Assembly: GCA_027326205.1 (NCBI GenBank)
Contig: DAHWEX010000483.1
Span: forward strand, 1-35,818
DNA from: Actinomycetota bacterium
Lineage (GTDB): Bacteria; Actinomycetota; Actinomycetes; Streptosporangiales; Streptosporangiaceae
Length of the DNA stretch: 35,818 bases
Direction of reading: 5' to 3'
The first letter of the stretch is position 1, and the number at the start of each line of letters is the position of its first letter. Below, in pieces: positions 1-35,818 of this stretch. The notes under the pieces are model-generated. The model saw only the letters and a list, made by a program, of their open reading frames with translations. It did no database searches and was not told the origin of the DNA. The position numbers were made by a program, and so were the translations under genes.

Positions 1-229
1 TGAAGCGCCCGCGGGCCGCCATCGGCCGGATCTGTCGCTGGACCCGGGTATCTCATAATTGGCAGAAACTCGTGTACCGACCCAAGGCGCGATAAGATCT
101 CAGCGTCACAACCGCATGCATGTGCAGACGGCTAGTGCAGCAGTCAGTGCAGATGCAGCGGGAAGGTGCCAAAAGCTCGCTGGTGATTGGGGATCGCCGG
201 CAGAAGTCGTACCACCGAGAGGGGACCGA

Positions 230-1111
230 GTGAGTGCAAGTGCGCCTGGAGGCGCCGCTCCCGCCGGCGGTCCGACCGTGCTCAGAATGTTGCTTGGAGC
301 CCAGCTCAGGCGCCTGCGCGACGCCGCGGGCATCACGCGTGACGAGGCCGGCTACCACATCCGCGCCTCGGGTTCGAAGATCAGCCGGATGGAACTGGGC
401 CGGGTTTCGTTTAAGGAACGCGACGTCACTGACCTTCTCGGGTTCTACGGCATCACCGACCCCACCGAGCGCGAGAAGCTGGTACAGCTCACCAAGGAAG
501 CGAACGCCGTCCCCTGGTACCAGAAGTACCAGGACGTCGTTCCCGACTGGTTCCACGTGTTTGTCGGGCTCGAGGAAGCCGCGCAGCTGATCCGGGTCTA
601 CGAGGTGCAGTTCGTGCCCGGCCTGCTGCAGACCGAAGAGTACGCGCGCGCCGTCATCCTGCAGGGCGCGCCGGGGCTCGACCCCGACGAAGTCGAGCGC
701 CGGGTGGCGCTGCGCATGGGACGGCAGAAGCTGCTGACCAGGGAGAACCCGCCGAGGTACTGGGTGATCATGGACGAGGCGGCGCTCCGCCGCCCGATGG
801 GCGGCCGCGACGTGCACGTCGGGCAGATCGAGCGCCTCATCGACCTCGTCGGCGAGCCGAACATCACCATTCAGGTCATGCCGTTCCGGTACGGTGGGCA
901 CGCGGCCGAGGGCGGCGCGTTCACGATCATGCGGTTCCCGGAGACGGACCTGCCAGACGTGGTCTACATGGAGTACCTGACCGGCGCGCACTACATTGAC
1001 AAGCCGGAAGAAGTCGAGCGCTACGCCGCGGTGATGGAACGCCTCTCGGTCGCGGGCACGTCACCCGACCGGACCAGGGAGATCCTGTCCGGAATCCTGA
1101 AGGATCTGTGA
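230..1111 (+). CDS. XRE-type helix-turn-helix transcriptional regulator with DUF5753 C-terminal domain
   Basis: ORF 59..1111; probable GTG start at 230 (VSASAPGG...). N-terminal HTH (LGAQLRRLRDAAGITRDEAGYHIRASGSKISRMELGR) and DUF5753-like region (VPGLLQTEEYARAVI...MPFRYGGHAAEGGAFTIMRF). Confidence 0.9.
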   Translation: MSASAPGGAAPAGGPTVLRMLLGAQLRRLRDAAGITRDEAGYHIRASGSKISRMELGRVSFKERDVTDLLGFYGITDPTEREKLVQLTKEANAVPWYQKYQDVVPDWFHVFVGLEEAAQLIRVYEVQFVPGLLQTEEYARAVILQGAPGLDPDEVERRVALRMGRQKLLTRENPPRYWVIMDEAALRRPMGGRDVHVGQIERLIDLVGEPNITIQVMPFRYGGHAAEGGAFTIMRFPETDLPDVVYMEYLTGAHYIDKPEEVERYAAVMERLSVAGTSPDRTREILSGILKDL

Positions 1112-1118
1112 GCGAGCG

Positions 1119-1349
1119 ATGTCAGACGAGGTCTACAACGGAATGCCGGCGGGTGAGCTGCCGGACCTGCAGTGGCGGCTGGCCGGCGATGCCGAGACCG
1201 GCGTGGAGATGGCCAGGCTCCCCGACGGCCAGGTCGCGGTGCGCAACGCCGCCGACCCGCGGGGCCCCGCGCTGATCTACACCAGGGCCGAGATCGAGGC
1301 GCTCATCGGCGGCGCGCAGGACGGCGACTTCGACCAGTTGCTCGCGTAG
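1119..1349 (+). CDS. DUF397 domain-containing protein
   Basis: 76 aa, 7 bp after the HTH gene; VEMARLPDGQVAVRNAADPRGPALIYTRAEIEALIGGAQDGDFDQLL matches the DUF397 pattern; classic HTH/DUF397 pairing. Confidence 0.88.
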   Translation: MSDEVYNGMPAGELPDLQWRLAGDAETGVEMARLPDGQVAVRNAADPRGPALIYTRAEIEALIGGAQDGDFDQLLA

Positions 1350-1485
1350 CGGCGCTACCTCCCGGGACTTCCTCCCGTGCCCGCGGGTATGTCCGCGCCG
1401 GCGCGGACGGGCGGTCCCCGCTTTCCGCGACTTTGCGGCCAGCCTGGACGGAACGCGGAGGTTACGGCGAATATCGTGAGTACTT

Positions 1486-2346
1486 GTGACTTCGGATAGT
1501 TCCCAGCTGTCAGCCGCTGACGCGAGTCAAGAACCGTCAGCCCGAACGGGCTCGCGGTTCCAGCTGACGAGGCCAGGCGATGCCCCCGGGTTGTCGCGGC
1601 GGGAGCGGGTGCTGCTGCGCTGGGAGATCATCGCGGTTTTCGCCGTCTCGCTGGGCGCGAGCGGCGTGTACGCGTTCGTCTCGCTGATCGGCTCGCTGAC
1701 CGCGCGCCACCCGCTCGCGTCGCAGTCGGTGACGCTGAACGGCTCGCAGGCGCCGGGCCGCCCGCTGCTCGACCTGTTCCTGCAACTGGTCTCGCTCGCC
1801 TCGGCCGCCGCCCCGGTGGTGCTGGCGTGCTACCTGCTCGCCCGCTCCGGCGACGGCGTGGCGTCGATCGGCCTGGACCGGACCCAGCCCAGGCGCGACT
1901 TCCTGCGCGGCGCCGCCCTCGCCGCCCTGATCGGCGGCAGCGGCCTCGGCCTGTACTTCATCGCCTACAAGTCGGGCATCGCGCTGAACGTCGTCGCGGA
2001 GAACGAACCGAACGTCTGGTGGCGCTACCCGGTCCTGGTGCTGTCCGCGCTGCAGAACGGCCTGCTCGAAGAGGTGCTGGTCACCGGCTACCTGCTGGTC
2101 CGGCTGCGCAGGCTCGGCGTGCGGCCGGTGAACGCGATCGCGATCAGCGCGACGCTGCGCGGGTCCTATCACCTGTACCAGGGCTTCGGCGGCTTCGCCG
2201 GCAACGCGATCATGGGCGTCATCTTCGCCACGCTGTTCCTGCGCTGGCGCCGCGCGACCCCGATGATCATCGCCCACACGCTGATCGACGCGGTCGCCTT
2301 CATCGGCTACGCCCTGCTGGTCGGCCACGTCAGCTGGCTGATGTAG
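1486..2346 (+). CDS. CPBP (CAAX/Abi-like) family intramembrane metalloprotease
   Basis: Hydrophobic protein with EEVLVTGYLLVRLRRLG, GSYHLYQG and AHTLIDAVAF, the three CPBP motif blocks; GTG start. Confidence 0.87.
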   Translation: MTSDSSQLSAADASQEPSARTGSRFQLTRPGDAPGLSRRERVLLRWEIIAVFAVSLGASGVYAFVSLIGSLTARHPLASQSVTLNGSQAPGRPLLDLFLQLVSLASAAAPVVLACYLLARSGDGVASIGLDRTQPRRDFLRGAALAALIGGSGLGLYFIAYKSGIALNVVAENEPNVWWRYPVLVLSALQNGLLEEVLVTGYLLVRLRRLGVRPVNAIAISATLRGSYHLYQGFGGFAGNAIMGVIFATLFLRWRRATPMIIAHTLIDAVAFIGYALLVGHVSWLM

Positions 2347-2536
2347 CGGGGGTCAGCGCCCGGCGACTGCGGCCGGCCGGCCGGTCCCGTCCGCGGGGGC
2401 GGCCGGCGTCGCGACATTGTGCTAATTACTGTTTATTTCAGATGTCAGACGTCTGTGGGAAGTGGCTTGACGATGTCGGGAATTGGTCGTTATCGTTGCG
2501 CGAAACTTATTTTCTGGATAATCGAGAAAGAGTCCA

Positions 2537-3340
2537 GTGGCCGGTCAATCAGCTTCCCGTGCACCGCGGGCACCGGGGGAGCGCGTATCGGTGGCGGCGG
2601 CAGCCTCCGGTGCCGAAGGCGCCCGCCGGGTCCTGGCGGTGCTGCGGTCTTTCTCCCCGCGCCGGCACACGCTGACCGCCAGGGAGCTAACCGAAGCCAC
2701 GGCGATCCCGTTGCCCAGCATGTACCGCTACATAGCGCTGCTGCGCGAGACGGGGATGCTGGTCGGCGACGATCGCGGCGCTTACCACCTGTCTCCGGTG
2801 TTCGTCTCGCTGGCCCGCGCCGCCGAGGCCGCCGAGACGCTCGTCGAGTTCGCCGACCCGGTCATGCGCGACCTGGTCAGCGAGTGCGGCGAGACGGTGA
2901 TCTTCGTCAGGCTGATCGCGCGGACGCCGGTGTGCGTGCACCGGGTCGAGTCCGGGCATCACCTGCGCGCGACGTTCGAGCCGGGCCAGCCGCTGCCGCT
3001 GCTGCGCGGCGCGAGCGGGCGGGTCCTGCTCGCGGGGCTGCCGGAGCGGCACCGGCGGGAGTACCTCGCGCCGCTCGCGGAGTCCGACCCGGCCGAGGCG
3101 GCTCGCCTGGCGGAAGTCCTCGCGAAGGTCGCCGTCCGGGGCTGGGCGACCAGCGAGGAGGAGATAGACCGGGGCGTGTGGGCGGCCTCGGCGACGGTGA
3201 CGGACGGTCGCGTCACGGTCGCGGCACTGACCGTGCCGTCTCCGCTGGTCCGCGCCCCGGCCGCACAGCAGGAGCGCCTGCTCGGCCAGGTCCGGGCGGC
3301 CGCGGCCCGGCTGAGCGGCGCTATCGCCGACGCCCGGTAA
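2537..3340 (+). CDS. IclR family transcriptional regulator
   Basis: N-terminal wHTH (ARRVLAVLRSFSPRRHTLTARELTEATAIPLPSMYRYIALLRETGML) and IclR effector domain (HHLRATFEPGQPLPLLRGASGRVLLAGLP...); GTG start. Confidence 0.88.
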   Translation: MAGQSASRAPRAPGERVSVAAAASGAEGARRVLAVLRSFSPRRHTLTARELTEATAIPLPSMYRYIALLRETGMLVGDDRGAYHLSPVFVSLARAAEAAETLVEFADPVMRDLVSECGETVIFVRLIARTPVCVHRVESGHHLRATFEPGQPLPLLRGASGRVLLAGLPERHRREYLAPLAESDPAEAARLAEVLAKVAVRGWATSEEEIDRGVWAASATVTDGRVTVAALTVPSPLVRAPAAQQERLLGQVRAAAARLSGAIADAR

Positions 3341-3448
3341 AGCCGCGGGGTAACCCGCTCGGCTGCGGCGACCTTAGCGAATCTTTAACGCATTCACCGC
3401 GGTCGCATCCGGTTACGTTACCGCTATGCAACCGTTATTCTGGCCCGC

Positions 3449-5008
3449 ATGCCGGATTTCCAGCGTTCGTCCGAACTGACCCAAGAGATCCCTGGCGCGG
3501 GCATCGACATCACTGCGCCCTCCGTGGCCGGGCTGCGGCAGGCGATGGCCGACGGCCGCCTCACCGCAACGGCGCTGACCCGGCGTTACCTGGACCGCAT
3601 AGCGGACGTGAACCCCGTGCTCGGCGCCGTGATCGCGGTCAGCCCCGACGCGCTCGACCAGGCCGCCGAGAGCGACGCCGCGCGGGAGGCCGGCGAGCCG
3701 CGCGGGATACTTGACGGGATCCCGGTCCTGGTCAAGGACAACGTGCAGGTGGCGGGCGGGCCGGCCACGGCGGGCTCGCCCGCGCTGCTCCCCGCCCGTG
3801 CGCCGGACGCGTTCATCGTCTCCCGGCTGCGCACGGCCGGCGCGGTCATCCTGGCGAAGGCGAACCTGTCGGAGTGGGCCAACTTCCGGTCGAACCGCTC
3901 GACGAGCGGCTGGTCCACGCTCGGCGGCCAGGCCGCGAACCCGTACGCGCTCGACCGCAACCCGTCGGGCTCAAGCTCCGGTTCGGCGGCCGGCCTGTCT
4001 GCCGGCTTCGCGCCGCTCGCTATCGGCACGGAGACGGACGGGTCGATCGTCTCGCCGTCAAGCGCCTGCGGCGTGGTGGGCGTCAAGCCGACCCTCGGCC
4101 TGGTCAGCCGGACCGGCATCGTCCCGCTGTCGCTGGCGCAGGACACCGCAGGCCCGATGGCCACCTCGGTCGCGGACGTAGCGGCGCTGCTGTCGGTGCT
4201 CGCCGCTCCCGACCCGGACGACTGCTCACCCGATCACCCCGGCGTCATCGACTACGCGGAGTTCCTCGACCCGCAGGCGCTGGAGGGGGCGCGGATCGGC
4301 ATCTGGCGCACGGCCTCCGACGGCGCGGACGCCGTGACCGGGGCGCTGCTCGACCGGGCGGTGGACTGCCTGGCCGCCCTGGGCGCGACCGTGATCGATC
4401 CGGTCGACCTGCCGGGCATCGACAAGGTCACCGACCCCGAGTTCGAGGCGCTGCCGTATGAGTTCAAGCACCAGATCAACTCCTACCTCAAGTACCTGGC
4501 CGGGTTCACCGGCAACGTGGGCGAACTGCCGGGGAACCTGGCCGACCTGATCGACTTCAACGACCGGCACGCCAGCCAGGTCCTCGCCCGGTTCGGCCAG
4601 GAGATCTTCCTGGCCGCCCAGGCGACCAGCGGGGACCTGGCCGACCCGGCCTACCTGGAGCTGCGCGGCGCGGCGAGTTCCCTGGCCAGGGCGGCGGTGG
4701 AAACGCCGACGGTAGAGCACAACCTGGACGCGATCTTCTCGCTGACCGCGAGCCCGGCCTGGCTGACGGACTACGTCCTCGGCGACCACTGGGTCTTCGG
4801 CACGTCCCGCCCCGGCGCGGTCTCCGGCTGGCCCGCGGTCACCGTCCCGTTCGGTTACGTCTGCGGCCTGCCGGTCGGCGTGTCGTTTCTGGGTCCCCGC
4901 TGGAGCGAGCCCCGCCTCCTGGCCCTGGCGTACGCGTTCGAGGGGGCGACGAGCGCCCGCCGCGCCCCGGCGCTGCTCCCGTCCGCCGCCCTCAGGTTTC
5001 CCTGCTAA
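3449..5008 (+). CDS. Amidase (amidase signature family, peptide-amidase-like)
   Basis: Amidase signature with Lys (VLVKDN) and Ser residues (NPSGSSSGSAAGLSAGFAPLAIGTETDGSIVSPSSACGVVGVKPTLG). Confidence 0.93.
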   Translation: MPDFQRSSELTQEIPGAGIDITAPSVAGLRQAMADGRLTATALTRRYLDRIADVNPVLGAVIAVSPDALDQAAESDAAREAGEPRGILDGIPVLVKDNVQVAGGPATAGSPALLPARAPDAFIVSRLRTAGAVILAKANLSEWANFRSNRSTSGWSTLGGQAANPYALDRNPSGSSSGSAAGLSAGFAPLAIGTETDGSIVSPSSACGVVGVKPTLGLVSRTGIVPLSLAQDTAGPMATSVADVAALLSVLAAPDPDDCSPDHPGVIDYAEFLDPQALEGARIGIWRTASDGADAVTGALLDRAVDCLAALGATVIDPVDLPGIDKVTDPEFEALPYEFKHQINSYLKYLAGFTGNVGELPGNLADLIDFNDRHASQVLARFGQEIFLAAQATSGDLADPAYLELRGAASSLARAAVETPTVEHNLDAIFSLTASPAWLTDYVLGDHWVFGTSRPGAVSGWPAVTVPFGYVCGLPVGVSFLGPRWSEPRLLALAYAFEGATSARRAPALLPSAALRFPC

Positions 5009-5146
5009 CTTCCGCGTTCGCGTATGCCATGGTGCATGGTGCCAGTGCGTTGAGCGTCCCCGTCACCGTCACCGATCCGGACGTCGGCGTTCGCGGGCAA
5101 GGAGAGTACCCTTGCACCTGGTGGGGAGATCAGGAGTAGGTGGACG

Positions 5147-5479
5147 ATGAACGATCAGAGCGCGCGGGTGGTGCCGGTTGTCGTGGTCCTGCCGGGCGAG
5201 ATCGACGTCACCAATTCCGCGCAGGTATATGAGCAGCTGGCCGCCGTCCTGGCCCCGGGCGTGGACACGGTCATCGCGGACATGATGTCCACCACCTTCT
5301 GCGACTCGTCCGGCGTGCACGCGATCATGCATGCCTACGAGACCGCCGCCGCGCGCGACATCAGCCTGCGGCTCGCCGTGTCGTCAAGCACCTCGGTGCG
5401 CCGGGTGCTCCAGCTGATCGGCGTCGGCCGCCTCATGCCGGTGTACGGGAGCCTCCGGGAAGCGCTCGATCCCGCCTAG
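5147..5479 (+). CDS. STAS domain anti-sigma factor antagonist
   Basis: PGEIDVTNSAQVYEQL...DTVIADMMSTTFCDSSGVHAIMHAYETAAARDISLRLAVSSSTSVRRVLQLIGVGRLMPVYGSLREAL; canonical DSSG phosphoacceptor segment. Confidence 0.93.
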   Translation: MNDQSARVVPVVVVLPGEIDVTNSAQVYEQLAAVLAPGVDTVIADMMSTTFCDSSGVHAIMHAYETAAARDISLRLAVSSSTSVRRVLQLIGVGRLMPVYGSLREALDPA

Positions 5480-7050
5480 CTCGTCCTGCGGACCACGATC
5501 ATCGCCACGTCGTCCTCCCGGGGGCCGAACGGGGCCAGCAGGAGGTTGGCGAACGCCTCGGTGTCGGCTGCGGCAGACTCGGCCGCGGCGGCGCGCAGTT
5601 TTTCCAGGTTGTCGTCGAGCAAGACGATGCGGTCCTCGACGAGGCCGTCGGTGAAGAGCACGACGGTGCCGCCGATGGGCAGGACAGCGGTCTCGACGTG
5701 CGGCTCGTGCCGCGTCAGGCCCAGCATTATCCCGCCCTCGCCCACATAGCCCGCGGTGCCGCCGGCGACGAGCAGCGGCGGCATGTGCCCGCAGTTGACG
5801 ATCGTCAGCTCTCCGGTGGCCGGGTCGGCGAGCAGCAGGCACAAGGTCGTGATGACGCCGGGGTGAAAGCGGCGCAGCACCTTGTTGACCAGGCCGGTGA
5901 TCTCCAGCGGCGCGTGGCCCTCGCTCACGAACGCGCGCAGCGCGTGCCGCACCTCGCCCATGATGGTCGCGGCGAGGAGCGAGTGCCCCTGCACGTCGCC
6001 GATGGCGACGAGCACGCCGTCGCCCCAGGACAGCGCCTCGTAGAAGTCCCCGCCGACCTCGGCGTGGTCGCTGGCGGGCAGGTAGCGTACCGCCATCTCC
6101 ATGCCGGGGAACCGCGGCAGGTTCGCGGGCAGGAAGCTCCGCTGCAGCGTCAGCGCCACCAGGTGCTCTTCCGCGGACGAGCGCAGGGCCTCGACCCCAA
6201 GGGCGACCGACTGCGCGAGCTGGCGGAGGATCTGCCGGCCTTCGGCGCCGGTCATGCCCGCGCTGTCGACCGCGATGACCGCGGCCGGCCTGCCCGGTTT
6301 GGTCTGCGCGGCCGCCAGGTAGACATCCATCCGCAGCGTGGTGTCCGGCATGAGGCCGAGCCAGTCAGCCGCGGCGACGGTCGCGATCGCGCTGGCCTTC
6401 CCGGTGCCGAGCACGTGCTCCGCGACCCGGGCCGCGAGCCCGGGCGGGCCGCCGCGCCGCACCGTGCCCGGGATGCCGGGCCTGGCCGAGGTCCTGCGCG
6501 ACTGGCCGTCGGGCATCTCCAGGATCAAGATGGTCTCGACACCGAAGATGCGGGTGGCTCCGGCGGCGGCCGCTGCCGCGAGCCCGTCGAAGGTCTCCGC
6601 GGCGTTGATGCTCAGGGTGACACTCGCCAGCTCGGTCAGCATGGCCACGGTCCGCTCCGCGTGCTGCCTGGCCCGGGAGTACCGCAGCGCCGCCGTCACG
6701 GTGGCGATCAGCTCAGCGGGGTCGACCGGCTCCACCAGGTAGGCGTCCGCCCCCTGGGTCAGGCCGTACGCCCGGTCGGTGACCTCCACGGCGGTGGCCG
6801 ACACCTGGATGATCGGGATGGCGGCGGTCAGCGGGGCGGACTTGATCAGCCGGCAGACCTCGAAGCCGCTCATGTCGGGCAGGTTCACGTCAAGCAGCAC
6901 GAGTTCGGCGGCGGCGACCATGCCGAGCGCCTCCCGCCCGGTGGCCGCCTCGGTCACCCGGTGGCCGGCCCGCCGCAGCCAGGTCACGATGATGTACCGC
7001 TTGGCCTCGTTGTCATCCACGACGAGCAGGTTCCCGGTGAGCTCGTTCAT
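5476..7050 (-). CDS. Response regulator - GAF - SpoIIE/PP2C-type serine phosphatase
   Basis: REC domain (LLVVDDNEAKRYIIVTWLRR...LVLLDVNLPDMSGFEVCRLIK), central GAF-like region, C-terminal PP2C/SpoIIE (AVRYLPASDHAEVGGDFYEA...GDVQGHSLLAA...FTDGLVEDR). Confidence 0.92.
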   Translation of the reverse strand: MNELTGNLLVVDDNEAKRYIIVTWLRRAGHRVTEAATGREALGMVAAAELVLLDVNLPDMSGFEVCRLIKSAPLTAAIPIIQVSATAVEVTDRAYGLTQGADAYLVEPVDPAELIATVTAALRYSRARQHAERTVAMLTELASVTLSINAAETFDGLAAAAAAGATRIFGVETILILEMPDGQSRRTSARPGIPGTVRRGGPPGLAARVAEHVLGTGKASAIATVAAADWLGLMPDTTLRMDVYLAAAQTKPGRPAAVIAVDSAGMTGAEGRQILRQLAQSVALGVEALRSSAEEHLVALTLQRSFLPANLPRFPGMEMAVRYLPASDHAEVGGDFYEALSWGDGVLVAIGDVQGHSLLAATIMGEVRHALRAFVSEGHAPLEITGLVNKVLRRFHPGVITTLCLLLADPATGELTIVNCGHMPPLLVAGGTAGYVGEGGIMLGLTRHEPHVETAVLPIGGTVVLFTDGLVEDRIVLLDDNLEKLRAAAAESAAADTEAFANLLLAPFGPREDDVAMIVVRRTS

Positions 7051-8360
7051 GCGGACACCCCGCTAACTTCGGCCGCCGGCTTGAGCGGGAGGCTGAGCAC
7101 CGCGGTGGTGCCCCGCCCGGCGTCGCTGGCCAGCGTCAGTTCGCCGCCGAGCAGCCTGGCCAGCCGCCTGGCGTAGGGCAGGCCGAGCCCGGTGCCGCCG
7201 CGCCTGGCCCCCGGCACCTGGTAGAACTCCTCGAACACGCGCTCGATCTCCTGCGCGGGGATCCCGGTGCCGGTGTCGGAGACCTGAAGCTCGACCCGGC
7301 CGGGGAGGGTGCGCGCGGTCACCCGCACCTCGCCGCTGTCGGTGTACTTGACCGCGTTGGACAGCAGGTTGCGCAAGATGGCCGTCAGCGCCATCTCGTC
7401 GGTCAGCAGCGTCGGCGGTGCGTCCTCGGCGCAGATCACCACCTCGACCGGCTTGCCGTCCGTCACCGGCCGCATGAGCCCGCGCAGCGTGGCGAGCAGC
7501 GCGGGCAAGCCGACCTCCGTGGGGTTGACGACATACCGCCCGGACTCCGCCTTGGCCACGTCAAGCAGGTCGTTGACCATGGTGAGCAGCGTCGCCGCGG
7601 CGCCCCTGATCAGCTCCACCTGGTACGACTGCTCGGCGTCGAGGCCGCCGTCGGGATCGGCGAGCAGCCGGGCGAGCCCGATGATCGAGTTCAGCGGGCT
7701 CCGCAGCTCGTGGCTGATATTGGCCCAGAACCGGTTCTTGGACTCTGCCGCCGCCCGCAGCTGCTCGGACTTCTCGTCAAGCTCCCGGTACAGGGCGACC
7801 ACGCCCCGGTTGGTCTGCTCGAGTTCCTCCGACAGCTCGCCGTACAGGGCCATCACGCCCCGGTTGGTCTCCTGCAGCTCGGCGTTGAGCGCCGCGAGCT
7901 GCTCCTTCTGCCGCGTGACATCCTCGAGCGCGGCGATGAGGTCCTGGTTGTTGCGTCGCAGTTCGTCCAGCGTAGACTCCGGGAGCATCGCCGCCAGCCG
8001 TTCGGTAAGAGCGGGAAAGTCAGGGGTGGAGTGAAGCGGACGCCGCTTCGACATCCGGATGACCTGCTCGTCAGCCGCCACGACGTCCATGAGGCGGGCC
8101 GCCGCGGCGATGCCGTCCGCCGGCGGCGTGCCGTCGACCGCGACGCTGAGCACGAGGCTGTTCTCGTCCGCGGCGAAGGTGATGGCGGCGGTCTGCCCGA
8201 GCGAGACGGCGCTCCGGCTGACCTCGCTGAGCGCGGTGGCGACCCGGACTTGGTCCTGGTGCTCAAGGCCAAGCCCGGCGGCCAGCTCCCGGCCCAGCCT
8301 CCGGGCGGCGAACACGTCGGGGAGGCTCCGCACGCTCAGGCGGGCCAGCTCGTTCGTCAT
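7047..8360 (-). CDS. Hybrid sensor: degenerate RsbT-like ATPase domain + coiled coil + HisKA/HATPase histidine kinase
   Basis: Real CDS begins at MTNELARLSVRSLPDVFAARR (ATG at 8360) within the longer ORF 7047..8879; H-box FWANISHELRSPLNSIIGLARLL, N-box NLLSNAVKYT, G-boxes DTGTGIP and GGTGLGLPYARRLARLLGG. ATGA overlap with the upstream gene. Confidence 0.9.
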   Translation of the reverse strand: MTNELARLSVRSLPDVFAARRLGRELAAGLGLEHQDQVRVATALSEVSRSAVSLGQTAAITFAADENSLVLSVAVDGTPPADGIAAAARLMDVVAADEQVIRMSKRRPLHSTPDFPALTERLAAMLPESTLDELRRNNQDLIAALEDVTRQKEQLAALNAELQETNRGVMALYGELSEELEQTNRGVVALYRELDEKSEQLRAAAESKNRFWANISHELRSPLNSIIGLARLLADPDGGLDAEQSYQVELIRGAAATLLTMVNDLLDVAKAESGRYVVNPTEVGLPALLATLRGLMRPVTDGKPVEVVICAEDAPPTLLTDEMALTAILRNLLSNAVKYTDSGEVRVTARTLPGRVELQVSDTGTGIPAQEIERVFEEFYQVPGARRGGTGLGLPYARRLARLLGGELTLASDAGRGTTAVLSLPLKPAAEVSGVSA

Positions 8361-9373
8361 GGCTTGATCACCAGCACTCCCGCGTCGTCGCGCCGTGAGG
8401 CGGCCTGCGCGAACAGCGTCGCGGCGACGACCAGCGGGTCCCGCGCGGGCAGACCGGGCAGGGCGGCGGGGTCCCAGCGGCCGCTGATGCCGTCCGAGTG
8501 CAGGATGACCGCCGCGCCGGGCGGCGCGGTGTACTCGAACTGCCTGATGTTGCGCGCCTGGTGGCCTGCGATGCCCGGCACCGAGGGCATGCTCTTGCGA
8601 CTGCCCCCGGCCAGGATCACCGCCGCGACGTTGCCGAGGCCCGCGAACAGTACCGTCGGCCCGGCCAGCTGCACCACGGCGACGGCGCCGCCCCGTGTGT
8701 GCGCCATCCGGCGGTGCGCCCGCTCGAGCAGCACGGCCGGCTCGCCGGCCGGGTCCGCGAGCACCGCGGTGACCGCCGCCGCGGCGGCGCTCGCGGCGAG
8801 CGGGCCATGCCCCAGGCCGTCGCACAGGACGCCGGTCAGCAGGCCGTCCGCCTCGACCGTGCCGTAGATGTCGCCGCACTCGGTCTCCCCGGTGATCGGC
8901 CTGGCCAGGCCGGCGGACCGGAACGTCTCGGTGCGCGGGGCCGGCCAGAACCGGGCCACGAGAGCCGTCCCGTGGCCCGGTACCGAGTACAGGTCGCAGA
9001 AGTCGGCCAGGCGGCGGATCGCGCCGAGCCCGATGCCCAGGGTGCCGCTGGTGGAGTGACCGTCGCGCAGCACGGCGGCTGAGTCGTGAAACCCGGGCCC
9101 GGCGTCTACGGTGACGACCTCGATTCCCGGGCTGCCCTCGCCCCTGGCGATGCGCAGCAGCATCGCGCCCTGCGCGGCGTGCTTGTGCAGGTTGGTCGCC
9201 GCCTCGGTCACCGCGAGCGCGAGCTGGTCGGCGCGGGCCGCGGGGAACTGCAGCCGCGCGGCCAGTTGCAGGGCGGCACCCCGGCAGGCCGAGGCCGCGC
9301 TCGGATCCTCGACCCGGATCCAGCGCTGGTCCCCCGGCGCCTGGGCGATGAGGGACCTGCTCACCGTGACCAC
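8357..9373 (-). CDS. ATP-binding SpoIIE family protein (N-terminal anti-sigma ATPase + C-terminal PP2C, RsbX-like)
   Basis: N-terminal HATPase (LAVTEAATNLHKHA...VDAGPGFHD...GTLGIGLGAIRRLAD) followed by PP2C/RsbX-like (TVEADGLLTGVLCDGLGHGPLAASAAAAAV...LHSDGISGRWDP). Confidence 0.9.
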   Translation of the reverse strand: MVTVSRSLIAQAPGDQRWIRVEDPSAASACRGAALQLAARLQFPAARADQLALAVTEAATNLHKHAAQGAMLLRIARGEGSPGIEVVTVDAGPGFHDSAAVLRDGHSTSGTLGIGLGAIRRLADFCDLYSVPGHGTALVARFWPAPRTETFRSAGLARPITGETECGDIYGTVEADGLLTGVLCDGLGHGPLAASAAAAAVTAVLADPAGEPAVLLERAHRRMAHTRGGAVAVVQLAGPTVLFAGLGNVAAVILAGGSRKSMPSVPGIAGHQARNIRQFEYTAPPGAAVILHSDGISGRWDPAALPGLPARDPLVVAATLFAQAASRRDDAGVLVIKP

Positions 9374-9756
9374 TTCACCACCACGACGCTGGTCCCGGCG
9401 CCGGGCTTGGAGTTCAGCTCGAACTCGTCGACGAGACGCCGCGCGCCGGACAGCCCGAGCCCGAGGCCGGAACCGCTGGTCCAGCCGTCGGTGAGCGCCA
9501 GGTCGATGTCGGCGATGCCCGGCCCCTCGTCGTTGAAGGACAGTTTGACGCCGGGCCGCCCGATCGGGGACTTCACCACCTCGACCGTGGCCGTGCCGCC
9601 GCCGCCGTGTACCAGCGTGTTGCGCGCGAGCTCGCTCGCGGCCGTGACCAGCTTGGTCTGGTCGACCAGCGACAGCCCGTTCTCGGCTGCCGCCGTCCGT
9701 ACCAGCTGGCGCACCCGGACGACATCGTCACCTGACCGGATGGGAACCGCGTTCAT
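9361..9756 (-). CDS. rsbT: RsbT-like anti-sigma regulatory factor (serine/threonine kinase)
   Basis: VTAASELARNTLVHGGGG...LSFNDEGPGIADIDLALTDGWTSGSGLGLGLSGARRLVDEFELNS; located directly after RsbS. Confidence 0.92.
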   Translation of the reverse strand: MNAVPIRSGDDVVRVRQLVRTAAAENGLSLVDQTKLVTAASELARNTLVHGGGGTATVEVVKSPIGRPGVKLSFNDEGPGIADIDLALTDGWTSGSGLGLGLSGARRLVDEFELNSKPGAGTSVVVVKWSR

Positions 9757-10109
9757 CAGGCCTTCCCGTTCAGGAGCTCCAGGCCCTTCTCGGCGTTGAG
9801 CGCGGTGCGCACCCCGTTCAGGGACAGCCCGAGCTCGGTCAGCGTGATCGCCACCGCCGGGCGCATGCCGACGATGACCGTCTCGGCGTCGAACAGCCGC
9901 GAAATCGAGCCGATCATGGACAGCATCCGGCCGATGAACGAGTCGACGATCTCCACCGCGGTGATGTCGATGACCACCCCGCGTGCCCCGGTGGCGGACA
10001 GCTCGTCGGCCAGGTCCTCCTGCAGGCGGACGACGGTGTCATCCTGCAGCTCGATCTGGATGGACACGAACAGCGTCCGCCCGATCTTCAAGATCGGCAC
10101 CCGCTCCAT
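9756..10109 (-). CDS. rsbS: RsbS-like STAS stressosome scaffold protein
   Basis: Single STAS domain, VPILKIGRTLFVSIQIELQDDTVVRLQEDL...VDSFIGRMLSMIGSISRLFDAETVIVGMRPAVAITLTELG with conserved VDSFIGR phosphosite region. Confidence 0.93.
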   Translation of the reverse strand: MERVPILKIGRTLFVSIQIELQDDTVVRLQEDLADELSATGARGVVIDITAVEIVDSFIGRMLSMIGSISRLFDAETVIVGMRPAVAITLTELGLSLNGVRTALNAEKGLELLNGKA

Positions 10110-10122
10110 CAGCGCACCCTTC

Positions 10123-10920
10123 TCATGCGACGGGCACGACCTTCATCCCCGCCTGGCGCAGCGCGAGCGCGAGGGCGTCGGCGAGGTTCGCCTTCGTGGC
10201 GATGTCGCCGAACTCGATGCCGAGCGACACGATCGTCTGCGCGACCTGCGGCCTGATCCCGGAGATCGTGCACTCCGCCCCCAGCAGCCGGACCGCGGCC
10301 GCTGTCTTGAGCAGGTGCTGCGCGACCTCGGTGTCCACGGTCGGCACGCCGGTGATGTCGATCACCGCGTGGTCCGCGCTGGTGGCCACGAGCTCGTCGA
10401 GGAGCTTCTCCATCACCAGCTGGGCCCTGGCCGAGTCGAGCGTGCCGACGAGGGGCACCGCGATGATGCCCTCCCACAGCCGCACGACGGGAGTGGACAG
10501 CTCAAGCATCGAGGTGGACTGGTCGGAGATGATCTGCTCGCGCGCGGCGGAGTACGCCTCGAAGGTGCGCAGCCCGAGGTCGTCGATCATCCGGGAGAGC
10601 ACGAGAAACTCGGGTACCAGCTCGGCGGTGTCCGCCACGAACTCGTAGACGGCCTCCTTGAGGGCGAGCATCCCGATGGCCGTCTCGCGCGGCGTGTAGC
10701 CGTCCCTGGCCCGGCTGCGGGAAAGCTCGTCAAGGGCCGCCCGCAGTTCTCCCGCGGCGTGGTCGTCCGCGTCGGAGAGCACCCGCACGATAAGCGAGTA
10801 AAGGTCGGCGAGTTCGCGCCGTACCTCATCCAGGGAGGTGCGGCCGCGTACCTGGGCCAGCACCAGTTCGCTCCACCGCCCGACGATCTTGTCATGGTGG
10901 TCGCGCAGGTAGTCCGCCAT
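10123..10920 (-). CDS. rsbR: RsbR-like stressosome protein (RsbRD-type N-terminal domain + STAS)
   Basis: Likely start MADYLRDHHDKIVGRW (ATG at 10920; ORF extends to 10965); C-terminal STAS IDITGVPTVDTEVAQHLLKTAAAVRLLGAECTISGIRPQVAQTIVSLG. Confidence 0.9.
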   Translation of the reverse strand: MADYLRDHHDKIVGRWSELVLAQVRGRTSLDEVRRELADLYSLIVRVLSDADDHAAGELRAALDELSRSRARDGYTPRETAIGMLALKEAVYEFVADTAELVPEFLVLSRMIDDLGLRTFEAYSAAREQIISDQSTSMLELSTPVVRLWEGIIAVPLVGTLDSARAQLVMEKLLDELVATSADHAVIDITGVPTVDTEVAQHLLKTAAAVRLLGAECTISGIRPQVAQTIVSLGIEFGDIATKANLADALALALRQAGMKVVPVA

Positions 10921-11054
10921 GCGCGTCCTGCTATTGCCAGCGTCCACGAGTTTGCTTCCTCGCATTAGTAACTAGTCAAGCTCATTCGCCCCAAGGCTAC
11001 ATCTGAGGCGGGGCACCGGAACGGTTCCGGTGGGGACCGCTTCGCCATGGTCCC

Positions 11055-11420
11055 TCAGGGCAGGGACATGTACATCCTGATCACCGTGCCCGCGGAGTCG
11101 GAGTGCAGGTCAACCCGGTCGCAAACCTGGTTGACGAGCCACAGCCCGTGGCCGCCGTCGGCGTCACGCGGCGGCGGCGCCGAGCCGGCCAGCGGGTCCG
11201 CGATGACCCCCGCGTCCCTGATCTCGCAGATGACCTGCTTGCCATCCGACCAGATCCGCATGGACCCGGGTGACTTGGCATGCCGGACCGTGTTCCCGGC
11301 TACCTCGCCGACCGCGATCACGAAGTCGACGACACGTTCGTCGGGCAGGCCGGCCATTCTGGCCTGCTGCTCCGCGAGGGCTCGGACCTCGGACAGATTC
11401 GTGGTGTAGACAAAGGGCAT
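11055..11420 (-). CDS. RsbW-like ATP-binding anti-sigma factor kinase
   Basis: Start at MPFVYTTNLSEVRALAEQQARMAGLPDERVVDFVIAVGEVAGNTVRHA (ATG at 11420, SD-like GGGAG just upstream); HATPase motifs EIRDAG and GGHGLWLVNQVCDRVDL. Confidence 0.88.
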   Translation of the reverse strand: MPFVYTTNLSEVRALAEQQARMAGLPDERVVDFVIAVGEVAGNTVRHAKSPGSMRIWSDGKQVICEIRDAGVIADPLAGSAPPPRDADGGHGLWLVNQVCDRVDLHSDSAGTVIRMYMSLP

Positions 11421-11521
11421 GCTGTGGTCTCCCGGAGGGGCACGCCCCCCGAACATACGTGCTTCCCCCGTTGCCCCGCAGGAAACTTCCGTTAGCCGGC
11501 CAGTGTTCAGCCGACCGGTGT

Positions 11522-12934
11522 TCAGCCGACCAGTGTCTTGACCGCCGCGGTCATCTCGGCGAGGGCCTTCTTCGCGTCGGCGAAGTACATGCTGGTCTTC
11601 GGGTTGACGTACAGCTCGTTGTCGATGCCCGCGTAGCCCGTTCCCATCGACCGCTTGATCACGATGATGGACTTGGCGTGGTCGACGTCGAGGATCGGCA
11701 TGCCGGAGATCGCCGTGCCCGCCCGGCGGGCGGCCGGGTTGGTCACGTCGTTGGCGCCGATGACCAGGGCCACGTCCGCCCGGGCGAATTCCGGGTTGAT
11801 CTCGTCCATCTCCTTCAGCAGCGGGTACGGCACGTTGGCCTCGGCGAGGAGCACGTTCATGTGGCCGGGCATCCGACCGGCGACCGGGTGGATCGCGTAG
11901 GACACCTCGATGCCGCGCGACTCCAGCAGCGACGCCAGTTCCGCGACGCCGTGCTGCGCCTGGGCGGCGGCCAGGCCGTAGCCGGGCACGATGATCACCT
12001 TGCTCGCGTAGGCGAGCTGGATGGCGGCGTCGTCGGCCGCGATCGACCTGACGGCGGTGTCCCCGCTCACCACGGCCGCGACGGTGGTGTCCCCGGTGCC
12101 GAACCCGCCGATGATGATGTTGGCGAGGGAGCGGTTCATCGCGTCGGCCATGAGCTTGGTGAGGATCCCGCCGGACGCCCCGACCAGCGCGCCCGCCACG
12201 ATCAGCGCCCAGTTGCTGACGACGAACCCGGCCATGGCCACGGCGGTGCCGGTGAACGCGTTGAGCAGCGAGATCACGACCGGCATGTCCGCGCCGCCGA
12301 TCGGCAGCACCATCATGACCCCGAACGCCAGCGAGGCGAGCACCAAGATGAGCAGGGCGGGCAGCGACGCCGTGGTGAACATGAACGCGCCGGTGCCGAG
12401 GGCGATCACCGCGAGGGCCGCGTTGAGCGCGCGCCCGCCGCGGAAGATCACCGGCTGTCCCGTGATGACGCCCTGCAGCTTTCCCGCCGCGATCAGGGAC
12501 CCGGTGAACGTCACCGAGCCGATGAGCACGTCGAGCACGGTGAAGACCGACGTGGCGCCGAGGACCCCGCCGGGCGCGGACTCGTCGTGGATGTACTCGT
12601 AGACCGCGACGAGCGCGGCCGCGCCGCCGCCGACCGCGTTGAACATGGACACGAGCTGCGGCATCGCGGTCATCTGCACGCGCCGTGCCGACCACAGCCC
12701 GGCCAGGGAGCCGAGCAGCGCGCCGACGATCAGCACGGTCCAGCCGACCCCGGTCACCGAGCCCTGGTGGATCAGCAGCACCAGCGTGATCACGACCGCG
12801 ATCGCCATGCCGGCGGTGGAGACCTGGTTGCCGCGCCGCGCGGTCGCGGGGGAGTTCATCAGGTGCAGCCCGACGACGAAGCACGCCGCGGCCAGCACGT
12901 AGACAAGCTGGATGTTCGTGGTAAAGGTGTTCAT
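11522..12934 (-). CDS. pntB: NAD(P) transhydrogenase subunit beta
   Basis: Membrane domain plus NADP-binding domain III (IVPGYGLAAAQAQHGVAELA...YAIHPVAGRMPGHMNVLLAEANVPY...DVALVIGANDVTNPAAR...SMGTGYAGIDNELY). Confidence 0.96.
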   Translation of the reverse strand: MNTFTTNIQLVYVLAAACFVVGLHLMNSPATARRGNQVSTAGMAIAVVITLVLLIHQGSVTGVGWTVLIVGALLGSLAGLWSARRVQMTAMPQLVSMFNAVGGGAAALVAVYEYIHDESAPGGVLGATSVFTVLDVLIGSVTFTGSLIAAGKLQGVITGQPVIFRGGRALNAALAVIALGTGAFMFTTASLPALLILVLASLAFGVMMVLPIGGADMPVVISLLNAFTGTAVAMAGFVVSNWALIVAGALVGASGGILTKLMADAMNRSLANIIIGGFGTGDTTVAAVVSGDTAVRSIAADDAAIQLAYASKVIIVPGYGLAAAQAQHGVAELASLLESRGIEVSYAIHPVAGRMPGHMNVLLAEANVPYPLLKEMDEINPEFARADVALVIGANDVTNPAARRAGTAISGMPILDVDHAKSIIVIKRSMGTGYAGIDNELYVNPKTSMYFADAKKALAEMTAAVKTLVG

Positions 12935-12946
12935 TTCCGACTCCCC

Positions 12947-13318
12947 TTACGACCGGGCGTTCGGGGCGGTCTGGGCCGGGATCCCGGACTTCGCCTGCGC
13001 GGGCGGCTGGCCCGGCGCGGCGGGGGCCGGCGGCTGGGCCTTACGGCGGAACATCTTCAGCATCCGGCCGGTCACCGCGTACCCGCCGACCACGTTGGCG
13101 GCGGCGAAGAACGCGGCGATGAACGCGAGCACGTAGCCGACCGCGTTGTGCGCGGTGAGGCCGACCAGCAGCGCGCCGGCCAGGACGATGCCGTGGATCG
13201 AGTTGGCCGCGGACATCAGCGGCGTGTGCAGGGTCGCGGGGACCTTGCCGATGACCTCGATGCCGACGAGCAGGGCGAGCACGAAGATGGTGAGGTCCGT
13301 GACCAGCGCGGTCGACAT
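12947..13318 (-). CDS. pntAB: NAD(P) transhydrogenase subunit alpha part 2 (membrane domain)
   Basis: TDLTIFVLALLVGIEVIGKVPATLHTPLMSAANSIHGIVLAGALL; located between pntA1 and pntB. Confidence 0.94.
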   Translation of the reverse strand: MSTALVTDLTIFVLALLVGIEVIGKVPATLHTPLMSAANSIHGIVLAGALLVGLTAHNAVGYVLAFIAAFFAAANVVGGYAVTGRMLKMFRRKAQPPAPAAPGQPPAQAKSGIPAQTAPNARS

Positions 13319-13320
13319 CG

Positions 13321-14478
13321 CTAGCTCCCTTGGTTCGCGGTTTCCGCGGCGAGCAGCTTCGCCACGGCGGGGTGGACCACTTCGCCGCCGTGCGCCACGA
13401 CGACGCCGGCCTGAATCTCGTCGGTGGTGTCGATCCGCAGCGCCTTCCGGCCCTGGTCGTCGTCGCCGACCAGCGCCAGCAGCAGGGCGCTGACGTTGCG
13501 CGAGTAGGCGTTCGAGGCGGCGGTCGGGACCGTGGCCGCGAGGTTCTCCGCCCCGATGACGGTGACGCCGTTGTCCGTGACGACGGCCTGTCCGGGCACG
13601 GAGCCCGCGACGTTCCCGCCGAGCGAACTCGATCCCATGTCCACGATCACCGACCCGGGCGCCATCGCGGCGACCGCGTCGGCGGTGACGAGCAGCGGCG
13701 GCCGCCGCCCCGGCACCTGCGCGGTCGTGATGATCACGTCGTGCCTGGCGATGTGCCCGGCCAGTTCCGCCTGCTGGGTGTCCCGCTCCGCCGCGGTGAG
13801 CTCGCGGGCGTAGCCGCCTTCGCCGGCGGCGCTGACCGACAGCTCGATGAACGCCGCGCCGAGGGACTCGACCTCGCCCTTGGACGCGGGACGCACGTCG
13901 TAGCCGCTGACCTGGGCGCCGAGCCGCCGGGCGGTGCCGATCGCCTGCAGCCCGGCCACGCCGGCGCCGAGCACGAGCAGCTTCGCCGGCCGGGCCGTGC
14001 CCGCCGCGGTGATCAGCAGGGGGAAGAACCGGCCGTAGGCCTCGGCGGCGACGAGCGCGGCCTTGTACCCGGCGACGTTGGCCTGCGAGGACAGCGCGTC
14101 CATGCCCTGCGTCCGGGACAGGGTACGCGGCAGCCCGTCGAGCGAGATCGCGGTCACGCCGCGCTCCGCGAGGGCGCGGGCCAGCTGCGGGTCGGTGAGC
14201 GGCCCGAGCATCCCGATTACGGCCTGCCCGGCCCGCAGCCTGCCCGGTTCCGGGCGGGTTACCGTCAAGACGACGTCGGCCGCCGCGTACAGCTCGTCCG
14301 CGGCGGCGATGGTCGCTCCGGCCGCCGTGTACGCGTCGTCCGGAAACCAGGCGGCATCCCCGGCTCCTCGCTCGACGAGTACCTCAAACCCGCCCTGGCC
14401 CAGTTTCTGCACGGTCTCCGGTACCAGGGCGACACGCCGTTCCCCCGGCGCGCTCTCCTTAACGACGGCAACTTTCAT
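13321..14478 (-). CDS. pntAA: NAD(P) transhydrogenase subunit alpha part 1
   Basis: Start at MKVAVVKESAPGERRVALVPETVQKL (ATG at 14478); RTLSRTQGMDALSSQANVAGYKA, LVLGAGVAGLQAIGTARRLGAQVSGYDVRPASKGEVESLGA. Confidence 0.95.
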   Translation of the reverse strand: MKVAVVKESAPGERRVALVPETVQKLGQGGFEVLVERGAGDAAWFPDDAYTAAGATIAAADELYAAADVVLTVTRPEPGRLRAGQAVIGMLGPLTDPQLARALAERGVTAISLDGLPRTLSRTQGMDALSSQANVAGYKAALVAAEAYGRFFPLLITAAGTARPAKLLVLGAGVAGLQAIGTARRLGAQVSGYDVRPASKGEVESLGAAFIELSVSAAGEGGYARELTAAERDTQQAELAGHIARHDVIITTAQVPGRRPPLLVTADAVAAMAPGSVIVDMGSSSLGGNVAGSVPGQAVVTDNGVTVIGAENLAATVPTAASNAYSRNVSALLLALVGDDDQGRKALRIDTTDEIQAGVVVAHGGEVVHPAVAKLLAAETANQGS

Positions 14479-14691
14479 CCCTGTACTCGCCCCGACATCG
14501 CGCACCTCTCCTCGGTTCACTGCGCGGCAGCGCACTAGCTTCGAGGCTAAAACCGGAAGGCGGGAAAGCGGTAGCACCAGTGATCCTTAGATGGAGTGAC
14601 TTTTATCCTTTTTGTGAAGAAACTCACTTTTTGATGCCACTGTTGTGGCTGATGACACCCCATCGAGGGGGATGCCGAGGGAATTGTTATG

Positions 14692-15690
14692 TCAGGAGTG
14701 GTGGCTGGTGTCGGCCCGGAGCAGCTCGCCGATGCGCTCGCCGGCCGCGACGACCGCGGCCGCGTGCAGCCGGCCGGGGGAGCGGGTCAGGCGCTCGATC
14801 GGGCCCGAGACGGAAACGGCGGCCAGCACCTTGCCGCCCGTGCCGCGCACCGGGGCGGAGACCGAGGCCACGCCGATCTCCCGCTCGGCGGCGCTCGACG
14901 CCCAGCCGCGCCGCCGCACGCCCGCGAGCGTGGTGGCGGTGAACTTGGCACCGCGCAGGCCCCGGTGCATCCGCTCGCCTTCCTCCCAGGCGAGCAGCAC
15001 CTGCGCCGCCGAGCCCGCGGTCATCGGCAGCGCGGCGCCGATCGGCACGGTGTCCCGCAGCCCGCTCGCCCGCTCGGCGGCGGCCACGCAGACCCGCACC
15101 TCGCCGCCTCCCCTGCCCCCGGCGTAGCGGTACAGCTGCGCGCTCTCCCCGGTGACGTCGCGCAGCTGGATCAGCACCGGCTGGGAGACCGCGAGCAGCC
15201 GGTCCTCGCCGGCCGCCGCGGCGAGCTCGGCGACCCGGGGGCCGAGGACGAACCGGCCCTGCACGTCCCGCGCGAGCAGCCGGTGGTGCTCAAGGGCGAC
15301 CGCGATCCGGTGCGTGGTGGGACGGGCCAGCCCGGTCGCCGCGACGAGCTGGGCGAGGCTCGCGGGCCCGCCCTCCACGGCGGCCAGCACGGAGACGGCC
15401 TTGTCGAGCACCCCCACGCCGCTGTTGTTTCCCCCGGGGGAGTCCCTCCCCCGTCGCCCCCGCGCCGGGGCTTCGCCCCGGGACGGCGTCTGCGGCGCCG
15501 AGTCTGTGTCTTCCCCGGGGGCCGTCCCCCCGGTGACCCCCCCGGGTACGGGGGAGTCCCTCCCCCGTCGCCCCCTCGCCGGGGCTTCGCCCCGGGACGG
15601 CGCCTGCGGCGCCGAGTACGTTTCCGGTGGTTGCCGTTGGCGGTCCGCTGGAGGGAGGACCCTGCGGGGTCCCTGCGGTGAGTTGTCCAT
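14692..15690 (-). CDS. ndgR: IclR family regulator, NdgR/LtbR-like, with a low-complexity N-terminal insertion
   Basis: Divergent from leuCD; SGVGVLDKAVSVLAAVEGGPASLAQLVAATGLARPTTHRIAVALEHHRLLARDVQGRFVLGPRVAELAAAAGEDRLLA. ATG at 15690 encodes MDNS, followed by about 83 repeat-derived residues. Confidence 0.88.
   Translation of the reverse strand: MDNSPQGPRRVLPPADRQRQPPETYSAPQAPSRGEAPARGRRGRDSPVPGGVTGGTAPGEDTDSAPQTPSRGEAPARGRRGRDSPGGNNSGVGVLDKAVSVLAAVEGGPASLAQLVAATGLARPTTHRIAVALEHHRLLARDVQGRFVLGPRVAELAAAAGEDRLLAVSQPVLIQLRDVTGESAQLYRYAGGRGGGEVRVCVAAAERASGLRDTVPIGAALPMTAGSAAQVLLAWEEGERMHRGLRGAKFTATTLAGVRRRGWASSAAEREIGVASVSAPVRGTGGKVLAAVSVSGPIERLTRSPGRLHAAAVVAAGERIGELLRADTSHHS
15436..15617. repeat. 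Two 68-bp GC-rich direct repeats (15436-15503 and 15550-15617)
   Basis: gggggagtccctcccccgtcgcccc(c/t)(g/t)... cgccggggcttcgccccgggacggcg(t/c)ctgcggcgccgagt twice, 2 mismatches by eye, 114 bp (38 codons) apart; encoded as SRGEAPARGRRGRDSP twice in the ndgR-like ORF. Confidence 0.95.
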
Positions 15691-15694
15691 AATG

Positions 15695-15721
15695 TGATAT
15701 TGCTGTCTCAAATGCTGAGAC
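15695..15721. promoter_or_regulatory. Putative NdgR-type operator 1 (adjacent to ndgR start)
   Basis: TGATATTGCTGTCTCAAATGCTGAGAC containing inverted repeat GTCTCA-aatgc-TGAGAC (15705-15721). Confidence 0.7.
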
Positions 15722-15777
15722 GAATGGGCAACTGGCTCGGGTGCTCGTGACCGTGGGCGGTAGTATCGCTCATGTAC

Positions 15778-15804
15778 TGATACTGCCGTCTCAAATCGTG
15801 AGAT
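15778..15804. promoter_or_regulatory. Putative NdgR-type operator 2 (upstream of leuC)
   Basis: TGATACTGCCGTCTCAAATCGTGAGAT; 19-bp segment matches operator 1 with 2 mismatches, inverted repeat TCTCA-aatcg-TGAGA. Confidence 0.7.
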
Positions 15805-15832
15805 GCAAATTCTGGCTACTAAGGAGACCCGC

Positions 15833-17260
15833 ATGAGCAGCGCGCCTCGCACGCTCGCGGAGAAGATCTGGGACGCCCATGTGGTGCGCAGCCAGCAGGG
15901 TGAGCCCGACCTGCTCTTCATCGACCTGCACCTCGTGCACGAGGTCACCAGCGCCCAGGCCTTCGACGGGCTGCGCGCCGCCGGCCGCAAGGTAAGGCGG
16001 CCCGACCTCACGCTCGCGACCGAGGACCACAACGTCCCGACCAACCCCGGCATCGGCCCGGGCGCGCCGATCGAGGGCCCGGGCAGCCCGGTGTCCGATC
16101 CGGTCTCCCGCATCCAGCTCGAGACGCTGCGCAGGAACGCCGGCGAGTTCGGTGTCCGGCTGTACCCGATGGGCGACGCCAGCCAGGGCATCGTGCACGT
16201 CATCGGCCCGCAGCTCGGCCTCACCCAGCCGGGCATGACGATCGTCTGCGGCGACTCGCACACCTCGACGCACGGCGCGTTCGGCGCGATCGCGTTCGGC
16301 ATCGGCACCAGCGAGGTCGAGCACGTCCTCGCGACGCAGACGCTGCCGCAGCTCAAGCCGAAGACCATGGCGATCAACATCGAGGGCGCGCTGCCCGAGG
16401 GCGTCTCCGCGAAAGACCTGATCCTCGCGATCATAGCCCAGATCGGCACCGGCGGCGGCCAGGGCTACATCGTCGAGTACCGCGGCGAGGCGATCAGGTC
16501 GCTGTCCATGGAGGGCCGGCTGACCGTCTGCAACATGTGCATCGAGGCGGGCGCGCGGGCCGGGCTCATCGCCCCGGACGAGACCACGTTCGACTACCTC
16601 AGGGGCCGCCCGCACGCGCCCCAGGGTGCCGACTGGGACGCGGCCGTCGAATACTGGAAGTCGCTGGTCACCGACGAGGGCGCGGTCTTCGACCACGAGG
16701 TCACGATCGACGCCACCAGGCTCACCCCGTACGTCACCTGGGGCACGAACCCGGGCCAGGCGCTGCCGCTCGGCGCGAGCGTGCCCGCGCCGGGGGAGAC
16801 CAAGGACCCGAACGGCACCGAGCGGGCGCTGACCTACATGGGCCTGACCGCCGGCACCCCGCTGAAGGAGATCAAGGTCGACACGGTCTTCGTCGGTTCC
16901 TGCACCAACGGCCGGATCGAGGACCTGCGCACCGCCGCCGGCGTCATCAAGGGCCGCAAGGTCGCCGACGGGGTCCGCATGCTCGTCGTCCCCGGGTCGA
17001 TGCAGGTCCGCGCGCAGGCCGAGGCCGAGGGCCTCAACGAGGTCTTCACCGCGGCGGGCGCGGAGTGGCGCTCGGCCGGCTGCTCCATGTGCCTGGGCAT
17101 GAACCCGGACACGCTCCAGCCGGGGGAGCGCTCCGCCTCCACCTCCAACCGCAACTTCGAGGGCCGCCAGGGCAAGGGCGGCCGCACGCACCTGGTGTCG
17201 CCGGTCGTCGCCGCCGCAACGGCCGTCACCGGCCGCCTCACCGCCCCCGCAGACCTGTAA
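15833..17260 (+). CDS. leuC: 3-isopropylmalate dehydratase large subunit
   Basis: [18 protein letters not shown]..., [73 protein letters not shown]; aaggag SD upstream of ATG 15833. Confidence 0.98.
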
Positions 17261-17276
17261 GGAGACCCGGACCACT

Positions 17277-17999
17277 ATGGAACCGTTCGTTACGCACACC
17301 GGGCGCGCCGTGCCGCTGCGGCGCACCAACGTCGACACCGACCAGATCATCCCGGCCGTGTACCTCAAGCGGGTCACCCGCGAGGGGTTCGGCGACGGCC
17401 TGTTCGCCGCCTGGCGCGAGGACCCGTCGTTCGTCCTGAACCAGGAGCGCTACTCCGGCGCGACGATCCTCGTGGCGGGCACGGACTTCGGCACCGGGTC
17501 GTCGCGCGAGCACGCGGTCTGGGCACTCCTCGACTACGGGTTCCGCGCGGTGATCGCGCCGCGGTTCGGCGACATCTTCCGCAACAACGCCACCAAGGCG
17601 GGCCTGCTCCCGGTGGTGCTCCCGGAGAAGGTCGTCGCGCTCATCCAGGACGCGTCCGAGGGCGTGCCGCCGGCGCAGGTCACGGTCGACCTCGACGCCC
17701 GCGAGGTGCGGGTCGTCGGCGGCGGCCTCGCCGAGGACCTGGTGGAGCCGTTCCAGATCGACGACTACACCCGCTGGCGCCTCATGGAGGGCCTGGACGA
17801 CATCGGCCTGACCCTCCGCCACGAGGACCAGATCTCCGCCTTCGAGGCCACCCGCCCGTCGTTCCTCCCGGCGACGGTGTTATCTCCCGGGGGAATGATC
17901 CCCCCGGGGACCCCCAAATCATGGGGGAGACTGTCTCTCCCCCCGGGGGCCGTCCCCCGGTCCCCCCGATCACGGGGGGAGACTGTCTCTCCCCCGTAG
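17277..17999 (+). CDS. leuD: 3-isopropylmalate dehydratase small subunit, with repeat-derived C-terminal extension
   Basis: [67 protein letters not shown]; expected end near RPSFLPATV, then [39 protein letters not shown] from the GC-rich repeat. Confidence 0.97.
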
Positions 18000-18014
18000 C
18001 CCCCTCGCCGGGGC
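17883..18014. repeat. GC-rich mosaic repeat copy at the leuD 3' end
   Basis: tctcccgggggaatgatccccccgggg (17883-17909) identical to 29854-29880; contains two palindromic gggggagactgtctctccccc units (about 17923-17944 and 17974-17995) and ccccctcgccggggcttcg shared with the 15.4-15.6 kb copies. Confidence 0.9.
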
Positions 18015-18027
18015 TTCGAGTCCGCTG

Positions 18028-18073
18028 ATGGCGGATCGTTGGGAGCAACCCGTTGCTCTCAACGATCCGCCAT
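18028..18073. terminator. Long near-perfect palindrome downstream of leuCD (possible terminator or repeat)
   Basis: ATGGCGGATCGTTGGGAGCAAC-cc-GTTGCTCTCAACGATCCGCCAT: 22-bp arms, 1 mismatch (G:U capable), 2-nt centre. Confidence 0.75.
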
Positions 18074-18374
18074 CTCGCGTTGGGGGCGCTCAGCCGCGGC
18101 CCCCCGGGTACCGGACCGAGCCTGCCGCGCCGGAGCCGCGCCGGAGCCGCTGTCCGCGCACCCGCTCTCACCAGGCACGATACCTGTCCGAAATGTCATG
18201 AAATATCCGGTCGGCATCGAAAAACCGCCTCTGAAAAGGCCCGACACGCCGGGCAATATTCGCTGGGGTTATTGTGTAGTCGGGCTTGATCGCCTAATTT
18301 CGGGCTGGTCAGGGGTCGCGGCCCAGGCAAGAAGCCGCGAGCGCGGCCTCCCGTGGGGGAACGCAGGAGTGAAT

Positions 18375-18686
18375 ATGAACAAGCGTGATTTGATCGACGC
18401 GCTCTCGGGTCGCCTGGGGGACAAGAAGTCCGCGACCGAGGCGCTGAACGCGGTCCTTGAGACCATTCAGTCGGCGGTGGCGGACGGCGACAAGGTCGCC
18501 ATCACCGGCTTCGGCGTCTTCGAGAAGAGCGAGCGCCCGGCCCGCGTCGCGCGGAACCCCGCCACCGGTGCCGAGATCCAGGTGGCCGCCCAGTCGGTGC
18601 CCAAGTTCCGCCCCGGCGCGGACTTCAAGGCGCTGGTCAACGGCGGCAAGCCCGGCGAGGCGAAGCCGGCCGCCAAGAAGAAGTAG
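18375..18686 (+). CDS. hupB: HU family DNA-binding protein
   Basis: MNKRDLIDALSGRLGDKKSATEALNAVLETIQSAVADGDKVAITGFGVFEKSERPARVARNPATG...VPKFRPGADFKALVN; short Lys/Ala tail. Confidence 0.96.
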   Translation: MNKRDLIDALSGRLGDKKSATEALNAVLETIQSAVADGDKVAITGFGVFEKSERPARVARNPATGAEIQVAAQSVPKFRPGADFKALVNGGKPGEAKPAAKKK

Positions 18687-18722
18687 CCGGTCTAGCCAGG
18701 CCACGCGAGGGCTGCGGGCAGT

Positions 18723-18765
18723 AACGCACGGCGGCACGGGGGGATCTCCGGTGCCGCCGTGCGTT
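18723..18765. terminator. Bidirectional terminator hairpin between convergent hupB and ddl
   Basis: AACGCACGGCGGCAC ... GTGCCGCCGTGCGTT, perfect 15-bp arms, 13-nt loop. Confidence 0.8.
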
Positions 18766-18822
18766 GTCTGGCCCTTCAGCGGCCCGTGCGGGGCCCGGGC
18801 AGGCCCGTGACGAGGCCACGGG

Positions 18823-19959
18823 CTACGACGGCCCGCCGGGCTTGGCGAGCGCGGTGGCGATGATCCTGTCGATGAGCCGCGGCAGCGGCAGCCCGCTGGC
18901 CGCCCACATCACCGGGAACCCGGACGAGGGCGTCATGCCGGGCATCGTGTTGATCTCGTTCACGATGACCTCGCCGGCCGGCGTGTAGAAGAAGTCCACC
19001 CGGGCGAGCCCCTCGCACCCGATCGCGTCGAACCCCGCGCAGGCCAGCGAGCGCACCCGTTCGGCCGCGTCCAGCGGGATCGGCGCGGGGATCTCCATCT
19101 TCGATTCCGGCGCCAGGTACTTGGCCTCGAAGTCGTACCAGGCGGAGTGCGGGTCGACGACGATCATGCCGGGCACGGACGCCTCGGGCGGCCCGCCGTC
19201 GGCCCCTTCGAGCACGGCGCACTCCACCTCGGCGCCGGTGATCGCGGCCTCGGCCAGTACCTTCCTGTCGTACCGCCGTGCCTCCTCGATCGCCGCCTCG
19301 AGCCCGTCGGGCGAGTCGACCCGCGACGTCCCGATCGACGACCCGCCCCGGGCCGGCTTGACGAAGACCGGCCAGCCGAGCTCGGCGACCTCGTCGAACA
19401 CCCGCTTGCGCTCAAGCGACGACGGCGAGGTGCCCCAGTCCCTGTCCCGCACCACGACGTAGGGCCCGACCGGCAGCCCCCGAGTGGCGAACATGAGCTT
19501 CATGTACTCCTTGTCCATGCCGGCGGCCGAGGCGAGCACCCCGGCACCCGCGTACCGGATCCCGGCCATCTCGAGCAGCCCCTGGATCGTCCCGTCCTCG
19601 CCGTAGGCCCCGTGCAGCAACGGCAGCACGACGTCGACCTGGCCGAGTTCCGGCGGCACGGCGGCGGGACCGCTGAACACCAGCGTCCCGCCGCCCGGGC
19701 CGGCCGCGGGCGTCACGGACACCCCGGGCTCCGCCACCGCCTCCACGGACGGCGACGTCCCGGGAGAAAGCGCGAGCCGCGCGGGGTCTCCCGAGGTCAG
19801 CACCCACCGCCCGTCGCGTGCGATGCCGATCGGCACGACCTCGTAGCGGTCCCGGTCAATGGCCCCGAGCACCAGCCCAGCGCTCGCGCACGACACCGCG
19901 TGCTCAGCGCTCCGCCCCCCGAACACCACCGCGACCCGGACCTTGCGCGCCGATCCCAT
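18823..19959 (-). CDS. ddl: D-alanine--D-alanine ligase
   Basis: VAVVFGGRSAEHAVSCASA, LLHGAYGEDGTIQGLLEMAGIRYAGAGVLASAAGMDKEYMK, VKPARGGSSIGTSRV, VDFFYTPAGEVIVNEINTMPGMTPSSGFP. Confidence 0.97.
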   Translation of the reverse strand: MGSARKVRVAVVFGGRSAEHAVSCASAGLVLGAIDRDRYEVVPIGIARDGRWVLTSGDPARLALSPGTSPSVEAVAEPGVSVTPAAGPGGGTLVFSGPAAVPPELGQVDVVLPLLHGAYGEDGTIQGLLEMAGIRYAGAGVLASAAGMDKEYMKLMFATRGLPVGPYVVVRDRDWGTSPSSLERKRVFDEVAELGWPVFVKPARGGSSIGTSRVDSPDGLEAAIEEARRYDRKVLAEAAITGAEVECAVLEGADGGPPEASVPGMIVVDPHSAWYDFEAKYLAPESKMEIPAPIPLDAAERVRSLACAGFDAIGCEGLARVDFFYTPAGEVIVNEINTMPGMTPSSGFPVMWAASGLPLPRLIDRIIATALAKPGGPS

Positions 19960-19980
19960 GCACCACCTCCGCTGCTCTGG

Positions 19981-20047
19981 CGAACTGCCTTTTCCTGATG
20001 CCCCTGGCCGGTCAGCTCCTCACAGCAAGGCAGGAAAAGACAGTTCG
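19981..20047. promoter_or_regulatory. Inverted repeat in the ddl 5' region
   Basis: CGAACTGCCTTTTCCTG (19981-19997) and CAGGAAAAGACAGTTCG (20031-20047), 16/17 complementary, 33-nt spacer, immediately upstream of the ddl SD/start. Confidence 0.6.
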
Positions 20048-20189
20048 GTCAACCCGAAGATGTTAGCCGCTGACCAGCCAGTGCATGGTTCCTAGTCATT
20101 AAGTCCAGGTGTGCGCGGTTGCGCGGTCCGCTCGCGAACCGGTGGGCCGGCCACGGGAATACCGAACGGGCCGCTGCTCCGCCCGCACC

Positions 20190-21437
20190 TCAGCCTTCTC
20201 CGTTGCGGCTGGGCCGGCCGAGGGTCTCAAGGGCGACGAACGCGTCGCTGATCAGGTCCTCGGCGTCTTCCAGGCCCACAGAGAAGCGGACCGCGCCCGC
20301 GTCGATGCCGGCGGCCGCCAGGGCCCGGTCGTCGAACTGGCGGTGCGTTGTCGACGCGACGTGGGAAACGACCGTGTGCGTGCCGCCGAGCGAGGACGCC
20401 GGGACCGCCAGCCGCAGCGCGCTCGCGAACGCGAGCCCGGCCTCGCGGCCGCCGAAGGGCGTGACGGTGACGATCGCGCCGAACCGCACCCCCTCGGGTC
20501 CGGCGTCGAACGTCCGCCGGGCCAGCTCGTGGCCCGCGTGCGTCGCCAGGCCGGGGTAGTCGACGTAGGCGACCGCCGGGTGCTTGGCGAGCGTGGCGGC
20601 GAACACCGAGGCCGTCGCGCACTGGCGGCGCACCCGCACGGGCAGCGTCTCAAGCCCCCGCCGCAGCAGGAACGCGTCGTCGGGCGAGAGCGAGCCCCCG
20701 GTGTCGATCCGCGTCGCGCGGATCTGCCCGATCAGCTCAAGGGACCCGGTGACCACGCCGCCGGTGACGTCCGAGTGCCCGCCGATGTACTTGGTCGCGG
20801 AGTGGATGACGAGGTCGGCGCCGTGCTCGAGCGGCCGGCAGATCACCGGCGGCGCGAGCGTCGAGTCCACGACGAGCATCGCTCCCGCCGAGTGCGCGAT
20901 CTCCGCGAGCTGCCGCAGGTCGGCCACCGCCGTCGTCGGGTTCGCGATCGTCTCCGCGAAGATGATCCGCGTCGCGGGCCGCATGGCCATGCGCACCGCG
21001 TCGAGGTCGGTGATGTCGACGAAGTCAGTCTCGACCCCGAACCTGGTCATGACGTTGCGCAGCAGGCTGTAGGTGCCGCCGTAGACGGCAGCGGGAGCCA
21101 CCACGTGCGCGCCCGCCCGGGCGAACGCCCAGAACACCCCGGAGATCGCCGCCATCCCCGACGCGAACGCCTGGGCCGCGGGCCAGCGCTGCAGGTTGGC
21201 GCCTTCCAGGGCGGCCACGGCCCGGGCGAACGCGTCGACCGTCGGGTTGTCGATCCTGCTGTAGCTGTAGCCGGGTACCTGGTCGCCGAGCACGGCCGCG
21301 TACTCCTGCGCCGAGGAGAACGCCCAGCCGGCGGTCCGGTAGACGGGCGTGCCAGCCGGCCGCTGCGCGGTCTCGGGCGGCGGCGGCAGGTGCACCGCCC
21401 CGGTGTTCTCCCCGAGCTGCCGTCGAGCTATATCCAC
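20190..21437 (-). CDS. PLP-dependent trans-sulfuration enzyme (cystathionine gamma-synthase/lyase-like, Cys/Met metabolism family)
   Basis: PGYSYSRIDNPTVDAFARAVAALEG, AFASGMAAI, DSTLAPPVICRPLEHGADLVIHSATKYIGGHSDVTGGVV (PLP lysine motif), FSVGLEDAEDLISD. Confidence 0.93.
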   Translation of the reverse strand: MDIARRQLGENTGAVHLPPPPETAQRPAGTPVYRTAGWAFSSAQEYAAVLGDQVPGYSYSRIDNPTVDAFARAVAALEGANLQRWPAAQAFASGMAAISGVFWAFARAGAHVVAPAAVYGGTYSLLRNVMTRFGVETDFVDITDLDAVRMAMRPATRIIFAETIANPTTAVADLRQLAEIAHSAGAMLVVDSTLAPPVICRPLEHGADLVIHSATKYIGGHSDVTGGVVTGSLELIGQIRATRIDTGGSLSPDDAFLLRRGLETLPVRVRRQCATASVFAATLAKHPAVAYVDYPGLATHAGHELARRTFDAGPEGVRFGAIVTVTPFGGREAGLAFASALRLAVPASSLGGTHTVVSHVASTTHRQFDDRALAAAGIDAGAVRFSVGLEDAEDLISDAFVALETLGRPSRNGEG

Positions 21438-21482
21438 TTCTCAGGCTCCAAGAAAGGTCAAGCTATTCCCCCGTAGCGAACA

Positions 21483-22565
21483 CTAGCGGACCGCGTCTGC
21501 CCCGGGCGGGCGGTACACACAGGTCACTCCCGGAGGGGACGCGGGCCGCCCCTCCGGTAACTCGGCGCCGTACCACTCCGGCTTGGCGGAGCGGGACATG
21601 AGCACGGCCGCGGCGTCGCCGACGGTCAGCCTGCCGGTGATAACCGCGCCGACGACTTCGGTGATCGGCATCTCCGCGCCGTGCTTGCGAGCGAGTTCAA
21701 GCACGGGGGCGTAGGACGTGACGCCCTCGGCGGTCTGCGTGGTCAGCTCCTTGGCCTGGGCGACGTTCAGGCCCTGCCCCAGGTACTCGCCGAACCGCCG
21801 GTTCCGCGACAGCGGCGACGAGCAGGTCGCCACCAGGTCGCCCATCCCGGCCAGTCCGGCGAAGGTCCTGCGGTCCGCGCCCATCGCCTCCCCGAGCCGC
21901 GCTATCTCGGCGAGCCCGCGGGTGATCAGCATCGCCTTGGTGTTGTCGCCGAGGCCGAGCGCGACCCCCATGCCGACCGCGAGCGCGATGACGTTCTTCA
22001 CCACCCCGCCGAGCTCGCACCCGAGCACGTCGGTGTTCCAGTAGGGCCGGAAGTAGTCGGTGTGGCAGGCCCGCTGCAGCAACTGGGCCGACAGCTCGTC
22101 GCAGCAGGCCACCACCGACGCGGCGAACTGCCGCTCGGCGATCTCCCGCGCCAGGTTCGGCCCGGAGACCACCGCGACGCGGGCGGCGGGAACATCGAGG
22201 ACCTCGCGGATGACCTCGCTCATCCGCTTGCGCGAGCCGAGTTCGATGCCCTTCATCAGGGAGACGAGCAGGGACTCGCCGGGGACGAGCGGCGCCCACG
22301 CGGTCAGGTTCGCCCGCAGGGTCTGGGCCGGCACCGAGAGCACCACGAGGTCCGCCCCGTCCAGCGCCTCGGCGATGTCCGTCGTCGCGGTCAGCGTCGC
22401 CGGCAGCGTGATACCGGGCAGGTACCGGGGGTTCTGGTGGAGGCGGGTGACCGCCGCGGCGACCTCCGTGCCGCGCGCCCACAGCGTGACCGGCGTGCCC
22501 GCGTCGCAAAGGACCTGCGCGAACGTCGTTCCCCACGACCCCGCGCCGAGAACGGCCGCCTTCAC
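21483..22565 (-). CDS. gpsA: NAD(P)H-dependent glycerol-3-phosphate dehydrogenase
   Basis: Start VKAAVLGAGSWGTTFAQVLCDAG (GTG at 22565) within the longer ORF 21483..24098; SGPNLAREIAERQFAASVVA, GCELGGVVKNVIALAVGMGVALGLGDNTKAMLITRGLAEIARLGEAMGADRRTFAGLAGMGDLVATC. Confidence 0.96.
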   Translation of the reverse strand: MKAAVLGAGSWGTTFAQVLCDAGTPVTLWARGTEVAAAVTRLHQNPRYLPGITLPATLTATTDIAEALDGADLVVLSVPAQTLRANLTAWAPLVPGESLLVSLMKGIELGSRKRMSEVIREVLDVPAARVAVVSGPNLAREIAERQFAASVVACCDELSAQLLQRACHTDYFRPYWNTDVLGCELGGVVKNVIALAVGMGVALGLGDNTKAMLITRGLAEIARLGEAMGADRRTFAGLAGMGDLVATCSSPLSRNRRFGEYLGQGLNVAQAKELTTQTAEGVTSYAPVLELARKHGAEMPITEVVGAVITGRLTVGDAAAVLMSRSAKPEWYGAELPEGRPASPPGVTCVYRPPGADAVR

Positions 22566-23308
22566 GAGGAACCAGGATCGGCTTCGAGTGACGGCTGCTG
22601 CGGCTTTGACTTCGCGGGGTCGTACGAGACGGCGGGCGGCTGCTCGTCGCGCAGGGAGGCCAGCAGGGCCGTCACGTCGGCCATGATCGCGTCGGTGGCG
22701 GCGCGCAGGGCCTTCGCCGAGGTCTGCTTGCCGGCCCATGCGGACAGGTCGACGGGCTTGCCTGCTACGGTACGGACGGTTTGCCGTGGCCACAGCTTGG
22801 GTTTCGTGCTGCCGTACGGGAGGACGTTCTGGGTACCCCAGCGCGCGACCGGGATCACCGGGACGCCGGTCGTGAGGGCGAGCCGGGCGACGCCGGTCTT
22901 GCCGACCATCGGCCACAGGCCCGGGTCGCGGGTGGCGGTGCCCTCGGGGTAGATGATCACCGCCGCGCCTTCCTTCAGCGCGTCCTCGGCCTGCCGCAGC
23001 GCCTGCGCCGCGTCCTTGGCGCCCCGGTTGACCGGGATCTGGCCGCAGCCGTAGAGCAGCCTCCCGATGAACTTCACCTTGAAAGCGGAGGCCTTGATCA
23101 TGAACGTCGGGTAGCGTCCGGCACCGTAGAAGAACACGCAGTCGGTGCCCCAGTCGGCGTACGACATGTGGTTCGGCGCGAGGATCACCGGGCCGGTCTT
23201 GGGAATGTTCTCCTGTCCCGCCCACTTGTTCCTGACCAGTGCGTGGATGAGGGGGCGAAACACTATGACCGTGAACAGCCGCCAGGCAGGCGAATAAGAC
23301 TTGCTCAT
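22562..23308 (-). CDS. plsC: 1-acyl-sn-glycerol-3-phosphate acyltransferase (PlsC family)
   Basis: NHMSYADWGTDCVFFYGAGRYP, VNRGAKDAAQALRQAEDALKEGAAVIIYPEGTATRDPGLWPMVGKTGVARLAL; overlaps gpsA by 4 nt. Confidence 0.93.
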   Translation of the reverse strand: MSKSYSPAWRLFTVIVFRPLIHALVRNKWAGQENIPKTGPVILAPNHMSYADWGTDCVFFYGAGRYPTFMIKASAFKVKFIGRLLYGCGQIPVNRGAKDAAQALRQAEDALKEGAAVIIYPEGTATRDPGLWPMVGKTGVARLALTTGVPVIPVARWGTQNVLPYGSTKPKLWPRQTVRTVAGKPVDLSAWAGKQTSAKALRAATDAIMADVTALLASLRDEQPPAVSYDPAKSKPQQPSLEADPGSS

Positions 23309-23436
23309 CTACGACAGGCCTTCCATGATCCGGTTCCGCACCCCATGCTCCCAAGTTTGCCCGGGAACCCGCTCTCCTCGCCTTCATCCCCCGGCCGGCA
23401 GGTCCGGCATGGTGAAAAAGAGCAAGGTCCCGCCTG

Positions 23437-24243
23437 ATGTCTAGGTCAGCCCGCTTTGGCTGGACAGTTCTGCTGCCAGTCAAGGTACTCGCCCGGGCCA
23501 AGTCCCGGCTCGCCGTCCTGGCCGGCGACCGGCGCGGGGAACTCGCGCTCGCCCTCGCGTCCGACACGGTGGCCGCCGTGCTGGCCTGCCCGCCGGTGGC
23601 GCGGGTGGTTGTCGTCACGTCCGACCCCGTGGCCGGGCCGCTGCTCGCCGGGCTCGGCGCGATCATCGTGGCCGATCCGGCGGGGCGCCCCGCCGGGGCC
23701 GGCGGCGCGCCACGCGGCGTCGCCGGCGATCTCGGCGTGCAGGACGCCCTGAACGCCGCGCTGCGGCACGGCGCGGCGGTCGCGGCCCGGCGCTGGCCGG
23801 GGACCGGGCTCGCCGCGCTGACGGCCGACCTGCCCGCGCTGCGGCCCGGGGAACTGGCGGCGGTCCTGCGCGCCGCCGCGGCCGGCGGCGCGCAGGACCG
23901 CGCGGCGTTCGTGCCGGACGCCGCGGGCATCGGGACGACGCTGTACGCGGTGCCGCCTGGCGGCGAGTTCCGCCCGCTCTTCGGCGGGGCCTCCCGGGCG
24001 CGGCACGCCGCGTCCGGCGCTGTTGAGCTGGAACTCGACGACATGACCGGGCTGCGCAGGGACGTCGACACCCCCGAGGACCTGCGCGCGGCGCTCACTC
24101 TCGGCGCGGGCCCGCGGACGACCGCCCTGGCGGCGGAGCTCCTGGCCGACGCCTTACCGGGGCTAGATCCGCACCACCGGGCAGGTCAAGGTCCGCGTAA
24201 TGCCCTCGACCGCTTGGATCTGGGCCGCGACCAGCTTGCCTAG
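23437..24243 (+). CDS. cofC: 2-phospho-L-lactate / phosphoenolpyruvate guanylyltransferase (F420 biosynthesis)
   Basis: TVLLPVKVLARAKSRLA, VVTSDP, LGVQDALNAALRHG, LTADLPALRPGELAAVL, FRPLFGGASRARH, DVDTPEDL. Confidence 0.92.
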   Translation: MSRSARFGWTVLLPVKVLARAKSRLAVLAGDRRGELALALASDTVAAVLACPPVARVVVVTSDPVAGPLLAGLGAIIVADPAGRPAGAGGAPRGVAGDLGVQDALNAALRHGAAVAARRWPGTGLAALTADLPALRPGELAAVLRAAAAGGAQDRAAFVPDAAGIGTTLYAVPPGGEFRPLFGGASRARHAASGAVELELDDMTGLRRDVDTPEDLRAALTLGAGPRTTALAAELLADALPGLDPHHRAGQGPRNALDRLDLGRDQLA

Positions 24244-24396
24244 CTCGTCCACGTTCTCGGCGCGTGCGCGCACGATGACGTCGTAGGGACCGGTGACATC
24301 CTCCGCCTGCATGACTCCAGCGATCTCCGCGATCTGCCGGGCCACGTCGGCGGCTCTGCCGACCTCCGTCTGGACGAGGATGTATGCCTGCACCAT
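24163..24396 (-). CDS. Stand-alone Lrp/AsnC ligand-binding (RAM) domain protein
   Basis: MVQAYILVQTEVGRAADVARQIAEIAGVMQAEDVTGPYDVIVRARAENVDELGKLVAAQIQAVEGITRTLTCPVVRI; no HTH. Confidence 0.9.
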   Translation of the reverse strand: MVQAYILVQTEVGRAADVARQIAEIAGVMQAEDVTGPYDVIVRARAENVDELGKLVAAQIQAVEGITRTLTCPVVRI

Positions 24397-24697
24397 GGCG
24401 TCCTCCTGGGGACAGCGTACGAGTGCTGCCCTGAACTGTCACGGTATCGCAGTGGTCCAGACCTGTTTCAGCCTGGTCGGCAGTTTTCCTGGGATATTAG
24501 GGGTTTTACCGGTGCGCGTGCGTCTGCACACAACGGATGCACGAACGTCCGGGCGTCGCGCCGGCCGGCCGCGGTCACGGCGGCATCCCGGCCAGCCCGG
24601 ACACCGCCCGGGGCGGCCGGCGGCCGGGCAGGCTGGCTAGGCTTAGGCGTCCGATCGTAGGCGTCCGAAAGGTGCGGCTGACCGGGGGAGGCGTGAG

Positions 24698-25777
24698 ATC
24701 GCTGGGGAGCACGGGTCCGTCGCGGACCTAGGGGAGTGGGGGGTCATCGCGGCCCTCAAGGCGCGGATGCCCGCCGGCGCACTGACCCGGGTCGGCATCG
24801 GCGACGACTCGGCGGTGGTCAGCGCGCCGTCGGGCAGTGTCGTCGCGGCGGTCGACATGGTGATCGAGGGCAGGCACTTCCGCCGGGACTGGTCCTCGGC
24901 CTATGACGTCGGCGTGAAGGCCGCGGCGCGCAGCCTGGCCGACATCGCGGCGATGGGGGCGGTGAACACGGCCCTGCTCGTCGCCCTCGCCGCGCCAGGC
25001 ACGCTGCCGGCCCGCTGGGCCACGGACCTGGCGTCGGGACTGGCGGCCGAGGCGACCAGGGCCGGGGCAGGCATCGTCGGCGGGGACACGGCCCGCGCGG
25101 ATTCGGTCACCGTGTCCGTAACCGCGCTCGGCGACCTGGAAGGCCGCGCGCCGGTCCTCCGCTCGGGCGCCCGGCCCGGCGACGTGATCGCGGTCGCGGG
25201 CACGCTCGGCCATTCGGCGGCCGGCCTGTCGCTCCTGCGGGCAGGCGCGGTGGGCCCTGCGGACAGGGGCGAGGCGCGGGACGCCGTCGCGGACGGCGGC
25301 GCGAGCGGCCCGGAGGCGGCACCAGCGGCAGCGCGGCTCCCCGCCGCGCTGGCGGAACTCGTGCGCACGCACCTGCGGCCCGCGCCTCCCTACGACGCGG
25401 GCCGGGAAGCGGCGATCCTCGGGGCGACCGCGATGATCGACGTCAGCGACGGCCTGCTCGCCGACCTCGGCCACGTGGCCGAGGCAAGCGGCGTCCGCGT
25501 CAACCTCAGCGGCGCGGCCCTGACCCCGGGCGCCGCGCTTCGCGAAGCCGCGGCACTGCTGCCGGCGGCGAAGTCCGCCGGGCCGCGGTCAAGCGCCGGC
25601 ATCGCCCTGGAATGGGTGCTCACGGGCGGCGAAGATCACTCACTGACCGCCGCGTTCCCCCCGGGCACGGTCCTGCCCGCGCGATGGCACGTCATCGGCG
25701 AAGTCCGCCCGGGCGCCGGCGTCACCGTGGACGACACCCCGCACGAGGGCCCGCCAGGCTGGCAGCACTTCCGCTAA
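24698..25777 (+). CDS. thiL: Thiamine-monophosphate kinase; 5' end uncertain
   Basis: [34 protein letters not shown]...[36 protein letters not shown]...[18 protein letters not shown]...[15 protein letters not shown]...GGEDHSL. First canonical in-frame start is 24767, but ThiL-like residues extend upstream to about 24719; start given here is tentative. Confidence 0.93.
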
Positions 25778-25816
25778 GCCCCAGGGCGGCCCGGGCGGAC
25801 CGTGTCCGGACACAGT

Positions 25817-25853
25817 GCGAGCCGGTGCGTCCCAGGGGGACGCACCGGCTCGC
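25817..25853. terminator. Terminator hairpin downstream of thiL
   Basis: GCGAGCCGGTGCGTCCC-agg-GGGACGCACCGGCTCGC, perfect 17-bp arms, 3-nt loop; between convergent thiL and rpmB. Confidence 0.85.
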
Positions 25854-25906
25854 GACAAAGCAAACGGGTCCGAGGGGCGGCCCCCCGGGAGATACGGCTA
25901 AGGCGC

Positions 25907-25935
25907 CCCCGGTGCGCGTTTTCCGCGCACCGGGG
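25907..25935. terminator. Terminator hairpin downstream of rpmB
   Basis: CCCCGGTGCGCG-ttttc-CGCGCACCGGGG, perfect 12-bp arms. Confidence 0.8.
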
Positions 25936-25947
25936 CCGCCTCGAGCA

Positions 25948-26133
25948 CTAGCGAGCGACCTTGCCTGCCTTGATGCAGGAGGTGCACACGTTCAGGCGCT
26001 TGGGCGTGCCGGACACGATCGCCCGAACGGTCTGGATGTTCGGGTTCCAGCGACGGCGGGTGCGGACGTGCGAGTGCGACACGTTGTTGCCGAAGCCCGG
26101 CCCCTTGCCGCAAACGTCGCAGACGGAAGCCAC
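25948..26133 (-). CDS. rpmB: 50S ribosomal protein L28 (C4, zinc-binding form)
   Basis: VASVCDVCGKGPGFGNNVSHSHVRTRRRWNPNIQTVRAIVSGTPKRLNVCTSCIKAGKVAR; GTG at 26133 with GGAGG upstream; CxxC...CxxC retained. Confidence 0.95.
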   Translation of the reverse strand: MASVCDVCGKGPGFGNNVSHSHVRTRRRWNPNIQTVRAIVSGTPKRLNVCTSCIKAGKVAR

Positions 26134-26375
26134 GGCTGCCTCCATAAGTAGGATTGAACGAAGAGTCTGACCGCGCCTCATCCGGCAGCGTCTAACCAGC
26201 ACGGAACTTGAGGCGGCCTGCGTAGCCTACCCCACGCCGCGCCGTTCGTGAAACCAAGCGGTGAAACGAGGCGCCAGGAATCAGGCTCGTGCCAACGGCG
26301 TGAAGGGCTACTTCTAGTGCGCTGTGTGCCGGATGGTGTGCCCGAATGTCAGCGGTCGATCCTATGCTAGGCCAC

Positions 26376-28715
26376 GTGACCACGCTCAGCGATCCTTTGG
26401 CCCAGGTGCTGGGCAAGAAGGCGAGCGACACGTTCGAGAAGGTCTTCTTCCTGCGGACGGTCGGTGACCTGCTGCGCCATTACCCCCGCCGCTACTACAC
26501 CCGCGGCGAGCTGACCCCGCTCGACTCGCTGCGCGAGGACGACCACGTCACCGTGCTCGCCAAGGTGGCCACGTCCGGGGTGATCGGCGGCCACGTCCCG
26601 GGCCAGCGGCCGAAGGGGCCGCGGGGCCGCGGCGGGCCCAAGCAGCGCCTCGAGGTCATCGTCACCGACGGCACCGGCAAGCTTCAGCTCACGTTCTTCG
26701 CCGGCGTCGGCTTCCACGCGAAGCAACTGCAGCAGGGCACGCTGGCCCTCTTCGCGGGCACGGTGTCGAGCTTCCGCGGGCGCCGCCAGCTTGTGCACCC
26801 CGAGTACGAGCTGCTCCCGGTCTCGGCCGCCGACGACCGGCTGACCACCGAGCTCGCCGAGGAATTCGCCAGGGAACTGATCCCCGTGTACCCGGCGAGC
26901 GCGAAGCTGACCTCCTGGGCGATCTCCCGGCACGTCGCGGAGGTGCTCGAGGCCCTGGACGCCGGCGAGGACCCGCTGCCCGCCGAGGTGCGCGAGAAGC
27001 ACGGCCTGTGGCCGCGGGAACTGGCGATCAGGGCGATTCACCGCCCGACCGACCGCGAGGACCTGCGGCAGGCGCGCAAGCGCCTCAAGTGGGACGAGGC
27101 CTTCACCATGCAGGCCGCGCTGGCCCAGCGGCGGCACGCCGCCGCCGCGATGCCCGCGGTACCGCGCCCGGCCGTCGGCGACGGGATCGCCGCCGCGTTC
27201 GACCAGCGGCTGCCGTTCAGCCTCACCGAGGGGCAGCGGTCGGTCGGCGAGGTCATCGCGCACGACCTGGCCTGCGCCTACCCGATGAACCGGCTGCTCC
27301 AGGGCGAGGTGGGCTCGGGCAAGACCGTGGTCGCGGTGCGGGCCATGCTCCAGGTGGTGGACGCGGGCGGCCAGGCCGCGCTGCTCGCGCCGACCGAGGT
27401 GCTCGCACAGCAGCACTACCGCTCGATCACCGCACTCCTCGGCGAGCTAGGCGAGGCCGGGCAGCTCAGCGGCGGAGAGCGGGCGACCCGGGTGGCGCTG
27501 CTCACCGGCTCGACCGGCGTGCGGGCACGGCGCAGCGCGCTGAGCGACGTGTTCACCGGCGACGCCGGCATCCTCGTCGGCACGCATGCGCTGCTTGAGG
27601 ACCAGGTTCAGTTCGCCGACCTCGGCCTGGTGGTCATCGACGAGCAGCACCGGTTCGGCGTCGAGCAGCGCGACGCGCTCCGGGAGAAGGGCGCGGGCGC
27701 CCGCCCGCACGTCCTGGTGATGACCGCCACCCCGATCCCGCGCACGGTGGCGATGACCGTGTTCGGCGACCTTGAGGTGTCCACGCTGGCGGAGCTCCCC
27801 GCCGGGCGCTCGCCGATCGCGACGCACGTGGTGCCGGCGGTTGAGCGGCCGCACTACCTGGACCGCGCCTGGCAGCGGGTCCGCGAGGAAGTCGCGGCCG
27901 GCCGCCAGGCCTACGTGGTCTGCCCCCGCATCGGCGACGAAGACGGCGGCGGCGACGATGCCCCCGAGCCGGACGACGGGGCTCCGGGTGAGTCACGTGC
28001 GAAAAAAACGCGCACCGGAGCCGCCTCGCCGCCGCCTCCCACCGGGACGCCCCCCCGGACCTCCCGGTGGGAGGAGCAAGACGACGCCGAGGATGCGCGC
28101 CGGCCGCCGCTCGCGGTCCTCGACGTGGCACCGGAGCTCGCAGGTGGCCCGCTGGCCGGGCTGCGCGTCGGCATCATGCACGGCAGGCTCGTCCCCGACG
28201 AGAAGGACCGGGTGATGACCGCCTTCGCCGGCGGCGAGCTCGATGTCCTCGTCTCGACGACGGTGATCGAGGTTGGCGTGGACGTGCCCAACGCGACCGC
28301 CATGGTGATCATGGACGCCGAGCGGTTCGGCGTCTCCCAGCTCCACCAGTTGCGCGGCCGGGTCGGCCGCGGCCGCAACCCGGGCGTGTGCCTGCTCGTG
28401 ACCGAGGCACCGCCGGCCAGTACCGCGCGGGAACGGCTCGACGCGGTCGCCGCGACCGGCGACGGCTTCCAGCTTTCCCGGCTCGACCTGCAGCAGCGCC
28501 GCGAGGGCGACGTGCTCGGCTCCGCCCAGGCGGGCCGCCGCAGCAGCCTGAAGCTGCTGCGCCTGCTCGCGGACGAGGACCTGATCGCGACGGCCCGCGA
28601 GGCCGCGGCGGCACTGGTCGCGGCCGACCCGAAGCTCCAGGCCCACCCGGCGCTGAAGGAGGCGATCGACGACTTCCTCGGCGACCGCCGCGCCGAGTTC
28701 CTGGACAAGGCTTAG
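26376..28715 (+). CDS. recG: ATP-dependent DNA helicase RecG
   Basis: Wedge domain plus helicase motifs LLQGEVGSGKTVVA, LAPTEVLAQQH, VVIDEQHRFGVEQR, VMTATPIPRT, HGRLVPDEKDRVM, VEVGVDVPNATAMVIMDAERFGVSQLHQLRGRVGRG. Confidence 0.97.
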   Translation: MTTLSDPLAQVLGKKASDTFEKVFFLRTVGDLLRHYPRRYYTRGELTPLDSLREDDHVTVLAKVATSGVIGGHVPGQRPKGPRGRGGPKQRLEVIVTDGTGKLQLTFFAGVGFHAKQLQQGTLALFAGTVSSFRGRRQLVHPEYELLPVSAADDRLTTELAEEFARELIPVYPASAKLTSWAISRHVAEVLEALDAGEDPLPAEVREKHGLWPRELAIRAIHRPTDREDLRQARKRLKWDEAFTMQAALAQRRHAAAAMPAVPRPAVGDGIAAAFDQRLPFSLTEGQRSVGEVIAHDLACAYPMNRLLQGEVGSGKTVVAVRAMLQVVDAGGQAALLAPTEVLAQQHYRSITALLGELGEAGQLSGGERATRVALLTGSTGVRARRSALSDVFTGDAGILVGTHALLEDQVQFADLGLVVIDEQHRFGVEQRDALREKGAGARPHVLVMTATPIPRTVAMTVFGDLEVSTLAELPAGRSPIATHVVPAVERPHYLDRAWQRVREEVAAGRQAYVVCPRIGDEDGGGDDAPEPDDGAPGESRAKKTRTGAASPPPPTGTPPRTSRWEEQDDAEDARRPPLAVLDVAPELAGGPLAGLRVGIMHGRLVPDEKDRVMTAFAGGELDVLVSTTVIEVGVDVPNATAMVIMDAERFGVSQLHQLRGRVGRGRNPGVCLLVTEAPPASTARERLDAVAATGDGFQLSRLDLQQRREGDVLGSAQAGRRSSLKLLRLLADEDLIATAREAAAALVAADPKLQAHPALKEAIDDFLGDRRAEFLDKA

Positions 28716-28720
28716 CCGGC

Positions 28721-29371
28721 ATGACGAGGATCATCGCCGGGGCGGCGGGCGGGCGCAGGCTCGGCGTTCCGCCGGGCAACGGCACCCGGCCGACGAGCGA
28801 CCGGGCCAGGGAGGGCCTGTTCTCTTCGGTCATGTCCGAGTTCGGCGGGTTCGACGGGCTGCGGGTGCTGGACCTGTACGCGGGGTCGGGCGCGCTTGGC
28901 CTAGAGGCGCTGTCGCGCGGCGCGGCGCGCGTGCTGCTCGTGGAGTCCGACGCGAGGGCGGCGGCGGTGATCAGGGCCAACGTCAAGGTGGTGGGCCTGC
29001 CCGGCGCGACGGTGGCCACCGACCGGGTGGAGCGCCTGCTCGCCCGCCCGCACGCCGGCGCCGGCTACGACCTCGTGACCGCCGACCCGCCGTACGCGGC
29101 CACCGGCCAGGCCGTCCGAGAGGTCTTGGAACTCCTGGCGAGCGGCGGGTGGCTCGCGGGCGGCGCGCTGGTCGTGGTGGAGCGGGCGACCAGGTCGGGA
29201 CCGGTTGACTGGCCCCCCGGCTACGGTCAGGGAAAGTCGCGCCGGTACGGTGAGGCGACCTTCTGGTATGGCTGGCACGGCAGCGGCGCGGACGCGGGTC
29301 AAACGGAGCAGACGCGGGCAGCCGTGCCGGGGCCGTCGCTTGATACGCCCAGCCGGGCGCATGAGGAGTGA
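28721..29371 (+). CDS. rsmD: 16S rRNA (guanine(966)-N(2))-methyltransferase
   Basis: MTRIIAGAAGGRRLGVPPGNGTRPTSDRAREGLFSSV, VLDLYAGSGALGLEALSRGA, VTADPPY. Confidence 0.95.
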   Translation: MTRIIAGAAGGRRLGVPPGNGTRPTSDRAREGLFSSVMSEFGGFDGLRVLDLYAGSGALGLEALSRGAARVLLVESDARAAAVIRANVKVVGLPGATVATDRVERLLARPHAGAGYDLVTADPPYAATGQAVREVLELLASGGWLAGGALVVVERATRSGPVDWPPGYGQGKSRRYGEATFWYGWHGSGADAGQTEQTRAAVPGPSLDTPSRAHEE

Positions 29372-29377
29372 TGCCGC

Positions 29378-29869
29378 GTGGCGCGAGTGGTTTGCCCTGG
29401 TTCGTTCGACCCGGTGACGAACGGTCACCTGGACATCATCGGCCGTGCAGCCGGCCTGCATGACGAGGTGATCGTCGCCGTTCTCATCAACATCACCAAG
29501 AAGACCCTGTTCACGGTCGACGAGCGGGTCGAGATGCTGGGCGAGGTCACCCGCGGCTACGGCAACGTCCGGGTGGAGCGCTTCCACGGCCTGACCGTGG
29601 ACTTCTGCGTTGCGAACGGCGTCAACATGATCGTGAAGGGCCTGCGGGCGGTCAGCGACTTCGAGTACGAGATGCAGATGGCGCAGATGAACTACCGGCT
29701 CGCCAAGATCGAGACGATGTTCATGACGACCAACCCGCAGTACTCGTTCCTGAGCTCTAGCCTGGTCAAGGAGGTCGCCAAGTACGGCGGCGACGTCAGC
29801 GGCCTGGTGCCGGAACCAGTACTCGGCCGTCTGCACACCCGCCTCGCTGTATCTCTCCCGGGGGAATGA
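29378..29869 (+). CDS. coaD: Pantetheine-phosphate adenylyltransferase
   Basis: [87 protein letters not shown]. Confidence 0.97.
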
Positions 29870-29961
29870 TCCCCCCGGGGCCCCCTCGCCGGGGGCTTGG
29901 CCCCGGGACGGCGCCCGCCGCGCCGTGTGCGTATCTGGTGGTTGCGGCTGGCGGTCCGCGG
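29854..29961. repeat. GC-rich mosaic repeat copy at the coaD 3' end
   Basis: tctcccgggggaatgatccccccgggg (same as 17883-17909) followed by ccccctcgccgggggcttggccccgggacggcgcccgccgcgccgtgt...ggtggttgcggctggcggtccgc, clearly related to 15576-15650. Confidence 0.9.
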
Positions 29962-30033
29962 CTTCACCGGAGGAGATGCAGCCGAGTTGGGAATAGCCGA
30001 GGACGCCGGGTACGCTGATCCGTCGGCGAAGGC

Positions 30034-30067
30034 AATCGGCTACACGATAAAATCGGCTACACGATAA
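30034..30067. repeat. Perfect 17-bp tandem duplication upstream of the DUF177-rpmF-rnc genes
   Basis: aatcggctacacgataa repeated exactly back-to-back (30034-30050, 30051-30067). Confidence 0.95.
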
Positions 30068-30070
30068 ACT

Positions 30071-30733
30071 GTGATGTCCAAGGAAAACGATAAATCGGTC
30101 GCGCGCGGGGTGCCCGGTGCACACGGCGAGGATGCGGGTCAGGCAGGTCAGGTGTCGCAAGGCAACAAGCCGCTGCGCCCGCACGTCCGTGGCAGCGGTG
30201 ACTTCACGTTCGACATGCGGGCGCTCGGTAAGCGGCCAGGCGAGTTCAAGGACGAGCACCGTACGGCGGCTGCGCCGGACGGTCTCGGTTCTGGGCTAGT
30301 CTTGGTTCCGGCCGGCAGTGACGTCGCTCTCGACCTGCGGTTCGAGGCGGTGTCCGAGGGGGTGCTTGTCACCGGCTCGGCGACCGCACCGCTCACGGGC
30401 GAGTGCGCGCGCTGCCTGGAGCCGCTGGCCTCGTTGATCGAGGTCGGCTTCCAGGAGCTTTACCGGTACCTGCCGGACCCGGGTGAGGATGAGGACGACG
30501 GCGAGGAGCGTTTCCTCGACGGCGACTTTCTTAACCTGGAGCCGGCGTTCCGTGACGCGGTGGTGCTCGCACTGCCGCTCTCACCGCTCTGCCGGGAGGA
30601 CTGCCCCGGGCTGTGCACCGAGTGCGGCGCGCGGCTCGCGGACGCCGGCCCGGAGCACAGGCACGGCGCCCAGGTGGACCCCCGCTGGGGAGCCCTCGCA
30701 AAGCTTGAACTTAACGACCGAGTAGAAGACTGA
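30071..30733 (+). CDS. YceD / DUF177 family protein
   Basis: [45 protein letters not shown] ... [16 protein letters not shown]; immediately upstream of rpmF. Start may be 30071 or 30074. Confidence 0.92.
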
Positions 30734-30746
30734 CAGGAGAGCCGAA

Positions 30747-30923
30747 GTGGCTGTTCCCAAGCGGCGAATGTCCCGCAGCAACACCCGCTCCCGCCGCGCG
30801 CAGTGGAAAGCTGCCCCGGTGACGCTGGTCGAGTGCCCGCAGTGCCACAGCCAGAAGCTGCCGCACGCCGCCTGCCCGACGTGCGGTACCTACCGCCGCC
30901 GGCAGGTCCTGAATCCGGCCTGA
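30747..30923 (+). CDS. rpmF: 50S ribosomal protein L32
   Basis: Translated by hand (below the ORF-track size cutoff): [61 protein letters not shown] start after aggaga. Confidence 0.95.
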
Positions 30924-30947
30924 GCCTGCATGTAACGGGGAGCGCCG

Positions 30948-31835
30948 GTGAGCGGACGACGTAATGACGGGGAAAGTACCCAGGCGGGCGACCCCGCCGA
31001 ACTGTCGTGCGCTCTCGGCGTGCCCATCACCGCCGAAACCCTTGAGCGTGCGCTGACCCACCGGTCGTACGCCTACGAAAACGGCGGCCTGCCGACCAAC
31101 GAGCGGCTTGAGTTCCTCGGTGACTCGGTGCTGAGCCTGGTGGTCACGACCACCCTGTACAGCGGCAACCCCGACCTGCCCGAGGGCCAGCTGGCCAAGC
31201 TGCGCGCGGCCGTGGTCCAGATGAACGCGCTCGCCGAGGTGGCCCGCGATCTGCACCTTGGCTCGTTCGTCAAGCTCGGGCGGGGCGAGGAGGGGACTGG
31301 CGGCCGGGACAAGCCGTCGATCCTCGCCGACACGCTTGAGGCCGTGATCGGCGCGACGTACATCGACTGCGGGCTCGGCGCGGCCAGCGACCTCGTCCAC
31401 CGGCTCTTCGACCCGGTCATCGCGCGGTCCTCGCTGCTCGGCGCGGGCCTCGACTGGAAGACGTCGTTGCAGGAGCTGACCGCCGACCGCAGCCTCGGCG
31501 TGCCCGAGTACGTGGTGCGGGACAGTGGGCCCGATCACCAGAAGCTGTTCCGCGCCATCGTCAAGGTGGGCAGCCACGAACTCGGCACCGGTGAGGGCCG
31601 CTCGAAGAAGGCCGCCGAGCAGTTGGCGGCCGAGGTCGCCTACCGCACGATCACCGCGGAACAGGATTCCGGACGAGTCGGCGCCCCGCCCAACGCCGCA
31701 CCCGCTGCGCTGGATCCGGGGGACGCGGCCGTCAACGGCGGTGTCGCGGCCGACGGCAGGCCCCCCGTCCTGCGCGACGCGGTCCCGCCGCAGCCGTTCT
31801 CGCCCTACCCGGCCCCCGGCTCTCCGGCCCCGTAA
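30948..31835 (+). CDS. rnc: Ribonuclease III
   Basis: [50 protein letters not shown], ds[65 protein letters not shown] start. Confidence 0.96.
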
Positions 31836-32028
31836 CACCCCCGGCCCTAGCCTGGCCCTGCCTCCACAGCTCCCCGCCCCCACCACCCCGCCCCGGAAAA
31901 CCAGTCATGGCTCCGTGTCAGTCCCCACCCGCCCGGGGGCCACACCAGCCTACGGGTTAGGTCCGACATTCGATCTTCGAAATGGCGCTGGCCTGGGCTT
32001 TTGGCCAAGGGCGTCGCGCCTGGGTTTG

Positions 32029-32136
32029 GTGGCGGACGCCAGCCTAGTGGCGGACGCCAGCCTAGTGGTAGAGGTCAGCCTTGCCGCGAATACCAGCCTA
32101 GCCGCAGGCGCCCGGTTAGCCGCAGCCGCCCGGTCG
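32029..32136. repeat. 18-bp periodic degenerate tandem array (about 6 units)
   Basis: gtggcggacgccagccta x2 (exact), then gtggtagaggtcagcctt, gccgcgaataccagccta, gccgcaggcgcccggtta, gccgcagccgcccggtcg in the same 18-bp register. Confidence 0.85.
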
Positions 32137-32186
32137 GCTTCTTGACCCGTCGCCGAGCTAACCGCCGGAGGCTTTCGGCTGCGCCG

Positions 32187-32218
32187 CTGGTTGGCTGCGC
32201 GACTGGTTGGCTGCGCTG
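32187..32218. repeat. 16-bp tandem repeat
   Basis: ctggttggctgcgcga / ctggttggctgcgctg. Confidence 0.85.
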
Positions 32219-32279
32219 TCCCGGGAGCACGTGCCTCCCGCTGCTCATGATCACTTCTCACGATCAAGATCACTTATTG

Positions 32280-32329
32280 AAGATCTATGGCTTTTCGGCC
32301 CCCCTGGGGGCCGAAAAGCCATAGATCTT
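32280..32329. repeat. Perfect 50-bp palindrome (24-bp arms, 2-nt centre)
   Basis: AAGATCTATGGCTTTTCGGCCCCC-ct-GGGGGCCGAAAAGCCATAGATCTT. Confidence 0.95.
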
Positions 32330-32610
32330 GCCGGAAGGATCTTGCTTGGCGGCGGCGGCAGTCAGCGGAGGACCGTCTTGGCCACGGTGAACGGAAGGCG
32401 GTCTTGGCCGCCGCCAGCGGGGAGAGGCGTGTCAGCGGGCTGTCACGGAATATGGGGACGGACCTCCGGCTTGACAGGGAATATCGCGTCGGGACTGACA
32501 GGGAGTCGCGCGGAGCGCTAAGACTGGCGGAGCGTCAGAACTGGCCGGGCTAGGACTGGCGGCGCTGGAACTGCCGAGGAGCGGTCGCCGCGTGGCGGCC
32601 TGGAGGTGCC

Positions 32611-33588
32611 GTGCCTGAGTTGCCTGAGGTGGAGACGGTCCGCGAGGGCCTTGAGCGGCATGTCGTGGGGCGGACCGTCGCGAGCGCCGCGGTGCTGAAC
32701 GCCCGGGCGGTGCGCCGGGACCTCGCCGGATCCGAAGGGTTCGCCGCCGCGATGGCCGGCCGCACGTTCCTGCGCGCGGAACGCCGCGGCAAGTACCTCT
32801 GGTTCCCTCTCGGCGACGGAGTCACGCAACCCGGCCGCGTCGCCAGGCAGGACGGCCCCCCGTCCCCCGGGGAAACGCCCCCGGCGCACCTTCCGCCGGG
32901 CCGCGACTCGCCGCCGGGCCGCGACTCGCCGCCGGAGGCACCGCAGGAGGCGCTGCTCGCGCACCTCGGGATGAGCGGCCAACTGCTGGTCGGCGACCCT
33001 GACCGCCCGCTGTCGCCGCATGTCCGCGCGCGCTTCACGTTCGCCGATGACGGCCCCGACCTGCGCTTCACCGACCAGCGCACGTTCGGCCACCTGATGG
33101 TGACCCAGCTTGCCGACCCTGACGACCACGCGCGGGCCGTGCCGGCGCCGATCAGGCACATCGCGCCGGACCCGCTGGAAGACGCCTTCGACCCGAAGGA
33201 CTTCGCGGCGCGGCTAGCCCGCAAGAAGACCCAGGTCAAGCGCGCGCTCCTGGACCAGTCGCTGGTCAGCGGCATCGGCAACATCTACGCCGACGAGGCG
33301 CTGTGGCGCGCGAAGCTGCACTGGGCGCGGCCGGCGGACACCCTCGCCCGCGCCGAAGTGTCCCGGCTGCTTGCGGCGGTTCGCGAGGTACTCACCGAGG
33401 CGCTCAAGGCAGGCGGCACGTCCTTCGACGCGCTGTACGTGAACGTGAACGGTGAGAGCGGCTACTTCGACCGTTCGCTCAACGCCTACGGCCGTGCGGG
33501 CGAGCCGTGCGGCCGCTGTGCCGCCCCGATCAGCCGTGCCTCGTTCATGAACCGCTCCTCCTACTTCTGCCCCCGCTGCCAGCGGTGA
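32611..33588 (+). CDS. mutM: Formamidopyrimidine-DNA glycosylase
   Basis: [61 protein letters not shown]-terminal zinc finger [29 protein letters not shown] start. Confidence 0.96.
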
Positions 33589-33758
33589 GTGGCCGCGGCG
33601 CCGCGTGAGCGGGCGGACCACAAGCTGACGGCTCGCGCTAGGGGTTTGGCGCTTCGCATTGCGTGAGGTCGGTCACCCTTCGTAGGCCACTGGTAGGATC
33701 GCACAAGCAAAAAGACGCTAGATGTAGGGGTTTTGCGCGGAGATCGTGCGGAGATCAT

Positions 33759-33787
33759 TTGTTTGCTGAGGGCATCTTTGGTAAGAT
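33759..33787 (+). promoter_or_regulatory. Putative sigma70-type promoter for the small coiled-coil gene
   Basis: TTGTTT (33759-33764) - 17 nt - TAAGAT (33782-33787). Confidence 0.55.
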
Positions 33788-33928
33788 TGGCTGCATAACG
33801 GGTGACAGGGCTGTTCTCAACTTGACCTCTAAAGATCATGGTGAGACCCTGTACCTGTTGCCCGCACGCATGGGCGTGCGGTTCACATTGTGCCCACTCT
33901 GGTCACTCAGTGTGGAGGACCTTTCACC

Positions 33929-34123
33929 ATGTCGAAGGCTCTATTCGGCCACGTCGGTGGCCCCGATCCGCGTATGGTCTCGGAAATGCGCCGTCTCCAG
34001 CAGCGCGTTCGCGACCTGGAAGCCGAGCTTGTGCGGCTCCAGGAAGAGAACGATGCCCTTGCCGCTGGGCTGACGCACGATGAGGACGTGCTGGTTCTGG
34101 ACCGCGAGCCCGCGCTTGCCTGA
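33929..34123 (+). CDS. Small (64 aa) coiled-coil protein of unknown function
   Basis: MSKALFGHVGGPDPRMVSEMRRLQQRVRDLEAELVRLQEENDALAAGLTHDEDVLVLDREPALA; gtggagga SD upstream; heptad-like L/V pattern. Confidence 0.8.
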   Translation: MSKALFGHVGGPDPRMVSEMRRLQQRVRDLEAELVRLQEENDALAAGLTHDEDVLVLDREPALA

Positions 34124-34216
34124 CGATCTCAGGTAGCCCGCAAGGGTTCCTGGAGTCAGGGAAGCGCCGCTCGGCCCGCTACTGGCGGGTCCGTCAAGGC
34201 AACCTCAGAAACGAAC

Positions 34217-34243
34217 AAGGGACGTCCTTCTCAGACGTCCCTT
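34217..34243. terminator. Terminator-like hairpin downstream of the small coiled-coil gene
   Basis: AAGGGACGTC-cttctca-GACGTCCCTT, 10-bp perfect arms, with flanking AACGA/TCGTT pairing. Confidence 0.7.
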
Positions 34244-34567
34244 ACTCGTTGTTTCCGGCATAGCGTCCGTTATGGGCGCTATGTGCCGGTGGCCCGCTGT
34301 GCGAAGAGTATTCGCGTGCCCAAAATGAGCCGGCCCTTTTCGCCGGGTCGGCCATGTGTGGCGTAAAACACACTCCGCGGATTCGCGGGCCGCTCTCTCC
34401 CGAGCCCGTTTTACCCTGGCGATCATCGATTTGTCGCCTGATGTTCAAGGGTTTTGCCCGTTCCCGCGCCGTTTCCGGCGGTCAGCCGCCCGGAGCGGTA
34501 GCCTTCGGGTGGCGGTGCCGTTCGCGGGACGCGCATCGCGCGGCGTTTCGGGGGAAGAGGAGGGCGC

Positions 34568-35818
34568 GTGTACCTGAAGTCCCTCACGCTGCGCGGCTTC
34601 AAGTCGTTCGCCTCCGCGACCACGCTGCGCCTTGAGCCGGGCATCACCTGCGTCGTCGGCCCCAACGGGTCGGGTAAGTCCAACGTCGTCGACGCGCTCT
34701 CCTGGGTCATGGGCGAGCAGGGCGCGAAGAGCCTGCGCGGCGGCAAGATGGAAGACGTCATCTTCGCCGGCACCACGAACCGCGCGCCGCTGGGCCGCGC
34801 CGAGGTCGCGCTCACCATCGACAACACCGACGGCGCGCTGCCGATCGACTACGCCGAGGTGACGATCAGCCGCCTCATGTTCCGTTCCGGCCAGAGCGAG
34901 TACGCGATCAACGGCGACAGTTGCCGCCTGCTCGACGTGCAGGACCTACTGTCCGACAGCGGCCTCGGCCGCGAGATGCACGTGATCGTCGGCCAGGGCC
35001 AGCTTGACCAGATCCTGCACGCGGGCCCTGAGGCCCGCCGGGCGATCATCGAGGAAGCCGCCGGCGTGCTCAAGCACCGCAAGCGCAAGGAGAAGGCGCT
35101 CCGCAAGCTCGACGCCATGCAGGCCAACCTGACCAGGCTGGTCGACCTCACCGGCGAGCTCGGCAGGCGCCTCAAGCCGCTGGGCAGGCAGGCCGAGATC
35201 GCGCGGAAGGCGGCCACCATCCAGGCCGACCTGCGTGACGCCAAGCTGCGGCTGCTCGCGGACGACTACGTGCGACTACGGGACAAGCTGGAGCGCGAGG
35301 AGGCCGACGAGGCCGCGATCCGCGCCCGCCGCGCCGAGCTCGAGGCCGCCCTCGCCGCCGCCAGGGAACGGGAAGCCGCGTTCGACGTCGCGGTCCAGGC
35401 GCAGGCCGCGGCGCTCGCGGAGGCACAGCAGACCTGGTTCCGGCTGTCCTCGCTGACCGAGAAGCTCCGCTCCGTCCAGGGGCTCGCCACCGAGCGGGTG
35501 AAGCTGCTCGCCGCCGACTCCGAACCGGAGCGCGCCGGCCGCGACCCCGACGAGCTCGACCGGCAGGCCGCCGAGCTACGCGCGGAAGAGGCCGGCCTGA
35601 CCGAGCGGCTCGCCGACGGCCGCGAGGCGCTCGGCCAGGCCGTCGCGGAGCGGACCATGGCCGAGAGCGCCCTCGCCGCCGCCGAGCGCAGGCTGGCCGA
35701 CGCAGCCCGGGCCGCCGCCGGGCGCGCCGAGCGGCTCGCCCGGCTGCGCGGCATGGTCGACGCGGCCGCGAGCCGCGCCGCCGCGACCAGTGAGGAAATC
35801 GGCCGGCTGACCGCCGCC
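34568..35818 (+). CDS. smc: Chromosome segregation protein SMC (partial, runs off the window)
   Basis: GTG at 34568: [69 protein letters not shown]...[50 protein letters not shown]; 417 codons open to the window end. Confidence 0.97.

Follow-up and report, generated by a model that had tools for sequence, protein, structure and literature searches.

The best-known in-frame selfish repeats of essential genes are those of Rickettsia, which are usually explained by genome decay combined with drift. In actinobacteria, the mycobacterial interspersed repetitive units, which are 50–100 bp long, are located at gene junctions and overlap gene ends; to our knowledge, they do not occur as dispersed in-frame insertions inside conserved enzymes. 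According to the summary in PMC10969869, the Rickettsia palindromic elements (RPEs) are multi-copy sequences of about 150 bp that are found in frame in unrelated housekeeping genes and are absent from the orthologues (Ogata et al., 2000, 2002). The GTAG/CGTC REPs and REP dimers are hairpin repeats of 20–40 bp with RAYT transposases; they are often located beside stop codons, and some lie inside ORFs, including tRNA synthetase and DNA repair genes (Di Nocera et al., 2013, PMC3733652). Prokaryotic MITEs are short, non-coding and dispersed, and are presumably mobilised in trans (reviewed in PMC10969869). No actinobacterial precedent was found in the open-access literature searched.

The locus described here is located on a window of 35,818 nt, which is one whole contig (G000:C325) of a fragmented draft assembly (6.16 Mb, 830 contigs, 93% complete). 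It contains a gene for an NdgR-like regulator that is divergent from leuC and leuD, which is the NdgR/LtbR arrangement. Among named NdgR proteins, the closest come from Nonomuraea, Microtetraspora and relatives and from the metagenome assembly of a bog actinomycete, which makes an origin in the Streptosporangiales most likely. The features of the window that bear on the analysis are as follows.

14692–15690, minus strand: insert-bearing CDS of the ndgR/ltbR-like IclR-family regulator, 332 aa (Pfam HTH_IclR, 2.7e-10, and IclR_C, 3.1e-19; orthologue starts MDN(S)SGVGVLDKA).
15431–15679, plus strand: whole insert, 249 bp or 83 codons, between native ndgR codons 4 (TCA) and 5 (AGC) (comparison with 80 named and about 30 further orthologues).
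15507–15648, plus strand: full-length element copy with four hairpins (covariance model R1, 119.4 bits, E=3.8e-36, model positions 1–144).
15431–15506, plus strand: truncated tandem copy without most of hairpin A and the 3′ tail (76-nt direct repeat; R1 match at 15421–15511, model positions 13–121, 57.5 bits).
15649–15679, plus strand: short remnant that includes a small hairpin (GGACCC-TGC-GGGGTCC), located between the 3′ end of the element and the start-codon side of ndgR (sequence inspection and folding).
15695–15803, minus strand: tandem-duplicated ndgR operator/−10/ATG region (26-nt direct repeats at 15695–15720 and 15778–15803; congener sequence).
17879–18018, plus strand: second element copy, rearranged, at the 3′ end of leuD (R1, 50.1 bits, E=1.3e-13; leuD translation).
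29372–29866, plus strand: CoaD-like cytidylyltransferase gene (Pfam CTP_transf_like, 6.1e-24).
29846–29959, plus strand: third element copy, lacking hairpin B, at the 3′ end of the cytidylyltransferase gene (R1, 79.5 bits).

A sequence-only reading of this locus had proposed that the native N-terminus of NdgR is split in frame by 249 bp, and the translation indeed reads MDNS-[83 aa]-NSGVGVLDKA on the minus strand. All 80 of the 80 named orthologues start with MDN(S/T)SGVGVLDKA or with at most a few extra residues, and none of them carries the extension. The relatives, too, have an intact N-terminus or one that deviates by a few residues, with the sister species G006 as the exception, so that a shared extension does not explain the insert. 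The same reading had described two 68-bp copies with two mismatches and a spacing of 114 bp. The repeats stand (15435–15510 and 15549–15624, spacing 114, with 97% identity over 69 nt and 93% over 76 nt), but the insert is not made up of two 68-mers only: it consists of a full element of about 145 bp, a truncated tandem copy and about 30 bp more, with the element in the orientation opposite to ndgR. Simple tandem slippage within ndgR was ruled out, because the repeat unit is dispersed throughout the genome. In all likelihood, the insert represents tandem copies of a dispersed, GC-rich, multi-hairpin, non-autonomous element that is selfish or near-neutral, the in-frame intragenic survivors of which would be translated.

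In an AlphaFold2 model of NdgR, residues 1–89 have pLDDT values of about 30–37 and the winged helix of about 90. The insert-bearing regulator thus probably has a disordered N-terminal arm of almost 90 residues preceding an intact winged helix. The ATG upstream of the insert keeps the same short distance from the operator and the −10 element as in the relatives, and therefore a leaderless start at that ATG is suggested, from which the arm would be translated. In ndgR only, the insert could instead be a 5′ leader, with a start at the downstream GTG at 15417 (V92), a near-native protein and hairpins that act in the mRNA. That GTG is two codons past the insert and has a GGGGGA 12 nt upstream, few native residues would be lost, and Di Nocera et al. 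(PMC3733652) note that REPs at the N-terminus are frequently non-coding. The conserved spacing of the upstream ATG and an ndgR frame that is open over all 249 bp, without a stop, make this unlikely, and a leader cannot account for the internal copies in other genes. It is for those internal copies (PheT, ValS, Mfd and others) that the case for translation, as judged from sequence, appears firm, because conserved protein is present on both flanks. The duplication of the operator/−10/start region is common to the own genome and G006 and is absent in the other congeners; the upstream ATG of the duplicated region opens an ORF of about 21 codons with a stop inside the second operator.

A search of the own genome with the 76-mer identified 49 places, and the best copy outside of the window is 96% identical (E=2e-29). 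A covariance model built from own-genome copies yielded 52 matches. Several copies are located at contig ends of the assembly. The element, as delineated from aligned copies with their flanks, is about 145 bp long and contains four hairpins, A to D. It starts with 5′-(GC)TGTATTT, hairpin A (CCCGGGGGAATGATCCCCC), ACCCCCCAAATCA and hairpin B (YGGGGGAGTCCCTCCCCCR). After TGCCCCCTCGC follow hairpin C (CCGGGGCTTCGCCCCGG) and, separated from it by GA, hairpin D (CGGCGCCTGCGGCGCCG); the tail ends with GGTCCGCT. The ends, 5′-GCTGTATTT..GGTCCGCT-3′, are conserved. No clear inverted repeat is present at the termini, and in the empty-site comparison the flanking loops, like the sequence at the ndgR junctions, vary too much between species to mark a target-site duplication. 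Three own-genome copies (G000:C89:4344, C213:3984 and C507:14672) carry the GGACGA core that is typical of other species; two subfamilies may coexist in this genome.

The hairpins show compensatory changes. In hairpin B, eight copies have C-G as the outer pair and eight have T-A, GC and CG are swapped at two pairs of hairpin C, and A-T replaces G-C in two copies of hairpin D. Pairing was retained in 96.7% of the cells, compared to 91.9% after shuffling and less than 59% when the partners were slid. Cells with double changes numbered 23, compared to 7.9 in shuffles, and the covariation score was 0.122, compared to 0.060; none of 500 shuffles reached either value, a significance that is overstated because the copies are mutually related, whereas the slid controls retain this relatedness. 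An Rfam search of 77.5 kb from six element-bearing sources returned tRNA only and no match to the element above the gathering score. No GTAG/CGTC tetranucleotide is conserved at the hairpin foot in 22 aligned copies. The Y1_Tnp/RAYT domain (PF01797) had no matches in the own 93%-complete assembly, while control genomes were positive.

Conserved genes also harbour the element in frame. Own-genome copies interrupt PheT (twice), ValS, Mfd, a protein of the amine oxidase family and a luciferase-like protein, in each case with recognisable protein on both sides. The orthologous sites of ValS, PheT1, PheT2 and the amine oxidase are empty in congeners, and these positions are variable loops; the alignment for Mfd comprised own-genome loci only. 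When placed on solved structures, the insert in ValS takes the place of about four residues of Thermus ValRS (1gax), between positions 505 and 510, and those in PheT map to 208–218 and 700–704 of M. tuberculosis PheRS beta (7k98); all of these are short loops. In relatives, elements are in frame in FtsK/EccC, prolyl oligopeptidase, a GT2 enzyme, a 4Fe-4S protein, GltB, DnaX, a MenF-like chorismate-binding enzyme, PknG, IlvB, CarB, an ABC exporter and a biotin-dependent carboxylase. One frame is common among copies in the opposite orientation, but the ValS, PheT1, NdgR and PrfA/B copies use other frames. In G006, a different Gly/Leu-rich stretch is present at the ndgR codon 4/5 position (L112), and a Gly-rich stretch unrelated to the element is present at the amine-oxidase insertion site (L237). 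Apparently, both positions accept insertions of unlike origin.

Other copies are located at gene boundaries. The leuD gene runs into its element copy and thereby gains a C-terminal extension of about 35 aa, with the stop codon at 17997–17999. Directly after leuD and the element, a near-perfect hairpin is present at 18025–18075 (GGCGGATCGTTGGGAGCAACC..GGTTGCTCTCAACGATCCGCC), possibly the native leuCD terminator. At gene 3′ ends, 21 copies have the orientation of the gene and 7 the opposite one (13 and 2 in the own genome), whereas at gene starts the opposite orientation predominates (9 versus 3). The hairpin-A end tends to face the gene and to abut the stop codon; in other species, the opposite boundary is less sharply defined. 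The window also includes an inverted repeat at 32265–32344, with 39-nt arms that are 82% complementary and 2 nt apart; its AT content is far above that of the flanking DNA, and it has no relation to the element.

The covariation of the hairpins and the prevailing gene orientation of the 3′-end copies are what would be expected if the element were retained for a function of its RNA or DNA structure, for example as a terminator, mRNA stabiliser or attenuator, with the coding insertions as by-products. We consider this quite improbable. The element has no T-run and no Rfam match, the intragenic copies occur in both orientations (6 the same as the gene, 13 opposite), and the sites are empty in congeners where this was checked. 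Moreover, the covariation could just as well stem from a mechanism of mobility that depends on hairpins.

For around 100 copies, the coding potential of each flank was scored separately, without using the frame. Both flanks were coding on the same strand for 22 copies, and 14 of these were in frame without a stop. The remaining eight, which were out of frame, all turned out to be gene-gene junctions, e.g., ilvN-ilvC and response regulator-kinase pairs. Thus, 14 of 14 intragenic copies are in frame and stop-free, whereas length alone predicts one in three. Five more intragenic in-frame cases (NdgR, PheT2, prolyl oligopeptidase, DnaX and PknG) fell below the flank threshold and were excluded from the test, having been noticed via their frame. 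An open reading frame by itself was discarded as evidence of coding: with its high GC content, the element lacks stops in several frames, and the criterion applied was homology on either side of the copy. Spanning ORFs at CoxS/CoxL (L176) and elsewhere proved to be gene junctions or gene ends, and not intragenic copies.

Conserved enzymes that are interrupted by strongly structured RNA bring to mind an insert that is removed after transcription or bypassed in translation, as in introns or byp-like systems. This is very improbable, as neither removal nor bypass would call for the preserved frame and the lack of stops in every intragenic copy found. The inserts also vary freely in length and sequence, and no constant flanking codons were seen. 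Because frame-keeping would be unneeded under splicing or bypass, the internal copies are more readily understood as translated. That the insertions are artefacts of assembly or binning at a repeat has a negligible probability, even though the assembly is fragmented and several contigs end in the element, since in many genes the frame of one and the same gene continues on both sides of the insert, the copies differ from one another in sequence, and independent assemblies of other species contain diverged versions.

The compared genomes are draft assemblies, mostly of uncultured organisms. The covariance model had nine matches in the sister species G006, three of them stronger than E=1e-34, and weaker matches in G002, G003, G009, G020, G021 and others. 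The versions in relatives are species-specific: they have a core near TTTCCCCCGGGGGGACGACCCCCCCGGTGACCCCCC in common, hairpin B varies, and the tail is different. Of 347 genomes of the order, 62, from 23 of 70 genera, contain the exact motif CCCGGGGGRAYGAYCCCCC, and none contains the reversed control. The 396 genomes sampled from other parts of the phylum include two with the motif, which occurs once in each. In the genomes sampled, the family is restricted to this lineage, with its motif almost missing from other members of the phylum. The exact-motif scan of viral contigs gave three isolated matches, none with a full element by eye. One of these contigs, from IMG/VR (L302, position 14049), continues with GGAACCCCCCGGTG after the motif and could carry a related element near the contig end.

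The proposal of an in-frame, RPE-like repeat insertion in a high-GC actinomycete was thus borne out and is broader than initially envisaged, with a multi-copy family, many housekeeping genes and diverged versions across the order. We infer that the element is mobile and near-neutral, and would spread through the genome as a non-autonomous sequence. As several of its frames lack stops, copies with a length that is a multiple of three could survive in genes at surface loops, linkers and termini, where they would be transcribed and translated as disordered Pro/Gly/Arg/Ser-rich segments. Selection on the host proteins would purge frame-breaking copies, so that the surviving intragenic copies would be in frame, and the other copies would gather beside stop and start codons. 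More tentatively, at somewhat less than even chance, the family may represent a hitherto undescribed class of structured mobile elements, without a RAYT or a recognisable insertion sequence, that has spread family-wide in species-specific versions and, in a lineage of large genomes, repeatedly adds disordered translated segments to essential proteins.

Since such a family is present in actinomycetes with large genomes and a presumably free-living habit, in-frame repeats do not seem to depend on genome reduction. The many natural insertions probe how well loops tolerate added sequence in enzymes that include ValRS, PheRS, acetolactate synthase and carbamoyl-phosphate synthase. How the element spreads, and what becomes of the peptides that it inserts, can be tested directly. 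Gene callers and start-site predictions will encounter long non-native segments in these genomes.

Like intragenic REPs, the element is a hairpin repeat that is often located next to stop codons and in some cases inside ORFs; unlike REPs, it is about 145 bp long, has no conserved GTAG/CGTC tag, and no Y1 transposase was found. With MITEs it shares its short length, its dispersal and, presumably, mobilisation in trans, but no clear terminal inverted repeats or target duplications were found and no parental insertion sequence was identified. Mycobacterial interspersed repetitive units are likewise actinobacterial and located at gene junctions and ends. RPEs are the closest in behaviour: the element, too, is multi-copy, hairpin-forming and in frame in conserved genes, the orthologous sites of which are empty. 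However, it is restricted to an order of actinomycetes, has a GC content of 70–80% and forms four separate hairpins. In addition, RPEs have one conserved-peptide frame per family, whereas the element uses both orientations and several frames, and switches frame by internal indels. The likeness would be one of behaviour and does not imply common ancestry; because of the composition, sequence homology is not expected. The element appears to be a variant of in-frame structured repeats and not an RPE.
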